The notes beneath the pieces were generated by a model. It ran no database searches and was not told where the DNA came from. It saw only the letters and a list, made by a program, of their open reading frames with translations. From Methanolobus psychrotolerans (GTDB taxonomy: Archaea; Halobacteriota; Methanosarcinia; Methanosarcinales; Methanosarcinaceae): a stretch of DNA of 64,000 nt. Position numbers and translations under genes: made by a program. The stretch lies in the NCBI RefSeq assembly GCF_002243045.1, contig NZ_MBKP01000021.1, forward strand, positions 1-64,000. Direction: 5' to 3'. Below are positions 1-64,000 of this stretch, piece by piece (position 1 is the first letter of the stretch; each line of letters begins with the position of its first letter).

Positions 1-133
1 GTTTACCATTTACGTTCCTTCCAAGGTATTTGGAGCGGTGTCGGATCTGTTTCTTTTCTTTGTCATAGTATGGGATATCTTCATACCAGTATTCAATTCC
101 ATTTATTTTCTTGATACGTAGTGTGGATTTCAT
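1..133 (-). CDS. Transposase, N-terminal fragment (runs off the window)
   Basis: The minus strand reads MKSTLRIKKINGIEYW and continues with YYDKEKKQIRHRSKYLG before leaving the window at base 1. A short basic N-terminus with a YYDKEKK..YLG pattern is what I recall from IS1634/IS4-type transposases that are common in Methanosarcinales. Only 44 residues are visible, so the DDE catalytic core cannot be seen and it is unknown whether the gene is intact. A 25-nt perfect hairpin and a truncated flippase lie just upstream, as expected at an insertion boundary. The family assignment is from memory of the motif. Confidence 0.55.
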   Translation of the reverse strand, partial: MKSTLRIKKINGIEYWYEDIPYYDKEKKQIRHRSKYLGRNVNGK

Positions 134-199
134 ATGTGCTTATAATATAAGCGCACAATAATATTTAAAGATTATGAAACACAATTCCGTAGAAGATGT

Positions 200-224
200 A
201 ATTCATGCGCAGGGCGCATGAATT
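200..224. repeat. Perfect hairpin upstream of the transposase
   Basis: AATTCATGCGC, a three-base loop AGG, then GCGCATGAATT form an 11-bp perfect stem. It lies 67 bp upstream of the transposase start, inside the probable end region of the insertion sequence. It may be a subterminal site for the transposase or a block to outside transcription. It is not a typical intrinsic terminator, because no T tract follows directly. Confidence 0.6.
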
Positions 225-258
225 GGTAAGTAGTAAAAAGGCAAAAAAGAATATGCGC

Positions 259-477
259 TTAAATTTTGGGAACTAAGGTTATAATTGTAGTTAGGATGAA
301 TGGGATATTGCTAGTTCTAAACATTAAATATTCTACATATTTTTCTGCTCCAAGGGTTCTTGCTGCAAATATCGTAAGAAAGAAATTAGCAATATTTGGT
401 AGACTTAAACCAACTATCAAAATAGTAAAACTGTATAGTTTTTCTTTTGTCGGCTTTAACAAACATTGTAAATTCAT
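259..477 (-). pseudogene. Polysaccharide flippase (Wzx-like) N-terminal remnant
   Basis: The 72-residue translation has a basic start, a membrane segment (FTILIVGLSLPNIANFFLTI) and the AARTLGAEKY pattern typical of the first helices of O-antigen/polysaccharide flippases of the MATE-like superfamily. Such proteins usually have 400-500 residues, so this is a truncated remnant. The frame ends at TAA within AAATTTAAGCGC, next to the likely transposon end, so insertion is the simplest explanation for the truncation. No downstream flippase sequence is visible. It is probably not functional. Confidence 0.55.
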
Positions 478-593
478 GCATCATATCAATGCAATCCATA
501 TTTAAAAATATTGTTATGGCCACGTAGAGTAACATATTGAGATTAAATAATAATTTGACATTGCTCTAAAGCAATATCAAACATTTCTTTTCT

Positions 594-3500
594 TCAGTTC
601 GCCTTAATATATGCTATCATCTTCGGTGTCAACAAAGGTATGATCTGCGGAAGCATGTTAGGCAAAAGATTACCCATGGCAGCCGGCATAAGGTCGGGCA
701 TCTGCTCGATCATGTAATCCGGCATCGGGACTCTCTTCTCAACAGCTTTTAGCATCTTAGGCATGACCTTTGGCATCAAAGACGGCATGAGCATAGGCAT
801 CATTATTGGCATCATTGGCTTCATGAGTATATCCATGCCGGGTACGTACTTCACTGTCTTCATCATGGCTTGCATGTATGATGGCATGGCACCGATCATG
901 TCAGGCAGGAGTTCTACCATCATCTCGGTCATGTTCTCCGGCTCCATCAGTTCTATCATCTTTTCAAAGGTGGCCCATGCAACAAGAGCATCGTTTGTCG
1001 TATCAGGCAGGTCATAACCAAGACTGCGTGCTGCAAGTGCTCCAAGATCCTGTATCTCCATGTTGACATTGTTCTGCTTTGCAGCGACCCTGAACTGCAC
1101 AAGACAGCACGGACATAGTGCAGCCATGATATCAGCATCCTGGTCAACAGCTTCCTGCAAACGGACATTTCCTATTTTACTGGCCACTTTCGGCTCGTCG
1201 ATAAGCGTTACAACGGAACCACAGCAGAGTGCCTTCTCACGGTTATGTTCCATCTCTTTGAACTTCACTCCCGGGATGGCTTTCAGCAATTCCCTTGGTG
1301 GCTCATACACACCAGCGCCTGCTCTTCCAAGATGACATGAATCATGCCAGGCAATGGTCTTGTTCAGGGGTATCTTGAATTTTGGTTTCAATACATCAAG
1401 CTTATCCACAAGCACTTCAGAATAGTGCTTTGCCTCTATATTGAATTCCATTCCAAGTTTCTCAGCCCACTGCGGATAGATAGTCCTCCACATAAGCAGG
1501 CAGGCAGGACATGATGTGACAACTGTCTTAGCACCATGCTTCTGCATGTTGGCGATGTTCATTTTCAGGATCCTCTCAAACACATCCCACTTTCCGGCAA
1601 CGAGCATTGGTATTCCACAGCAGGATTCTTTGTCTCCAAGGTATGTGAATTCTATCCCTGCCTCATCCAGCAGCCTGACAGTTCCCACAGCAACGTCCTT
1701 CTCAACAAAGGATGCAGTACATCCGGCGAAGTAGGCAATATCTGCTTTTTCCTTGATCTTCGGCCGGATGTCATCAGGTATCCACTTGTCCCTGTCGACC
1801 CTGTAATTCGCCCATATGTTCCTTTCCTTGTCCAGACTTTGAGCCATGATCTCAAACGGAGGAATAGTCATCATGCCTCTCTTCTGGACAAAGTTCTCCC
1901 TGAGTGTCATCCAGGAACGTTCGATGGGCAGGTCAAGCTGGCAGTAATAATCACACATCTCACAGGTGGTACATGCAAGGAAAGTGTCAACCTGTTCCTG
2001 GTCAAGGGGCAGCTTTCCGGCAAGATATTCCTTAATAAAGAACCACTTGCCGCGAGGGGATTGTGATTCCCAGCCGCGTCCATAGTACTGGTCACATTCG
2101 TTGACACAATACCCGCACTGTGCGCATGTGAAAGCATGGGAAATAATATCCCCCGGCAATCCTTTCTCATCTTTGAATTCCTGATTGCCGACTCCGGACA
2201 TATTTCCAACCATGCGTGCCATAGGCTCGAATACCTTTGCAAAGGAAAGCCCTGTATTGATCATGGACTTACCTTTCATTGTTTCAGGGTTCATTATGTC
2301 ATCAGGATCAACCTGTTTTTTGAAATCCTGGATAACTTTAAAACGATCTTTGTATACTTTTGCAGCCTGGCTTGCAAAATAAAGACCGGATGCATAAATT
2401 CTTCCACCGTTCTGCTCAGCTATCTTAATAATACTCAGGGCAAGTGGGAAAGCGAGGTTATATTTGAAGGATCTTTCCGAGTGGGGCATGAAACAAAGCA
2501 TAATGGCTTCTTCTCCCTTTGTCACCATTCCTTCTATAAGTACAGGGAGGCTGATTTTCTTATCGATCTCATTGAAGATCGCGTCGATCTTATCAACGGG
2601 TACAACCACTTCGGCAGGAATAAATGAAGGACCAAGTCTTTTAACCTTCATTGACCTGAACCATTCCTGTGTTTCATGTTCGGAGATCTCTTCCGGCAGG
2701 ATATCTCCACCAGCTTGATTTATTATGCCTTTGAGGGCACTTACATCCCTTGACTGGGGATAGGCAAAGTTGCATATGTAGGAAAGCGGCAGTTCTGGTC
2801 TGTGCTCATCAACTGTTTCTCCGTAGTGTGTCTTATACGGAGCTTTGTTCTTCATATCAGCCCATTCTGGATTCAGGAATGAGATTGCCCACACCGGGAC
2901 TTTTTTCTCTCCTACTTTTTTGATTGCTTCCTTCATGCTGGAAGCATCGGGGAATTTTGCAGAGATTGCTGCGGTCTTTTCATATTTCCTTATTTTCAGG
3001 GTTACGTGTGTGATTATTCCAGTAGTGCCCATGGTTCCGATAATCTTTCCAAGTTCATCGCCGGAGAAATCTTTTACCTCACCGTTTGGCAGGACAACTC
3101 TTGCGGAATCCATAGTGTCCTGCGACCAGCCGTACTCATAACTTCCGTAACCCACACCATTTTGTGCAAGCCATCCTCCTACGGTCGCCGAAAGTGCACT
3201 TGATGGTACTGCCTGTACTGCCAGTCCTTCTTCGTTAAGTTTCTCCTCAAGATCATACCAAATGGCACCTGCGCCCACGGTTACTCTGAGATTCTCTTTA
3301 TCAATGTCAATAATTTCCTTCATAGGGGTTACATCGGCAATGATTCCTCCTTTTGTGGGAATAATACCTCCATATCCAGATGATGCTCCTGCTCTAGGTA
3401 CGACGGGAATCTTATATTTACGTGCAAAATTGATAAGCTCGATGGCTTTTTCTTCATTCTTGACCTTAACAATTGCAGCAGGCTTTGTCTTACCAACCAT

Positions 3501-3641
3501 CATTTTGACAAGAGATGGCAATGCTCCCACATCATGTGTGTAAAAGTGTCTCTCCTTGTCCTTGAAATTGACACCTCTTCCAAAGATTGCAGAGAGTTCT
3601 TTCTTTTGTTGCTCGGTAAGTTCAAACTTTGAATTTGTCAT
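594..3641 (-). CDS. FAD-linked oxidase fused to Fe-S/CCG domains (D-lactate/glycolate dehydrogenase type) with Met/Pro-rich tail
   Basis: About 1,015 residues. The N-terminal half is a PCMH FAD-binding module (PRAGASSGYGG, GTMGTTGIITHVTLK) followed by the FAD-oxidase C-terminal domain, as in GlcD/Dld. Next come two 4Fe-4S motifs (CAQCGYCVNEC and CTTCEMCDYYC) and two cysteine-rich CCG domains (ESCCGIP, HDSCHLGRAG, LCCGSVV), as in GlpC and HdrD. Known relatives oxidise 2-hydroxy acids such as D-lactate or glycolate; the substrate here is not shown. The last ~120 residues hold about 28 methionines and many prolines in MMP/MPK-type repeats, which is unusual. I chose the second ATG, which has GGGG upstream; an ATG four codons earlier (3653) has no ribosome site. 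It is divergent from pyruvate kinase. Confidence 0.85.
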   Translation of the reverse strand: MTNSKFELTEQQKKELSAIFGRGVNFKDKERHFYTHDVGALPSLVKMMVGKTKPAAIVKVKNEEKAIELINFARKYKIPVVPRAGASSGYGGIIPTKGGIIADVTPMKEIIDIDKENLRVTVGAGAIWYDLEEKLNEEGLAVQAVPSSALSATVGGWLAQNGVGYGSYEYGWSQDTMDSARVVLPNGEVKDFSGDELGKIIGTMGTTGIITHVTLKIRKYEKTAAISAKFPDASSMKEAIKKVGEKKVPVWAISFLNPEWADMKNKAPYKTHYGETVDEHRPELPLSYICNFAYPQSRDVSALKGIINQAGGDILPEEISEHETQEWFRSMKVKRLGPSFIPAEVVVPVDKIDAIFNEIDKKISLPVLIEGMVTKGEEAIMLCFMPHSERSFKYNLAFPLALSIIKIAEQNGGRIYASGLYFASQAAKVYKDRFKVIQDFKKQVDPDDIMNPETMKGKSMINTGLSFAKVFEPMARMVGNMSGVGNQEFKDEKGLPGDIISHAFTCAQCGYCVNECDQYYGRGWESQSPRGKWFFIKEYLAGKLPLDQEQVDTFLACTTCEMCDYYCQLDLPIERSWMTLRENFVQKRGMMTIPPFEIMAQSLDKERNIWANYRVDRDKWIPDDIRPKIKEKADIAYFAGCTASFVEKDVAVGTVRLLDEAGIEFTYLGDKESCCGIPMLVAGKWDVFERILKMNIANMQKHGAKTVVTSCPACLLMWRTIYPQWAEKLGMEFNIEAKHYSEVLVDKLDVLKPKFKIPLNKTIAWHDSCHLGRAGAGVYEPPRELLKAIPGVKFKEMEHNREKALCCGSVVTLIDEPKVASKIGNVRLQEAVDQDADIMAALCPCCLVQFRVAAKQNNVNMEIQDLGALAARSLGYDLPDTTNDALVAWATFEKMIELMEPENMTEMMVELLPDMIGAMPSYMQAMMKTVKYVPGMDILMKPMMPIMMPMLMPSLMPKVMPKMLKAVEKRVPMPDYMIEQMPDLMPAAMGNLLPNMLPQIIPLLTPKMIAYIKAN

Positions 3642-3704
3642 GATAAACCCCATATTATATTGGATTCTATTAGTTTAAATAATTTTGAATGATGTATTAT
3701 GTAT

Positions 3705-3762
3705 TATATAGTAACTTGAATACTTCTGAGTATCCTATATATAGTAACTTGAATACTTCTGA
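3705..3762. repeat. Two direct repeats containing a TATA-like sequence
   Basis: A 25-nt unit with TATATAGTAACTTGAATAC at its core occurs at 3705-3729 and again at 3738-3762, a 33-bp period. Each copy carries a TATA-like stretch. The pair lies between two divergent genes, the FAD/Fe-S oxidase and pyruvate kinase, so it may be a duplicated promoter or a duplicated regulator site for either gene. Confidence 0.7.
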
Positions 3763-3837
3763 ATAAGTCTTAATTTAATCAGTTCCATAAAGGGATACAA
3801 GATTAATTTCTGGTTATTTTAAAAGGTGGGATAAAGT

Positions 3838-5277
3838 ATGGATTTACCCGATAATAAAACAAAAATCGTATGTACTATTGGCCCGGCCTCTTCTTCTGAA
3901 GAGGTACTCAGGGAACTTATTATGCAGGGCATGAATGTTGCCCGGCTGAATTTTTCTCATGGTGATCTGGATGACCACCGCATTATCATCAAAAGAATAC
4001 GGGGAATATCTCGGGAACTAAACCGGGTGGTGGCTATAATGGCAGATCTTCCCGGGCCAAAGATAAGAGTAGGAACAATTCAGGATGAACCAATGATGCT
4101 GGAAAAAGGGGCGCAGGTAATCCTTACTTCCAGGAATGTTCCAGGAAAGGACTTAATAATCCCTGTTCAATATAGCCAGATAACAGAAAGCGTCGTTCCA
4201 GGAAGTCCTATTTACCTGAACGATGGTTTTATCCAGCTTGATTGTACACGCATCGAAGAAGAGGACATTCATTGTGAAGTTGTTGTCGGTGGCCCCCTTT
4301 TCTCCAAAAAAGGCATCAATCTGCCCGGTTCCAGGCTTTTCATCAATCCCATAACAGGAAGGGATCTGGAGATTGTTGATTTCGGACTTGAGGAGGGCTT
4401 AAGTATATTCTGCCTTTCCTTCATAGAATCAAAAGAAGATATTATCCAGGTCCGGAACTATGCTGCAAGCCAGGGTAAAGAGATATTCATCATTTCAAAG
4501 ATCGAGAGAGAACAGGCTGTCAGGAACATAGATCAGATCCTCAAAGAGACGGATGGTGTTATGATCGCACGTGGTGATCTTGGTGTGGAGATCCCGATAC
4601 AGGATGTTCCGATCGTGCAAAAGGAGATCATACACAAGGCTAACCTTCTGAGCAAACCAGTAATAACCGCAACGCAGATGCTTGAATCCATGACTGCCAA
4701 CATTCGTCCTACCCGGGCTGAAGCTACAGATGTGGCAAATGCTATAATTGATGGTACGGACGCAGTTATGCTTTCTGCTGAGACTGCAGTAGGGATCTAT
4801 CCGGTTGAAACTGTAAAGATGATGGTAAAGATCGCCAGGTCAACTGAAAAATGGAGAGACCAGAGTACAATAGGTCTTGAAATGATGAAAAAAGCTATCC
4901 ATAAAATGCATCCCGGTGTAGAGGATATGATATCCATACAGGTGAATGATGCTCTTCGCAATCTGCCTGTACTCTATGTTATCACTCCGACGGTTTCAGG
5001 AAAGACTCCTCGCCATATTTCCAGGTTCAGGCCGGATGTCTGGATACTTGCCTTTAGTCGCTATCCTCTGACATGCGAGCAACTTGCAATGCAGTATGCA
5101 GTTTATCCCGTTCTTGTTCTTCAGAAGGTATATGATTGGGAGGAAACTTCCATGGAGGCACTTAAAAAAGCAAGTATCGTAGAAGCAGGAGATCTGATAA
5201 TTCTTACCCAGGGTCAGGTGTCAGGACACGGAAAGCCAGGTGGAACGAATCTTCTAAAGTTCATCGAAGTAAAATAA
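3838..5277 (+). CDS. pyk: Pyruvate kinase
   Basis: 479 residues, the usual length. Pyruvate kinase converts phosphoenolpyruvate and ADP to pyruvate and ATP in the cytoplasm. The N-terminus TKIVCTIGPASSS, then NVARLNFSHG, the metal/substrate region ISKIEREQAVRNID and the signature VMIARGDLGVEIP are all present, followed by ATQMLESM and RAEATDVANAI. The C-terminal allosteric-type domain is complete. GGTGGG lies 8 bases before the ATG. In methanogens the enzyme serves glycogen breakdown and carbon balance. The next gene is a sensor kinase about 110 bp downstream, probably separately expressed. Confidence 0.96.
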   Translation: MDLPDNKTKIVCTIGPASSSEEVLRELIMQGMNVARLNFSHGDLDDHRIIIKRIRGISRELNRVVAIMADLPGPKIRVGTIQDEPMMLEKGAQVILTSRNVPGKDLIIPVQYSQITESVVPGSPIYLNDGFIQLDCTRIEEEDIHCEVVVGGPLFSKKGINLPGSRLFINPITGRDLEIVDFGLEEGLSIFCLSFIESKEDIIQVRNYAASQGKEIFIISKIEREQAVRNIDQILKETDGVMIARGDLGVEIPIQDVPIVQKEIIHKANLLSKPVITATQMLESMTANIRPTRAEATDVANAIIDGTDAVMLSAETAVGIYPVETVKMMVKIARSTEKWRDQSTIGLEMMKKAIHKMHPGVEDMISIQVNDALRNLPVLYVITPTVSGKTPRHISRFRPDVWILAFSRYPLTCEQLAMQYAVYPVLVLQKVYDWEETSMEALKKASIVEAGDLIILTQGQVSGHGKPGGTNLLKFIEVK

Positions 5278-5390
5278 TTGTTGGTTGCTGCCACTAATAT
5301 TACTATGTAACAGTGTTCCATAATCCATAAATATCTTTGGCATTATAGACGCATTTGCACATTTTAGGAGGAGTGTCAATAAATAAGGAA

Positions 5391-7097
5391 ATGCTGGGTT
5401 TGTTTGCCAGAGCAATACTACTTATAAGCATCTTCAATTTAATTTTCCTCCCATTGGTGAGTTGTGAATCCAATGTTTACAGAATTGGTGTTCTCTCTGT
5501 TTATGGGGAACGTGAAAATTCTATGGAGTCATGGATACCAACTGCAGATTATCTTTCAGATAGTATCCAAAATTCCACTTTTGAAGTACTTCCTCTTGAT
5601 TATGATGAATTCATTTCTGTTGTAAATAATGATAATATTGATTTCTTCTATACAAATCCCATGCTTTATGTGGAAATGGCGCACAAAAACGGAGCTAGCA
5701 GAATAGCAACCTTTCAACCATCGTGGAACAACTCTTCATATTCTGGATTTGGTGGTGTTATTCTCACAAGAGCTGATAGGGATGACATAAAATCTCTGAA
5801 AGATCTGAAAGGCAAATCCTTTATGGCTGTCAGTGAAAGATCACTTGGTGGATTTCTGGCTGCTGCAGGGGAGCTTCAGCTTAATGGTATAGATTACAGC
5901 GATTATTTTGACGAACTAACATTTGGCCATACGCATGATAATGTAGTTCTTGCGATTGTTTCCGGGGATGTGGATGCAGGCACGGTCAGGACCGGTACCC
6001 TGGAGAAAATGGTTCTTGAAGGCAAGATCAACATTGAAGACATTAAAGTTCTCAATCAGAAGGAATATGATGGCTATCCTCTTCTTGTGAGCACAGACCT
6101 TTATCCTGACTGGGCTTTTGCAAAGACTGGTTCAACACCGGGTGACATTTCAAAAGAGGTCTCTATCGCCCTTTTGAGCATGCCTCCAAATAGTAATGCT
6201 GCCATGGCGATTGGTTCAAGTGGCTGGGCTGTTCCGGCAGACTACATTTCTGTAGATAATCTGATGAGAGAACTCAGGATAGGCTTATACATACATTATG
6301 GGCAGGTTTCCCTCACGGACTTTTTCATACAGCACTGGTATGTTTTAACTCTCCTCTTTATGTTCTTCATTATTATGGAGGTAAATTCACGCTGGATGCT
6401 GGACAAAGCGAAGAAAGCAAAACTTGAGGACTCTAACAATCTTAAGGATCTCTTTACAGATATCATGAGACACGACCTGTTAAATCCGGCAGGTATTGTC
6501 AAAGGATTCAGTGAAATACTGTACATAAAAGAAACAGATGAAGAGAAAAAAGAAACACTTAAGATGATAAATGAACAGACCGATCATCTTATATCAATGA
6601 TAGGTTCTGCTGCAAAGCTTGCAAAACTTGAATCATATGAAGAGATGGAATTTGAAACAAAGGATATTGGTTTCATATTGTGGAAAGTTGTTGACAGTTT
6701 TGCTCCTGTATTCGCAAAAAAGGACATTATACTTGATTTTAATCAAAAAGGTGAATATCCTTCCAGAATAAATGATGTAATTGAAGATGTTTTTTCCAAT
6801 CTGATATCCAATGCTCTTAAATATAGTCCCTCAGGCACAACGATCAGGGTGGATATTGCCGATATGGATAAGAACTGGAATATAATGGTGGCAGATGAAG
6901 GAGATGGAATCCCCGATGAATACAAACCGTATGTTTTTGAAAGATTCAAAAGGATTGATAAAACAGGTGTAAAAGGGACCGGTCTTGGTCTTGCTATTGT
7001 CAAAAGGATAGTTGATATTCATAAAGGCACAGTTGGTGTAGAGGATAATCCAAGGGGCAAAGGATCAGTTTTCTGGGTAATGCTGAACAAGGCATAA
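5391..7097 (+). CDS. Sensor histidine kinase with PhnD-type periplasmic binding domain
   Basis: About 568 residues. A hydrophobic N-terminal signal (ARAILLISIFNLIFLPLVSC) is followed by a PhnD/phosphonate-type substrate-binding domain, roughly residues 30-300 (YRIGVLSVYG, IDFFYTNPMLYVEM, KSFMAVSERSLGGFLAA). A single membrane helix (VLTLLFMFFIIMEV) leads to a histidine kinase: H box MRHDLLNPAGIV, N box SNLISNALKYSP, G1 DEGDGIPDEY, G2 GTGLGLAIVKRI. It probably senses an external small molecule and phosphorylates an unlinked response regulator; none is nearby. The start is uncertain: AGGAGG at about 5366-5371 sits too close to a GTG at 5373 and rather far from the ATG at 5391. The 3' end converges with the next gene with a 2-bp gap. 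Confidence 0.85.
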   Translation: MLGLFARAILLISIFNLIFLPLVSCESNVYRIGVLSVYGERENSMESWIPTADYLSDSIQNSTFEVLPLDYDEFISVVNNDNIDFFYTNPMLYVEMAHKNGASRIATFQPSWNNSSYSGFGGVILTRADRDDIKSLKDLKGKSFMAVSERSLGGFLAAAGELQLNGIDYSDYFDELTFGHTHDNVVLAIVSGDVDAGTVRTGTLEKMVLEGKINIEDIKVLNQKEYDGYPLLVSTDLYPDWAFAKTGSTPGDISKEVSIALLSMPPNSNAAMAIGSSGWAVPADYISVDNLMRELRIGLYIHYGQVSLTDFFIQHWYVLTLLFMFFIIMEVNSRWMLDKAKKAKLEDSNNLKDLFTDIMRHDLLNPAGIVKGFSEILYIKETDEEKKETLKMINEQTDHLISMIGSAAKLAKLESYEEMEFETKDIGFILWKVVDSFAPVFAKKDIILDFNQKGEYPSRINDVIEDVFSNLISNALKYSPSGTTIRVDIADMDKNWNIMVADEGDGIPDEYKPYVFERFKRIDKTGVKGTGLGLAIVKRIVDIHKGTVGVEDNPRGKGSVFWVMLNKA

Positions 7098-7112
7098 GAT
7101 CAGTCGATCTTA
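7095..7112. terminator. Palindrome spanning two convergent stop codons
   Basis: TAAGATC, loop AGTC, GATCTTA. The left arm begins with the TAA stop of the kinase, and the stop of the opposing GXGXG gene lies inside the palindrome. It could act in both directions to end or separate the converging transcripts, but no long T tract follows on either side. Confidence 0.4.
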
Positions 7113-8080
7113 CGCATAGCAATAGACCCGTCACGCATGTGGACTTCTACATACTTCTGTTTATCCTTATCCGGTTCGTACTTATTGTAGAGCATGGATT
7201 CAATCCTTCCGGCATCAGTTAGTTCCCTGATAAGTGCACTGTCTTCTCCTGTCATTCTAGACTTTGCAGCAGGGGGATTTGTCCTGGCTTTACTCTTTGA
7301 GTAGATAGCTCCACCTTCCATTCCTGCGCCAATGAAACCCCTTGCACTCTTGAACAGGAGTTTTCCATCTTTCATGTAGGCACCGGCAAATTCTCCCACA
7401 TCCCCGTGGACTATAACAGTTCCTCCATTAAGGTGCGAACCTGTGTTCATGCCTGCGTTTCCGTGTACAACGACAGTGGCATTCTTAGATAGCATGCCAG
7501 TTCCGTTGTAGGCATCACCTTCTATGATGACAGTTGCAGCGCATGGGCATCTTGCAGCAACAGTACCCCTTGGTATATTGTCTTTAAGAATCAGTATCTT
7601 TTGTTCTTCGTTGTAGCTGTTATCAATGAGCTTATCTTCTCCGATGCCATTGCAGAGGAGATCTGTGATTGAGCGGAACTTCCGATAACCCTTGACATCG
7701 GATTCAAGTTCCACTATATTCCCAAGGGGATAATTTATGCCACCTTTGATATAAAGGATTCCGGCAACCATTCCAATTCCGGTTTCAGGTCCTACATTCC
7801 CCTGGACAAATATTCTTCCTGTTTCTTCAGCCTCGCCGCTTCCGCCGAAGTGCTTCAGATCTGCTCCCATATTATAGGCAAAGTTCTTTCCGGGATTGCC
7901 TTTTATATGGATCTCCCCGCATGATCTTAGTTCATTGACAAGGTCCCTGTAAGTTATTTTAGTACCATTCTGGGTTGGTATCAATGAGTCCGGTTCAAGA
8001 CTCTTATTATGCCAGTAGAAATTGAAAGTATAGTCACAGAGGTAATCTGCCACTTTACTAAGTTCAATCTCAATTGTCAT
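7100..8080 (-). CDS. GXGXG (GltB C-terminal/FwdC-like) domain protein
   Basis: 326 residues. The middle and C-terminal parts form a repetitive right-handed beta-helix of the GXGXG type: GAYNGTG-like turns (DAYNGTGML, GNAGMNTGSHLNGGT, GDVGEFAGAYMKDG, GFIGAGMEGGAIY). This domain is found as the third domain of glutamate synthase and as subunit C of formylmethanofuran dehydrogenase. The protein is a stand-alone version with no amidotransferase or FMN domain, so a complete glutamate synthase activity cannot be claimed. It is the last gene of a minus-strand run CGGC protein-ferredoxin-GXGXG with gaps of 4-17 bp, which suggests a redox or one-carbon complex. Function unknown. Confidence 0.75.
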   Translation of the reverse strand: MTIEIELSKVADYLCDYTFNFYWHNKSLEPDSLIPTQNGTKITYRDLVNELRSCGEIHIKGNPGKNFAYNMGADLKHFGGSGEAEETGRIFVQGNVGPETGIGMVAGILYIKGGINYPLGNIVELESDVKGYRKFRSITDLLCNGIGEDKLIDNSYNEEQKILILKDNIPRGTVAARCPCAATVIIEGDAYNGTGMLSKNATVVVHGNAGMNTGSHLNGGTVIVHGDVGEFAGAYMKDGKLLFKSARGFIGAGMEGGAIYSKSKARTNPPAAKSRMTGEDSALIRELTDAGRIESMLYNKYEPDKDKQKYVEVHMRDGSIAMRKID

Positions 8081-8084
8081 TATC

Positions 8085-8453
8085 TCATCCGTGGATAAGC
8101 TGTGGGAGGCATCTTGTACAAACCCAGAGGTTTTCCATATTATGCCTTACGGGCATCAGGTAATTATTTCCTTCACCACGGCCACAACTGAAACACTTAA
8201 TCGAGACATCAGTCTTTTTTAGCTGTGATTCAGCTTTCTTCAGGTCAAAGGGAATAGCTTCTCTTTCCTCGATGGTAATTGCGCCTTCAGGGCAAACGCC
8301 TATGCAGAATCCCATGCCGTCACAAAGTTCTTCCGAAACGACCTTTGCCTTTCCGTCAATTATCTGTATAGCTCCCTCGGCACAGGGGGATACACATTTG
8401 CCGCATCCGGTACATTTGTCTTCATCTATTTTTACTATTAGTCTTTTGCCCAT
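8085..8453 (-). CDS. Ferredoxin-like 4Fe-4S protein with extra C-terminal CxxC pair
   Basis: 122 residues. The first cluster motif is classical ([11 protein letters not shown]). The second is [12 protein letters not shown], the variant that lacks the second cysteine and is common in a group of anaerobe ferredoxins. The C-terminal 45 residues add CFSCGRG and CTRCLPQ, a second CxxC..CxxC set that could bind zinc or iron. It sits 17 bp downstream of the CGGC gene and 4 bp upstream of the GXGXG gene, so the three are almost certainly one operon. It is likely an electron carrier for the neighbouring proteins. Confidence 0.82.
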
Positions 8454-8470
8454 GTTGCACTCTCCAGATA

Positions 8471-8794
8471 TTAATGATGTGTTCCTTCCACAAGTTTTAT
8501 TCCTTCATTTTCAACAGTTCTCTTAATTTCGTCAATGTGTGGGCATTTAGGATAATTCTCCATTTGCATGCAGGAACTCAGATGGATAACATCCACTCCA
8601 CGCTTCTTTAATGATTTCAGCAGACGGTATACTCTACGACCGGAACATCCTCCACATGTGAAAAAGGCAACCATCTCTGCGTTTTCATCGTAATCTTTGA
8701 AACGCATGCTTCTTTTATTGAAAGCCATAAAGCATCCGACGCCCGGGCAAGCTTGCGAGACTATATCACACCTTATAACTGCTATTCTTGTGAC
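8471..8794 (-). CDS. CGGC-domain protein; start codon not identifiable
   Basis: The conserved part reads [20 protein letters not shown] and ends LVEGTHH, as in the CGGC (putative metal-binding) family. The first in-frame ATG is at 8728 and gives only 85 residues. However the frame upstream still codes for the conserved family N-terminus ([19 protein letters not shown]), back to about 8794, where the first codon would be GTC. There is no in-frame ATG, GTG or TTG before it. An ATG at 8805 follows a TATA-like box by about 30 bases but is in another frame and stops after seven codons. Either a one-base frameshift has occurred or an unusual start is used. Cysteine motifs suggest metal or Fe-S binding. 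First gene of the ferredoxin-GXGXG operon. Confidence 0.7.
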
Positions 8795-8855
8795 CGGTTT
8801 AACATCTTCGATATTACCAGCTCCGTTTTTAATGATTTTATAAAATAAAGAAAAG

Positions 8856-8872
8856 CAGGGGATTATCCCCTG
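8856..8872 (-). terminator. Terminator of the siroheme reductase gene
   Basis: On the minus strand CAGGGGATAATCCCCTG forms a strong hairpin followed by CTTTTCTTTATTTTAT. It lies 18 bp after the stop of the siroheme protein gene and before the TATA-like box of the CGGC gene, so it separates the two minus-strand units. Confidence 0.7.
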
Positions 8873-8889
8873 ATAAAAATATATCCCAG

Positions 8890-9549
8890 TTATAATCCGA
8901 TCTCTGCCTTGAATTTGTCAAGTCCTATTTCATCGATCACTCTGCCAAGACGGTGCTTTGAACCGTTGGTTTTGCAGAAGCTGACAATCTTTTCAACAAG
9001 TGCAAGTACTTCATCTTCTGTTAATTCATCTGCTATGATATCAGCAAGTCTTGGTTTTATTGCTGCATTTCCTCCAACCATAACGGTGAATCCCTTTGGA
9101 GTACCCATGACACCGATATCTTTAATAGCAGGCTCTGAGCATGAGTTTGCACATCCGGAAACAGCCATTTTGAATTTAGAGGGTAGTGGCATTCCATGGT
9201 ACTTCTCATCAAGCTTCAGGCCAAGACTTACAGCATCCTGTTGTCCTCGCTTACAGAATGTCGTACCCGGGCAGATTTTTATACTCCTTACACAAAGTCC
9301 AATGGCAGCACCTGGTTTTACTCCAAGGTCTTCCCATGCTTTGTCCAGATCATCTTCTTTTAATCCCACGATAGCAACTCTCTGGGATGAAGTTACTTTT
9401 AATGTTGCAGCTCCATACTTTTCCGCAACATCTGCAATTTTACGAAGTATATCTGCAGAAACAATTCCGCCTGGCAGATGTGGTGCGATAGCGTATGTTT
9501 CCTGGTCTCTCTGTAGGATTGCTCCCTTTTCAAGTAAATCTTTTGCCAT
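8890..9549 (-). CDS. Small siroheme/4Fe-4S sulfite-nitrite reductase-like protein (Dsr-LP type)
   Basis: 219 residues from the second ATG, which has GGAG 9 bases upstream. It has a ferredoxin-like half domain followed by the siroheme-4Fe-4S ligands CPGTTFC (C-x5-C) and GCANSC (C-x3-C), the signature of sulfite and nitrite reductases. Its length is far below that of DsrAB or NirA but fits the small siroheme proteins of methanogens. Reduction of sulfite or nitrite for assimilation or detoxification is possible; the substrate is not proven. A divergent HxlR regulator starts 91 bp upstream and may control it. Confidence 0.85.
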   Translation of the reverse strand: MAKDLLEKGAILQRDQETYAIAPHLPGGIVSADILRKIADVAEKYGAATLKVTSSQRVAIVGLKEDDLDKAWEDLGVKPGAAIGLCVRSIKICPGTTFCKRGQQDAVSLGLKLDEKYHGMPLPSKFKMAVSGCANSCSEPAIKDIGVMGTPKGFTVMVGGNAAIKPRLADIIADELTEDEVLALVEKIVSFCKTNGSKHRLGRVIDEIGLDKFKAEIGL

Positions 9550-9640
9550 ATTGGTCACTCCTTCTTCCAAAATTCTCTTCTGGATTACTGATATATTATG
9601 GATACTCTCTTATATATTGGGTGGTTTCTTATTAGATACT

Positions 9641-9997
9641 ATGAAGGATTGTACAATCTATAAAACGGTTGATATCGTCGGCAAAAAATGGTCTTTATGT
9701 ATTATGCATGAGCTATACAAGGGTGAAAATAAGCAGAAGCGGTTCAACGAGCTCAAGAACAAATTACAGGATGTTACTCCTAAAACCCTTTCTACAAGAT
9801 TAAAGGAACTGGAAGTACATGGTCTTGTGGATAAAAATGTTGATGACTCAGTATTCCCGATAAAATGCGAATACTCGCTTACCGAAAGTGGTGAGGAATT
9901 CCTGAACATATTGCAGAACATCAAGACATGGGGTCTTAAGTGGCAGTTTGAGAATCCGGAATGTGGTGGAACCAATTGTAAGACATGTGAACTGTGA
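9641..9997 (+). CDS. HxlR-family transcriptional regulator with cysteine-rich C-terminus
   Basis: 118 residues. The pattern CTIYKTVDIVGKKWSLCIM, then RFNELKNKLQDVTPKTLSTRL and ELEVHGLVDK is the winged-helix of HxlR regulators. The C-terminus has C108, C113 and C116 (CGGTNCKTC), plus C4 and C20 near the N-terminus; these could sense redox or bind metal. It is divergent from the siroheme reductase and shares its promoter region, so local control is likely. ATG at 9641 follows a TATA-like TTATATATT by about 25-30 bases, suggesting a leaderless or nearly leaderless mRNA. Confidence 0.88.
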   Translation: MKDCTIYKTVDIVGKKWSLCIMHELYKGENKQKRFNELKNKLQDVTPKTLSTRLKELEVHGLVDKNVDDSVFPIKCEYSLTESGEEFLNILQNIKTWGLKWQFENPECGGTNCKTCEL

Positions 9998-10055
9998 TTA
10001 TGAATATGGTATCTGCTCTAAACCCTTTATTCAAAACCAGTTGCTGAGGTAAAAT

Positions 10056-10238
10056 ATGGAAAAGAAATTAAGACGCTCCAGGAGTGATAGGATTATTGCA
10101 GGCGTATGTGGTGGTCTTGGTAAGTACCTTGGGATTGATCCTGTGCTTATAAGGCTCTTATGGGCTGGTGCTATATTCATTTACGGAACAGGACTTTTTG
10201 CCTATATTCTCGCATGGATCATAATTCCAGAGGAATGA
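10056..10238 (+). CDS. PspC-domain small membrane protein
   Basis: 60 residues. RSDRIIAGVCGGLGKYLGIDPVLIRLLW followed by one membrane helix ending AYILAWIIIPEE is the complete PspC domain. Members are linked to membrane stress in bacteria; in archaea the role is unclear. GAGG lies about 9 bases upstream of the ATG. No other psp gene is nearby, and it stands alone between HxlR and a PEBP lipoprotein gene. Confidence 0.9.
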   Translation: MEKKLRRSRSDRIIAGVCGGLGKYLGIDPVLIRLLWAGAIFIYGTGLFAYILAWIIIPEE

Positions 10239-10343
10239 ATCCTGAAAGTTTCCCTGTAACTGGTGTTTTGTGCATTTAACAATTTGTCTTTGCAACCCAA
10301 AAATAATAAATAGGCTGTAATTAGTGTATAACTGGTGGGAAAT

Positions 10344-11009
10344 ATGTCCGGGGTTAATAGTTCGGTTCAACATTCAAATGAAAATACTGTATGCTACCGG
10401 TTTGCTGCAGTACTTGCGATGATATTTCTATTGTTAGTTATTTTATCTCTTTCCGGATGTCTGGAATCGGCTGATGAAGGGCCGGATCTTCTTCCGGAAC
10501 CTTATGAATTGAACGAGTCTCTGGAAAATTCAGGTATTGAGGAAGATGTTGTTTCTAATCATGCAGGCATAGGAAAATTAACTGTAACCAGCTCCTCTTT
10601 TGAAAATGATAGTATGATCCCTCAAAAGTATACTTGTGATGGGGAGAACATTAATCCATCACTGGATGTGGGAAATATTCCGGTGGATTGTGTATCGCTT
10701 TTACTGATAATGGAAGATCCGGATGCACCTTCCGGGACTTTCACACACTGGGTGGTCTGGAATATCGATCCCAATATTTCAATTGCTGAAGACAGTATTA
10801 TGGGTATTGAGGGAGTAAATAGTGCAGGCAGGATATCTTACACTGGCCCTTGTCCTCCTTCGCTTAGTCACAGGTATTTCTTTAATTTTTATGCACTTGA
10901 TACGAAGCTGGATATTGAAAGTGGTTCTGCCCGGAGTCTTGTTGAGAATGCTATGGATGGCCATGTCATCGCCTATGGGGAACTGGTTGGAAAGTATAGT
11001 CGCTCATGA
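10344..11009 (+). CDS. YbhB/YbcL family (PEBP, Raf kinase inhibitor-like) lipoprotein
   Basis: 221 residues. A membrane segment ending in the lipobox LSLSGC shows export and lipid anchoring. The PEBP core follows: SMIPQKYTCDGENINPSL, LLIMEDPDAPSGTFTHWVVWNI and the C-terminal YFFNFYALD. The ligand-pocket residues DPDAP and GxxxHR-like region (GPCPPSLSHRYFF) are kept. Ligand and role are unknown in archaea. I chose the ATG preceded by GGTGGG; a GTG three codons earlier is possible. Confidence 0.88.
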   Translation: MSGVNSSVQHSNENTVCYRFAAVLAMIFLLLVILSLSGCLESADEGPDLLPEPYELNESLENSGIEEDVVSNHAGIGKLTVTSSSFENDSMIPQKYTCDGENINPSLDVGNIPVDCVSLLLIMEDPDAPSGTFTHWVVWNIDPNISIAEDSIMGIEGVNSAGRISYTGPCPPSLSHRYFFNFYALDTKLDIESGSARSLVENAMDGHVIAYGELVGKYSRS

Positions 11010-11049
11010 ACAATCAAATCCCTGTTATAATAAAATATAGTGATGTCAT

Positions 11050-12375
11050 ATGGATGAAAAAATGAGAAATGATGCTTATTCAATTATGTCAGGAGCTATT
11101 TCTGCAGTAGAGCCTTCTGCATGTATTTACAGGGCTGTTAAGAAGGAAGGCAGGAGTATTATCATCAATACCCGTTCCTATGATCTTTCACTTTACTGTA
11201 ACATTTATGCCATTGCTTTTGGTAAAGCTGCAATACCGATGTCAAAAGCCATTGAAGATATCCTGGGCGATTCCCTTGCAGGTGGCATCGCCGTTACAAA
11301 GCATGGATTTGGCGGACCGCTTACAAAAATGAAGGTATATGAATCAGGTCATCCGATGCCTGATGAAAATAGTGTTGCCGCCGGAAAAACAGTTCATGAT
11401 TTTCTAGAGAGGACTGACGAAAAAGACCTTATATTATTCCTTATATCCGGTGGTGGTTCAGCTTTGATCACGCTTCCGCGTAAAGGGGTATCCATCACAG
11501 ACATCGTAAAACTGACTGATAGTCTGATGCGTGCAGGTGCTACAATTGATGAGCTTAATACTGTCAGAAAACATATTTGTTCCATAAAGGGTGGAGGGCT
11601 TGCCAAAATGGCTTATCCGTCAGAATCCGTAAGCTTTATACTTTCTGATGTTGTGGGAGATCCGCTGGATGTTATTGCATCCGGTCCTACGGTGCCCGAC
11701 ACGTCTACATTCAGTGAGTTCAATGAACTAGTTGAAAGGTATAATCTAAAATTATCTCCTGCTGTGAGTGGATTACTTGAGGATGGTCTTGAGGGCGTGA
11801 TTGAGGAAACTCCCAAGTCAGGTGCCCTAGTTTTTGAAAAAACATCTAATTATCTGGTTGGCAATAATGCCCTTGCTCTCCATGAAGCCGAAAAAAGAGC
11901 ATCTGAACTTGGATATAATACCATGGTACTTACTTCATCAATTGTTGGTGAGGCAAGGGAGGTTGCCAAGGTATTTGCCGCAATTGCAAGGGAGGAGAGG
12001 TTAAGGTCTACTCCTCTGCCGCTTCCTGTATGTATCCTTGCAGGAGGTGAGACCACAGTGACAATGAAAGGAAAAGGGACAGGTGGGAGATGTCAGGAAT
12101 TGGCTCTTTCTTTTGGTATAGAGGTTCCGGATCTTAAAGGTGTTCTTTTGCTTGCCGCCGGTACTGATGGTAATGATGGTACGACTGATAGTGCAGGTGC
12201 ATTTGCAGACGGTGGCACCGTCCAGCGGGGAAAAGATGTGCAATTGGATGCACGACGCTATCTGCAAGACAACGATTCATATGCTTATTTAAAGGAAACA
12301 GGCGACCTTATTGTCACAGGTCCAACAGGTACCAATGTAATGGATATCTACATAATCATTGTTGGCAGGCTCTAA
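11050..12375 (+). CDS. Glycerate 2-kinase (MOFRL/DUF4147 type)
   Basis: 441 residues, normal for this family. It phosphorylates glycerate to 2-phosphoglycerate with ATP. Visible features are the N-terminal FGKAAIPMSKAIED, the glycine-rich LFLISGGGSALI, DELNTVRKHICSIKGGGLA and the C-terminal MOFRL domain (ETTVTMKGKGTGGRCQELAL, AAGTDGNDGTTDSAGAF). It would feed glycerate into lower glycolysis, together with the pyruvate kinase at 3.8 kb. Its last 4 bases overlap the end of the convergent TatD-like gene. Confidence 0.92.
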   Translation: MDEKMRNDAYSIMSGAISAVEPSACIYRAVKKEGRSIIINTRSYDLSLYCNIYAIAFGKAAIPMSKAIEDILGDSLAGGIAVTKHGFGGPLTKMKVYESGHPMPDENSVAAGKTVHDFLERTDEKDLILFLISGGGSALITLPRKGVSITDIVKLTDSLMRAGATIDELNTVRKHICSIKGGGLAKMAYPSESVSFILSDVVGDPLDVIASGPTVPDTSTFSEFNELVERYNLKLSPAVSGLLEDGLEGVIEETPKSGALVFEKTSNYLVGNNALALHEAEKRASELGYNTMVLTSSIVGEAREVAKVFAAIAREERLRSTPLPLPVCILAGGETTVTMKGKGTGGRCQELALSFGIEVPDLKGVLLLAAGTDGNDGTTDSAGAFADGGTVQRGKDVQLDARRYLQDNDSYAYLKETGDLIVTGPTGTNVMDIYIIIVGRL

Positions 12376-13214
12376 AGCTCAATGTCGACGTCATAGACCT
12401 TTTCCGGGTTTTCCTTGTGGATCTTCCAGAAAGGTTCTTCCCCAAATTCACCTGCAAGTTTTAAAGTTCTTTTCGGTATGGTTTTTGGTCCAAGTACGGT
12501 TCCGGGTCTTTGTGGATCATCGATATAATCAGTTTCCATCATGAATCTAGTTCCTTGCTGGAGTGCTTCTTCGATAGCACCTTTACCTGCAAGCACTCCG
12601 GGAAATATGCCAAGTCTCTCACAAACATCGACAAGTGGCGGGGCATAGTGTTTGACAACCCTGTGGAGTTTGATACCTGTCTTTTTGGCACGTTCTGTTA
12701 TGTCAACAAGTTCCGGCTCGCCTACACTTTCAGTATGAAGCTGGACAGCACAGTCAAGGTCAGCGGCCAGTGTGAATGCATATTCCATTACCTTATTAGA
12801 AGCATCCCATACTTCAGGACTTACGGGGTAGTGTGGCCTTCCACTTTTAAGTCCCACGGCAAGCCCTCTTTTAACATAATCTGCTGCAATGTCCAGGCCG
12901 CCTTTCATTGTTTCTACAGCTTTTGAGAGTTCCATGTATTCGGTGAGTTTTGTTATTTCTGCCGGATGAACTCCAAGCACTGGAAAAGAAGTGACTCCAG
13001 TCTCATTGATCTGGCGTGAGATGTCAACTGTTTCCTCAAAGACTGCTATCTGGTCTTCAGGTTTTGTCACCTTTATGCCAAGGGTCCAGCTTGGCTTCAT
13101 TACAAGGAATATATGGGTGCCTCCTGCCTCCTGGAATTCTTTGACAGCTTTCAGTCCCTTTGCCCGGGGGTCGATGTGCATGTGTTCGTCTGTGATGGGG
13201 AAATTGTGTGTCAT
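12372..13214 (-). CDS. TatD-related metal-dependent hydrolase
   Basis: 280 residues. The start DEHMHIDPRAKGLKAVKEF has the metal-binding HxH of the TatD/amidohydrolase superfamily, and later LHTESVGEP and MMETDYIDDPQRPGT supply a histidine and the aspartate. This belongs to a methanogen-type subgroup with MKPSWTLGIKVTKPEDQ near the N-terminus. Nuclease or phosphoesterase activity is known for TatD, but it is not shown for this subgroup. Transcribed convergently with glycerate kinase. Confidence 0.82.
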   Translation of the reverse strand: MTHNFPITDEHMHIDPRAKGLKAVKEFQEAGGTHIFLVMKPSWTLGIKVTKPEDQIAVFEETVDISRQINETGVTSFPVLGVHPAEITKLTEYMELSKAVETMKGGLDIAADYVKRGLAVGLKSGRPHYPVSPEVWDASNKVMEYAFTLAADLDCAVQLHTESVGEPELVDITERAKKTGIKLHRVVKHYAPPLVDVCERLGIFPGVLAGKGAIEEALQQGTRFMMETDYIDDPQRPGTVLGPKTIPKRTLKLAGEFGEEPFWKIHKENPEKVYDVDIEL

Positions 13215-13322
13215 AATTACCTATATGAGCTTATTTTATCTATAACGGTATGGTATGCTTATGTATGCGTAAAGGTAAGCAAGGTAATTATCTATAAATG
13301 CTTATTATGTCAATATAATCAT

Positions 13323-13553
13323 ATGAATGCCCGGCTCTTTTTAAGACACAGGGAAGTCAGGTTGAGCCTGATGTCCATATTAGGTCAGTTGATATTGATT
13401 ACTTTCACTTCCGTTAAACTGGTGGCCGGGGGTGTATCCACAGAACAAGATCTGGTTCTGGTACTTGTTCTTATTGGTTTCGCTTTTATCTTTGCTGTGA
13501 CGATACTGAGACTGCGTAATTTAGCAAAGATCACTGATTATCCGGAGATTTGA
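13323..13553 (+). CDS. Small two-helix membrane protein, unknown
   Basis: 76 residues starting MNARLFLRHREVRLSLMS, with two predicted membrane helices (ILGQLILITFTSVKLVA and LVLVLVLIGFAFIFAVTIL) joined by a short loop. A TATA-like stretch lies about 20-25 bases upstream, so the mRNA may be leaderless. I do not recognise the family. It may be a conserved hypothetical of Methanosarcinaceae. Confidence 0.6.
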   Translation: MNARLFLRHREVRLSLMSILGQLILITFTSVKLVAGGVSTEQDLVLVLVLIGFAFIFAVTILRLRNLAKITDYPEI

Positions 13554-13670
13554 TCTTTTATTCCTGTATTTTTTAGCGCCTATTTCTTTTCTAGGTATGA
13601 CATATATATGATGTAGTCGTCAATAAAGCAATTTGCGCATTATATTCATTAATCAGTGGAAGGTTGAAAT

Positions 13671-14699
13671 ATGACAAAATCAGCAGCAGTTATAAAAGGC
13701 GATGGAGTTGGCCCGGATCTTGTAGAAGCAATGCTTAAGGTCGCAGGCGCTGCAAACAGCAATGTCGAGTTCATTACATGTGATGCAGGAGCAACCTGGT
13801 GGGAAGAGAACGGTGGCAACTCACTCATTCCTGATGAGACATGGGACCTCCTAGACTCTTCAGATGCATGTTACAAGGGTCCTACAACAACTCCTGGAAT
13901 AGTAGGTGCACCAAGAAGTGTGGCAGTATCTATCAGGCAGAAGTACAACCTGTATGCAAATGTAAGGCCAATAAAGACTTTCCCGAACACTCCAAGACCA
14001 CTTGGTGATGTGGACTTTGTCTGTGTCAGGGAAGGAACAGAGGGCCTGTACATCGGTGAGGAAGTAAAACTGACAGAAGATGTATCAATCGCTATCAGGA
14101 AAATAACACGTACATCCAGTGCAAAGGTTTCAAAGTATGCTTTCGAGGAAGCAAAGAGAAGGAACTGCGATGCGGTTGTAGCAATTCACAAGAGCAATAT
14201 ACTGAGAAGGACCTGCGGTCTTTTCCTTGAAGAGGTTGAGAAAGCTGGTAAGAACTACGATGGTATCGAAGTATGGGAATACCACATTGACAACATTGCC
14301 CAGCAGCTTATCAAGAATCCTCAGCTGTTCAACAACAAGGTGCTCCTTTCAACAAACCTGTTCATGGATGTAATCAGTGAGGAATGTTCCGCACTTGTAG
14401 GAAGTATCGGACTTATCTACTCCGCAAACATCGGTGACGACTTCGCTATGTTCGAACCTGCCCACGGTTCAGCACCAAAGTACGCAGGCATGGACAAGGT
14501 CAACCCTGTTGCAACCATCCTTGCAGGCGCATGGATGCTTGATTACCTTGGTGAGAAAGAAGAGTCAAAAGCAATCTTCGCAGCTACCGAGAAGGTCATC
14601 ACAGAAGGCAAATACCTCACCTATGACCTTGGCGGCAATGCAAAGATGAGCGAAATGACAGATGCTATTGTAAAGTATGTCGAAGCTGAGATGAAGTGA
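13671..14699 (+). CDS. icd: Isocitrate dehydrogenase, NADP type (isocitrate/isopropylmalate dehydrogenase family)
   Basis: 342 residues. The substrate motif RSVAVSIRQKYNLYANVRP and the lysine of HKSNILRRTCG place it in the decarboxylating beta-dehydrogenase family. The cofactor loop reads HGSAPKYAGMDK: the K-Y pair matches the NADP-binding K344/Y345 of E. coli Icd, whereas NAD-type LeuB and AksF-like enzymes usually have D-I there. This, and the Re-citrate synthase gene next door, favours isocitrate to 2-oxoglutarate over a leucine or coenzyme B role. GGAAGGTTG precedes the ATG. The stop codon lies inside a small inserted element's target site. Confidence 0.85.
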   Translation: MTKSAAVIKGDGVGPDLVEAMLKVAGAANSNVEFITCDAGATWWEENGGNSLIPDETWDLLDSSDACYKGPTTTPGIVGAPRSVAVSIRQKYNLYANVRPIKTFPNTPRPLGDVDFVCVREGTEGLYIGEEVKLTEDVSIAIRKITRTSSAKVSKYAFEEAKRRNCDAVVAIHKSNILRRTCGLFLEEVEKAGKNYDGIEVWEYHIDNIAQQLIKNPQLFNNKVLLSTNLFMDVISEECSALVGSIGLIYSANIGDDFAMFEPAHGSAPKYAGMDKVNPVATILAGAWMLDYLGEKEESKAIFAATEKVITEGKYLTYDLGGNAKMSEMTDAIVKYVEAEMK

Positions 14700-14708
14700 T
14701 TTCATCTC
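14688..14708 (+). terminator. Terminator hairpin of icd, separated from its T tract
   Basis: GAGATGAA and TTCATCTC pair around the stop codon of icd to form an 8-bp stem. The matching T tract (GTCTTTTTTCTTTT) is found only after the second target-site copy at 14917-14927, on the far side of the inserted element. Before insertion, stem and T tract would have been contiguous. Confidence 0.6.
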
Positions 14709-14916
14709 ATGTGTCATCGGTTAAGAAGATAATTACACATATCATCTTAATTTCTTTAACGGTTTGCAAGAATTCGAAACAATTGTATGCTGGAGAATGG
14801 CGTTGATTTCATGAAAATTGACCATAATCTACTCAATTGACCATAATCTACTCCAGACATTTGGTATAAAATCGATAGCAAACAGGCAAAAAAATCTCCT
14901 TAACCGATGACCAATG
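14709..14916. mobile_element. MITE-like element with 23-bp terminal inverted repeats and 11-bp target duplication
   Basis: GATTTCATCTC occurs at 14698-14708 and 14917-14927 and flanks a ~208-bp stretch. The ends are inverted repeats sharing TCATCGGTTAAG and AGAT: 14708-14730 (CATGTGTCATCGG...) and 14894-14916 (...CCGATGACCAATG), with about three mismatches over 23 bases. No coding frame lies inside. This is the form of a non-autonomous insertion element. The parent transposase is not in the window and its IS family was not identified. Confidence 0.75.
14816..14853. repeat. Tandem 19-bp repeat inside the MITE-like element
   Basis: AATTGACCATAATCTACTC occurs twice without a gap (14816-14834 and 14835-14853). 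It lies in the centre-right of the inserted element and could be internal transposase sites or simple slippage. Confidence 0.85.
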
Positions 14917-15035
14917 GATTTCATCTCGTCTTTTTTCTTTTAAAATCATCAGGTCAATAAAAAAGTAACAATGGTGAATATCTTCACCTTATATTATTTT
15001 TAGCTGCCATCCTCAGACAGCAGCCGAATAAAATA

Positions 15036-16391
15036 TCAGTCTACTTCATCGTGCATGCGGGCTTTACGCACCTTGGTCTTATTCTCAGACTCAGGCTCGC
15101 ATTCATTGTGTTCTTCATCCTCTTTGCGGTGCATATCCTTGCTTACTATAGAGTTAAACATGAAGTACTTCTTCACGTAGGCAGTGATCTCCTCGTCGGA
15201 TATGCAGGAAACCCTCTTCTCGTCATTATAGAGTTTCTGGATGTCTGCCTGGATAGCCCGCAGACGCTTGTCATCTTTTCCAATCTCTATCTGTACATCC
15301 ATCAGTTCGTTCATTGTTTCCTGGACCTTGTACCTGAGAACCTCGATACCGGATGAATCTCCTATGAGGAATATCCTCTTTCCGCCAACTATCTCGGGTG
15401 GATAGGGTTCGTATGTGAACGGGTTCTTGATGACACCGGCAGAGTGAATGCCGGATTCATGGGCGAATACATTGATCCCGACAACTGACTTGTTCCTTGG
15501 TACGCGAATACCGATTTCCCTTTCCATGAACTTTGCAAACTCGACCAGGGATTCAAGGTTGTACTTGTCAAATCCTTCAATGCGCCTTGCGAGGAACAGC
15601 AGGAGCTTTTCCATTTCTGCGTTTCCTGCTCTTTCTCCGATTCCCAGGAAAGTAACATTTGACCAGTTGGCACCGTGCCAGTATCCCGCAATAGAGTTAG
15701 CAACGGCAAGACCGAAGTCATCATGGCAGTGAGTTTCGATGTTCTTGACATTCAGTTCATCTTTCAGGTATCTGATGATAGTCGGCATTCCGTATGGTTC
15801 ATCGACACCAACAAATGGTATGCCAAATCCTATAGTGTCACATATGCGTATGGTACACTCAGGATCGATGTCCATAATCTTCTTAACAAGAGGGAATGTG
15901 AAATTATAGTTGTCAGCACGGGTCATGTCCTCGATATGAGCCCTGGTACGAAGACCATGGTCCACTGCATACTGAAGTGCCTTGAGGTATTTTTCCTCGG
16001 CTGCCTCGCGGGTTGGCAGTCCCATCTTATCGAAGATATGCGGGTCAGAAACTGACATGAGGATGCCTGTCTCTTCTATGCCGTCAATATTCAGGACCAT
16101 GTCGATGTCAGCAGGGTTTGCACGTGCCCATCCGGTAATTTCAGGGAATTCATAGCCCTGGTCCATCATGAGTTTGATAGCCTTTCGGTCCCTGTCATTA
16201 TAGACAAAGGACTCGAGTTTCTCAATTCCTATTTCATGAAGGTAATTGTATATCTGGAATTTCTGCTGGCTCTTCATTACGATACCAGGCATTTGTGCCC
16301 CGTCCCTGATCGTGCTGTCGCTGATACAAACCTCCTGTCCGTGAGGCAACTTTATCTTTGGAAGGTCGTCATAATCCTTGTATATTTTCAT
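15036..16391 (-). CDS. Re-citrate synthase (homocitrate synthase-like), probable
   Basis: 451 residues of the HMGL/isopropylmalate synthase family: ISDSTIRDGAQMPG holds the catalytic R-D and metal site, and ETHCHDDFGLAVANS and HESGIHSAG are the conserved metal-ligand regions. The length and the GIPFVGVDEPYGMPTI insertion resemble the Re-face citrate synthases described in clostridia rather than NifV or LeuA. It would join acetyl-CoA and oxaloacetate for the oxidative route to 2-oxoglutarate, in line with the nearby NADP-type isocitrate dehydrogenase; aconitase is not in the window. GGAGGT lies 5 bases before the ATG. The last ~40 residues are highly charged. Homocitrate synthase remains the alternative. 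Confidence 0.75.
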   Translation of the reverse strand: MKIYKDYDDLPKIKLPHGQEVCISDSTIRDGAQMPGIVMKSQQKFQIYNYLHEIGIEKLESFVYNDRDRKAIKLMMDQGYEFPEITGWARANPADIDMVLNIDGIEETGILMSVSDPHIFDKMGLPTREAAEEKYLKALQYAVDHGLRTRAHIEDMTRADNYNFTFPLVKKIMDIDPECTIRICDTIGFGIPFVGVDEPYGMPTIIRYLKDELNVKNIETHCHDDFGLAVANSIAGYWHGANWSNVTFLGIGERAGNAEMEKLLLFLARRIEGFDKYNLESLVEFAKFMEREIGIRVPRNKSVVGINVFAHESGIHSAGVIKNPFTYEPYPPEIVGGKRIFLIGDSSGIEVLRYKVQETMNELMDVQIEIGKDDKRLRAIQADIQKLYNDEKRVSCISDEEITAYVKKYFMFNSIVSKDMHRKEDEEHNECEPESENKTKVRKARMHDEVD

Positions 16392-16643
16392 TCCATACCT
16401 CCTTTGGTGTAAATCATCAAAATTCCGGAGTACATATTCCTGTTGTAGAAATGAGCGATGTTAAATTCCGATGTCCTATTGGAAAGTGTTTTAACTCCGG
16501 CTGATTATCTTTGTTGAAAGGTGAATTTCAATCTATTATAGATGAACTCATACTTAAAATGTCCTTTCTTTGTGGGTGACTGGGTATTTTATTTACTAGT
16601 GTCCTGTAAAATAACCTTAAATCTTTATAATTTAAACGATTAT

Positions 16644-17156
16644 ATGGCTCATATGTGGAGCGCATTACTCAGTAAGTTCGAAAAATATCCGGCCCAGCAA
16701 AAAGTATTAAAGCTTCTTTTTGAACGTGGTTTTCAGGTCAATAATGAGGGCAAGGTAACCTCTGGGACTATCGAGATAGCCCACACACAGCTTGCCAGGG
16801 AGGCAGGTGTGGACAGGCGTGTTGTAGATTCCACAACAGAGGTAATACTCTCCGATGATGTGCTCAGAAAAATCTTCCAGAATGTCCGATCAATACCTTT
16901 CCTTCGTGATGTAGCGCCCCTGATGGGGCAGGGTGTTATTATAATAACACCGGATGATGCATCTCACAAAGGTATCATCTCTGAGGTATCCACAGTTATA
17001 GCACAGCACAATATAAGTATCCGGCAAGCTGTATCTGATGATCCTTTCTTCACCAATGAACCGAAACTCACAATAATCACAGATACCAAGGTTCCAGGCA
17101 GTATCGTAGAAGAATTGCTTCGGCTGGACTCGGTCAAAGGAGTAAGCATCTATTAA
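16644..17156 (+). CDS. ACT-domain regulator (COG2061-like)
   Basis: 170 residues from MAHMWSALLSKFEKYPAQQ. The N-terminal part resembles a winged helix (QLAREAGVDRRVVDSTTEVIL) and the C-terminal part is an ACT domain (KGIISEVSTVIAQHNISIRQAVSDD), the type that binds amino acids. Family members are described as possible allosteric regulators of homoserine dehydrogenase or as transcription factors. It is divergent from the Re-citrate synthase. TTTATAATTTAAA is about 20 bases before the ATG, with no ribosome site, so the mRNA may be leaderless. Upstream in-frame codons are probably not translated. Confidence 0.8.
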   Translation: MAHMWSALLSKFEKYPAQQKVLKLLFERGFQVNNEGKVTSGTIEIAHTQLAREAGVDRRVVDSTTEVILSDDVLRKIFQNVRSIPFLRDVAPLMGQGVIIITPDDASHKGIISEVSTVIAQHNISIRQAVSDDPFFTNEPKLTIITDTKVPGSIVEELLRLDSVKGVSIY

Positions 17157-17186
17157 AACAGATGTAAAGCACATATAATGCAGAAT

Positions 17187-18407
17187 TCAAATAACAGCTT
17201 TTGCAAACGCGCGGAAGACTTTGAGCATGTGCATCGATCTGGAAGGGTGCAACATTTTCTTTATTAGTATTGAAGGATGGTCCATATCCCCATAACGTGT
17301 GATGGTGTCAAGGATAGTGAGATTGTTCATTGAACCTATCAGTTCGTTAAGTTCATTGTCCCCAAGCCCGCTGACAAACCGGTGTATCCTCATCCCCATT
17401 GCAAGCTCCTTTCCTATTTTTGCCCGCCATCTTCGGTCATATTCCGATAGGAAATTCGCAGAATTGTCTCCGTTGGCAACTGCCCTGGCAGCCACTTCCC
17501 CTGCTATTTTTGCACATACGGCACCTGTATATATCCCGCCTCCGGAAGTTGGTTTAACCTGACCGGCGGCATCACCTGCTATAAGTATTCCCTCAGAATA
17601 TGTTTTTTCAAGTGGTCCTAAAGGTATTCCGCCCATTACAAGGTCAAGTTTCCCTCCACCGTATCTTGAAGCAATGTGGGAATTCTTTGTAAGCAGATTT
17701 TCGAGTACATGATATGCTGTAACATCTTTTTGTGATTTAGGCACGGATACAGGGTCAATTGCTATTCCTATTCGGGAAATATTTTCATTCACCGGGACTG
17801 CCCATGCAAAGAAGCCAGGTGCCTGAGAGCCTACGAACAATTCCACGAAATCAGCATTATCAGAACGATAAGGTACTTCTGCCTGTATTCCTGACAATAC
17901 CTTACTAACCTTTCCAAGGCCTGCCATTTTTGCCACCTTGCTGCGAACGCCGTCTGCACCGATAACAACCTTTGCTTCCAAGGTTTCAGGCATTCCTTTT
18001 CTGATGACTGATACTCTTTGTTTCCCGTCTGCTCTTTCGATGCCATTTACCCTTGCGTTCAGCCACAGGTCAACATCTTCTTCAAGTGCCATAGCAGCAA
18101 GCCTACGGTCAAACAACTTCCTTGATACGACATAGGCTTTTGTCTTTCTCCCGTCGATCGGGAGGCATTCTCCGTTCATAGGATGCACAAAAGCGCCTCT
18201 AACAGAATTTAAAACAAAATCTTCAGAGGGTTCAACATCACACTCGCCGACTGCCCGGGTACTCAGCAGTCCGGTGCATCCCACCGGACTTCCTATGAAT
18301 GCGTGGTCTTCAAGCATCAGCGTCCGTGCGCCGTGCATGGCGGCATATCTTGCAGCTGTAGAGCCTATAGGTCCTGCTCCTACAACAATAACGTCATATT
18401 CTGTCAT
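17187..18407 (-). CDS. Digeranylgeranylglycerophospholipid reductase (geranylgeranyl reductase family)
   Basis: 406 residues. The N-terminal Rossmann motif VIVVGAGPIGSTAARYAA, the family motif SPVGCTGLLS (conserved cysteine near the flavin) and the FAD motif GILIAGDAAGQVKPTSGGGI are present. The enzyme saturates the isoprenoid chains of archaeal membrane lipids at the membrane surface. Its 5' end overlaps the upstream HAD phosphatase gene by 14 bp, so the two are co-transcribed. Confidence 0.92.
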   Translation of the reverse strand: MTEYDVIVVGAGPIGSTAARYAAMHGARTLMLEDHAFIGSPVGCTGLLSTRAVGECDVEPSEDFVLNSVRGAFVHPMNGECLPIDGRKTKAYVVSRKLFDRRLAAMALEEDVDLWLNARVNGIERADGKQRVSVIRKGMPETLEAKVVIGADGVRSKVAKMAGLGKVSKVLSGIQAEVPYRSDNADFVELFVGSQAPGFFAWAVPVNENISRIGIAIDPVSVPKSQKDVTAYHVLENLLTKNSHIASRYGGGKLDLVMGGIPLGPLEKTYSEGILIAGDAAGQVKPTSGGGIYTGAVCAKIAGEVAARAVANGDNSANFLSEYDRRWRAKIGKELAMGMRIHRFVSGLGDNELNELIGSMNNLTILDTITRYGDMDHPSILIKKMLHPSRSMHMLKVFRAFAKAVI

Positions 18408-19083
18408 TTTTAGTTAGTTCCAGAACCAGTTCCAGTACTTCATGGAAACTATTGATTATATGGTCAGGTCCTTCTATTCCTGTAATCCTGTCGGCTGCAC
18501 CATTGCGGTCCCCGTAAGCCGCATATGCAGTCATCATTCCGAGTTGTTTTGAAGGCGCAATGTCCCTACGCAGGCTATCTCCTACAAAAAGAGTTTCATG
18601 TGCTGAAAGTCCCATGGTATTAAGGGCATGTTTGAATGGCTCATGGGCTGGCTTTTTTGTACCTGTCATGTCATAAGCTGTGAGCGAATGCAGAAGTTTC
18701 CCGATACCGACTTTTTCAAGCCTTATCATGGCGTTTCGGCTGTTCGCATCAGTGACTATCCCAATCAACAGCCCCATTTCGTTTAATTCCACAAGCGTTT
18801 CACTGACATGTGGATAAAGTCTGATATGCTTCACTTTTTCAGTCTCGTATATCATGACACATGTTTCATATTTTCCAAGGGGCTGTATCTCGTTGTCTAT
18901 CATGTAGTCTTTTATATTCTCCGGGTTCTCAAAGCCGTGTTTTTCCCTGCGGAAGTACTCAAACAGTTCATCAGGATCCCCTGCACCTAAAAAAGTGATA
19001 ATTTCGGTGCATGCTGTCATCTTTGCTTCGACAAAGTCAAAGAGTGTGTTGTCCATATCAAAGATAATGCCCTTTATGTTCAT
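18394..19083 (-). CDS. HAD-superfamily phosphatase
   Basis: 229 residues. Motif I is IIFDMDNTLFD, motif II is VTDANS, motif III lies near KKPAHEPFKHAL and motif IV is FVGDSLRRDI: all four HAD elements. The cap domain between residues 20 and 95 suggests a phosphoglycolate phosphatase-like or pyrimidine nucleotidase-like enzyme, but the substrate cannot be told. Translated as a pair with the geranylgeranyl reductase (14-bp overlap). Confidence 0.85.
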   Translation of the reverse strand: MNIKGIIFDMDNTLFDFVEAKMTACTEIITFLGAGDPDELFEYFRREKHGFENPENIKDYMIDNEIQPLGKYETCVMIYETEKVKHIRLYPHVSETLVELNEMGLLIGIVTDANSRNAMIRLEKVGIGKLLHSLTAYDMTGTKKPAHEPFKHALNTMGLSAHETLFVGDSLRRDIAPSKQLGMMTAYAAYGDRNGAADRITGIEGPDHIINSFHEVLELVLELTKNDRI

Positions 19084-19190
19084 GTGTATCAGTTTATTTA
19101 TTTTACAGATTTGGTACTACTTTCTAAATCTAAATGTCAGTTTTCTATTTATATATTCGGTGATGAGACTACTATATATTCTTATATTAT

Positions 19191-19226
19191 ATATTTAATT
19201 ATATATATATATGTATAATTAAATAT
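19191..19226. repeat. AT-rich inverted repeat upstream of the 50-codon gene
   Basis: ATATTTAATTATA (19191-19203) and TATAATTAAATAT (19214-19226) are a perfect 13-bp inverted repeat around a TA-rich centre. It probably overlaps a promoter TATA box for the small gene at 19263 and could be an operator or simply AT-rich promoter DNA. Confidence 0.65.
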
Positions 19227-19227
19227 T

Positions 19228-19249
19228 AATGGAAATACGCGTTTCCATT
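19228..19249 (+). promoter_or_regulatory. Leader hairpin directly before the ribosome site of the 50-codon gene
   Basis: AATGGAAA and TTTCCATT pair around the loop TACGCG, and GGAGGT begins at the next base. In RNA this hairpin abuts the Shine-Dalgarno sequence, so it could affect translation of the following short gene. Confidence 0.6.
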
Positions 19250-19262
19250 GGAGGTATTTACT

Positions 19263-19415
19263 TTGCCGGAATCATTAAAAATAGGTATGCACGAAAGAAC
19301 CATTTCACGAATGAGCCCGGAGCCTTCTTCTGAACTTAAGGATGAAAGGTCTGCCAGATCTGAAAAAGAAGGATTCTATTCTTCCCGCGGACAGGCATTC
19401 ATACGTGTAAGATGA
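19263..19415 (+). CDS. Small 50-residue protein with TTG start, unknown
   Basis: GGAGGT is 7 bases before a TTG that opens a 51-codon frame ending in TGA. The product begins MPESLKIGMHERTISRMS and ends GFYSSRGQAFIRVR. It is hydrophilic and charged, with no membrane segment or cysteine. The strong ribosome site and the two inverted repeats upstream argue that it is real. I do not recognise the family. An internal ATG (residue 9) is a weaker alternative start. It lies between the HAD phosphatase and tRNA-Arg. Confidence 0.6.
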   Translation: MPESLKIGMHERTISRMSPEPSSELKDERSARSEKEGFYSSRGQAFIRVR

Positions 19416-19506
19416 AACTAAATTTCCCATTTCCATTTTTAAGTAGATTGATTTCTTTTTCCTTTTGTGGAATGCTTCTGATTTATAAGGTTCACTAAAA
19501 TATTTT

Positions 19507-19581
19507 TGGCGGACCTGCCGGGACTCGAACCCGGGTTCTAAGCTCCGGAGGCTTAAGTGATATCCGCTACACTACAGGTCC
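19507..19581 (-). tRNA. tRNA-Arg (CCG)
   Basis: On the minus strand a full cloverleaf reads from GGACCTG to CAGGTCC. The anticodon loop CTCCGGA gives CCG, the T arm is CCGGGTTCGAGTCCCGG, and the discriminator G is followed by an encoded CCA. No intron is seen. Confidence 0.95.
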
Positions 19582-19769
19582 ATCTTTGAATGTTTAACTC
19601 GTTCTGCATGTTTCTCATTGAAGATAAATATAATGTTGTTTCAACGTTGCTTCAATGTTGATTTGATGCCTGTCTAATATTGGTTGAAGTACTATTAAGA
19701 ATGTCTGCCACAGTTTGAATGGAATTTCAGGGTATTTTCCATATATAAGTGCGAACAAAAATGTTATAT

Positions 19770-19806
19770 ATCACAGTTGTGTATTAGATGTGTTCACAAT
19801 TGTGAT
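19770..19806 (+). promoter_or_regulatory. Double operator on the tRNA-Cys promoter
   Basis: Two copies of the palindrome: ATCACAGTTGTGTA (19770-19783) and TTCACAATTGTGAT (19793-19806), centres 23 bp apart. The first directly follows a TATA box (TTATATA, 19764-19770); the second sits about where transcription should begin. tRNA-Cys starts at 19818. The layout is the same as at the pscS promoter and suggests repression. Confidence 0.75.
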
Positions 19807-19817
19807 GAAAAACGTTT

Positions 19818-19889
19818 GCCAAGGTGGCGGAGCGGCTACGCAATCGCCTGCAGAGCGATTCCATCCCGGTTCGAATCCGGGCCTTGGCT
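19818..19889 (+). tRNA. tRNA-Cys (GCA)
   Basis: GCCAAGG pairs with CCTTGGC, the anticodon loop CTGCAGA gives GCA and the T arm is CCCGGTTCGAATCCGGG. CCA is not encoded, unlike the tRNA-Arg and tRNA-Lys of this window. A small hairpin (GAGGT..ACCTC) follows the 3' end. In this organism Cys-tRNA is likely made by SepRS and SepCysS, and the pscS gene at 22.8 kb shares the same operator type. Confidence 0.96.
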
Positions 19890-20009
19890 TGAGGTATTTA
19901 ACCTCTGTCCTTAAGATGTGCGGGAGTTTTCTATGGCTCCTGCTAAAAAACGTATAACTCCAACCAAAACCCCTTATTTTATTTTTTATCATCGATTGCA
20001 TGTAGGACT

Positions 20010-20204
20010 ATGAAAGTAAAATTGCCATCGGGTAAAACAGAGGAAATGAACCTAGGATCGCTTACAGTTGAAGAACTGCTGCGCATTCTTGATATCATTC
20101 AGGGTGAGGTCCTTGTATCAAGGGATGGTAATATAATTCCTGAAGACACGGTACTCAACACTGATGACAATGTCCGCATAATGCAGGTAGTCTTCGGCGG
20201 CTGA
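20010..20204 (+). CDS. MoaD/ThiS-like ubiquitin-fold sulfur carrier (SAMP-like)
   Basis: 64 residues ending in the diglycine VVFGG, with the beta-grasp pattern LTVEELLRIL and VLVSRDGNIIPEDTVL. Such proteins are adenylated by an E1-like enzyme and carry sulfur as a thiocarboxylate for molybdopterin, thiamin or tRNA thiolation, or modify proteins. The MoeB-like E1 and MoaE encoded at 24.3-25.4 kb are natural partners. It lies 120 bp after tRNA-Cys and may be read from the same operator-controlled promoter, though a T-rich TATA-like stretch just upstream could serve it alone. Confidence 0.88.
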   Translation: MKVKLPSGKTEEMNLGSLTVEELLRILDIIQGEVLVSRDGNIIPEDTVLNTDDNVRIMQVVFGG

Positions 20205-20238
20205 GTCAAAAATAAGTTTATTGCATCTGATCCTGTTG

Positions 20239-21030
20239 TTATTCTTCATTGACTTGCAAAGCTTCAGATACAGAATCTGGTATGTCAGTGATCCTGTTTC
20301 CCCATGAGTAGACGTTCATCTTTTTGCTCCTGACAAAACCGACTATGGTCAGTCCGCGGGATTTTGCGATATCAGTCGCAAGCGTTGTTGTTGCCCCTCT
20401 TGAAACAACAACAGGGATATTTGCGGTCAGGCATTTCCTCACCATTTCTGATGAAATCCTGCCGGAACAGATCACATATGTGTCGGAAAGGTCTATATCT
20501 TTTTCAAGTGCATAGCCTATTAGCTTGTCCAGTGCATTGTGCCTGCCGATGTCCTCTACAACACATACCTTTCCTTTAGAATTGTACAGTGCGACCACAT
20601 GGATGCCACCTGTCAGCACATGAAGCTGTGAATCAAGGGCTTCTTTCACAGAATTCCGTATAGTTTCAGAATTCACGGTAAAACCAGAATTAATTTCAGG
20701 GAGCTTAGCGATGTCAAGGTATGACATTGAACCGCCACAACCGCTAAGGACTGTTTTCTTTGAGACAAGTATCTTAAAAGGATTCTCTGTCAGCACACAT
20801 GCATTGCTGCCTTCTATTTTTATGGACTCGAGCTCATCTATGTCTTTGATGATGCCTTCTGTATAAAGAAAACCAATGACGAATTCCCGGAGCATATCAT
20901 TACTTATCATTGCAGTGAGGGCATGTCTGCCGTTCACGGTAACTGCAAGCGGCATTTCCTCAATGACCGGGTGCTTTTCCAGTTCAAAGGAATCGCCATC
21001 TACTTTTATGCAGTCTACTTCCCTGTACAT
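20239..21030 (-). CDS. fdhD: FdhD, formate dehydrogenase accessory sulfurtransferase
   Basis: 263 residues. FdhD passes sulfur from a cysteine desulfurase to the molybdenum/tungsten cofactor of formate dehydrogenases and related enzymes. Typical motifs are PLAVTVNGRHALTAMIS near the N-terminus, the cysteine loop VLSGCGGS (one cysteine of the CxxC seen in E. coli) and CVVEDIGRHNALDKLIGYAL, then ICSGRISSEMVRKC. It directly follows sufS with no gap, so desulfurase and acceptor are made together. Confidence 0.93.
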   Translation of the reverse strand: MYREVDCIKVDGDSFELEKHPVIEEMPLAVTVNGRHALTAMISNDMLREFVIGFLYTEGIIKDIDELESIKIEGSNACVLTENPFKILVSKKTVLSGCGGSMSYLDIAKLPEINSGFTVNSETIRNSVKEALDSQLHVLTGGIHVVALYNSKGKVCVVEDIGRHNALDKLIGYALEKDIDLSDTYVICSGRISSEMVRKCLTANIPVVVSRGATTTLATDIAKSRGLTIVGFVRSKKMNVYSWGNRITDIPDSVSEALQVNEE

Positions 21031-22215
21031 TCATAATCTCCTTGCCAGTTCTTCCATTGTATCTATAAGGAGGTCAACTTCCTCTTCGGTGTTGTACAGA
21101 TAAAGACTTGCCCGCACAGTGCCGTTATCCAATCCAAGGTGGCTCATTAGCGGCTGACAACAATGTTCTCCTGACCTGACCATAATACCTGCCCCTTCAT
21201 CAAGGATATGTGCAATTTCATGCGGGTGCATGCCTTCAACGTTAAAGGATACTACTCCTATGCTCTCGGAGTTGTCTCCATGTCCGTAAACAGTTACACT
21301 TTTAATGTCCCGAAGTCCTTCAATCAGTCTTTTTGTGAGGTACTCTTCGTGTTGTTTTATAGCCTTCATGCCGGTGTCTTCAAGATACTCAACAGCCCTG
21401 CCAAGTCCTATCATTCCGGAAATATTCGGGGTTCCTGCCTCGTACTGCTGATAACCTTCGGCAAGAGTGTAATCATCAACAGATACTTTTCCTATCATGC
21501 CGCCGCCAAGCATCAAAGGTTTAATGTCAGCCTTTTTCATCCACAAAACCCCCGTTCCGGTGGGTCCGAGCATCTTATGTCCTGAAAAGCAAAGGTAGTC
21601 GCAGCCAAGTTCTTTTACATCAACCGGGAAATGAGGGACTGACTGCGCCCCGTCAATAAGCAGCTTCGCTCCATTCTCATGGCAGATGGCAGCTATCTCT
21701 TTAACAGGCAGCAGATTCCCGAGGACATTTGAAGCGTGGGTAACTGCAACTATCTTTGTATTCTCATTTATTGCAGTTTCAAGATCCTCCACGTCAAAAG
21801 AACCATGGGCATCTGCTCTTATTATTGATACATCCACGCCTCTTTGGCGCAGGCGTATCCATGGAAGAAGATCAGAATGATGCTCAAGTATGGTGGTGAC
21901 TACATTGTCGCCTTTGTTCCATTTTGTCCCACAGGCAACCATGTTGATGGCTTCCGTGGTATTCTTTGTCAGGACAGTTGTGCCGTTTTCCCCTCCAATG
22001 AAGCGGGACACCTTCTGGTGTGCGTGCCAGTATCTCTGTGAAGCTATGTTCGTAAGGCGATGAATACCCCGTCCTACGTTGGCACGATAGTAATGCTCAA
22101 AATCGTTCATGGAGCTGACTACCTGCTCTGGGGAAAGGCTGGTTGCTGCATTATCCATATAAGATATATCTGCAAGGATTGGAAAATCATTTCTTATTCT
22201 CTTCACATTCAGCAT
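21031..22215 (-). CDS. sufS: Cysteine desulfurase, SufS type
   Basis: 394 residues of the group II cysteine desulfurases. The PLP lysine is in CFSGHKMLGPTGTGVL, the PLP-binding aspartate in LLIDGAQSVPHFPVDV, and the catalytic cysteine in MVRSGEHCCQPLM. It releases sulfur from cysteine as a persulfide for Fe-S clusters, thiolation and FdhD. It is the middle gene of an operon HTH regulator-sufS-fdhD, with 45 bp from the regulator and none to fdhD. Confidence 0.94.
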   Translation of the reverse strand: MLNVKRIRNDFPILADISYMDNAATSLSPEQVVSSMNDFEHYYRANVGRGIHRLTNIASQRYWHAHQKVSRFIGGENGTTVLTKNTTEAINMVACGTKWNKGDNVVTTILEHHSDLLPWIRLRQRGVDVSIIRADAHGSFDVEDLETAINENTKIVAVTHASNVLGNLLPVKEIAAICHENGAKLLIDGAQSVPHFPVDVKELGCDYLCFSGHKMLGPTGTGVLWMKKADIKPLMLGGGMIGKVSVDDYTLAEGYQQYEAGTPNISGMIGLGRAVEYLEDTGMKAIKQHEEYLTKRLIEGLRDIKSVTVYGHGDNSESIGVVSFNVEGMHPHEIAHILDEGAGIMVRSGEHCCQPLMSHLGLDNGTVRASLYLYNTEEEVDLLIDTMEELARRL

Positions 22216-22260
22216 GCTGGACCATCCTGATAAGCACTATAACGAACAGAATGCCTTGTA

Positions 22261-22584
22261 TTATTTCTTATTTTCGTCATTAATACATTGGAGGCCATCT
22301 TCGCGCAATTGCCTGCAAATGCCACATATCCTTCCCGCAAGGTCATCGACCTGATTATCTTTCATATCTTCTGCAAGGATATGTATGGACTTTTTAACCT
22401 CTTCATCAAATACTATGCGATATCCTCTTTTCTTGGATAGGTATTGTGAAACAGCCGAAGGCGCCATATCAAGTTCCCTGGCGATTTCCTGCTGTGAAAG
22501 CCCACAGTTTACAAGTTCTTCTGCAATTGCTGCCCGTATGGCAGGCAATACGTCCCAGACAATCATCTGACAGGGTAATTTCAT
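22261..22584 (-). CDS. HTH regulator with C-x2-C-x9-C tail, candidate Fe-S/sulfur-responsive repressor
   Basis: 107 residues. The helix-turn-helix is LSQQEIARELDMAPSAVSQY (residues 29-48), of the XRE-like COG2522 type. Cysteines lie at 5, 27, 87, 90 and 100; the last three form GRICGICRQL...LQC, suitable for Fe-S or metal binding. The gene is followed by sufS and fdhD in one operon and is preceded by the palindrome CTCACAATTGTGAA directly after its own TATA box, so self-control is likely. The same palindrome marks pscS, tRNA-Cys and nadA. Binding by this protein is inferred from position, not shown. Confidence 0.8.
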   Translation of the reverse strand: MKLPCQMIVWDVLPAIRAAIAEELVNCGLSQQEIARELDMAPSAVSQYLSKKRGYRIVFDEEVKKSIHILAEDMKDNQVDDLAGRICGICRQLREDGLQCINDENKK

Positions 22585-22635
22585 GATAATATATTCCTCT
22601 TAATTGTCGATATGCTGATTTCCAGCTTTTTTAAA

Positions 22636-22649
22636 CTCACAATTGTGAA
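22636..22649 (-). promoter_or_regulatory. Operator at the regulator-sufS-fdhD promoter
   Basis: CTCACAATTGTGAA with core CACAATTGTG. On the minus strand it directly follows CTATAT (22649-22654), the probable TATA box, 52 bp upstream of the regulator ATG. Only one copy is seen in this promoter. Confidence 0.75.
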
Positions 22650-22720
22650 TATAGTTTTAATCTTAAAAGTCTTTTCTCTCTATTTTGTCAGTTATTTCAT
22701 ATCTGCAATAGTTTTATATA

Positions 22721-22755
22721 TTCACAATTGTTAATTTACAGTTCACAATCGTGAA
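22721..22755 (+). promoter_or_regulatory. Double operator at the pscS-moeB-moaE promoter
   Basis: TTCACAATTGTTAA (22721-22734) directly follows the TATA box TTTATATA (22713-22720). TTCACAATCGTGAA (22742-22755) lies 21 bp further, near the expected transcription start. This repeats the arrangement at the tRNA-Cys promoter. Confidence 0.8.
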
Positions 22756-22757
22756 TC

Positions 22758-22813
22758 AGTGAAAAATACACGATATTAATGTCGCATTCAGTCCGTATAT
22801 GTCATTTTTCACT
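22758..22813 (+). promoter_or_regulatory. Inverted repeat in the pscS leader
   Basis: AGTGAAAAAT (22758-22767) and ATTTTTCACT (22804-22813) are a perfect 10-bp inverted repeat enclosing 36 bases, within a leader of roughly 95 bases before the pscS ATG. It may form an RNA stem. Its function is unknown, and no known riboswitch class was recognised. Confidence 0.5.
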
Positions 22814-22842
22814 ACCGGCTAGATGTGACAAGAGGTATTCCT

Positions 22843-24216
22843 ATGGATATCAGAGCACAGAAAACATTTGAAGCGCTATTTGCCCTTGAAGACATCCGTG
22901 AGATGCTGCGCCAGTCACTACCAGGTTCGACTGGTCCGGCAGATATGGATGGGTTTAACGGGCAGATACGGCATATCAGGTCGATAATAGACGACCTGGA
23001 AGCTGGGGCTGGTGTTCCTGAGGTCACTAAGATCGGCGGGACACTGGGTATTCGAAGCCATGAGGAAGAATACATCAACATCCAGCCAATGCAGGCAGCA
23101 GGAAGACTAACCCCCGAGGCCCGCAAGGCACTCATCGCATACGGGGACGGATACTCCACCTGTGACAGTTGCCGCAAGCCATTCAGACTTGATAAGATAT
23201 CCAAACCACCAATTGCTGATTTCCACCAGGAGCTCGCTGCTTTCCTGAAAATGGAGACAGCACGCGTAGTTCCGGGGGCGAGAAGAGGATTCCAGGCCGT
23301 TACGTCAAGCCTTGTAAAACCTGGAGATTCAGTGATCGTTTCATCACTGGCACATTACACCGAATTCCTTGCTGTGGAAGGTGCAGGTGGTGTTGTGAAG
23401 GAAGTTCCTCTTAACGAGAACAAGATCATTACAGCTGATGCAGTTGCAGACCGGATCGAGGATGTTACTGCTGAAACCGGCAAAGCACCTGCACTTATTA
23501 TGATCGATCATTTCGACTATCAGCTTGCTAATGAACATGATGTGAGCGGGATCGGGAAAGTTGCCCACCAGTATGATATCCCGTTCCTCTACAATGGAGC
23601 ATATACCGTAGGTGTGATGCCTGTAGATGGAAAAAAGATTGGTGCAGACTTTATCGTCGGTTCCGGTCACAAAAGTATGGCTTCTCCCGCTCCGTCAGGT
23701 GTACTCGCAACAACCGATGAATGGGCTGATGTGGTATTCAGGACTACTCAGATGACAGGTGACCTTACAAAGCGCAAATTTGGGGTCAAAGAAGTTGAGA
23801 TGCTTGGATGTACCCTCATGGGTTCTACCCTCATGGCAATGATAGCTTCTTTCCCAACGGTGAAACAGCGTACGATGAACTGGGACGTGGAAGTGAAGAA
23901 ATCTAATTTCCTCGTCGATAAACTGCTTGCAATAGAGGGAAGTGAGGTATTGTCAGAGTATCCAAGGAAGCACGCACTTTCAAAGGTGGACACCACCGGA
24001 AGCTTTGATGTGGTTGCAGGAACCCATAAAAGAAAAGGTTTCTTCCTCTCTGATGAACTCACAAAGAGGGGGATTGTAGGAGAGTTTGCCGGAGCAACAC
24101 GTTCATGGAAACTCAGTACCTATGGTCTTTCATGGGAAAAGATACATTATCTTGCAGATTCTCTTCAGGAAATTGCGGAAAAGTACGAAATAAAGGTTAA
24201 CAGGGATAATCTCTAA
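22843..24216 (+). CDS. pscS: O-phosphoseryl-tRNA(Cys):Cys-tRNA synthase (SepCysS)
   Basis: 457 residues. This PLP enzyme converts phosphoseryl-tRNA(Cys), made by SepRS, to cysteinyl-tRNA(Cys). The PLP lysine is in VGSGHKSMASPAPSG (K277). Cysteines 107 and 110 (GYSTCDSCRKP) and 323 (MLGCTLMGS) match the three essential cysteines known in the Archaeoglobus enzyme. An extra ~80-residue N-terminal region precedes the catalytic domain. I chose the ATG with GAGGT 6 bases upstream; a GTG six codons earlier is less likely. It heads an operon with the MoeB-like E1 and MoaE, and its promoter carries two operators. Confidence 0.95.
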   Translation: MDIRAQKTFEALFALEDIREMLRQSLPGSTGPADMDGFNGQIRHIRSIIDDLEAGAGVPEVTKIGGTLGIRSHEEEYINIQPMQAAGRLTPEARKALIAYGDGYSTCDSCRKPFRLDKISKPPIADFHQELAAFLKMETARVVPGARRGFQAVTSSLVKPGDSVIVSSLAHYTEFLAVEGAGGVVKEVPLNENKIITADAVADRIEDVTAETGKAPALIMIDHFDYQLANEHDVSGIGKVAHQYDIPFLYNGAYTVGVMPVDGKKIGADFIVGSGHKSMASPAPSGVLATTDEWADVVFRTTQMTGDLTKRKFGVKEVEMLGCTLMGSTLMAMIASFPTVKQRTMNWDVEVKKSNFLVDKLLAIEGSEVLSEYPRKHALSKVDTTGSFDVVAGTHKRKGFFLSDELTKRGIVGEFAGATRSWKLSTYGLSWEKIHYLADSLQEIAEKYEIKVNRDNL

Positions 24217-24258
24217 TATCCCTCTACTTTTTATTACTAATTGTTGAGGAATTGTGCA

Positions 24259-25023
24259 ATGCTAAGTAAAGAAGAGCTTGAACGTTATAGCAGGCAGATT
24301 ATGCTCTTTGGCGAGGAAGGGCAGGAGCGTTTAAAGGATGCCAGGGTTTTCATTGCAGGTGCCGGGGGGCTTGGATGTCCTATAGCACTTTATCTTGCAG
24401 CTGCCGGTGTAGGACACCTGAGGATAGCAGATCGCGACTGTGTGGAACTGACCAACCTCAACCGCCAGATACTGCACTGGGAAGCGGACATCGGCAGGGA
24501 AAAAGTACTGTCTGTTGAAGCTAAGATCCGGGCAGTCAACCCGCATATTGGTATCGAGACATTTCATGTAACAATCGATGAATCCAATGTCATGGAGCTA
24601 ATAGGTGACGCAGACCTAATAGTCGATGCCATGGATAATTATCCTGTCCGCTATCTTCTCAATCAGGTTGCCCACGAAAAAAATATACCATTAATTCATG
24701 GAGCTATCCGTGGGTTTGATGGGCAGGCAATGACAATCATCCCAGGGAAAAGTGCATGTTTTAACTGTGTTTTTCCTTCTCCCCCTCCATCGGAAGTATT
24801 TCCGGTCGTAGGTGTGACTCCGGGCATCATCGCCATGATACAGGCTAATGAGGTTATCAAATACCTGCTTGGAATTGGCGAGCTTTTGATGAACAGGCTG
24901 CTTATATGGAATGGGCTTTGCTCTGAAATGGAATACATGAAGGTATCTGCAAGACATGATTGCAAAGTATGCGGCAAAAGTGTCACTTCGCAGGAGTGTT
25001 CTCATGATAAAAATCACACATGA
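24259..25023 (+). CDS. MoeB/ThiF/HesA-type E1-like adenylyltransferase
   Basis: 254 residues. ELERYSRQIMLFGEEGQERL opens the family, then the ATP-binding VFIAGAGGLGCPIALYLAAAG, the NLNRQILH segment and DAMDNYPVRYLLN. Zinc cysteines are paired (ACFNC and CKVC). Such enzymes adenylate the C-terminal glycine of MoaD/ThiS-like carriers, probably the protein at 20.0 kb. Start at the ATG with GAGG upstream. It lies 42 bp downstream of pscS and overlaps moaE by 20 bp, so it belongs to the operator-controlled operon. Confidence 0.9.
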   Translation: MLSKEELERYSRQIMLFGEEGQERLKDARVFIAGAGGLGCPIALYLAAAGVGHLRIADRDCVELTNLNRQILHWEADIGREKVLSVEAKIRAVNPHIGIETFHVTIDESNVMELIGDADLIVDAMDNYPVRYLLNQVAHEKNIPLIHGAIRGFDGQAMTIIPGKSACFNCVFPSPPPSEVFPVVGVTPGIIAMIQANEVIKYLLGIGELLMNRLLIWNGLCSEMEYMKVSARHDCKVCGKSVTSQECSHDKNHT

Positions 25024-25411
25024 TGATTTTGATATAAATGCAATTATCTCACAGGCAAAGACAAATAAAATGGGCGCAATGGTCACTTTTCTTGGAACTG
25101 TAAGAGATGACGGTATAGACCTGCTTCATTTTGAAGCTTATGAAGATGTGGCTATCGGGGAACTTAAAACCATCTGTAACGAAGCATTCGGTAAGTTTGA
25201 CATTGAAAGCATGGATGTCATTCACCGTATAGGGGAATTGCTCGTGGGCGAGAATATTTTGCTTATACTCGTGGGTGCAGGGCATCGTAAGGAAGCATTC
25301 GCTGCTTGCGAGTATGTACTTGAGCGCATAAAAGAAAGTGTCCCTATCTGGAAAAAGGAAATAAGTGAATCTGGGGATCGCTGGATTCCGGGAGAAGCTT
25401 ATAACTCCTGA
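25004..25411 (+). CDS. moaE: Molybdopterin synthase large subunit MoaE
   Basis: 135 residues. GAMVTFLGTVRDDG, FEAYEDVAIGELKTIC, HRIGELLVGENILLI, AGHRKEAFAACEYVLERIKE and VPIWKKE follow the MoaE pattern, including the catalytic lysine region. MoaE with a thiocarboxylated MoaD inserts sulfur into precursor Z. GGAG is 7 bases before the ATG and the gene starts inside the E1-like gene. Sharing an operon with pscS ties cofactor sulfur use to cysteine supply. Confidence 0.94.
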   Translation: MIKITHDDFDINAIISQAKTNKMGAMVTFLGTVRDDGIDLLHFEAYEDVAIGELKTICNEAFGKFDIESMDVIHRIGELLVGENILLILVGAGHRKEAFAACEYVLERIKESVPIWKKEISESGDRWIPGEAYNS

Positions 25412-25459
25412 TCCTTTGTTTTTTAAAAAGAAAATTTTAAAATAAAACCGATAAATAAT

Positions 25460-26389
25460 CTAAATGTCAAGCATTCTCTGGATTGCCATCCGGGCCCTAT
25501 CTGCGACATCTTCAGGTACTGTTACCCTGGGTGTGAGACTCACAAGTGAGTTATACACTTTCTGGAGGTCTGTTTTTTTCATATTGGTACATATGGCTTT
25601 CTGGGACAATGGATAGCACAATTTATCCGGGCAGTCTTTTTTCATCCGGTGGAGTATTCCGACTTCCGTACCGATAATGAACTCCTTTTTACTGCTTTTG
25701 CATACATGTTCTATCATGCCGGATGTTGAATACACGTAGTCTGCCAGGTCAATGACCTCTGCCCTGCATTCAGGGTGCACCAGAACTTCTGCATCAGGAT
25801 GGAGTTCACGTGCTTTCTTCACATCTTCGGGTGTTATCCTGTCATGCACAAAACAGAATCCTTCCCAGGGAAGTATCTGTTTGTCGGTGAAACGGGCCAC
25901 ATAACTTCCAAGGTTCCTGTCAGGTACGAAGATCACCCGGTCAGCATCAAGGGATTGGACCACTCTGACAGCATTTGATGATGTACAGCATATGTCGCTC
26001 TCTGCCTTCACTTGCGCTGAGGTGTTTACATAGCATACTACTGCTGCATCAGGGAACCTTTCCTTAAGGACCCTGAGTTCTCCTGCTGTGATCATCTCAG
26101 CCATGGGGCAGTTTGCATCTGCAGCAGGCAAAATAACTGTCTTTTCAGGTGAAAGGATGGCTGCCGTCTCTGCCATAAAGTCAACTCCGCAAAAAACAAT
26201 TACATCTGCACCCTGGTTCGCTGCTTTCCTGGCAAGTTCCAGGGAGTCTCCTGTGAAGTCAGCTATGTCCTGAACTTCATCTATCTGATAGTTGTGGGCA
26301 AGTATCACTGCATTATGTTCTTTTTTGAACTGAAGTATCTTATCTTTCAGTGCTTCCATGTCAAGTTTCGTTTTTTTGATATCGGTCAT
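25460..26389 (-). CDS. nadA: Quinolinate synthase NadA
   Basis: 309 residues, the usual length. It condenses iminoaspartate with dihydroxyacetone phosphate to quinolinate for NAD synthesis and needs a 4Fe-4S cluster. Motifs: AVILAHNYQIDEVQDIADF, VIVFCGVDFMAETA, VVCYVNTSAQVKAESDICCTSSNA, and EVLVHPECRAEV and GTEVGILHRM near the C-terminus, with the cluster cysteines in CGVDF, PECRAE and KAICTNM. No nadB or nadC is adjacent. One operator of the sulfur regulon lies upstream, which fits control of an Fe-S enzyme. Confidence 0.96.
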   Translation of the reverse strand: MTDIKKTKLDMEALKDKILQFKKEHNAVILAHNYQIDEVQDIADFTGDSLELARKAANQGADVIVFCGVDFMAETAAILSPEKTVILPAADANCPMAEMITAGELRVLKERFPDAAVVCYVNTSAQVKAESDICCTSSNAVRVVQSLDADRVIFVPDRNLGSYVARFTDKQILPWEGFCFVHDRITPEDVKKARELHPDAEVLVHPECRAEVIDLADYVYSTSGMIEHVCKSSKKEFIIGTEVGILHRMKKDCPDKLCYPLSQKAICTNMKKTDLQKVYNSLVSLTPRVTVPEDVADRARMAIQRMLDI

Positions 26390-26448
26390 GAATGGTACCT
26401 TTAGTTGTTCTGTGTTTTTATCATGGAACTGCCATTTGCAGCCATAAA

Positions 26449-26462
26449 TTCACAATTGTTAC
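26449..26462 (-). promoter_or_regulatory. Operator upstream of nadA
   Basis: TTCACAATTGTTAC, matching the pscS and tRNA-Cys operators, 60 bp before the nadA ATG. On the minus strand it lies about 20 bp downstream of a weak TATA-like GATATAG (26473-26480), near the expected transcription start. Confidence 0.65.
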
Positions 26463-26573
26463 TTGTTTTTTTGCTATATCCTTTTTTCTCTTTTAAATAA
26501 TCATATATTTTGTTAATGGTATCTTTATATAATTATAGATCATAATTAAATTGTCATCACAGGTGGTAAGTCT

Positions 26574-27221
26574 ATGGGTAGGGATAAGTTTCAGGTACGG
26601 GAATTTAAAGAATTACTTCTCTCTCTTAATAGGGTTGCTGCGAAGAACCTGATAACCAGTAAATTCACAGGTGATAATGCTTTTGAACTTATCAACGAGA
26701 TCATCGCTCCTGCTCTTGAGAGTATTGGTGATATGTGGTCCCTTGGGCAAATAGCACTGTCACAGGAATACATGGCGAGTAAAATATGCGAAGAGATTGT
26801 GGAAATGATTTTGCCTGCTGAGAGTCCTTACCGAAAGAATATGCCTGCTATAGGTATAACGACCCTTGGGGATGAGCATATGCTTGGTAAACGTATAGTC
26901 ACATCTTACCTGAAAGCTAATGGGTTTAATGTCTATGATTATGGTGATATGGGACCTGATAAAATTGGTATGAAAGTTAAAGATGATGGCATTGAGGTTC
27001 TCATGGCTTCTACGCTCATGCTCAATCTTGCCTTTGAGGTCAAAAAACTCAGGTTGATTTTTGATCGCGAAGGTATCAAGACTAAGATAATAGTTGGTGG
27101 GGCACCATTTTTATTTGACCGTGATCTATGGAAAGAAGTTGGTGCTGATGCTATGGCAGTTGATGCCATGGAATCTGTTAATAAAATATATGATGTACTG
27201 AGGTATCCCAATGAGCAGTGA
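26574..27221 (+). CDS. Corrinoid protein (methyltransferase cognate B12-binding protein)
   Basis: 215 residues. A helical N-terminal cap (FELINEIIAPALESIGDMWSLG, QEYMASKICEEIVEM) precedes a Rossmann-like B12 domain with the cobalt-ligand signature GDEHMLG (D-x-H-x2-G) and the later TLMLN and GGAPF segments. It belongs to the MtaC/MtbC/MttC group that carries methyl groups between substrate and coenzyme M. GGTGGT precedes the ATG, and TTTATATAATT is a clear TATA box about 40 bp upstream. It heads an operon with a UroD-type methyltransferase (11-bp overlap) and a sensor kinase. Substrate unknown. Confidence 0.9.
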   Translation: MGRDKFQVREFKELLLSLNRVAAKNLITSKFTGDNAFELINEIIAPALESIGDMWSLGQIALSQEYMASKICEEIVEMILPAESPYRKNMPAIGITTLGDEHMLGKRIVTSYLKANGFNVYDYGDMGPDKIGMKVKDDGIEVLMASTLMLNLAFEVKKLRLIFDREGIKTKIIVGGAPFLFDRDLWKEVGADAMAVDAMESVNKIYDVLRYPNEQ

Positions 27222-28248
27222 CGAAATAACTCCTATGGAAAGAGTTCTGACCGCCCTAAGTCACAAGGAACCTGACAGGGTTCCTTTTTTCCTGTTGCTG
27301 ACAACACAGGGGTCAAAAGAATTTAATATTTCTATAGAAGAATATTTCTCAAATCCTGAAATGGTTGCTAAGGCTCAGATAAGGATGCAGCAGAGATATG
27401 GTCATGATTGTTACTATCCTTTTTATTATGCTTCACTTGAACTTGAAGCGTGGGGTGGCAATTCAGTCTTCTACCCGGATGCAGCTCCTAATTCCGGCAG
27501 ACCGATAATCCGTGATCCAGGGGATATAACTTCTCTGGAATCTCCGGATGTATTTGGATCACCACAACTGCAGAAGCTCCTGAAGACAACGTCACTCATA
27601 AAAGAATATACAGGTGAGGATATCCCTATAATAGGGGTAGTTATGTCTCCTTTTGCATTGCCGACCATGCAGATGGGTTTTGATCATTACTTTGATCTGA
27701 TCTATGAAGAACCAGATAAATTTGAAGAATTGATGCGAGTTAATGAAAAGTTCTGTGTCCAGTGGGCTAATGCGCAGCTTGAGTCTGGTGCAACTGCAAT
27801 TTGTTACTTTGATCCTGTGTCCTCATCAACCATTATTCCACCGGAACTTTACAGGAAAACAGGTTTTAAGGTTGCTAAAAGAACTATTTCCAAGATAAAA
27901 GGTCCAACTGCAACTCACATGGCATCAGGAAGATGCCTGCCCATAATTGAAGATATTGCAGAAACAGGGACTTCAATAATTTGCACAAGCGTGTTGGAAG
28001 ACCTTGCAGAAGTGAAAGATGCATGTAAAGGAAAGCTATCTGTCATGGGCAATCTGAATGGTATAGAAATGAGGCATTGGTCGCCACAGGAAACTGGAGA
28101 TAAAGTCAAGGAAGCAATTCAGAAGGCAGCCAGTGGCGGAGGCTATATCCTGTCCGATAATCATGGGGAGATACCCTATACTGTTCCTTCAGATGTGCTC
28201 CTGAACATCTCCGAGTCTTTAAGAAAATGGGGTCAATATCCTGGGTAG
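27211..28248 (+). CDS. Uroporphyrinogen decarboxylase-family methyltransferase (MtaA/MtbA-like)
   Basis: 345 residues. ERVLTALSHKEPDRVPFF opens the UroD fold used by methylcobamide:CoM methyltransferases. In MtaA and MtbA zinc is bound by an HxC pair and a later cysteine. Here the first position reads THMASGRC and the later loop is SDNHGEIPYTVPSD, so two of the usual cysteines seem replaced, one by histidine. It may use a different metal set or a different methyl donor or acceptor. It is translationally coupled to the corrinoid protein. No MttB-like substrate enzyme is present, so this protein might itself meet the substrate. Confidence 0.85.
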   Translation: MSSDEITPMERVLTALSHKEPDRVPFFLLLTTQGSKEFNISIEEYFSNPEMVAKAQIRMQQRYGHDCYYPFYYASLELEAWGGNSVFYPDAAPNSGRPIIRDPGDITSLESPDVFGSPQLQKLLKTTSLIKEYTGEDIPIIGVVMSPFALPTMQMGFDHYFDLIYEEPDKFEELMRVNEKFCVQWANAQLESGATAICYFDPVSSSTIIPPELYRKTGFKVAKRTISKIKGPTATHMASGRCLPIIEDIAETGTSIICTSVLEDLAEVKDACKGKLSVMGNLNGIEMRHWSPQETGDKVKEAIQKAASGGGYILSDNHGEIPYTVPSDVLLNISESLRKWGQYPG

Positions 28249-28253
28249 GCACT

Positions 28254-29927
28254 ATGCTTTACGACCACTATCTCATTGCACCGGAATTCATTAAGCAGGA
28301 AATTGAACATGCAGTTTCCGTTGATACTCAGTATAAAGGAATAAAGCTGGCATATTTTACGCTATCTCCGGATATTAGTGCTCCAGAAATTATTCTCCGA
28401 ACTATCAGGAAACTGAAATGCGATAATGATATATTGCTTCTGTGTGACAGATTTTGCCCGGAAGTTGCGGTCCCGGAAGAATATTACGGCTCTCTTAGGA
28501 TCAATAAGATGGAACATATCTATGATCTCTTTGCACAGAGGGCTATATTGCAGAGACATGAGGAAGAAGGCACTTTTGTAATAGTTTCCGGCTGGCTTGA
28601 AATGTGGCAAAATAATCTGAAGTCCATGAATTTGTTCAATGAAGGCCCAGGCAAATTATTCCACGATTCATATTCATCCATTCTCATTCTGGACACAGGC
28701 ATTCATCATGATGTGATTGCAAGGGCAGAAGAGTTTTTCAGGTATACAGGTGTTCCTTTTAAGATCCTGAATGTCGGATTTGAGCATTTCAAAATGGTTT
28801 TTGATAACATGATGCTTCGATGGGTTATCGAAAAGAAACAAGGTCAATTGAAGGTATGTAATAAGAAAGTAGCTTCATATGCAATGTCACTTGATTTTAT
28901 AAAAACAATCGCTGATATTACTGATGAATCTACGGCTATTGACTCAGTTTGTAAGCTGTTCAGTACAATGTTCGCTCCGAAGAACGTTGTTTACTATTCT
29001 TTTCATGAAGATGATATGGAACTTATATATTGTAAGTGTGAAGAATCTAAAAAAGATACGGTCCTAAAATTGAAAGGATCTGATGCAGATTATGTTGTTT
29101 TTGATAAGGAAGATGGTTTTGCCATCAAAATCTCAACTACAGACGATATCCTTGGTATTATAGAGGTACATGGGATTGCTTTTCCTAAATATCTGGATGA
29201 GTATCTAAGTGTTGCCCATGATCTTGCAAAGGCTTCAGGACTTGCGATATCAAATATAAGGCGCTATCATGAAGTATCCAGGTCCAGGGAAGAGCATGTG
29301 AAACTTACTGAAATGCTTCGTACTACAAATCGTATTCTGAGGCATGATATCGCCAATGATCTCCAGATCGTTCTCGGAGCACTGGACTTGCTTGAAGAGA
29401 AAAATGATAAGCAATTCATTTTAATGATCCGAAAAGCAGCAAATAAGAGTGTTTCATTGATACGGAATGTCCAGGAGCTTGATCAGTTTTCAGTTGGTGT
29501 TGATAATTTAGAGCTTTTGAATCTAAGAAATCTGGTTGACAGTGTTATAAGTAAACATGTAGCTGAATTCAATGTGACAGGGAACTGCATTGCAATGGCA
29601 GATAAAGCTTTATCTTCTGTCCTTGATAATATCATAAGCAATGCTATTATTCACGGTAGCGCCAGCAAAATTGAAATTGGAATAGTAAATAAGAATGATA
29701 CCTGTGAGGTATCTATTGCTGATAATGGTACAGGTATTCCTGATGATATTAAACCCCTGATCTTCGATGAGGGATACAAACACGGGAAAACCGGTAACAC
29801 TGGTTTTGGACTTTATATCGCCAAAAAGACAATTGAGCGTTATAATGGCTTCATAAGTGTTGAGGATAATTTTCCAAAAGGTACGAAGTTCATTATAAGA
29901 TTAGCTGCTGCACAAGTATTAAAATAG
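28254..29927 (+). CDS. Sensor histidine kinase with N-terminal DUF1638 domain
   Basis: 557 residues. Residues ~1-200 match DUF1638 (EEGTFVIVSGWLEMWQNN, then SSILILDTGIHHDVIARAEE and VPFKILNVG), a family usually found as separate proteins beside corrinoid methyltransferases. A GAF-like middle region (~215-345) follows. The C-terminal kinase has H box LRHDIANDLQIV, N box DNIISNAIIHG, G1 IADNGTGIPDDI and G2 GNTGFGLYIAKK. No membrane helix is seen, so it is cytoplasmic. It starts 6 bp after the methyltransferase, so it may read methylation state or substrate of that system and signal to gene control. The fusion is unusual. Confidence 0.85.
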   Translation: MLYDHYLIAPEFIKQEIEHAVSVDTQYKGIKLAYFTLSPDISAPEIILRTIRKLKCDNDILLLCDRFCPEVAVPEEYYGSLRINKMEHIYDLFAQRAILQRHEEEGTFVIVSGWLEMWQNNLKSMNLFNEGPGKLFHDSYSSILILDTGIHHDVIARAEEFFRYTGVPFKILNVGFEHFKMVFDNMMLRWVIEKKQGQLKVCNKKVASYAMSLDFIKTIADITDESTAIDSVCKLFSTMFAPKNVVYYSFHEDDMELIYCKCEESKKDTVLKLKGSDADYVVFDKEDGFAIKISTTDDILGIIEVHGIAFPKYLDEYLSVAHDLAKASGLAISNIRRYHEVSRSREEHVKLTEMLRTTNRILRHDIANDLQIVLGALDLLEEKNDKQFILMIRKAANKSVSLIRNVQELDQFSVGVDNLELLNLRNLVDSVISKHVAEFNVTGNCIAMADKALSSVLDNIISNAIIHGSASKIEIGIVNKNDTCEVSIADNGTGIPDDIKPLIFDEGYKHGKTGNTGFGLYIAKKTIERYNGFISVEDNFPKGTKFIIRLAAAQVLK

Positions 29928-30053
29928 GTCCAAAGATGTTTATTTCTCTTTGATCTTCGTAAAGTATTACTATATATATAGGGTCATTATTATATATTGA
30001 TGTGTATCATATAATTTACTAATGAAGGTTTCAATAGAATCCGGGGTTGAAAT

Positions 30054-31732
30054 TTGGGTTTAAAATATTCATATAAGAAGTACTCCGAAATTTTATCTAT
30101 ATTTTTGGTTTTAGTATGCCTGTACTTTATTAGTCTAAAGAGTTTTCTTCTTTTCCACAGTGTTGTTGAAGTAGCAAGTGTTGTAGTTATCTCTTCAGTC
30201 TTTCTAATTGCCTGGAACTCCAGGCATTATCTGAAAAATTCGTAACTATTCAGCCTGCCATAATCGGCCTAATGATGCTGATTTCGTTGAAACAGAGATG
30301 TTTGTTCGCTCATAGTTCAAAAATAGAAAAAGCAATCGGTTACAACAATCAAAATTCGTGACTCAAAAGAAATTTACTCTTAGGAAATTTAGGAATATGG
30401 CGGATGAGCATGTTTTCACCGGGCTGAATAGTTACCAAAAATTCTTATCTTCTTTTTCTTGGAATCAACTTTCTTTTCGTGGCAGGAATTGATTTTTTAC
30501 ATATAATCAGCTATAAAGGAATGGGTGTTTTTTCTGGCAATGATGCTGATCTGCCTACTCAGCTATGGATAGCTGCACGGTACCTGCAAAGTATTTCGTT
30601 TTTGATAGCCCCTTTTATGCTGAGGAGAACACTGAATGTACATAAAGTATTTTCAATCTATTTTGCGGTGACCTCTTTCCTTCTTGCATTGATATTTGGG
30701 GGCTACTTTCCGACGTGCTTTATTAAAGGCAGTGGACTCACACAGTTCAAAATAATAAGCGAGTACATGATTTCTCTTATCCTGTTAGCTTCACTTTTTA
30801 TGCTCAGAATACATAGAGCAGACTTCGATTACAATGTATACAGATTGCTTTCAGGTTCTATTATTCTGACCATATTCGCAGAATTATCTTTCACTTTTTA
30901 CATAGACGTGTACGGTTTTTCCAACCTGCTGGGTCATTACTTCAAACTGCTTTCATTCTATTTTGTATATAAGGCTATAGTAGTTACAAGTCTTATGAAG
31001 CCGTATGATCTTCTCTACAGGGAACTGAAGATGAGGGAATATGATCTTGTGAAGAAAAAGGAATCGCATGAACATTTGCTGGAAACACTGGGTCTTGTCA
31101 ATAAGATACTCAGGCATGATATCCTCAATGATCTGAACATTATTTCTCTGTCAGTCGATAATCTCAAGGAGAGGATGGATGAAAGAGAACTTGATATGTC
31201 GCAAAAGGCTGTCCAGCATAGTCTTAAATTAATTAGTGAAATGAAAGATTTCGAGTCACTTATGTATGTCAGAGAAGTGAAGACGATAGATCTTCGTTTG
31301 CTTGTGATGGAGGTATCGCAGGAGTTCCCAATACATTTGAATATACATGGTAAATGTTCTGTAAAAGCAGACAGTGGCCTTCATTCTGTCATTGGCAACA
31401 TTATCCAGAATTCAATAGTTCATGGTAAGGCTGATATGATAGATATTTCCATGCAAGAAAAAGATGGTTTTTGTGAGTTGAGAATCTCAGATAATGGCAG
31501 TGGCATTCCTGACAGGGTAAAAGGACGTGTGTTTGAGGAAGGTTTCAAGTATGGTGAATCAGGACATACGGGCATTGGTCTTTACATTGCGAAAAGGATA
31601 GTTGAAAGATATGGTGAGATTTCCCTGGAAGATAATGTTCCATCCGGTACGACCTTTATATTGAAGTTCTATTTTGATGATAAGGCGGACAAGGAAACAG
31701 AAGAAAAAAATGATGATGAAAATGGAAAATGA
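30054..31732 (+). pseudogene. MASE3-type membrane histidine kinase, split by a MITE
   Basis: The first part (30054-30245, TTG start) encodes membrane helices and ends HYLKNS-stop exactly at the inserted element. The second part resumes after 30436 with KNSYLLFLGINFLFVAGIDF, the next MASE3 segment; joined across the 8-bp duplicated target the frame is continuous. Then come further helices and a kinase: H box LRHDILNDLNII, N box GNIIQNSIVHG, G1 ISDNGSGIPDRV, G2 GHTGIGLYIAKR. The second part could restart at GTG 30479 (417 residues) but would lack the first helices. Probably inactive as a sensor. Confidence 0.8.
30242..30436. mobile_element. 195-bp MITE with GTAAC termini and 8-bp target duplication
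   Basis: The left end GTAACTATTCAGCC and right end GGCTGAATAGTTAC are perfect 14-bp inverted repeats (extended by one mismatch and one match). AAAAATTC is duplicated at 30234-30241 and 30437-30444, with one extra C at the right end. GTAA termini and an 8-bp duplication are features of the IS66 family, so this is possibly an IS66-derived non-autonomous element. It has no coding frame. It interrupts the MASE3 kinase gene. Confidence 0.85.
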
Positions 31733-31748
31733 AATAAAAAATGAAATG

Positions 31749-31764
31749 TCCACTTGTCAGTGGA
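31749..31764. terminator. Hairpin between convergent genes
   Basis: TCCACT, loop TGTC, AGTGGA, followed on the plus strand by TCTTCTTATTCT. It lies between the ends of the MASE3 kinase and the DUF1641 gene and may end transcription, mainly from the plus strand. Confidence 0.55.
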
Positions 31765-31774
31765 TCTTCTTATT

Positions 31775-32140
31775 CTAATCTTCTGTAGCTCTTCCTATAG
31801 CCTTTAGGAGCTCGATCATGATTCCCAGGCCTTTCTGAAAATCCTCATTCTGCATCTGTTTCATCATTCCACCAATACCTATCTTTGGGGGGTTGAGAAG
31901 AGCTTTATCAAGCTCAGGGTCCTGGACACCTCTTTCCATTATTTCTACAAGATCAGTACACATGATCGCATTTGTGAGCTTTAATACCGTTGCCCCCAGT
32001 TCTGCAATTCCATGGGCTGTCTGGTCATTTATGTAGTTCTGCAAAATTCTCATTGTTCGCACAAGGTCCAGAACAGCTTCAATATCAGCTGGTGTGATCT
32101 CAATTCCTGATATCTGATCTGCAATATTCTCATTTGTCAT
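31775..32140 (-). CDS. DUF1641 family protein
   Basis: 121 residues. The helical pattern LDLVRTMRILQNYIND and the C-terminal LLNPPKIGIGGMMKQMQNEDFQKGLGIMIELLKAIG match DUF1641, a family found next to SQR-type flavoproteins and formate dehydrogenase-like genes. Function not established. I chose the ATG with GGAGG 8 bases upstream; a GTG two codons earlier is too close to it. It starts 14 bp after the SQR-like gene and is surely co-transcribed with it. Confidence 0.82.
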   Translation of the reverse strand: MTNENIADQISGIEITPADIEAVLDLVRTMRILQNYINDQTAHGIAELGATVLKLTNAIMCTDLVEIMERGVQDPELDKALLNPPKIGIGGMMKQMQNEDFQKGLGIMIELLKAIGRATED

Positions 32141-32153
32141 ATTCACTTCCTCC

Positions 32154-33344
32154 TCAGAACAATCCTTTTACGCTGATATCCCAGTGTATGTGATAATACA
32201 TGCGATAAAGGAACCAGCCCATTTTTGTGGTTGTGAAGGGGGCCGGAGGTACTCCGTATTTCCAAGTGGCAATGTAACCTCTTCCTTGTGTGGATGGGGT
32301 TTCCAGTTCAGTAACGATCGGACATCCCGTTTCGCCTTCGTATGGAGTTTTAATATTGTTTCCATAAATATCATTTATAAGGTTCTGGCTAACTGCGATA
32401 GCCTGGTAGTGGGCACCAATTCCTGTCTTCAGAATATCGACAGGTCCAAGGTCCCCAATGGCATATACATTATCATAGTTGCCAGCAGGTCCACGGTATT
32501 GAAGTGTGGCTTTATCCGCAGATATCCAGCCTTTCTCGTCTGTAAGGCCAGATTTTATCAACACTTCCGGAGCTTTATGGGGCGGGACAGTGATCAGCAG
32601 ATCATAATTTACTTTTTCCCCATTCTTTGATATCACTTCTTTTTTGTCTGCATCGACGCTGGCCAGCTGGAAATTCCTTATGATCTCAATGTTCTTTTCT
32701 TTGAGCTCTCCTGTCACAAGCTTGTTAAACTCAGATGGTCCTATGGGTTCCTGAGGCCATAAAAGGGTCAATTGTACATCGTCCATGACCTTCTTAACGT
32801 TTCGCAGGTAGCTTTCTAGCATAAATGTGAACTTTACAGGTGCACCCGGACATGGGATAGGCATTGATGCAACTGAAACGACTACTTTTCCACCTTTGAT
32901 GTTCTTTATCAGGTCCCTTACTTTGAATGCATCTTCTATCGATGTGTAGAAAGTGTTGAGGTCATTTGCAAGTCCCGGGATAGAACTTATATCTGCTTTG
33001 CACCCAAGTGCAATAACAAGGTAGTCATAACCGTATTTTTTATTGCTTTTTACAGTTATCTCCTTATTCCTCAGGTCTAATGCAGTTACTTCCCCGTCAT
33101 CCCCGTAAAAGGCTTTTACTCTGGGGCTCATAAGTTTATTTCGAGGTCTTGTGATATCTTCGGGCGTATAGAGTTCAAAGGGAATAAAAGTAAAACCACC
33201 CTGGTTAATATTAATGTCATTTTTGTCAAGAACGGTGACCTCTAATTCATCTCTGGCAATTTTGTTCCTGAACGTTCTGGCTAGTATATTAGCTACAACC
33301 GATCCGGCATAGCCTGCTCCTAATATCAGTATCCTTTCTTTCAT
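32154..33344 (-). CDS. FAD/NAD(P)-dependent oxidoreductase, sulfide:quinone reductase-like
   Basis: 396 residues. The N-terminal ILILGAGYAGSVVANILAR binds FAD and a second motif (DNVYAIGDLGPVDILKTG) binds its ribityl part. The order of domains and the C-terminal TKMGWFLYRMYYHIHW resemble SQR/flavocytochrome c sulfide dehydrogenase relatives. The conserved sulfide-site cysteine pair of true SQR is not clearly seen, so the substrate may differ. With DUF1641 it probably forms a redox pair at the membrane. Confidence 0.82.
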   Translation of the reverse strand: MKERILILGAGYAGSVVANILARTFRNKIARDELEVTVLDKNDININQGGFTFIPFELYTPEDITRPRNKLMSPRVKAFYGDDGEVTALDLRNKEITVKSNKKYGYDYLVIALGCKADISSIPGLANDLNTFYTSIEDAFKVRDLIKNIKGGKVVVSVASMPIPCPGAPVKFTFMLESYLRNVKKVMDDVQLTLLWPQEPIGPSEFNKLVTGELKEKNIEIIRNFQLASVDADKKEVISKNGEKVNYDLLITVPPHKAPEVLIKSGLTDEKGWISADKATLQYRGPAGNYDNVYAIGDLGPVDILKTGIGAHYQAIAVSQNLINDIYGNNIKTPYEGETGCPIVTELETPSTQGRGYIATWKYGVPPAPFTTTKMGWFLYRMYYHIHWDISVKGLF

Positions 33345-33524
33345 ATTATACCCTATATTTTTTATGAGTTACTGGTTTAGATATATTTTGCGGTACTGAC
33401 TGTAATCCTCAGTAATACTTAAGGAAATGGGAGAACTTATAAAAAAAGAGGCTTCACAGCAGTTCTATCCTAAAATCTTTCATAGCAGACACTCGATGGT
33501 GCTGCTGAAAGATAAGAAGTAGAT

Positions 33525-33579
33525 GTTACAGATATGATCTGTAACTTAAAAGTTATAGTTATTGTTGTCAATAACTATA
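33525..33579 (-). terminator. Tandem hairpins after rpsJ
   Basis: TATAGTTATTG/CAATAACTATA (33554-33579, 4-base loop) begins one base past the rpsJ stop codon on the minus strand. A second perfect hairpin GTTACAGAT/ATCTGTAAC lies at 33525-33545, with CTTTTAAG between. They probably end the long str/rpo operon. The rest of the 33345-33580 interval shows no gene. Confidence 0.65.
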
Positions 33580-33580
33580 G

Positions 33581-33901
<321 letters not shown>

Positions 33902-33926
33902 CTAAAAAAAGGAAAGTAAGAGTGTC

Positions 33927-35195
33927 TTACTTCTGTTTGACACTAATGCACATGCCGGCAGCAATGGTCATACCCATATCACGGATAGCGAACCTACCGA
34001 GCTGTGGGATTTCCTTTACTGGTTCGATTACCATTGGCCTTGTTGGTCTTATGGTTACGATTGCTGCATCTCCAGCCTTTATGAAGGTTGGGTTCTCTTC
34101 TTTTGTCTGGCCTGTCTTTGGATCAAGCTTCTTGTCAATGGACATGAGGGTACATGCAGTCTGGGTTGTGTGGCAGTGGAATACAGGTGTGTATCCGACT
34201 GTGATGGCGGATGGGTGCTGCAGTACTACAATCTGTCCAGTGAACTCTTCTGCTACCGATGGTGGTTTGTCAGATGGGCCACAGACATCTCCTCTGCGGA
34301 CATCGTTCTTTCCTACACCACGTACGTTCCATCCAATGTTGTCACCAGGGACTGCCTGAAGGATTTCTTCATGGTGCATTTCGATTGACTTTACTTCGCC
34401 GCTAACGCCGCTTGGGTTAAAGGTTACACTCTGACCCTTCTTCATGACGCCTGTCTCAACCCTGCCTACTGGTACAGTTCCGATACCTGAGATGGTATAT
34501 GCATCCTGTACAGGGATCCTGAGTGGAAGTGTATCTGGTTTATCTGGCTGGACAAGGAGGTTGAGTGCTTCAAGAATAGATGGGCCTGTGTACCATGGTG
34601 TGTTCTTGCTTGGTCCCTTCATGTTGTCGCCCTCAAATGCTGAGGTTGGGATGAATGGGATTTCTGCTGCCTTGAATCCTACCATGCCAAGGAGCTGGCT
34701 TACATCTTTCTTAACCTGATTGTATCTCTCTTCGCTGTAATTTGTTGCATCCATCTTGTTTACAGCAATGATGAGCTGGTTGATACCAAGAGTTCTTGAA
34801 AGGAATACGTGTTCCTTTGTCTGGTCCATTACCCCATCAGGTGCAGCGACGACAAGGATAGCTGCGTCAGCCTGGGATGCACCTGTGATCATGTTCTTAA
34901 CGAAGTCACGGTGACCGGGACAGTCCACAACTGTAAAGTAGAACTTGTCGGTGTCGAATCTTCTGTGGGCGATATCGATGGTGATACCCCTTTCACGCTC
35001 TTCCTTGAGTGAGTCCATGACCCATGCGAATGCGAAAGATTCCTTACCTTTCTCTTTTGCCTCTGCTTTGTATTTTTCGATCATGTGAGCAGGTACTGCT
35101 CCTGTGTCGAACATCAATCTTCCGACAAGGGTTGACTTGCCGTGGTCAATGTGACCGATAACTGCCAAGTTCATGTGTGGTTTGTCAGCTGCCAT
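33927..35195 (-). CDS. tuf: Translation elongation factor EF-1alpha
   Basis: 422 residues. It brings aminoacyl-tRNA to the ribosome with GTP. G1 GHIDHGKST, the G2 threonine in [10 protein letters not shown]3 DCPGHRDF and G4 NKMD are intact, and the two beta-barrel domains follow. Typical archaeal length. It lies 117 bp after fusA, with an AT-rich gap that could hold an internal promoter. Confidence 0.98.
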
Positions 35196-35312
35196 TTTAA
35201 TTACTCCTTATATAATGCTAATCTCAATATGATTTGACCTAATAGTTGTTTTTACGTTTAAACCTTTCTGACGAAAATAGGTATTTTGTAGCTTTAAGCT
35301 ACAAAACACTAT

Positions 35313-37505
35313 TTACATGCTGAGGAAATCGGATGCCTGTGGAAGTTCCTTCTTCAGTCCCTTCCTTTCTCTGATAGAGCATACAACTTCGCTTGTCATA
35401 TTGGTTGGAAGTGTATCAAAGCCTGCAAATTCAGTGCTCCACATTGCGCGGCCTTCTGTAGCAGACCTGATATCTCCTGCAAATCCGAACAATTCGGATA
35501 CCGGTGCCTTGGATTCGATGATGGTCATGTCACCTTCAGCCGTCATGTTGATGATGATTCCCCGGCGACCCTGAATCTCTTTTGTCGCGCCTCCCATCTG
35601 ATCCTGTGGAACCTGGATGAATACTTTCTGGTATGGTTCCAGAAGTGTGTCATCTGCCATGAGCATTGCTGCCTGGATACCCTGCCTTGATGCAGGTATT
35701 ACCTGTGCTGGTCCTCTGTGGACAGCATCCTCATGTAATTTTGCATCCATGAGCTTTACCTTGACACCCATGCATGGTTCTCTTGAAAGAGGTCCTGCCT
35801 TCATTACCTCTTCGAATCCCTCAAGGATAAGTTCCATGGTTTCGTTAAGGTGCTGGATACCTTTTGTCATATCGATGTATATATTGCTCTCGAAAATGTC
35901 AACAATACCTTTTGCTTCATCTTTGTCCAGTCCGGCTTCCATGAGCTTTTCCCTGCGTTCAATTTCAGGCATTCTCATTGAGATTTCGCCGTTTCTGATC
36001 AGGTCTCTGACACTTTGCTCAAGAGGCTGGACTTCAACATAGAACCTGTTGTGTCTGTTTGGGGACTTACCTTCAACAGGTCCTGCCTTGCCGCGGATGG
36101 TCTCACGGTAAACTACAAGAGGTGGTGTGGTTGTGATCTCTACACCCTTGTCACGTTGGATCCTGTGAGCAATGACCTCAAGGTGAAGTTCGCCCATACC
36201 TGCCATAAGGTGTTCACCAGTCTCTTCATCGAGTGTAATACACAGTGTGGGGTCTTCCTTTGCTACCTGTCTGAGAACCTCTACAAGTTTTGGAAGGTCT
36301 TTCATGTGTTTTGCCTCGACAGCTACTGTTACAACAGGCTCACTGCCGTGTTTTATGCTCTCAAATGGTGCCATTCCGTCAAGTGTAGTTACAGTTGAAC
36401 CTACCATAGCATCTTTAATACCAGTGACTGCTGCGATGTTACCTGCAGGGATTCTCTCCACTTCGATCCTCTCAGGACCCATGAAGATACCTACCTGCTG
36501 GATCCTGTTCTTCTTTGAAGCACCACTTACATATACTTCCATACCACGGGTAAGCGCTCCGCTGAATAACCTTCCGGTTGCAACTTCTCCTGCATGTGGG
36601 TCCATTGAAATATCAGTTACCATGAATGCAAGATGTCCCTCATCGTCTGCCTCTGCCATTGACTTTGCGATCTCTGACGTCTTGTCACCGTGCCAGATGA
36701 CAGATACCCTGTCACTCTGAGCTTCAATGGGGCTTGGGAGGTACTTGATTACCATGTCGTTCACAGCTTCATGAAGAGGGCACTTTTCTGCAAGTGACTT
36801 CATATCGCCTTCACGGCAGTAATTATATACCTCGCCAAAGGTTACTCCGGTCTTCTTCATCATTGGTACACTGATGGCCCAGTTGTACAAAGCTGAACCG
36901 AATGCGACCGTACCGTTTGCGGCATCGACTCTCCATCCTGCTTTATAGCGTTCCTCATTCATACCTTTGATGAGCTTGTTTACGTGATCGATGAGCTTTC
37001 CAAGCCTTATCTGCATCTCTTGTGCATCGACTTGCAGCTCATTGATAAGACGGTCTACCTTGTTGATGAACAGAACCGGTTTGACATGTTCCTTCAGTGC
37101 CTGCCTGAGAACGGTCTCAGTCTGTGGCATGGTGCCTTCTACTGCGTCAATAACTACTACTGCTCCGTCAACTGCGCGCATTGCACGTGTAACGTCGCCA
37201 CCAAAGTCTACGTGGCCAGGTGTGTCAATGAGGTTTATGAGGTAGCTTAAGCCTTCATATTCGTGCACCATTGAAACGTTTGATGCATCGATAGTAATAC
37301 CTCTTGCCTGTTCTTCCTCGTCAGAGTCCATAAAAAGCTGGCGACCTGCAAGTTCCTTTGAGATCATGCCTGCGCCAGCAAGAAGGTTGTCTGACAATGT
37401 AGTTTTTCCGTGATCGATGTGTGCCACAATGCCTATGTTACGGATCATCTTTGGATCATTCATGAGCTCTGTGACCTGCTCGACCATCTTCTTCCTTCTA
37501 CCCAT
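35313..37505 (-). CDS. fusA: Translation elongation factor EF-2
   Basis: 730 residues. GTPase that drives translocation. G1 [10 protein letters not shown]2 [10 protein letters not shown]3 [10 protein letters not shown]4 NKVDRL. The diphthamide histidine lies in [15 protein letters not shown]. All five domains are present with no insert. It follows rpsG by 42 bp. Confidence 0.98.
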
Positions 37506-37547
37506 ATTAATTACCTTATCCTGATTAACTAAATAATAGGCACAGTG

Positions 37548-38108
37548 TTAACGTGCTGCCTTTGCGACTCTTTCCTTTGCATCCTTCCTGTTGATGGAGA
37601 AGCATTTTGCATCGCGGTTTGAAGCTGCAATAATTTCTGCAGCAAGGCAATCTGCTGCACTTCTCTTGGATTTGAACGCAGCCTTGTTTGCACCCATTGT
37701 GATGAATCTGAGTGCGCTGTCGACACGTCTTTGTGGAGCAGTATCTACTGCTTTTGGTACGGATATTCCGCCGTACTTTAGTCTGACCACTTCTTCCCTT
37801 GGGCCTGCGTAAGAGATAGCTTCTACAAGTACCTGCACAGGGTTCTTCTTGGTCTTTGTGTTGATGATATCTAAAGCTTCAGAAACAACTCTCATAGCGT
37901 TCTGTTTCTTGCCTGTGTTATTTTTTGTACGCATCAGGTTGTTGACAAGACGCTCAACTATACAGACATCTGATTTGTTGAACTGTTGTTTTGCATGCTT
38001 TCCGTTTGTGTGTGGGATGATTACCGGGTCAAGGTTAACATACCTTTTAAGTCCCTGATCTGTGACCTCTACTTCTGTGAGATCCCATTTACCATATAGC
38101 TTGTACAT
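37548..38108 (-). CDS. rpsG: Ribosomal protein uS7
   Basis: 186 residues, typical for archaea. [36 protein letters not shown] and [19 protein letters not shown] are the conserved S7 segments that bind 16S rRNA in the head domain. It follows rpsL by 6 bp. Confidence 0.97.
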
Positions 38109-38114
38109 CTGAAT

Positions 38115-38543
38115 TTATCTCCTAGGTTTCTCTTTTCGGCCAATGACCATCTCTCTTAAAGATACATTGTTTACAGCGATGACCTTGAAACGTACTCCGG
38201 GAATGTCACCCATTGCACCACCCATGCGGCCACCTATTCTTTCGACTGTAACTTCGTCGTGCTCGTCAATAAAGTTGATAGCACCGTCACCAGGGCAGAA
38301 TGCTGACACCTGACGTCCGTTCTTGATCAACTGTATTCTGACACATTTCCGGATCGCTGAGTTTGGCTGCTTAGCCTCTACTCCTACTTTCTCAAGCACA
38401 ATACCTCTTCCCTGAGGTGCACCACCAAGTGGATCTGCCTTTACGTCAAGTCCAAGTGTGCGCCTGTTATAGCGGGAGTCTTTCCACCTAGCATCCTTTC
38501 GCATGCTTTTAAGTGTGTGAGCTGCATATTTCCCATTTGGCAT
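38115..38543 (-). CDS. rpsL: Ribosomal protein uS12
   Basis: 142 residues. Decoding-centre protein; [19 protein letters not shown] carries the PNSA loop that touches A1492-A1493, and the C-terminus ends RKEKPRR. Archaeal length with N-terminal extension. It follows nusA by 50 bp. Confidence 0.97.
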
Positions 38544-38593
38544 ATTATATCCTCCAATTTATGTCTTTGATGAGTATGATATTATTAGAATAA

Positions 38594-39028
38594 TCACTGC
38601 AGTATGACATCATCAATATCATGATGTCTCTTTGCGACAAGCTTGACTTTTTCAATATTTTTTCCATTACGTCCAATGGCAAGACCTTTGTCCTTATTAG
38701 ATACTTCTACATAAGCCAATCGCTTATCATTTCTGCTTGTGATGTTCACTGATTTGACAGGTACCGGACTGAATGCGTTCTTTATAAAAACAACTGGTTC
38801 GTCCGAGTATTCAACAAGATCAATCTGTTTATCCACTGTTTTCTTCATACGATTGATGTGGTCTCCTTTCTTTCCTATAGCAGCGCCCATGTCGCCTGCC
38901 TTTATCACATATATTATTCTGCCGTCATCGACTATACAATCTTTGACCGTGGCACCTGTAAGTTTTTCAAATAATGCGATATATCGGATACCTTCAGTGG
39001 ATAATTTGATCTCGCCCAAATATCGCAA
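38594..39028 (-). CDS. nusA: NusA-like transcription factor with KH domains
   Basis: 144 residues. Two KH domains with GxxG loops (AIGKKGDHINRM and AIGRNGKNIEKV), without the N-terminal or S1 domain of bacterial NusA, as in all archaea. It likely binds nascent RNA and aids termination or antitermination. It lies between rpl30e and rpsL as usual. Confidence 0.95.
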   Translation of the reverse strand: MRYLGEIKLSTEGIRYIALFEKLTGATVKDCIVDDGRIIYVIKAGDMGAAIGKKGDHINRMKKTVDKQIDLVEYSDEPVVFIKNAFSPVPVKSVNITSRNDKRLAYVEVSNKDKGLAIGRNGKNIEKVKLVAKRHHDIDDVILQ

Positions 39029-39033
39029 CTCCT

Positions 39034-39321
39034 TTAAGCGGCAGCCAGGATGTCAGATTCTCCGCTGTCAATGATGGCCATTGCAGCAATAATGAATGGT
39101 TTTCCACAGGCTGGTCCAAGTTCTACTCCTGTGCCAGGGTAGTTGAGTATCGGTACGTTTGTGCTTTCGATCTTGGCTCTTACATCCGCAGGGCAATTTG
39201 CAGCGAGTACGACCATTTTTGCTTCATTGTTCATGGCAGCATCAATAGTCCTGTTAGATCCAATGATCACCTTTCCGGTTCTGATCACTTTGATCAGTGC
39301 TTTGTCAATGTTAATATCCAT
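39034..39321 (-). CDS. rpl30e: Ribosomal protein eL30 (L30e)
   Basis: 95 residues with the L7Ae/L30e RNA-binding fold: [37 protein letters not shown] and [21 protein letters not shown]. It lies 101 bp after rpoA2 and 5 bp before nusA, its normal archaeal position. Confidence 0.96.
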
Positions 39322-39422
39322 TTATATCAACTCATTTATAACGTCAGTTTGAGAATTGTATTAATAAGTGATTCCGTATATCTACTTTCTGGTTGTTCTT
39401 TATATATCTTATAACGAAACGT

Positions 39423-40565
39423 TCATCTGGTAATTAGATGTACGTCTCCTGTTCCCAGTTTAATAGGTTGTCCTACAATGATGTTCTCGGTAACACCGTT
39501 GAGTTCGTCACGATCTCCGCGCATACCGGCATCAAGCAGGTGATTCACAGTAACTTCGAATGCTGCACGGGCAAATACACTGGCTTTCTCACCAGATATA
39601 CCATGCCTGCCGATCTGTTTTACTTCTCCGTCACAGCACATGATGTCAGATACAAGCATAATGTGCCTGATATCTACAGTAAGGCCCTGTTCTGAAAGTG
39701 TGCTGGTAGCTTCTGTAATGATAGCATTCCTTGCAGCTTCAACCCCAAACACATCGTATATTTCTCCAATGTTGTTGGTATAGGTCCTTGTGATATCAAC
39801 TCCTTCTATCTGAAGTACTTCCTTAAGCTGTGAACCTTCTGTATAAAGGGTATATTCGTCCCCGTCCTTTCTGATAACGACTCTCTTGATTCCTTCAATA
39901 CCTTTCAGGGTTATGAAGTGAATGTTTTTTGCAAGCTGGAGAAGTTCACGATAAGAGGGTGAGTTTGGGGTCACAATTACCTGATTTGCAATACTGCCTG
40001 ATACATTGACCATGACATCAAGTTCTTCACGAAGCTTGTCTGCAATATCATCGACTTTAAGCCCTCTCTGCATCAGTGTTTTCTCGTGGAGGTCAATGAT
40101 CAGATGCATGTTTGCAAGGTCAGTGGTGATGTCTGCAAGGTGTTCGATGTGAGTTGCTTCTATTTCCCATGCAAGCCTGCGTGCCTTGTCTCTGTCGTTT
40201 GCATATTCCTCTTCCAGTGCGATAGTCATCATTGGTGTACTTGGCTGTTTCCTTGCATCCACTATCTCGATGAGACGTGGTAGACCCAACGTAACGTTAA
40301 TTTCAGCGACACCAGCGTAGTGGAAGGTACGCATGGTCATCTGGGTGCCAGGTTCACCAATGGATTGTGCTGAAACAACACCTACTGCTTCACAGGGCTC
40401 TACGCATGCATATGCATAGCTGTTCCTGACACGATCGATAATATCTTCCAGCTCTTTCTTTGTAACGCCTACCTTCATAACATCGTCTTTCAGTGTTTTC
40501 ATGATGTTCTTAGGCAGATCAAGCTGAGAGATCATTGAATCAATAGTAGCTTCACTGATCGTCAT
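39423..40565 (-). CDS. rpoA2: RNA polymerase subunit A'' (Rpo1C)
   Basis: 380 residues, the C-terminal third of the largest subunit. [27 protein letters not shown] is the start of the trigger loop. The protein ends [16 protein letters not shown]. It lies one base after rpoA1, the normal split of archaeal polymerases. No intein is present. Confidence 0.97.
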
Positions 40566-43208
40566 TTAGTTCACCTCCTTACCAGTGACCATTCGGACAA
40601 TCCTGTGTATTGCCTCAGGTTTGCTGTAGTCGCTCTTTGTTGAGTCAATACCATCCTCTCCGTACTTGAACTGGACGACAACACCACGAGTTTCACGTAC
40701 AGATCCGTCATATTGGACCTCAAGATCCTGCAAAGCGTTTACAAGTCTTCTCTGCAGGTAACCTGATTGTGAAGTACGGACTGCAGTGTCCACAAGACCT
40801 TCACGACCACCAATTGCGTGGAAGAAATATTCCGTCGGATTCAATCCGCTCTTATAGCTTGCTTTTACGAATCCGTGGGCATCTGCACCAAGGTCACCCT
40901 TGTCAAAGTGTGGGAGTGTCCTTCCTGCATATCCTCTCCTTATCCTTTCACCACGAACAGCCTGTTGTCCGACACAAGCAGCCATCTGGGTAAGGTTAAG
41001 CATTGAACCTCTGGCACCAGACTTCGCCATTATAACCGCAGAGTTCTCAAGACCAAGCTGTTTACCTGCAATGTTACCGGTCTGGTCCCTGGCCTTACCG
41101 AGTTCCTGCATAATCTTCATTTCGATGGTTTCTTCAAGAGTACGTCCTGGCAATGCTTCCAGTTCTTTTGCCTCATAAGCTTCAATAAGGGTCTTGACTT
41201 TCTCTTCTGCATCATTAAGGAGATTATTGATCTGCATTTTTGCAGTTTTGGGTATGTCTTCATCACTGATACCGAAACTAAGTCCGGTCTTCATCACACC
41301 ACGGATGGCAAGCCTTGTAAAGTCGTCCACGAACTTTGCACCGGCCTCAGAACCAAATTCCTTCACGATCTTATCAAGGATCTTGCCCTTGAAAGCACCA
41401 ATGGCCTGTTCGTCAATGGTACCCTGTAACATCTCTCCGTCTTCAATGACGACGTATGCATTATATTCGCAGTCCTTTTTCTTACAGGTATCACATTTGA
41501 AGCATACCTGTGCAGGGAACTCAAGGTAAAGTCCTTTTGGAAGGATCTGACTGAAGATCTGCTTTCCGTTCCAGAGTGGCTCTCCATCTTCGGAGTAGCT
41601 GGAAGGTTCAGGAAGGACCCTTATATCTGATTTCCTGAGCAGTTCAAGAGCTGCATTCTTGGTGATTGCGTTCTCGTTCCTTGTTAGCAAGAACAATCCT
41701 GAGATGTGGTCATGTATACCACCAATGATAGGTCCTCCGAAACGAGGCGACAGGATGTTTTCCTGCACTTGCATGAGGATACTGGCTTCGGCCCTGGATT
41801 CTTCGGTCTGCAGAACGTGCATGTTCATTTCATCACCGTCAAAGTCAGCGTTATATGGCGGACATACTGCGGGATTCAGCCTGAATGTCTTGTCAGGCAG
41901 GACCTTGACCAAGTGAGCCATTATACTCATCTTGTGCAGAGACGGCTGCCTGTTGAACAGAACCACGTCTCCGTCCATAAGCTGCCTTTCAACTGTCCAG
42001 CCAAGCTCTATCTTTTCAGCGAGTTCTTCCTTGTTTATCTCAGATACTCTAATACGCCTTCCATCCTCACGTATGACATAGTTAGCACCGGGGTGTACTC
42101 CACTGCCGCGAAGCACATACATGCGGAGAAGCCCGATGTTTCTGGATGTTACTCTTTCGGGTATTGTCATCTGTGTGGCAATTGCGTAAGGTACTCCTAC
42201 CTCGTTGATGCTGAGGTTAGGGTCTGGAGATACAACCGTACGGGCTGAGAAGTTCACACGCTTACCGGACAGACTTCCTCTGAACCTTCCTTCCTTTCCC
42301 TTAAGACGTTGAGTGAGGGTCTTCAGTGGCCTCCCCGATCTGTGTCTTGCAGGTGGTACGCCTGAAACTTCATTATCAAAGAAAGTTGTGACATGGTACT
42401 GGAGCAGTTCCCACAGGTCTTCTATAATGAGTTGTGGAGCACCAGCATCCCTGTTCTCCTGGAATCTCTGGTTGATCCTGATGATATCTACAAGTTTGTG
42501 CGTCAGGTCATCTTCACTGCGCTGGCCGGATTCAAGGGTTATTGAAGGTCTTACAGTTACTGGTGGGACCGGGAGGACTGTAAGGATCATCCATTCAGGT
42601 CTTGCGCTAGAAGGGTCCATTCCAATGACTTTCACATCCTCATCAGGTATGTTCTCAAAGCGGTCTCGTATTTCAGTTGGTGTGAGCTTGTGTCCGTCCT
42701 CTACGTAATCGCTGGGCTTTTCGAACTTGATCTCAAGCTGCTCAGTTGAACAGTAAGGGCAGGTTTTTGACTTACGCGCTTCTTTAAAAACCTCATTGAT
42801 AATATCGTCTGGAAGATGTCCCATTTCCTTTGAAGTTTCCAATTGTGCAAGGAAATTCTTCTTCTTCTCGGAATCAAGGAGCAGTCTGCTGCAATTGCGG
42901 CAGATTGAACGTAAAGCTTTACGTATGGTCTTGTTAAAGCCTACATGTATGACGGGGGCAACAAGGTCTATATGTCCGAAGTGTCCCGGACACTCTCCTG
43001 CACGGCTTCCGCAGGTCTTACATTTCAGCCCGGGATCAATTACTCCCAGACGCAGGTCCATAAGACCCATATCAATAGGATAACCGTCGTCATCATAAGT
43101 ATCGGCGGTTATAATGGCGGTCACACTCATCTTCCTTACTTCGCGAGGAGAGAGCAGACCGAATTTAATGGCGCCGACCCTTTTTGGAATAGATGGAATA
43201 TCGTTCAT
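40566..43208 (-). CDS. rpoA1: RNA polymerase subunit A' (Rpo1N)
   Basis: 880 residues. Zinc motif CKTCGSRAGECPGHFGHI at the N-terminus, the catalytic PPYNADFDGDEMNMH with its three aspartates, and the bridge helix region HAIGGREGLVDTAVRTS close to the end. The insertion with CFKCDTCKKKDC is another cysteine set seen in archaea. Normal length, no intein. It follows rpoB1 by 14 bp. Confidence 0.98.
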   Translation of the reverse strand: MNDIPSIPKRVGAIKFGLLSPREVRKMSVTAIITADTYDDDGYPIDMGLMDLRLGVIDPGLKCKTCGSRAGECPGHFGHIDLVAPVIHVGFNKTIRKALRSICRNCSRLLLDSEKKKNFLAQLETSKEMGHLPDDIINEVFKEARKSKTCPYCSTEQLEIKFEKPSDYVEDGHKLTPTEIRDRFENIPDEDVKVIGMDPSSARPEWMILTVLPVPPVTVRPSITLESGQRSEDDLTHKLVDIIRINQRFQENRDAGAPQLIIEDLWELLQYHVTTFFDNEVSGVPPARHRSGRPLKTLTQRLKGKEGRFRGSLSGKRVNFSARTVVSPDPNLSINEVGVPYAIATQMTIPERVTSRNIGLLRMYVLRGSGVHPGANYVIREDGRRIRVSEINKEELAEKIELGWTVERQLMDGDVVLFNRQPSLHKMSIMAHLVKVLPDKTFRLNPAVCPPYNADFDGDEMNMHVLQTEESRAEASILMQVQENILSPRFGGPIIGGIHDHISGLFLLTRNENAITKNAALELLRKSDIRVLPEPSSYSEDGEPLWNGKQIFSQILPKGLYLEFPAQVCFKCDTCKKKDCEYNAYVVIEDGEMLQGTIDEQAIGAFKGKILDKIVKEFGSEAGAKFVDDFTRLAIRGVMKTGLSFGISDEDIPKTAKMQINNLLNDAEEKVKTLIEAYEAKELEALPGRTLEETIEMKIMQELGKARDQTGNIAGKQLGLENSAVIMAKSGARGSMLNLTQMAACVGQQAVRGERIRRGYAGRTLPHFDKGDLGADAHGFVKASYKSGLNPTEYFFHAIGGREGLVDTAVRTSQSGYLQRRLVNALQDLEVQYDGSVRETRGVVVQFKYGEDGIDSTKSDYSKPEAIHRIVRMVTGKEVN

Positions 43209-43222
43209 TTAAATATCACCCC

Positions 43223-45037
43223 TTATACAGCATCCTCAAGTTGTAGTCTTGGAGCCACACCAAGGGATTTGATTTCATCAAGCAGCAGTTTGAATGCGTA
43301 ACTCATGTCCACAGGGTGGATGTCAGTCTCAGCACCACAGTTCGCGCAGTACCTTATGTTTCTCTTCCTATCAAAAGTTGCAATCATTCCGCAGTGTCCG
43401 CAGACCAGTTCCGTTACCTTGTCTGATTCATCAAGCAATCTTTCTTTCAGGGTCATTGCAGCACCGTGTCCGATAAGCACATCACGCTCCATTTCTCCGA
43501 AACGCAGACCTCCTTCACGGGCACGACCTTCTGTTGGCTGTCTTGTAAGCACCTGTACCGGCCCGCGTGACCTGGCGTGTATCTTGGATGCTACCATGTG
43601 ATGCAGTTTCTGGTAAAGGATAACTCCGACAAACACGTCTGCCTGGATCTTCTTGCCGGTTACGCCGTCAGAGAACACTTCCTTGCCGGTATGTGCAAAT
43701 CCCTGAGCTTTCAATCCTGCACGCAGGTCATCTTCGTTCTCTCCGGAGAATGCAGTTGCATTGATCCTTCTTCCTTCCATCGATCCTACTTTGCCACCAA
43801 TCATCTCAAGCACGTGACCTACTGTCATACGTGAAGGGATGGCGTGTGGGTTGATCACAAGGTCAGGTACAAGTCCCATCTCTGTAAATGGCATGTCTGC
43901 AAAAGGTACTATAAGGCCGATAACTCCTTTCTGTCCGTGCCTTGATGCGAACTTATCACCAATTTCGGGGATTCTCTGGTCCCTTATCTTCACTTTTGCA
44001 AGACGTGTTCCGTTAATTGATTCGGTAAGAATTACAGTATCTACTACTCCTTTCTCATTGGAACGCATGGTAATTGCACTTTCCCTGCGCTGCTCAACAG
44101 TGATTCCAAAATCGGACTGTTCTTCAAGGAAACGTGGCGGACTGGTCTTTCCGATAAGTACATCATTCGGACCGACGATCGTCTCAGGATTCACAAGACC
44201 ATCAATATCAAGATTCGCATAGGATTCAGGACTGCGAGCGCCTCTGAACTCGGAGTCAGGTATTTCAAACTTGTCTTCCTGTCCGCCGGGGTAACGTCTC
44301 TCTTCCCCTTCGAATGTCCTGAGGAAATGACTTCTTCCAAGACCTCTTTCGATGGAACCTTTGTTAAAGACCAGAGCATCTTCAATATTGTGTCCTTCGT
44401 AGGACATGACAGCTACTACAAAGTTCTGTCCTGCCGGCCTGTCGTCAAAGTGGATCGACTCGCAGGTTTGTGTCCTGACCATTGCCTTTTGCGGGTAGTG
44501 TAAAACATGTGCACGGGTATCTGGCCTGAGCTTGATGTTAGATGTTGAAACACCTATACACTGCTTAACCATCGCTGCACCCATTGTGTTACGCGGGGAA
44601 GCATTGTGTTCAGGGTATGGTACCATTCCCGTACAGATACCTAACATAAGTCCCGGGTTGATTTCCATATGTGTGTGCTTGCCAGTGATGTGATCCCTGT
44701 AAAGCGCTATGAATGCATTCTCCTCTTCTTCGGAATCGAGGTACTCTATTTTTCCTGCCTTTGTCATTTCAGAGTAAGACATCTTGCCTTCTGCAAGCAG
44801 TCCCTCCTCTTCTACTGATACACGTGCTTCACCATTCGTCACAATTATTAGCGGTCTTCTTGCACGACCCATATCTGTGTTGATTAGTATTTCATGTATA
44901 TCTTCGTAATAAGTGACATTGACCTGATTTGAAATAATTCCTGACCTGCGTTGTTCCCTGACATTTTCAATCAGTTCTACCGGGTCTGTATGGGTTCCTA
45001 CGAGTTCTCCGTTAAGGAAAACTTTAGCTTCATTCAT
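43223..45037 (-). CDS. rpoB1: RNA polymerase subunit B' (Rpo2C)
   Basis: 604 residues from the ATG preceded by GGGAGGACTTCTCG. An ATG seven codons upstream is less likely. It holds the catalytic-side half of the beta-like subunit: [33 protein letters not shown] and the zinc site [10 protein letters not shown]...YCANCG. It overlaps the end of rpoB2 by 8 bp. Confidence 0.97.
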
Positions 45038-46673
45038 CGAGAAGTCCTCCCATGTCATCTAATGAATCTGAATAGTTCGTGTATCCGATTGGTTCTGGTT
45101 TATCCTCGTCTGCTATGTGTCTCACTTCCAGATCTTCCATGAAATCATCAAGCTCTTCATCATACTCAGGAAGCGCTTTCAGGGATGAGTTAAGGACCAC
45201 CTTTACAACACCAAGGTCATAGAGGTTGCTCTTTATCTTTTTATCTTCTTCAGTGCCTGTTGAAAGCTCTACCATTTGCGCAAAGTTCTTCACAAGGCCA
45301 CAATTTGGACCTTCGGGGGTTTCCGAAGGACAAAGCCTGCCCCACTGTGTTGGGTGCAGGTCACGGGCCTCAAAGTGAGGTTGTGCCCTTGATAGAGGAG
45401 ATATTACACGTCTGAGGTGTGAGAGTGTTGAGATGTAGTCTGTCCTGTCCAGCAGTTGTGATACACCAGTCCTGCCTCCTACCCAGTTACCGGTTGCAAG
45501 GGGATGCTGTAGTCTGTCTGTCAGTACGTCTGCTCTTACAAGTGTGATGACATTGAGCTCGCGGTTTCTCATATTTGCTCTTTCAAGCTGATACTTTATG
45601 TCCCTTGAGAGTCTGTTAAATGCGACTCTGAACAGGTCTTCCATAAGGTCCCCAGTGAGTTTGAGTCTTTTGTTAGAGTAGTGGTCTTTATCATCCTGGT
45701 TACGTCTTCCAAGTGCAAGCTCGAAACAGGATTCTGCCATTCTTCCAAGGAAATTTGCCTTTGCAGCCCTGTCAGTAGGCTCGTTCCCAAGGTGTGGTAA
45801 AAGATATCTGTCAATAACGTAGTTGGCACGTTTTATCTGGTAGTCTCTTGCCTGTCCCGATGCAACCCTTGAACCTATCTTTTCCATAGCATCTTCGATG
45901 TTGTCAACCTCTGCCTCTTCGAGGTTTTCGAACATAAACTTCATAATCTCCGGATCAGTGGATACTGCCTTTACAAGCTCTTCATCAGTCTCAACACCAA
46001 GTGATCTCATGAGTGTTGTGAAATTGATACGTCCTGAAATGGAAGGGAAAGATACTTCCAGAAGGGATTTCCTGCCTCTTTCTACAACAACAAGGGCTCT
46101 GTATCCTCTTCTCTGTGAGAATACTTTGGACACTTCTATGGTGTCTCCATATCTTTCACCTAATTCCGTGAGTATCTTATTCGGTGCGAGGTCTTCCAGG
46201 GTCATGACCACACGCTCGGTTCCGTTTACAATGAAATATCCTCCCGGGTCAAGTGGATCTTCACCGAATTTGACCATCTCGTCCTCCGTAAGATCAATGA
46301 GGTTGCATATATTGGATTTGATCATCACCGGAAGCTGGCCTATCTTCGCTTCCTGTGGCTCCTTTTCCTCATCGTTTTCCACAACACTCATCTGCAGGTA
46401 TAGGGGTGCTGAATAGGAGAGGTTCCTGAGTCTTGCTTCGTTAGGATACAGGTTCTCAATAGCTCCGTCTGCTTCTTTTACAACCGGGTTCTCTACGCGG
46501 ATAGTACCTAGTTTTATGTATGTGTCTTCGAGGTCGGTTTCTATGATCTTCTGCTCATCGATGATCTTTTGCAGCCCTGTCTCCAAAAACTTATTATATG
46601 AATCGATGTGATGCTGTACGATCTTATCTTTCGTGAAAAACGAACGTGGGATCTGTCCTTTGGTTAACGCTAT
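45030..46673 (-). CDS. rpoB2: RNA polymerase subunit B'' (Rpo2N), apparent AUA start
   Basis: The N-terminal half of the beta-like subunit. The first ATG/GTG/TTG codon in frame is TTG at 46586, but the frame upstream encodes [20 protein letters not shown], the conserved N-terminus of archaeal Rpo2N. The codon where the family methionine would be is ATA at 46671-46673, and GAAGGTG lies 5 bases before it, ideal for a ribosome site. Thus the likely start is AUA (547 residues), unless there is a base-call error. The rest is normal, with [13 protein letters not shown] and [20 protein letters not shown] present. Confidence 0.88.
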
Positions 46674-46756
46674 GATAGCACCTTCTTTGTGTGATTGTGA
46701 TTTATATTATTGTAAAAAAGCCATGCAATATGGATTATAATATGAAATTCGCTTCT

Positions 46757-46993
46757 TCAAGCGATAACAAGTCGATAGTAAAATGCTTCGCCTGCGGTCT
46801 GGCTGTTACGAGTGATCCTAACAACGTCTCCCACCTGCGCCCCGATTTCCTGTATGACCGGATCAACAACCTTTATCTTGGGTAGTTGTTCCTTCTCAAT
46901 TACATATTGCTTTAAAACAGATTTAAGTTCATCTTCCAACATAATCTCATGTTTCGGGATTAACTGATGGTCAAGCAGGCTAAATTTTCTCAA
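46757..46993 (-). CDS. rpoH: RNA polymerase subunit H (Rpo5)
   Basis: 78 residues, a full archaeal RpoH equal to the C-terminal domain of eukaryotic Rpb5: FSLLDHQLIPKHEIM, LPKIKVVDPVIQEIGAQVGD and AFYYRLVIA. The start is TTG with GGGAGGAG upstream. First gene of the str/rpo operon. A gap of 83 bp separates it from the rpoB2 start. Confidence 0.95.
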   Translation of the reverse strand: MRKFSLLDHQLIPKHEIMLEDELKSVLKQYVIEKEQLPKIKVVDPVIQEIGAQVGDVVRITRNSQTAGEAFYYRLVIA

Positions 46994-47045
46994 TTGATTA
47001 CTCCTCCCTCAAAAATGTGAACGTGAACACTCTTGTGCAAAGTGA

Positions 47046-47122
47046 TGGCGGGCTCGTAGGGATTTGAACCCTAGGCCGTCTGGTTAAAAGCCAGACGCTC
47101 TGCCTGACTGAGCTACGAGCCC
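47046..47122 (-). tRNA. tRNA-Lys (UUU)
   Basis: On the minus strand GGGCTCG pairs with CGAGCCC. The anticodon loop CTTTTAA gives TTT, and the T arm is TAGGGTTCAAATCCCTA. Discriminator G and an encoded CCA are present. It lies 52 bp upstream of rpoH on the same strand and may share its transcript. Confidence 0.95.
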
Positions 47123-47431
47123 AATTTGTTGGGTGGATTTGCTGAGGCTGCTTCACGTTCATCGACTTCGGTGTAGCGGGGGATAAAAGCAGTTATGGTA
47201 TATATAGTTTATGTGTCCCCCTTTATGTCGGGACTGCTATAATTAACAATAACCTACTAATACTTATATGTTTTTTATTAATGTGCCTTTAATTTAATCA
47301 AAAGCAGAAAGTTTATATGTGATAATTTCTACTTTTTACAAAGTATGTGCAGTTATCTCCACTCGCAAATCTGTATCCTTCTATTTAAAGCGATATTTTC
47401 GGTGTAGCAACCATAAAATCCGTTCATTTAA
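47123..47431. other. Non-coding interval between tRNA-Lys and ahcY
   Basis: No convincing coding frame was seen. It holds AT-rich stretches with TATA-like CTATATATA on the minus strand (about 47195-47203), likely for tRNA-Lys and the rpo operon, and otherwise no recognised element. Confidence 0.5.
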
Positions 47432-47453
47432 TAAAAAAAGGGACTTAAGTCCC
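47432..47453 (-). terminator. Intrinsic terminator overlapping the ahcY stop codon
   Basis: GGGACTTAAGTCCC (47440-47453) is a perfect palindrome that contains the TAA stop of ahcY and is followed on the minus strand by seven T. It ends the seven-gene CoA/SAH run. Confidence 0.8.
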
Positions 47454-48680
47454 TGATTCCCAGTCATTCATATATGCTGTCTGTTCATCTGACAGTTTGT
47501 CAATGGTTATGCCCATGGACATGAGTTTCATCTCTGCAATTCCCATGTCCAGTTCATGAGGTACTGCATGTACTCCGTTGCTTAGCTTGTTCTCCGCGAT
47601 GTACCTTACGCAAAGTGCCTGGTTTGCAAAGCTCATATCCATGACCTCTGCAGGATGGCCGTCACCTGCTGCAAGGTTCACAAGCCTTCCGTCTGCAAGC
47701 ACATAGACACGCCTGTCCTTGAGTTTGTATTCCTTGATGTTATTCCTTACAGTCTTTACAGAACTTGCCATGGACTTAAGATCCTCAAGGTTGATCTCTA
47801 CGTTAAAGTGTCCTGCGTTTGCAAGTATGGCACCATCCTTGATAACCTCAAAGTCTTCTCTGTTCAGAATATCCCTGTTACCTGTGGTTGTGAGGAAAAT
47901 GTCTCCTATCTTTGCAGCTTCTTTCATTGGCATGACCTGGTTTCCGTCCATACGTGCTTCAAGCGCCCTTATAGGGTCTATCTCGGTAACAATTACGTTT
48001 GCACCAAGTCCTTTTGCACGCATCGCAGTGCCTTTGCCACACCAGCCGTATCCGCCAATGACAACATTCTTACCTGCCACAAGGAGGTTAGTTGTTCTCA
48101 TTATGCCATCCCATGCCGACTGGCCGGTACCATAGCGGTTATCAAAAAGGAATTTTGTCATTGCATCATTGACTGCAATTACCGGCATCTTCAGTGCACC
48201 ATCACGTTCCATGGCTTTGAGCCTGTGAATGCCTGTTGTTGTTTCCTCACAGCCACCAAGGATAAGCGGTAAAAGGTCAGTGCGTTCTGTGTGAAGCTTA
48301 AAAATAAGGTCTGCACCGTCATCTATGGTGATGTCAGGCTTAAAGTCAAGGACCTTGTCAATGGCTTCATAATACTCTTCGTTGCAGCAGTCATACTTTG
48401 CGAAGCACTGGATGTTCTTTTTTCCGTGAAGGGCAAGAGCAACGTCGTCCTGTGTGCTTAACGGATTACATCCTGTGATAACTACCTCTGCTCCACCGAT
48501 AGCCAGTGTTTCCACCAGGGCGGCAGTCTTTGCCTCTACGTGTAAAGCCATGCCTATCTTGTGGCCTGCAAGAGGTTTTTCTTTCTCGAACTGTTCCCTG
48601 ATGATATTGAGAACAGGCATATGGTTGCGAACCCAGCCGATCTTCATGTTGCCGGATTCTATCATTTCAGTATCACTCAT
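47445..48680 (-). CDS. ahcY: S-adenosyl/S-inosyl-homocysteine hydrolase
   Basis: 411 residues. It splits the product of methyl transfer to homocysteine and a nucleoside. NAD-binding GYGWCGKGTAMRAKGLGANVIV, NPLSTQDDVALAL, GGCEETTTGIHRL and GHFNVEINLEDL are present. The C-terminus lacks the KxxxY tail of longer AhcY forms, as in other archaea. In some methanogens the homologous enzyme acts on S-inosylhomocysteine, after deamination by the type of enzyme encoded just upstream (48 bp gap). Confidence 0.93.
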   Translation of the reverse strand: MSDTEMIESGNMKIGWVRNHMPVLNIIREQFEKEKPLAGHKIGMALHVEAKTAALVETLAIGGAEVVITGCNPLSTQDDVALALHGKKNIQCFAKYDCCNEEYYEAIDKVLDFKPDITIDDGADLIFKLHTERTDLLPLILGGCEETTTGIHRLKAMERDGALKMPVIAVNDAMTKFLFDNRYGTGQSAWDGIMRTTNLLVAGKNVVIGGYGWCGKGTAMRAKGLGANVIVTEIDPIRALEARMDGNQVMPMKEAAKIGDIFLTTTGNRDILNREDFEVIKDGAILANAGHFNVEINLEDLKSMASSVKTVRNNIKEYKLKDRRVYVLADGRLVNLAAGDGHPAEVMDMSFANQALCVRYIAENKLSNGVHAVPHELDMGIAEMKLMSMGITIDKLSDEQTAYMNDWESGT

Positions 48681-48727
48681 CTAAATTCTCCAGTATTATT
48701 CCAGATAAATGTCAATTAACAAACTAA

Positions 48728-50026
48728 TCAACTGTTAATCTTCGATATAAGGTCTTTTGACCTTTTAATTGCAGCGTCTATTACTTCCTGCTCATCCATT
48801 GACAGGACCTTTCCATCTTCCATGAGGACCTTACCGTTCACGATGGTGGTCTTCACATCCTTGCCGCTGGCAGCATACACAAGGTGTGATGCAACATCAT
48901 AGACTGGTGTCAGGTGAGCTTTGTTCATATCAACTATGATCATATCGGCGTTATATCCTTCCTTCAGCATACCGCTTTTAATGCCAAGCGCCTTCGCACC
49001 ATTGACAGTTGCCATCGCCAGTACCGTGCGTGCAGGAAGTACAGTTGGATCCATTGTGCTGACCTTTTGTAAAAGTGCTGCGGTTCTCATTTCCTCGAAC
49101 ATGTCAAGGTTGTTGTTGGAAGCGCATCCGTCAGTTCCAATACATACATTAGCTCCAGCGTCCAGGAGTTTGGATACCGGGCAGATTCCCGATGCAAGTT
49201 TCATATTGCTGACCGGATTATGGGAGATATTGACACCATATTCTGCAAGTATCTTTATGTCGCCGTCGGAAAGCCATACGCAATGCGCTGCAAGTACGTC
49301 AGGTCCCCAGAAATCGATACCCTTGAGGAAGTGTATGGAACACATGCCGAAGTTCTCCTTCATATAGTTGAGTTCTGCTTCGGTCTCAAGGACATGAATG
49401 TGTATCTTGACATTATCCCTGACCGCATGCTCTTTAACTCTTATCAGGAAATCTCTGGAACATGTGTTAGGTGCATGTGGCCCGTACATTGTATCAATCC
49501 TGCCATCGGCTTTCCCGTTCCATTCTTTGACAAAAGCACTACCTTCTTTCAGCTCCTTATCTGCTTTTTCCTTATCGCCAAAATCAATCATGCCGTAGGA
49601 AAGTGCTGCACGGATACCTGCTTTGTCTACAGCCTGAGCAACCCTGTTCTCATGGATGTACATATCCGCAAAAGCGATGGTACCGGAACGTATCATCTCA
49701 AGGCATGCAAGCCTTGTGCCCGCATAAATATCCTCGTCCGTAAGTTTTGCTTCGGCTGGCCAGATGTGGTTCTCAAGCCAGTCCTGCAATTGCATGTCAT
49801 CAGCATAGCCTCTGAAGATGGTCATACCTGCATGACAGTGAGTGTTTACCAGCCCTGGCATAAGGACTGATCCTTTAGCATCGATTACTTTCTCGGCACT
49901 GCATTTTGTGGATGTGCCTATCTCCTTTATCTTTCCGTTCTCAATGACCACCGCCCCATTCTCTATGTCTCCGACAGAGGGGTCCATTGTGAGGATATAA
50001 GCATTTTTGATTATCATATCAGCCAT
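48728..50026 (-). CDS. S-adenosylhomocysteine/5'-deoxyadenosine deaminase (amidohydrolase)
   Basis: 432 residues. HCHAGMTIFRGYADD has the metal HxH; HIHVLETEAELN, the later histidine AAHCVWLSD and GTDGCASNNNLDMFEE give the other ligands of the Mtad/DadD group. These enzymes deaminate S-adenosylhomocysteine, 5'-deoxyadenosine and methylthioadenosine. With AhcY downstream it forms a two-step SAH to SIH to homocysteine route. It overlaps the HD gene by 8 bp. Confidence 0.9.
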   Translation of the reverse strand: MADMIIKNAYILTMDPSVGDIENGAVVIENGKIKEIGTSTKCSAEKVIDAKGSVLMPGLVNTHCHAGMTIFRGYADDMQLQDWLENHIWPAEAKLTDEDIYAGTRLACLEMIRSGTIAFADMYIHENRVAQAVDKAGIRAALSYGMIDFGDKEKADKELKEGSAFVKEWNGKADGRIDTMYGPHAPNTCSRDFLIRVKEHAVRDNVKIHIHVLETEAELNYMKENFGMCSIHFLKGIDFWGPDVLAAHCVWLSDGDIKILAEYGVNISHNPVSNMKLASGICPVSKLLDAGANVCIGTDGCASNNNLDMFEEMRTAALLQKVSTMDPTVLPARTVLAMATVNGAKALGIKSGMLKEGYNADMIIVDMNKAHLTPVYDVASHLVYAASGKDVKTTIVNGKVLMEDGKVLSMDEQEVIDAAIKRSKDLISKINS

Positions 50027-50669
50027 TATCTCTCTCCTGTGTTGTTTCTTCCTTTAGTTGCTCCAGATACGTCTGCATTATCGTAAGTCTCTGGTCTGCA
50101 ATCTCCTTTGCTGTCTCTGTATTGAGCCTGTCCTTTATTTTGAAAGGTTTCTTCTCCATATACTCATAAAAGCCATCGAACGGGTCTTCCGTGTAAGCGT
50201 TCATGGAAGTCTCCTTCACAGTCCCGATGGTCTGTTTCAGTGTCCTTAACGCACCCATCGATACCAGGGAGCGGAAAATTCCAACAGCTCCAAGTGCATC
50301 TATCCTGTCGGCATCCTGCAGGATCTTAGCCTCGATGGTCTGTGCCTGCATCCCCCGGCTGAAACGGTGGCTGAGGATACATGATGCCACATGGTCGATG
50401 AGTTCTGCCTCTGCTCCGTTGTCATTAAGGAACTCACGTGCAATCTCTGCGCTGTACTGCGCATGATTCCCACCTTCTTCATGTTCCTTTACAATTCCCA
50501 CATCATGCAAAAGGGCTGCAAGACGAAGGACCTGAAGGTCACCACCTTCTTTTTCATGTATCCTTATGCAGGTGTTCTCCACACGCTCGATATGTGACAT
50601 GTCATGGGTACTTGGTTCACCTGCCAGTACTTTTGCAACGAACTGTCGCGTGGTTTCTATCAGATCCAT
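50019..50669 (-). CDS. HD-domain phosphohydrolase
   Basis: 216 residues. The HD signature is RLAALLHDVGIVKEHEEGG (metal HD pair), with HDMSHIERV upstream and DADRIDALGAVGIFR downstream, as in the YedJ/YpgQ-like group. Likely a nucleotide or nucleoside phosphate hydrolase; substrate unknown. It overlaps both neighbours by 8-10 bp, so it is translated with PPS and the deaminase. Confidence 0.85.
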   Translation of the reverse strand: MDLIETTRQFVAKVLAGEPSTHDMSHIERVENTCIRIHEKEGGDLQVLRLAALLHDVGIVKEHEEGGNHAQYSAEIAREFLNDNGAEAELIDHVASCILSHRFSRGMQAQTIEAKILQDADRIDALGAVGIFRSLVSMGALRTLKQTIGTVKETSMNAYTEDPFDGFYEYMEKKPFKIKDRLNTETAKEIADQRLTIMQTYLEQLKEETTQERDNG

Positions 50670-51430
50670 GTGATACCCCTTTCTTCAGCTTTGTTCTTCA
50701 GATTCTCTCTCATAGTGTAGAGGGCATCCGATATGACCCTGTCATTATCATAGGCATCAATAACAGCCTGAAGGGAGTCTTTGCTTCCGCCTTTCATGTC
50801 CTTTGTGAACTGCACCATGTTGCTAAGTGCCCTTGTAACGTTATCTACAATGGTTATGGTGGCAGTCAGTGATGTCCTGGAAAGGGGATTCAGGTCAATT
50901 GCAATAACGGTCTTTCCCATTTCCACAAGCTTCTTGCAGCGGTCTCCGTCTTCAAGGGGCACCAGCACAACGTCTGCAGTGAAAATACCTTCTTCATCAA
51001 CGATTGCCCTGTCGTGTGAAAGGTCAAGCCTCTTGTCGCCCTTGCCGCCAAGGACCACACCAGCACCGTGTGCCTTCAGATGTTCTGCAATCTTATGCAC
51101 CCTTGCATCGCTCCTGTGGAAAAGGTTCACTTCCAGTCTTGCGCCCAGAACATCGGCAAGGGATACCATCAGGTCAGGCACAAGAGCTGCAGTGTTCCCA
51201 TTCACGGATATTATGGGATTATCTGCAAGAAGCATGTGTGCAACAGCTGCTCTTTCGGCAATGGCTGCTGATTCAGTTGTCTTTTCTCCTATTATATAGT
51301 CAAAGGCTTCGCCACGTCCCTGGGCAACCAGTCCCTGCTTACTGGTGACTCCTATATTTACTCCTTCTACAATCTTCTCCCTTGTGATAAGGGATTCATA
51401 TCGGGGGTGGTCCTTTGGAATTTCTGTCAT
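50660..51430 (-). CDS. 4-phosphopantoate--beta-alanine ligase (phosphopantothenate synthetase)
   Basis: 256 residues of the archaea-specific COG1701 family. It joins 4-phosphopantoate with beta-alanine using ATP. HPRYESLITREKIVEG, AAVAHMLLADNPIISVNGNT, VLGGKGDKRLDLSHDRA and IAIDLNPLSRTSLTATI are family features. Pantoate kinase, which makes its substrate, is encoded two genes upstream, with an SPFH gene between. Confidence 0.93.
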   Translation of the reverse strand: MTEIPKDHPRYESLITREKIVEGVNIGVTSKQGLVAQGRGEAFDYIIGEKTTESAAIAERAAVAHMLLADNPIISVNGNTAALVPDLMVSLADVLGARLEVNLFHRSDARVHKIAEHLKAHGAGVVLGGKGDKRLDLSHDRAIVDEEGIFTADVVLVPLEDGDRCKKLVEMGKTVIAIDLNPLSRTSLTATITIVDNVTRALSNMVQFTKDMKGGSKDSLQAVIDAYDNDRVISDALYTMRENLKNKAEERGITWI

Positions 51431-51452
51431 TCAGTCCGTTTTCTCCTGATGT

Positions 51453-52397
51453 TTATTTGCTGGCATCCAGTATTATCCCCTGGTCTGTGGGGACGATCAT
51501 CGTCTGTATTTCCTGTCCTTGCAACATCTGTATGTACTTGTAGTTTATGAGGTTGGGATTCTTTGCCAGCTGTTCGTTGATGATCCTGAGTGCTTCAGCT
51601 TCACCAAGTGCCTCGGCAATGGTTGCGTTTGCAACACCGTTGGCCTCAATGATCTTCCTTTCAGCCTCAAGCTGTTCCTTTTGCTTGACAAATATCATCC
51701 TCTGTGCTTCCTGATCAGCCTGAAGCTTAGCTTCAATTGCTTCAGCAACTCTGGTTGGCAGCACAACGTTCCTTACCAGTACTTCCTCCACAACTATACC
51801 ATCTTTTTGCAAAGCTGTTGCTATGTTGGTAAGCATCTCCCCGGCCACTGCCTCCCTTTGCTCTCCATATACTTCCAGAGCAGTCTTGGTGGACACGACT
51901 TCACGTATGGATGATCTTATTGTTGGGCGTATGATCTTCTCTGCATAGTTAGTTCCCAGGGTCTGGTGAACGGTGCTGACCTCATCAGGTATCAGCCTGT
52001 ACCTTACAGTAATATCCAGTCCTACAGTAAGTCCTTCTGCAGTGAGGGCTTTTATTTGATCCTCCCCCGCTGTCATTCTTTCATCCTCTACCCCGCTCAT
52101 GGTGTATGTTTCACTTCTGACCGAGTATTTGGTTACACTGACCCAGGGTGGTACTATATGCAGTCCTTCTCCGAGTTCCCCTTCTTCCACACCACCGAAC
52201 TGGTTGAATTTCACACCAACCTCGCCGGCTCCCACAGAAACAAAAATAGAACCGAACATTACTGAAAAAATAATCAATATAATGAAACCCACACCAATTA
52301 AGCGTGATATCTTTCCCACAATGGGTGGTATTTCTTTAATTGGGAAATCAGGTGTCCTTTTAGATGGCACTGGGTCCCATTCTCCTTCAACAACCAT
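51453..52397 (-). CDS. SPFH/prohibitin-domain membrane protein (HflC/stomatin-like)
   Basis: About 314 residues from the ATG with GGAGAGG upstream; an ATG 25 codons earlier is less likely. A membrane helix (LIGVGFIILIIFSVMFGSIF) is followed by the SPFH/PHB domain (VGAGEVGVKFNQFGGVEEGEL, RYRLIPDEVSTVHQTLG) and a coiled-coil region (EAKLQADQEAQRMIFVKQKE). It probably forms membrane scaffolds that regulate proteases or lipid domains. Its place between two CoA genes is unexpected. Confidence 0.88.
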   Translation of the reverse strand: MVVEGEWDPVPSKRTPDFPIKEIPPIVGKISRLIGVGFIILIIFSVMFGSIFVSVGAGEVGVKFNQFGGVEEGELGEGLHIVPPWVSVTKYSVRSETYTMSGVEDERMTAGEDQIKALTAEGLTVGLDITVRYRLIPDEVSTVHQTLGTNYAEKIIRPTIRSSIREVVSTKTALEVYGEQREAVAGEMLTNIATALQKDGIVVEEVLVRNVVLPTRVAEAIEAKLQADQEAQRMIFVKQKEQLEAERKIIEANGVANATIAEALGEAEALRIINEQLAKNPNLINYKYIQMLQGQEIQTMIVPTDQGIILDASK

Positions 52398-52472
52398 GTT
52401 TTTAGCCTCTCCTTTACTACTTATAACCGTTTTTATACTATCTATAAATGGAAATCTTAAATATGTTTTCAC

Positions 52473-53366
52473 TCAGGTAATTTTTATGCTGCCAGTCCTT
52501 ATCCTGAATCTGAGCACAGTCCCAAAATCCGAAAAGACATTTTCAAGCTCTTTTCTTAGTGATGGCGAAGGCATTGAAAATACTGTATTTCCAAGCATTG
52601 CCTGGGATGCTGTAACTCCGATAGATCCTGCTGCTTCAATAGCATCATTGACTTCATCACTGGCAAGCCTGCTCTGTATGGTAAACTCTCTTGAGCAGAG
52701 CATGAAATTATCAACTGAAGGCCGTCGAATTAGTTTTTTCATGGCTTCCCTTCCGGCAGCATTGATGTCCTTGACCGTCCCTGGGTTGCTCAGGACTGAT
52801 TTTGTAGACAGTTCCCCGAGAACCACACAGTAGACATCTTCTTCTTTTGAAGGTATCCAGTCAACAGATGCTATGGATGGTGCTCCGGGTGTTTTTCGGA
52901 TAAGAATCCCGCCGTGTGCCTGTCCTGTAACATCTCCCAGACCGCTGCGATTACTTACTTCTGCCACGTGTGCAATATCATTGAGCTGGCTTGCGGTAAG
53001 GTCAAGTGTTAGGGCGTGGTTCAGTGCATAGGCGGTTCCAAGTGCTCCTGCCCCTGATGCTCCGAACCCGCATCCTATGGGTATGTCAGACATGCTTTCA
53101 ATTTTCACAGGAAATTCAGTGATGGTTTCCACAACAGCCCGGCTGGTATCTCCGGTGACCTTTGTTCCGTTGAGGAATATCTCTGTATCATCTATTTCTT
53201 CGCCAATTGTTACGGTGGTGTGAATGCCACCGTCAAGCACCACTCCGCATCCTGTTGAACCCTTTTTAATAGGGTCATCGTGGTCGTGTATCTGAAAAAA
53301 ACCTGTAATATGGGCCGGTGCAAAAGCCTTGGCAGTCACATTATCTTTGTATGATTTGCATGGCAT
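52473..53366 (-). CDS. Pantoate kinase (GHMP family)
   Basis: 297 residues of the archaeal COG1829 type. It phosphorylates pantoate to 4-phosphopantoate. AFAPAHITGFFQI opens the GHMP fold, the ATP loop is IPIGCGFGASGAGALGTAYAL and the C-terminal motif is GSIGVTASQAMLGNTVF. It starts on the base after the coaBC stop. Confidence 0.93.
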   Translation of the reverse strand: MPCKSYKDNVTAKAFAPAHITGFFQIHDHDDPIKKGSTGCGVVLDGGIHTTVTIGEEIDDTEIFLNGTKVTGDTSRAVVETITEFPVKIESMSDIPIGCGFGASGAGALGTAYALNHALTLDLTASQLNDIAHVAEVSNRSGLGDVTGQAHGGILIRKTPGAPSIASVDWIPSKEEDVYCVVLGELSTKSVLSNPGTVKDINAAGREAMKKLIRRPSVDNFMLCSREFTIQSRLASDEVNDAIEAAGSIGVTASQAMLGNTVFSMPSPSLRKELENVFSDFGTVLRFRIRTGSIKIT

Positions 53367-54611
53367 CTATTCTTCGTCCTTTGATGTTAGCAGTCCAGTT
53401 ATCTCATCCATAAGGACATTTGCAATAAGACTTTTGGAACCTTCAGTATTGAGATTATCCTTTCCGCCGGAGTATATTATAGTAACATTATTAGTGTCAG
53501 CCCCAATGCCACCTTTGCTGACCTCATTGGCAACTATCATATCAAGCCCGGAACTTTCAAGGGTCTGCTTCGCCCTTTTAAGCAGCTCTTCCGTGTTCAC
53601 TCCGGCTTCAGCCTTGAACCCGACTATCTTCACCTGCGGATACGCCTTTCTTGCTTCTTTTATTAGCTTGCGTGTGGATTTGAATGATAATTCAAGTCCT
53701 TCTCCAGATTTTATTTTCTGCCTGCTTGCATCAATGGTATAGTCTGCAATTGCAGCAGAACTTATGAGTACATCATATCCCTTTGCGAGTTCATCAAGTA
53801 CTGCATCGGTCATCTGAGCCGCTGTTTCGATATATATCTCGTTGATACCTGAAACTCCGAGCTTGTTCCTGTGCACTATGGTGACATCAGCACCCCTGCG
53901 GTAGGCTTCAAGGGCCAGCTCATTCCCAGTCTTCCCGGATGCCCTGTTAGTAAGTATCCGTATAGGATCAATAGATTCCGCCGTAGACCCGCTTGTAATG
54001 AGTACCTTCTTCCCGCAGAGTGTTCTTTTTCCGATAGCCCTCTCAACCCCAAGTACGATCTCATCATTTCCGGCTATCTTTGCTATACCTTCTTCTATTT
54101 TCGGTCCGATGAAGTTGATCCCCCAGCCTTTCATTTTCTCTATGTTCTCCATGACAGCCGGATGATCGTACATGTCCTCATGCATTGCAGGCACTATCAT
54201 TACCGGTTTGCCTGCACCGATGGCTGTGGTTGCGAAGGTGGTTACAGGTGTGTCATCTATCCCCGCCGCTATCTTGCCGATGGTATTGGCTGTTGCAGGA
54301 GCCACAAGCAACAGGTCTGCCCTGCCGAGGTTGCCAAAGAACTCCACATGCTCAACCTTTCCCGTGATCGCGGTGATGACCTCATTCCCGGTTGCATAAT
54401 GCAGGGCCATGGGGTTGATTATCCACCCGGAAGCCTCGCTCATAACTGCATAGACATCTGCGCCCCTGCGGATAAATTCCCGGGCAAGTTCCACAGTCCT
54501 TACAGCGGCAATGCTCCCTGTGACTGCAAGTACGATGGTCTTGCCTTTCAGCGATTCTGATCTAGTGGATCTAATCCAGAGTGTCGGGTGTTCATTTGGA
54601 ATCTGAGGCAT
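53367..54611 (-). CDS. coaBC: Phosphopantothenoylcysteine decarboxylase/phosphopantothenate--cysteine ligase
   Basis: 414 residues, two domains. The N-terminal flavoprotein decarboxylase (CoaC) has IVLAVTGSIAAVRTVELARE, the histidine in GKVEHVEFFG, APATANTIGKIAAGIDD and PAMHEDMYDHPAV. The C-terminal synthetase (CoaB) has VLITSGSTAESIDPIR, NRASGKTGNELALEAYRRG and DVLISSAAIADYT. It uses cysteine to make phosphopantetheine. First gene of the seven-gene minus-strand run to ahcY. Confidence 0.95.
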   Translation of the reverse strand: MPQIPNEHPTLWIRSTRSESLKGKTIVLAVTGSIAAVRTVELAREFIRRGADVYAVMSEASGWIINPMALHYATGNEVITAITGKVEHVEFFGNLGRADLLLVAPATANTIGKIAAGIDDTPVTTFATTAIGAGKPVMIVPAMHEDMYDHPAVMENIEKMKGWGINFIGPKIEEGIAKIAGNDEIVLGVERAIGKRTLCGKKVLITSGSTAESIDPIRILTNRASGKTGNELALEAYRRGADVTIVHRNKLGVSGINEIYIETAAQMTDAVLDELAKGYDVLISSAAIADYTIDASRQKIKSGEGLELSFKSTRKLIKEARKAYPQVKIVGFKAEAGVNTEELLKRAKQTLESSGLDMIVANEVSKGGIGADTNNVTIIYSGGKDNLNTEGSKSLIANVLMDEITGLLTSKDEE

Positions 54612-54724
54612 ATTCCGTCCTTATTTGATGAATAAGTGGATTTTAGTATTTAAAATGGGAAGGTTGTTTTAACATAATTCTTTATATTTATTTTCATTTA
54701 CATTTGTGTAAATGAATTATCATC

Positions 54725-54737
54725 CCGCCGAAGGCGG
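54725..54737. repeat. Short GC-rich hairpin between coaBC and the GNAT gene
   Basis: CCGCC, loop GAA, GGCGG. It lies in the divergent promoter region of coaBC and the acetyltransferase, in otherwise AT-rich DNA. Purpose unknown. Confidence 0.4.
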
Positions 54738-54767
54738 CACTTTCCCATAATTCCAATTAATATTAAC

Positions 54768-54783
54768 TTACGTAGGTACGTAA
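54768..54783. promoter_or_regulatory. Palindromic candidate operator TTACGTA-GG-TACGTAA
   Basis: Two 7-bp inverted arms separated by two bases, a size and symmetry typical of dimeric regulator sites. It lies between divergent coaBC and GNAT genes and just before a TATA-like CTTTATAG, about 85 bp from the acetyltransferase start. No second copy was noticed. Confidence 0.45.
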
Positions 54784-54867
54784 TCAACTTTATAGAGCCC
54801 ATATATTAGATTCATTCCCATCCACTTACGATAAATTCCAATATTATTGTTCCATATCATCCCCATT

Positions 54868-55407
54868 ATGACCTCTCCCTTTGTCCCGCGTCCTGCAACC
54901 ATCGCAGACAAATCCAAACTCTTGACTCTCTATCGTGAGGTAGCCTCAATTTCAGGTGGCATTATCCGTGAACCTCATGAGGTCACAGAGGAGTACATAC
55001 ACAAGTTCCTCACCAACAGTCTTAAAGATGGCATCATCCTCGTGGTTGATGATACTGAGAATGACCGCATAATCGCTGATCTACACACCTACCGTTCATC
55101 TCTCAGTGTGTTCTCACATGTGTTCGAGCACCTGACCATCGCCGTGCACCCGTCCTTCCAGAGACAGAGAATCGGCAGGATGCTTTTCACAACCATGCTT
55201 GAAACGGTAAGGAAGGAACACCCCGAGGTTCTCAGGGTCGAGCTGATCGCAAAGGAAAGTAACCACGCGGCCAGAAGCCTTTACAAGTCTCTTGGTTTTG
55301 TGGAGGAAGGCAGGATGGAGAAAAAGATCAGGAGAAAGGACGGGGGATTTGAGGCTGATATTCCCATGGTGTGGATGAATCCTGATTTTGAAGCAGGTAA
55401 ATACTAA
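54868..55407 (+). CDS. GNAT-family N-acetyltransferase
   Basis: 179 residues. The acetyl-CoA motif is LTIAVHPSFQRQRIGRMLF and the next helix LRVELIAKESNHAARSLYKS, ending LGFVEEGRMEKKIRR, as in RimJ-like acetyltransferases. Substrate unknown. The start chosen is the ATG of MTSPFVPRPATIADK; no strong ribosome site, so the mRNA may be nearly leaderless. Confidence 0.88.
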   Translation: MTSPFVPRPATIADKSKLLTLYREVASISGGIIREPHEVTEEYIHKFLTNSLKDGIILVVDDTENDRIIADLHTYRSSLSVFSHVFEHLTIAVHPSFQRQRIGRMLFTTMLETVRKEHPEVLRVELIAKESNHAARSLYKSLGFVEEGRMEKKIRRKDGGFEADIPMVWMNPDFEAGKY

Positions 55408-55439
55408 CGTTTATCTTGTTCTTCCTATACTACTTATAT

Positions 55440-56498
55440 ATGGATTTGAAATTACTGGCAATTATTTTTCTCATTACGCTCATAGTCCTTACATCTGGGT
55501 GTTCAGGTAATGGAACGAATATTCCTGAGTCTCCCAAGACGAATGACCTTTCAGAAATCACTGAATCTGATGCTTCTGGAACTACCGAACCTTTCACATC
55601 AGTTTCAGACTATCGCCAGCAAATGCGTGATTTTGTCATCGGCATCAGCACTTACTCAAAACAGAAGAACCCGGATTTCATGATCATCCCGCAGAACGGT
55701 CAGGAACTTCTGACATCCGGCGGAGAGGCGGATGATCCGATTGTACAGGATTACATTGCAGCCATTGGCGGAGTTGGCAGGGAAGATCTCTTCTTTGGTT
55801 ACGATGATGACAACGTGGCAACAGAAGAAGAAGATTCGGAATACATGGCATCGTTGCTGGATGTTGCCAGGGACAACGGTGTAGTTGTACTGGTAACCGA
55901 TTACTGCTGGACTAAATCTTTTGTCAATGCTTCATATCGTGAGAATGCAAACCGGGGTTACATCTCCTTTGCTGCTGACAGCAGGGACCTTGATACGATC
56001 CCGGATTATCCAGCAGAGCCATACAATGTCAACAGTAACGACATTCAATCTCTTGATGATGCTGAGAACTTCCTGTACATCATCAATCCGGAGGAATCTG
56101 GCAGCAAGGAAGAGTTTCTGGAAAGCTTACAGGAAACTGACTACGATGTAATTCTTATCGATCTATTCTTTTATGATTTGCCTCTGACATCAGATGATAT
56201 CTCTTCCCTGAAAACCAAATCAAATGGTGGCTCAAGACGGGTGATTGCCTACATGAGCATCGGTGAAGCTGAGGACTACCGGTACTACTGGGATGGATCA
56301 TGGAGTACTGGCTCTTCTGAATGGCTTGAAGCTGAAAATCCCGATTGGGGGGGCAATTACAAGGTACGCTACTGGAATGAGGAGTGGCAGTCTGTCATCT
56401 ATGGAAATGAGGATGCGTACCTGGATATGATACTCGATGCGGGATTTGATGGAGTTTATCTGGACATAATCGATGCGTTTGAGTATTTTGAGGAATGA
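55440..56498 (+). CDS. GH114-like (endo-alpha-1,4-polygalactosaminidase/MJ1477 type) lipoprotein
   Basis: 352 residues. A signal ending in the lipobox LTSGC, a Ser/Thr/Glu-rich spacer, then a TIM-barrel: VVLVTDYCWTKSFV, VILIDLFFYDLPLTSDDI, RVIAYMSIGEAEDYRYYWD and GFDGVYLDIIDAFEYFEE. The aspartates of YLDI and IDLF are the likely catalytic ones in this family. It may cut galactosaminoglycan in surface polymers; substrate not proven. Confidence 0.87.
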   Translation: MDLKLLAIIFLITLIVLTSGCSGNGTNIPESPKTNDLSEITESDASGTTEPFTSVSDYRQQMRDFVIGISTYSKQKNPDFMIIPQNGQELLTSGGEADDPIVQDYIAAIGGVGREDLFFGYDDDNVATEEEDSEYMASLLDVARDNGVVVLVTDYCWTKSFVNASYRENANRGYISFAADSRDLDTIPDYPAEPYNVNSNDIQSLDDAENFLYIINPEESGSKEEFLESLQETDYDVILIDLFFYDLPLTSDDISSLKTKSNGGSRRVIAYMSIGEAEDYRYYWDGSWSTGSSEWLEAENPDWGGNYKVRYWNEEWQSVIYGNEDAYLDMILDAGFDGVYLDIIDAFEYFEE

Positions 56499-56555
56499 GC
56501 AAGAGGCAGATTTAAGTCATGTGATAGGGGATTATAATCTATTGGAGGGAATACT

Positions 56556-56879
56556 CTGGCAAACTCAGATAAGGTCAAAAAAGGTGTTTTACTTGGAATC
56601 GGTGCAGGTGTTATTGACGTAATCCCAATGGTAATTCAAAATCTAACATGGGATGCCAACATGTCAGCTTTCTTTCACTGGGTGGTTGCAGGATTTATCA
56701 TATCCACATCAAGCCTGAAACTATCTCCTGCTTTGAAGGGGCTTGTCATTTCCTTATTACTGCTTATTCCTGTAGGGATATTGATAGGGTGGAATAATCC
56801 TGTAAGTCTTATTCCTATGTTTATCATGACTGTTATACTTGGAAGCCTGCTAGGTTATTTTATTGAAAAGTATGACTGA
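56556..56879 (+). CDS. Small membrane protein, apparent CTG start
   Basis: The first ATG in frame is at 56628, but the frame reads upstream as ANSDKVKKGVLLGIGAGVID and begins at CTG (56556), which has GGAGGG 6 bases before it. That gives 107 residues with about three membrane helices (AFFHWVVAGFIISTSS, LVISLLLLIPVGILIG, MFIMTVILGSLLGYFI). Family not recognised. If the CTG is right, this is a rare start codon. Confidence 0.6.
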   Translation: MANSDKVKKGVLLGIGAGVIDVIPMVIQNLTWDANMSAFFHWVVAGFIISTSSLKLSPALKGLVISLLLLIPVGILIGWNNPVSLIPMFIMTVILGSLLGYFIEKYD

Positions 56880-56985
56880 CATCTGAGCGCATGCCCGGAC
56901 ACCAGATATGATGCTGTTCTATGGGGTGCAAATAGATATCTATTAATATCATTATGCCTGAGGAAAGAGTCAGAGAGGCCTTATT

Positions 56986-57819
56986 ATGCGGATAGGTACA
57001 AAACAAGTAATAATAATTCTGGCAGTTCTCCTGTTTGCTATTTCTGCAACCGGATGTACTTCAGATGATAATGGCAGTGACAATAAAGCAAGCAGTTCAA
57101 CGGCAAGCAGTGGTGATCTGGGTGACGAGTTCACAAACTCCATAGGGATTGAATTCCAGCGTATCGAAGCCGGAAGTTTCAGCATGGGTACATCAAAGTA
57201 TGCTTATTCCCAGCCGGTCCATGAGGTAAGGCTGCGAAATTCATTCTACATCGGTACATATGAAGTGACACAGGCTCAATGGAAGGCAGTCATGGGCAGC
57301 AATCCTTCAAGTTCCAAAGGTGACAACCAGCCGGTTGAAAGTGTTTCATGGATCGATGTCCAGGATTTCATTGACAAGCTTAATGAGCTAGAAGGCACCA
57401 CAAAATACAGGCTTCCAACAGAAGCCGAATGGGAATATGCCGCAAGGGCCGGAACAAACACATTATACTCTTTTGGGGAAATTAATGAAAAAGAAGGACC
57501 TTTCCTGAAAGATTATGCCTGGTATCAGGTAAACTCCTATGACAAAACCCATAACGTAGGTGAAAAACTGCCAAATCCGTGGGGACTTTATGACATACAT
57601 GGAAACGTCTGGGAATTTGTGCAGGATAGCTGGGTGGATAGTTATTCTGGCGCAAAAGAGGACGGCAGTGCAGTTGACAATGGGGTTAATTCCATGAGAG
57701 TTACCAGAGGCGGCAGTTACTCTAGCAAGGAAAATGCACTTTATACTGCATACAGGACAAAAAATGACCCTCGTGATGGTGATTCATCCACAGGCTTCCG
57801 TCTTGTGATGGATGCCTGA
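56986..57819 (+). CDS. FGE-sulfatase (formylglycine-generating enzyme-like) domain lipoprotein
   Basis: 277 residues. Signal and lipobox (ISATGC), then the FGE fold: FYIGTYEVTQAQWKAVMG, RLPTEAEWEYAARAG, WGLYDIHGNVWEFVQDSW and VTRGGSYSSKENAL ending GFRLVMDA. The two catalytic cysteines of true FGE near the RGGS segment are absent (serines and others instead). It is therefore probably a binding or structural relative and not a sulfatase activator. No sulfatase gene is near. Confidence 0.9.
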   Translation: MRIGTKQVIIILAVLLFAISATGCTSDDNGSDNKASSSTASSGDLGDEFTNSIGIEFQRIEAGSFSMGTSKYAYSQPVHEVRLRNSFYIGTYEVTQAQWKAVMGSNPSSSKGDNQPVESVSWIDVQDFIDKLNELEGTTKYRLPTEAEWEYAARAGTNTLYSFGEINEKEGPFLKDYAWYQVNSYDKTHNVGEKLPNPWGLYDIHGNVWEFVQDSWVDSYSGAKEDGSAVDNGVNSMRVTRGGSYSSKENALYTAYRTKNDPRDGDSSTGFRLVMDA

Positions 57820-57951
57820 GTTCTTTTTTTTATTTACATTTTTCATTTTACTTTAGAATTTTAATTCTTTTGCCCATTAAGTTCATTTATGGTTGATATT
57901 CTCGTTTCATATAGGCAGATTTTTTACAGAGGAAGCTTTTATTGCAGTTAG

Positions 57952-58977
57952 ATGGTCGAAAAAGACAAGGTCATTAACAATATCAACTATATCTTCAGAA
58001 AATATTCCGGTAAAGAAGAACTGGAGAACGTGATCAACAAGCTTCAGTCACACATACTTGAACTTGAGTTGGATGTGAAAACAGCCAATATCAGGTATGA
58101 AAAAGGTCTAGTTTCTGAAAAGAAAGCCATTGCAGCAAAGCAGGAGGCAGAAGAAAAGCTTAAGGTGGCAGAGGTAAAGCTCCTCACTATGGAGCATGAG
58201 CTTGAGAGGCAAAGGACTGATGCACCCGAGGAATTATCATTCACCCGTGTTGACCTGTTCAACAAACAGCAGACTGAAGAGTTCCTATTGTCCATTTCGT
58301 CTCTAAAGTACCCGGCAGAGTCCTTGCTTACGGTCTACATTGCTTCCGGAGATAAACTTGATAGCATAAAAGATAATGAAACCCTGGCCGACAGGTTAGA
58401 CAGTGAAACTCTCACGTTGGTCGGGAAGATCGATTCATCCACAGGTTTTGTATTATTCCATTCACCTGATCATCTGGTAAATGAACTGATCGTTCCTCCT
58501 TTGCCATTGAAAAGGTCTTACTGGGATACCGGAGCCACTTTTGACACAACTCCTCTACTTTCCTCTCTAAAAGAAGGCTTAAGCGTGTGTGTTCTGGTTG
58601 CGCATGCAGGTGAGTCCTTTGTAGGCTGTTCACTTGACTCTGAAGAATTTGACTCATTCCAGATGATCAAAAGCAGTGTGAAGGCCAAGCATTCAAAGGG
58701 AGGTTTTAGCCAGAGGCGGTTTGAGCGCCTAAGGGGTGAGGATATTGCGCATCATATTGATAAGGTAAAGCTATCCCTTAAGAGTTTGCTTGACGAATTT
58801 GAAGGAAACCTAGATTACATAATCTTAGCAGGTGATCCACAGCTTGCAAGAGAAATAACTACAGATGTTCCTTTGTCTATTAATCAAATAGTCTCTTCAT
58901 CTGATATTCACATCGAAAAACATAATATGTCAGATGTACTGAAACAGATTTTGGTATATCGTAGATATAGGTTCTGA
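57952..58977 (+). CDS. Vms1/Ankzf1-like release factor (VLRF1 domain)
   Basis: 341 residues. The N-terminal ~90 residues are coiled coil (LQSHILELELDVKT, KQEAEEKLKVAEVK). The rest has the eRF1-like VLRF1 fold with SSVKAKHSKGGFSQRRFERL (residues 241-260), where the GG-x-S-Q segment corresponds to the catalytic glutamine loop that releases nascent chains from peptidyl-tRNA on stalled ribosomes. In archaea its role is inferred from Vms1 and bacterial relatives. It is followed at once by a gene of unknown function and then rlmE. Confidence 0.82.
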   Translation: MVEKDKVINNINYIFRKYSGKEELENVINKLQSHILELELDVKTANIRYEKGLVSEKKAIAAKQEAEEKLKVAEVKLLTMEHELERQRTDAPEELSFTRVDLFNKQQTEEFLLSISSLKYPAESLLTVYIASGDKLDSIKDNETLADRLDSETLTLVGKIDSSTGFVLFHSPDHLVNELIVPPLPLKRSYWDTGATFDTTPLLSSLKEGLSVCVLVAHAGESFVGCSLDSEEFDSFQMIKSSVKAKHSKGGFSQRRFERLRGEDIAHHIDKVKLSLKSLLDEFEGNLDYIILAGDPQLAREITTDVPLSINQIVSSSDIHIEKHNMSDVLKQILVYRRYRF

Positions 58978-58991
58978 TGAGGTCGATCGAT

Positions 58992-59558
58992 ATGATAAGT
59001 AAAGAAGAGCTTTGTGGGGTAATAGATGCTCTTGGTGCCCTGACTGTCGTAGAAATATACACAGTTGCAAAAGAATTGTCCTTGCTCAGGGGCAGTGTTC
59101 CGCTAACTCAGCCGTCGATAAAAAATATATGTGAAGATGCTGAAAAGGAACATCTCATTGCTGTTGTGTCCTGGGAAGAGGTAGAAGGCCTGGAAGAGAA
59201 TGATCTTTCATATTTTATATCAGGGCCGAATGCATTTCCTGAAATCCCTTTTGAACTGAGTGAGGTCATTGACATACTTGAGATGACAAAGAGAGAAGTT
59301 GATCTTAGCAGGGTGGCAAGCAGGTTTAGCAAGAATCTTCATAAAAGAATAAAGAACCTGGAAAGTAAAATAGATTCTATTAACAAGGGAAAGTTCCATC
59401 AAAAAGACCTCGAAAACCTTGAACACAGGTATAGTGATATACTGAACCAGTATTATGATTACAATTTCTGGCTTCCGGGTGACATGTCTGCTATTGGGGC
59501 TGAGATACAGGGGCTCAGTAGCAGGATCGAAACTCTGAAGTCGGCACAAGGTATTTGA
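58992..59558 (+). CDS. Unknown protein, HTH-like N-terminus and coiled-coil C-terminus
   Basis: 188 residues from MISKEELCGVIDALGALTV (GAGGT 8 bases before); an ATG five codons earlier overlaps the previous stop and is also possible. The first ~60 residues look like a helical bundle or winged helix (VVEIYTVAKELSLL). Later NLHKRIKNLESKIDSINKGK and LKSAQG form a coiled coil. I do not recognise a family. Tight coupling to the Vms1-like gene and the rlmE gene 30 bp downstream suggests a ribosome-related role. Confidence 0.7.
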   Translation: MISKEELCGVIDALGALTVVEIYTVAKELSLLRGSVPLTQPSIKNICEDAEKEHLIAVVSWEEVEGLEENDLSYFISGPNAFPEIPFELSEVIDILEMTKREVDLSRVASRFSKNLHKRIKNLESKIDSINKGKFHQKDLENLEHRYSDILNQYYDYNFWLPGDMSAIGAEIQGLSSRIETLKSAQGI

Positions 59559-59588
59559 CTTTTAGGTATTATCAGGTAACTGATCCAT

Positions 59589-60380
59589 ATGGCAAGAGAC
59601 AGGCGCGATAAATATTACTGGAAAGCTAAGGACGAAGGCTTTCGTTCAAGGGCATCTTACAAGCTTTTTCAGATAAATGGGAAACACAATATCATCACAG
59701 AGGGAGATACTGTGGTTGATCTGGGTGCGGCTCCCGGTGGCTGGCTGGAAGTTGCAAAGCAGCTATCAGGCGGACGGGTTGTTGGTGTTGACTTAAAGAG
59801 AATATCTCCGATCGATGGTGTTGAAACGATTGTAGGTGACATCACTTCTGATAAGACGATCGAAAAGATACTAGATCTTGTTGGGCATGCAGGAGTAGAT
59901 GTTGTTATATGTGATGCTGCTCCAAATCTCAGTGGAAACTGGAGTCTTGATCACGGGCGGTCCATCGACCTTACAAGATCAGCTCTTGGATGTGCAAAGA
60001 AGATCCTTAAACCCGGAGGACACTTTGTGGTCAAGGTCTTCCAGGGCGATATGTTCAAGTTTTTCCTTGAAGAAGTAAAGAACAATTTCGCTTTCACGCG
60101 TTCTTATTCCCCACAGGCTTCAAGATCCCAGAGTGCTGAAATTTATATAGTCGGCAAGAAGTTCCTCACATCGCCTGTCAGGCGTGGCGATGAATTTGAT
60201 GTTGAGATAAATGAACTCGGTTCAAGTGGTGATGGTGCAGTTCTGATAGATAATTTTGTTGTTTTTGTAAAAGGTGTTGATATTGGGGATTATGTGAGGA
60301 TAAGGATAATGGATGTAAAACCTAACTTTGCCTTTGCAGAAGTTATTCGAAAACGAGATAAATCCATTCATCAGGTATGA
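59589..60380 (+). CDS. rlmE: 23S rRNA 2'-O-methyltransferase RlmE (FtsJ) with TRAM domain
   Basis: 263 residues. YWKAKDEGFRSRASYKLFQIN begins the RrmJ family; the SAM loop is VVDLGAAPGGWLEVAKQL, followed by VVICDAAPNLSGNW and KPGGHFVVKVFQGD, giving the K-D-K catalytic set. The C-terminal TRAM domain (RRGDEFDVEINELGSSGDGA) is usual in archaeal members. It methylates a uridine of the ribosomal A-loop. Confidence 0.93.
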   Translation: MARDRRDKYYWKAKDEGFRSRASYKLFQINGKHNIITEGDTVVDLGAAPGGWLEVAKQLSGGRVVGVDLKRISPIDGVETIVGDITSDKTIEKILDLVGHAGVDVVICDAAPNLSGNWSLDHGRSIDLTRSALGCAKKILKPGGHFVVKVFQGDMFKFFLEEVKNNFAFTRSYSPQASRSQSAEIYIVGKKFLTSPVRRGDEFDVEINELGSSGDGAVLIDNFVVFVKGVDIGDYVRIRIMDVKPNFAFAEVIRKRDKSIHQV

Positions 60381-60513
60381 AATTGCCATTTACACTTATA
60401 TATTTAAACAGTATATTTTTTATACAAGATTAGCAAATGTACGTGTAGTACTTTATTGAACAGAACTACTTCCATCTAAAACAGGTTCTGTAAAACTTTA
60501 AGAATCTGGTCAT

Positions 60514-61521
60514 ATGAATGCGGAAATCCCTGCTCCTAAAAATCGTTCCAAATACCTTCCTGTATTCCTTGCCATTATCGTGGTTCTTGTGGCTGGCTAT
60601 GGTTTTTTTGGTGACTATATACAACAGCAAAAAACATTGCATGAAATAGATTCTGCCTGGTGGCAGGCATCAGCACTGCGGGACGAAGGTAACTATGATC
60701 ATGCATTGCAGGTCTACAATTCTGTATTCGGGATGATATCTTCAAATGAGTTTCCCCTTGAATATGGGATGAACAACTATTATCGTGGTAGAACTTACGA
60801 CGAAATGGCTCTGACAGATACCGCAAATGCTTCAAGTAACCTGAAGAACAGTATATATGCCTATGATTCTTCCCTGAAATTCATCACAAAGAGCGCGTAT
60901 CCGGCTGAATATGCTATGGTGCAGTACAGTCTGGGCGATGCGTACATAAAATTATACGCTTTTCATGATAATGAAGAGAATCTCAACAATTCTATCGGTT
61001 ATTATATTGAAGCACTTGATTACTATTCCCTAGCTGTGGACCCTGTCTACTTTGCATCTATAAACAACAAGCTTGGTAATGCCTTGCGTAAGAAGGGCAA
61101 TGCTGTAGGGGATGTAGGGAATCTTCAGGATGCTCTTAGTGCATATGATGAGTCTCTGAGAGTTTTCAGATATGGTACTTATCCTATGGAGTATGCGGGA
61201 GTTCAGAACAACCTGGGAAACCTGTATATTGAATTGTCCCGGTTCAGCGATAGAAAGAGTAACATAAACAATGCCATAGTTTGTTTCAATAACGCTCTTG
61301 AAGTGTATACTCTCGAAAGCCGTCCAATGGAGTTTGCTACTGTCCAGAATAATCTTGGGAATGCCTATTTTGTCATGTCGGAAATAGAAAATAAAGAAAG
61401 TAATGTTGAAATGGCTGTTGATGCCTATCATGAAGCATTGAATGTATTTACTCTAAATCTTTTCCCAGTGGAGCATGAAGGAGTAATCTACAACATTGCA
61501 AGGGCTTACAAAAGTATTTGA
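60514..61521 (+). CDS. Membrane-anchored TPR-repeat protein
   Basis: 335 residues. One N-terminal membrane helix (YLPVFLAIIVVLVAGYGFFG), then about six repeats of ~45 residues with the pattern YP-x-E-YA-x-VQNNLGN (for example GTYPMEYAGVQNNLGNLYIE and SRPMEFATVQNNLGNAYFV). These are TPR-like helical pairs, likely a protein-binding scaffold on the cell surface or at the inner membrane face. Partner unknown. Confidence 0.85.
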   Translation: MNAEIPAPKNRSKYLPVFLAIIVVLVAGYGFFGDYIQQQKTLHEIDSAWWQASALRDEGNYDHALQVYNSVFGMISSNEFPLEYGMNNYYRGRTYDEMALTDTANASSNLKNSIYAYDSSLKFITKSAYPAEYAMVQYSLGDAYIKLYAFHDNEENLNNSIGYYIEALDYYSLAVDPVYFASINNKLGNALRKKGNAVGDVGNLQDALSAYDESLRVFRYGTYPMEYAGVQNNLGNLYIELSRFSDRKSNINNAIVCFNNALEVYTLESRPMEFATVQNNLGNAYFVMSEIENKESNVEMAVDAYHEALNVFTLNLFPVEHEGVIYNIARAYKSI

Positions 61522-61770
61522 TCAAATAATGAACAAAAATAAGCTACATGTTTTTAAAAAATGGATGTATTGATATGATGATCTGCTTATCTTTCATCTT
61601 TTCTGATTAGAGATTCATAGTTTTACGAATATTTTTATTTGTAGGCATTGCCTATAAATTAAGATTATTATAATCAATATTATAATTAATATTATTTTAT
61701 TATTAGTTTTGTTTTCCTACGAATGACTTTATCTAATTTCAGGACATATAATAACTCATTCTCAGACTCA
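61522..61770. other. AT-rich non-coding interval
   Basis: No gene was seen. It is rich in TATTA/TAAT runs (61660-61710) and probably holds the promoter for the PHP gene. Confidence 0.4.
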
Positions 61771-61800
61771 ATGAGGTATTCTTATATGAGGTATTCTTAT
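61771..61800 (+). repeat. Tandem 15-bp duplication of a ribosome site and start region
   Basis: ATGAGGTATTCTTAT occurs twice in direct succession. The second copy supplies GAGGT and the first bases of the ATG of the PHP gene; the first copy offers the same spacing to an out-of-frame ATG at 61786 that gives 15 codons. Confidence 0.7.
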
Positions 61801-62437
61801 GATAGATATGCATACTCATTCTATTTTCAGTGATGGGGAGTTGATTCCCAGTGAACTTGTAAGAAGGGCGGTAGTTCACGGATACAGGGCAATAGGTATC
61901 ACAGATCACGTTGATTTCACAAATGTGGAACATGTTATAAAAAACGTAAGCAAGGCCAAATACCTGGAGGACGAGTTCGATATCCGGGTCCTTGTAGGTG
62001 TGGAGATAACTCACGTTCCACCTCGTAAGATAGCTCCTCTTGCAAGGATGGCAAAAGAGCTGGGCGCTGAGGTCGTGGTGGTTCACGGTGAAACGATAAA
62101 TGAACCCGTCATGCCTGGCACCAATGCTGCATCAGTCGAGCTTGCAGATGTGGATATACTTGCACACCCTGGCTTTATTACAATTGAGGAAGCTGAGAAT
62201 GCCCGTGACAATGACGTGTGTCTTGAGATTACTGCCCGGAATGGGCACAACAGGACCAACGGTCATGTTGCAAGGATCGGCATGGAGGCAGGTGCTACTC
62301 TGGTAGTTGATACGGATACCCACAGCCCGGACAATCTCATTACAAGGGAGTTTGCTCTTAAAGTGGCCATGGGTGCAGGATTGACTGAAAAACAGGCGTA
62401 TGCTGTTCTTGACAACTCGCTCCGTTTTCTGGAGTGA
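61799..62437 (+). CDS. PHP-domain phosphoesterase (histidinol-phosphatase-like)
   Basis: 212 residues. MIDMHTHSIFSDGEL has the first metal HxH, then AIGITDHVDF, VGVEITHVP, ILAHPGFIT and VVDTDTHSPDN complete the metal site. It resembles YcdX/HisK-type PHP phosphatases. In methanogens histidinol phosphatase is one possibility; no his gene is near. GAGGT lies 6 bases before the ATG. Confidence 0.85.
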   Translation: MIDMHTHSIFSDGELIPSELVRRAVVHGYRAIGITDHVDFTNVEHVIKNVSKAKYLEDEFDIRVLVGVEITHVPPRKIAPLARMAKELGAEVVVVHGETINEPVMPGTNAASVELADVDILAHPGFITIEEAENARDNDVCLEITARNGHNRTNGHVARIGMEAGATLVVDTDTHSPDNLITREFALKVAMGAGLTEKQAYAVLDNSLRFLE

Positions 62438-62460
62438 ATCACTCTTTTTCTTAGTTTGAA

Positions 62461-63108
62461 ATGCCAGGAAAAATAATAGACATAACCACCGGTATCTCTG
62501 CAGATACTCCGGTTTATGAAGGCGATCCAATACCGCTTATCGAAAAAGTTTCTTTTATCGAAAAAGATGGTTTTGTAGTCTCCAGGATTAGCATTGGCAC
62601 GCATACCGGCACTCATGTTGATGCTCCTTCCCATGTATTTGAGAATGGGATAAATGTTGATGTAATTGATCCTGCATCGTTTGTTGGAAACGCTGTTTTG
62701 CTGGACCTTTCTTCCGGGGAAGGTTGCATTACCGCAGATGAGCTTAAAAAATGTTATGTGGAATATGCAGATGAATATAGTATCGATGTACTTTTGATCA
62801 AAACAGTAGCATTTTCAGGGTCATCGGGAATTGTGGCTTCCCCTAGGATGCTTGCGGCAACTGCTGGTGCCTGGATACTTGAACACGGATTTCGGGTAGT
62901 AGGAGTTGATACTCTTTCAGTTGACTCTGAATCCTCTCTGCCCAATCATCGTCTGTTTTTGCGCAATGGAATAAACATTGTTGAGCATTTGCACTTATCG
63001 GAAGTAGTTTCTGGCATTTACTTTTTTGTATGCCTTCCATTAAAATTGATTGGGTGTGATGGTGCACCAGCCCGTGCAATTCTCATGGAGAAATCCTGTT
63101 TTGTATAA
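62461..63108 (+). CDS. Cyclase/kynurenine formamidase-family metal hydrolase
   Basis: 215 residues. The metal motif HTGTHVDAPSHVFENG (HxGTHxDxPxH) is diagnostic of the family, and GVDTLSVDS and FLRNGINIVEHLHLS follow. True kynurenine formamidase activity is unlikely to be needed here, so the substrate is open. It starts 24 bp after the PHP gene and may be co-transcribed. Confidence 0.9.
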   Translation: MPGKIIDITTGISADTPVYEGDPIPLIEKVSFIEKDGFVVSRISIGTHTGTHVDAPSHVFENGINVDVIDPASFVGNAVLLDLSSGEGCITADELKKCYVEYADEYSIDVLLIKTVAFSGSSGIVASPRMLAATAGAWILEHGFRVVGVDTLSVDSESSLPNHRLFLRNGINIVEHLHLSEVVSGIYFFVCLPLKLIGCDGAPARAILMEKSCFV

Positions 63109-63181
63109 TCTTTTACAGTCGGCTATAATCGAGTTTACAGGTTATTTTAAATATAAGACACGTTATAACCCGATATATAAA

Positions 63182-63277
63182 TCCTTATGGATATTAAGAT
63201 GATACTATCTATAAGGACAATTCAAAAACATTAAATAACAGGATTAATATAGTATAACTAGCAATATAATCCTGTTA
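63182..63277 (+). promoter_or_regulatory. Two inverted repeats in the archaellin promoter region
   Basis: TCCTTAT/ATAAGGA (63182-63188 and 63211-63217) and the perfect 11-bp pair TAACAGGATTA/TAATCCTGTTA (63236-63246 and 63267-63277), the latter flanking a TATA-like AGTATAACTAG. They are likely regulator sites or leader stems for the archaellin gene, which starts about 60 bp further. Confidence 0.55.
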
Positions 63278-63334
63278 CACGATTGCTAAAACGTTTCATG
63301 AGGGAATCGCACGAAAGCAAATCAGAAGCAATTA

Positions 63335-64000
63335 ATGCACAGTGACAACCGTGCACAGGTAGGTATAGGTACCCTTATCATTTTCATATCCATGGTACTT
63401 GTAGCGGCAGTAGCGTCGGCTCTTTTAATCAAGACTTCTGGTGTGCTACAGCAAAAAGCATCCCAGACCGGTCAGGAAACAACACGTGAAGTTGCTTCCA
63501 ATATGAGGATTGACCGTGTGGAAGGTGAGCGTGCTACATATACCACGGTGACGGTCACAGACGGTGTAGTTTCAGATGCCAATTTAAGTTGTTCCAAAGG
63601 TGAAATGGTTGAGTGGATCTCTTCTTCAGGGGCGTTTAATATTTCTGTAAACGGTGAAGATGCCACTTCAGTTGAGGATGGTTCCTATTATGAATATCGT
63701 TTCTCACGCGCCGGCTCTCATAATTTCACAGTCTCTGATACATCAGGCAGTACCTCAGGTACGGTTATTGTGAGCGATGCAGTTGACTATGGCCAGATAA
63801 CAAAGTTACATATCTCTGTATCTCTTGGTCCAGGTAGTGAGGACGTTGATCTGTCACAACTGATTATTTATCTGTCGGATGGTTCACATGTTGCTAATAT
63901 CCGATATGATACTGCAGATACAAGTGATGAGATACATTTGCCTACAGAGGAATATTTCTCTGTCAGTCCTATACGAACTCGTGATCAGACCGTTTTCAAA
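63335..64000 (+). CDS. Archaellin (FlaB-type), partial, with inserted beta-rich domain
   Basis: The N-terminus [20 protein letters not shown] is the class III signal and hydrophobic helix of archaellins, followed by [19 protein letters not shown]. Usually the conserved ITKL.ISVSL.PGSE..DLSQL block comes soon after. Here about 80 residues intervene ([38 protein letters not shown]), with the look of a small beta-sandwich or cupredoxin-like domain; then [20 protein letters not shown] resumes. The gene continues past base 64000. A 15-codon frame (ATG near 63299) overlaps the start. Filament role is certain by family; the function of the extra domain is not known. Confidence 0.87.

Follow-up and report, generated by a model that had tools for sequence, protein, structure and literature searches.

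A cysteine-bearing HTH protein as a candidate autoregulated repressor of an inducible sulfur-supply gene set in Methanolobus psychrotolerans and related archaea

In the 64,000-nt stretch of contig NZ_MBKP01000021.1 of Methanolobus psychrotolerans (assembly GCF_002243045.1) analysed here, hereafter the window, a small helix-turn-helix (HTH) gene lies among genes of sulfur and cysteine metabolism, which raises the question of what its product controls and to what signal it responds. An initial annotation had read it as a candidate sulfur- or Fe-S-sensing repressor in the middle of its probable regulon. Our preferred explanation, to which we give a probability of roughly 0.75, is that this uncharacterised protein of methanogenic archaea acts as an autoregulated repressor of an inducible sulfur-supply set and responds to the state of its cysteines. 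The features of the window that bear on this explanation are as follows (operators are given without strand).

19770..19783: tRNA-Cys auxiliary operator, ATCACAGTTGTGTA, 3 mismatches, abutting the TATA box
19793..19806: tRNA-Cys main operator, TTCACAATTGTGAT, covering the predicted start site
19818..19889, plus strand: extra tRNA-Cys(GCA), operator-bearing (ARAGORN)
20010..20204, plus strand: ThiS/SAMP2-like sulfur carrier, 64 aa, downstream of the tRNA-Cys gene
20239..21030, minus strand: FdhD sulfurtransferase, third operon gene (Pfam, NCBIfam)
21031..22215, minus strand: SufS-family cysteine desulfurase, second operon gene (Pfam, NCBIfam)
22261..22584, minus strand: HTH regulator, 107 aa, with C5, C87, C90 and C100 kept in orthologues (ORF, Pfam, orthologue alignment)
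22636..22649: operator of the regulator-sufS-fdhD operon, CTCACAATTGTGAA, 1 mismatch
22721..22734: SepCysS operator 1, TTCACAATTGTTAA, immediately 3' of a TATA-like TTTATATA
22742..22755: SepCysS operator 2, TTCACAATCGTGAA, 21 bp from SepCysS operator 1
22843..24216, plus strand: second SepCysS (Sep-tRNA:Cys-tRNA synthase; NCBIfam, comparison with the housekeeping copy)
24259..25023, plus strand: MoeB/ThiF-like E1 adenylyltransferase, 3' of SepCysS (Pfam, NCBIfam)
25004..25411, plus strand: MoaE-like molybdopterin synthase subunit (Pfam, NCBIfam)
25460..26389, minus strand: NadA quinolinate synthase (Pfam, NCBIfam)
26449..26462: nadA operator, TTCACAATTGTTAC, 2 mismatches

The 107-residue reading frame proved to be a real minus-strand gene. 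Its product (MKLPCQMIVWDVLPAIRAAIAEELVNCGLSQQEIARELDMAPSAVSQYLSKKRGYRIVFDEEVKKSIHILAEDMKDNQVDDLAGRICGICRQLREDGLQCINDENKK) belongs to the HTH DNA-binding proteins by the curated Pfam cut-offs, with matches to the generic families HTH_3 (24.4 bits against 23) and HTH_24 (24 against 21.9) only, and no NCBIfam model scored above its cut-off. Neither Pfam nor NCBIfam gave an Rrf2 match, such as an IscR relative should give, at E values of up to 0.1; no DeoR-type family, as for SufR, was among its matches in the two collections; and ArsR/SmtB-type models stayed below cut-off (HTH_metalloreg, 19.6 bits against 55; HTH_5, 20.7 against 22). Its family numbers are presumably COG2522/arCOG00017. The predicted model is helical throughout (mean pLDDT 82.5), with a long N-terminal helix that begins beside C5, an HTH at residues 31-49 (helices 31-37 and 42-49) and a C-terminal part made of helices 61-75 and 82-95. 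Helix 82-95 contains the CxxC pair, and C100 lies in a tail modelled at low confidence. Single-sequence and profile searches of the PDB returned generic HTH or designed-repeat matches only, a PDB fold search with the model gave nothing at E <= 0.001 and no recognised effector domain, and PADLOC gave weak HTH matches only. The suggestion that the fold differs from those of IscR and SufR agrees with these searches. EnfR/Tfx was also considered as a match and ruled out, being of another family, fold and site.

The regulator gene heads a tight operon, as had been annotated, followed by the SufS-type desulfurase gene after a gap of 45 bp and by fdhD after a gap of 0 bp. The palindrome described at its own promoter was likewise confirmed, with CTCACAATTGTGAA standing 65 bp upstream of the ATG. 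When at most one mismatch to the palindrome TTCACAATTGTGAA was allowed, the window contained four copies against 0.0 expected from 60 Markov simulations, and the whole genome contained five, against one for a reversed-pattern control. All five genomic sites stand upstream of sulfur genes and belong to four units, namely regulator-sufS-fdhD, SepCysS-moeB-moaE (two sites), tRNA-Cys with the ThiS/SAMP2-like carrier, and a TusA-DsrE-cysteine desulfurase operon outside the window (contig C65, locus L007). The remaining two-mismatch sites of the genome, among those retrieved, fell mostly within coding sequence, and no operator was found at the sufCB locus. The regulon is wider than the initial annotation had it, since it also takes in tRNA-Cys, SepCysS, nadA and the off-window tusA-dsrE-desulfurase operon.

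Operator and regulator occur together across genomes. The 34 regulator-bearing genomes contained 165 sites against 22 for the control (mean 4.9 vs 0.65), whereas 18 genomes without the regulator contained 13 against 10 (mean 0.7 vs 0.6; Mann-Whitney p ~2e-8 for site counts with and without the regulator, uncorrected for relatedness). The regulator-less genomes are related to one another, and the duplicated target genes too are missing from many of them, so that the absence of operators is not fully independent and the test is weakened; in one of them (G057) all four sites lie in coding or insertion-element sequence. A site stands 45-105 bp before the ATG of the regulator's own gene in most orthologues, including those of the GC-richer Methanomicrobiales, and in Methanoregula it is typically perfect and lies at about -61. 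In both Methanosarcinaceae and Methanomicrobiales, sites are found about 60 bp upstream of the regulator and over the starts of tRNA-Cys genes. No close match was found upstream of the regulator in Methanomethylovorans, Methanospirillum and the loci L136, L157, L170 and L193. In five Methanolobus genomes, 31 of 35 sites, counted by hand, precede sulfur genes or the regulator (ThiM, TusA, Thi4, SepCysS, NadA, sufS, tRNA-Cys/ThiS or the regulator itself). Targets across loci, named in part by HMM, include SepCysS, IscS/SufS, MoeB, NadA, TusA, Thi4, ThiM and LarE, and further MetY-like and CysK-like proteins, PdxS, HcyBio and APS reductase, with CysRS among them in Methanosalsum natronophilum. 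An operator at the regulator's own gene, together with common operators at sulfur genes that are lost with the regulator, is the pattern of an autoregulated sulfur regulon. At the level of sequence, comparative genomics establishes the operator, the regulon, the autoregulatory site, the linkage of operator and regulator and the conserved cysteines, and it strongly supports the earlier view of a repressor placed amid its regulon, as does the start-site geometry.

Some operators stand before genes of other kinds. Two of the other four Methanolobus sites precede a gene for a Cache-domain methyl-accepting chemotaxis receptor (L096, L105), and the same receptor type lies behind a two-mismatch operator, 199 bp away, in a third Methanolobus genome (L266), hinting at a tie between chemotaxis and sulfur state. 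A second small winged-helix regulator gene is found at operators in L127, L063, L099 and L106 and adjoins a TusA gene in the first two.

Among tRNA genes, the operator is specific to tRNA-Cys: all 33 operator-associated tRNAs were tRNA-Cys, and none of the 19 other tRNAs in the examined loci had an operator. The TATA box usually lies about 55 bp upstream of the tRNA-Cys gene, the main operator starts 22-28 bp past the TATA end, and an auxiliary site is common, either against the TATA box or 13-14 bp ahead of the main operator. tRNA-Cys genes are of two kinds, constitutive ones (GCCAAGGTGGCGGAGCGG...), which carry the operator in none of the genomes read, including those without the regulator, and operator-bearing second copies, some of them strongly divergent. 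In M. psychrotolerans the operator-bearing copy is the one in the window; a constitutive copy lies on contig C102, and contig ends hold two partial matches. SepCysS is duplicated in a comparable manner. A housekeeping SepCysS with 42-47% identity to the window's copy is present in every genome checked, and the window type (68-100% identity) was seen in regulator-bearing genomes only, although not in all of them. M. psychrotolerans carries both, its housekeeping copy (G000:C81:103536) being 46% identical to that of the window. In one genome (G118) a tRNA-Cys gene lies 13 bp upstream of SepCysS, and another (G137) has two NadA genes, one adjoining the regulator. This pattern of duplicate SepCysS, tRNA-Cys and NadA genes suggests that the putative repressor controls, at least partly, a second, inducible route of tRNA-dependent cysteine formation.

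In several Methanolobus species (L019, L020, L023, L024, L135) the operator-bearing tRNA-Cys gene has turned into a tRNA-like sequence, located beyond the regulator on the opposite strand, that retains its promoter, both operators, T arm and the greater part of the acceptor stem and has lost the anticodon region; neither ARAGORN nor Rfam called it a tRNA in these loci, and in L018 it has almost vanished. It may be a product of decay or a tRNA-like RNA of a new kind. The second SepCysS is mostly missing where the operator tRNA is degenerate (G033, G065, G079, G095) and mostly present where it is intact (G000, G075, G111), with G037 and probably G119 as exceptions. Two further loci (L110, L265) contain clusters of 3-5 divergent tRNA-Cys genes, most with perfect operators, adjoining genes for an uncharacterised radical SAM protein and an ABC ATPase, both likewise placed behind operators.

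Conservation of the cysteines was assessed in 110 orthologues (99 distinct sequences) from Methanosarcinaceae and Methanomicrobiales. C5 and C87 were present in all 110, C90 in 109 and C100 in 108, and C5, C87 and C90 remained invariant when distant paralogue groups were added. The four cysteines match the three to four conserved ligands of the Fe-S regulator class. The initial annotation had pointed to GRICGICRQL...LQC (C87, C90, C100), which is present in the reading frame and conserved as it required, and had added C27, which is kept in only 62 of the 110 orthologues and is therefore no conserved ligand; the invariant C5 had gone unlisted.

The predicted mechanism is as follows. The regulator, probably as a dimer, would bind TTCACAATTGTGAA at sulfur and cysteine genes, either on the start site or next to the TATA box, and thereby keep an inducible sulfur-supply set off, comprising here the extra tRNA-Cys and sulfur carrier, the second SepCysS, SufS/FdhD, MoeB/MoaE, NadA and the TusA-DsrE-desulfurase operon. 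When the supply of sulfur, cysteine or Fe-S clusters falls, the state of C5, C87, C90 and C100 would change, the regulator would leave the DNA, and the set would be made. Operators so placed imply occlusion of the start site, and from this position we infer repression; binding to DNA, the dimer and the cysteines as sensor are likewise predicted. The regulon content (tRNA-Cys, SepCysS, Thi4, ThiM, TusA, LarE, CysK, MetY and HcyBio) points to a sulfur or cysteine supply signal rather than to iron or cluster damage, which lends the sulfur-sensing part of the initial annotation indirect support.

The regulator has two further groups of relatives. Group B paralogues (35-40% identity) carry C5, a CxxC and a further CxxC, form a separate clade (support 100/99) and are not linked to the TTCACAATTGTGAA operator. 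Their gene stands directly after iscS-iscU in Methanosarcinales (L002, L250-L262), including in genomes that lack group A, and is by our reading mostly followed by an NreA-like gene. A common palindrome upstream of iscS was looked for and not found. A third group (order-level family f3, L246-L249) adjoins YcaO-TfuA genes, associated with thioamide formation, and MoaD/MoaE-like genes. The contexts of the three groups (operator, isc, YcaO-TfuA) thus suggest that the whole family tracks sulfur chemistry.

Several alternatives concern the signal. An Fe-S cluster on C5, C87, C90 and C100 could be what is sensed, with the holo protein repressing cluster-supply genes as IscR does. The four conserved cysteines, a CxxC and two distant ones, would suit this, as would the isc neighbourhood of the group B paralogue and the Fe-S-linked targets NadA and IscU; however, the targets belong mostly to sulfur and cysteine metabolism rather than to iron uptake or cluster scaffolds, no operator stands at the sufCB locus of M. 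psychrotolerans, and four cysteines would serve a Zn(Cys)4 site equally well. We consider a cluster plausible at somewhat below even odds, and group B would be the group to consider first as a genuine Fe-S sensor. Sensing might instead proceed without a cluster, through a thiol, persulfide or sulfide switch in which sulfane sulfur from desulfurases modifies the CxxC or C100 and sets DNA affinity. Many targets handle persulfide (SufS, TusA, DsrE, FdhD, ThiS, LarE) and cysteines near the tail and the N-terminus are compatible with a switch, but C5 is kept in both paralogue groups, which better suits a fixed ligand than a two-cysteine switch, and we regard this possibility as unlikely. Somewhat more doubtful still is the view that the cysteines bind a structural metal (Zn) while some small molecule, for example cysteine, O-phosphoserine or homocysteine, serves as the effector: cysteine and methionine biosynthesis does stand at the centre of the regulon (SepCysS, tRNA-Cys, CysRS, CysK, MetY, HcyBio), yet in a protein of 107 aa the roughly 45 residues that lie beyond the HTH offer little space for a ligand pocket, and no known effector domain emerged from the fold search.

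Other alternatives concern the mode of action. Activation is a very improbable reading, for although some sites lie right beside the TATA box, a place from which an archaeal activator might work as well, the main site begins 22-28 bp 3' of it and over the start site, the position of a repressor. The palindrome might also belong to another factor, with the HTH protein as a co-regulated neighbour, given that binding by the regulator is a prediction and that several targets also adjoin other wHTH genes (e.g. L127). Operators come and go with the regulator gene across genomes, are kept together with it in two orders and precede it at about -60, all of which makes this the least probable alternative considered.

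An autoregulated, cysteine-responsive repressor has parallels in known systems. IscR, of the bacterial Rrf2 family, is a small cysteine-bearing HTH repressor that heads an operon with a cysteine desulfurase and regulates itself; our regulator is also a small HTH protein with cysteines, first in a desulfurase operon and with its own operator, but it has no Rrf2 match, a different cysteine spacing, a regulon with tRNA-Cys and SepCysS, and a cluster that is hypothetical. SufR, a DeoR-type HTH protein of cyanobacteria and actinobacteria, is a cysteine-containing repressor encoded beside suf genes. The regulator resembles it in its cysteines and its suf-type neighbour and differs in having no DeoR-family match and in the operator-free suf scaffold locus. 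In archaea, SurR of Thermococcales is a sulfur-response regulator with a CxxC. SurR is reported to control genes of energy metabolism (PMC12162507), whereas the targets here, compared by description, are anabolic sulfur transfer and tRNA-Cys. MsvR is reported to be a methanogen redox regulator whose DNA binding is modulated by cysteines (PMC3729527), and by description its regulon is not the same.

Parts of the target set have been described before. Mukai et al. (2017; PMC5424206) reported that tRNA-Cys and sulfur genes adjoin some SepCysS genes of clade VII, and these loci may include the second SepCysS of the window; the main text of that paper nowhere uses the word stem 'regulat'. In M. mazei, SepRS and CysRS favour different tRNA-Cys isoacceptors, and partly orthogonal systems were suggested (PMC8762117). 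A study of the M. barkeri Fe/S proteome reported higher SufS on pyrite or cysteine than on sulfide and left the regulation unsettled. We found no earlier description of the regulator or operator in the open-access literature searched.

The analysis provides a specific gene, an exact operator and a list of targets from two orders, which can be tested in genetically tractable Methanosarcina, and it shows a tRNA gene that carries an operator of a specific metabolic kind. We tentatively propose, at odds clearly below even, that these proteins form a new archaeal Fe-S- or persulfide-sensing repressor family of three groups, in which a cysteine sensor would control tRNA-dependent cysteine synthesis via a dedicated tRNA gene, the second tRNA-Cys and second SepCysS making up an inducible pathway to cysteine separate from the housekeeping one. 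The results suggest a reason for the duplicate tRNA-Cys and SepCysS genes of these archaea and bear on the old question of what purpose redundant routes to Cys-tRNA serve.
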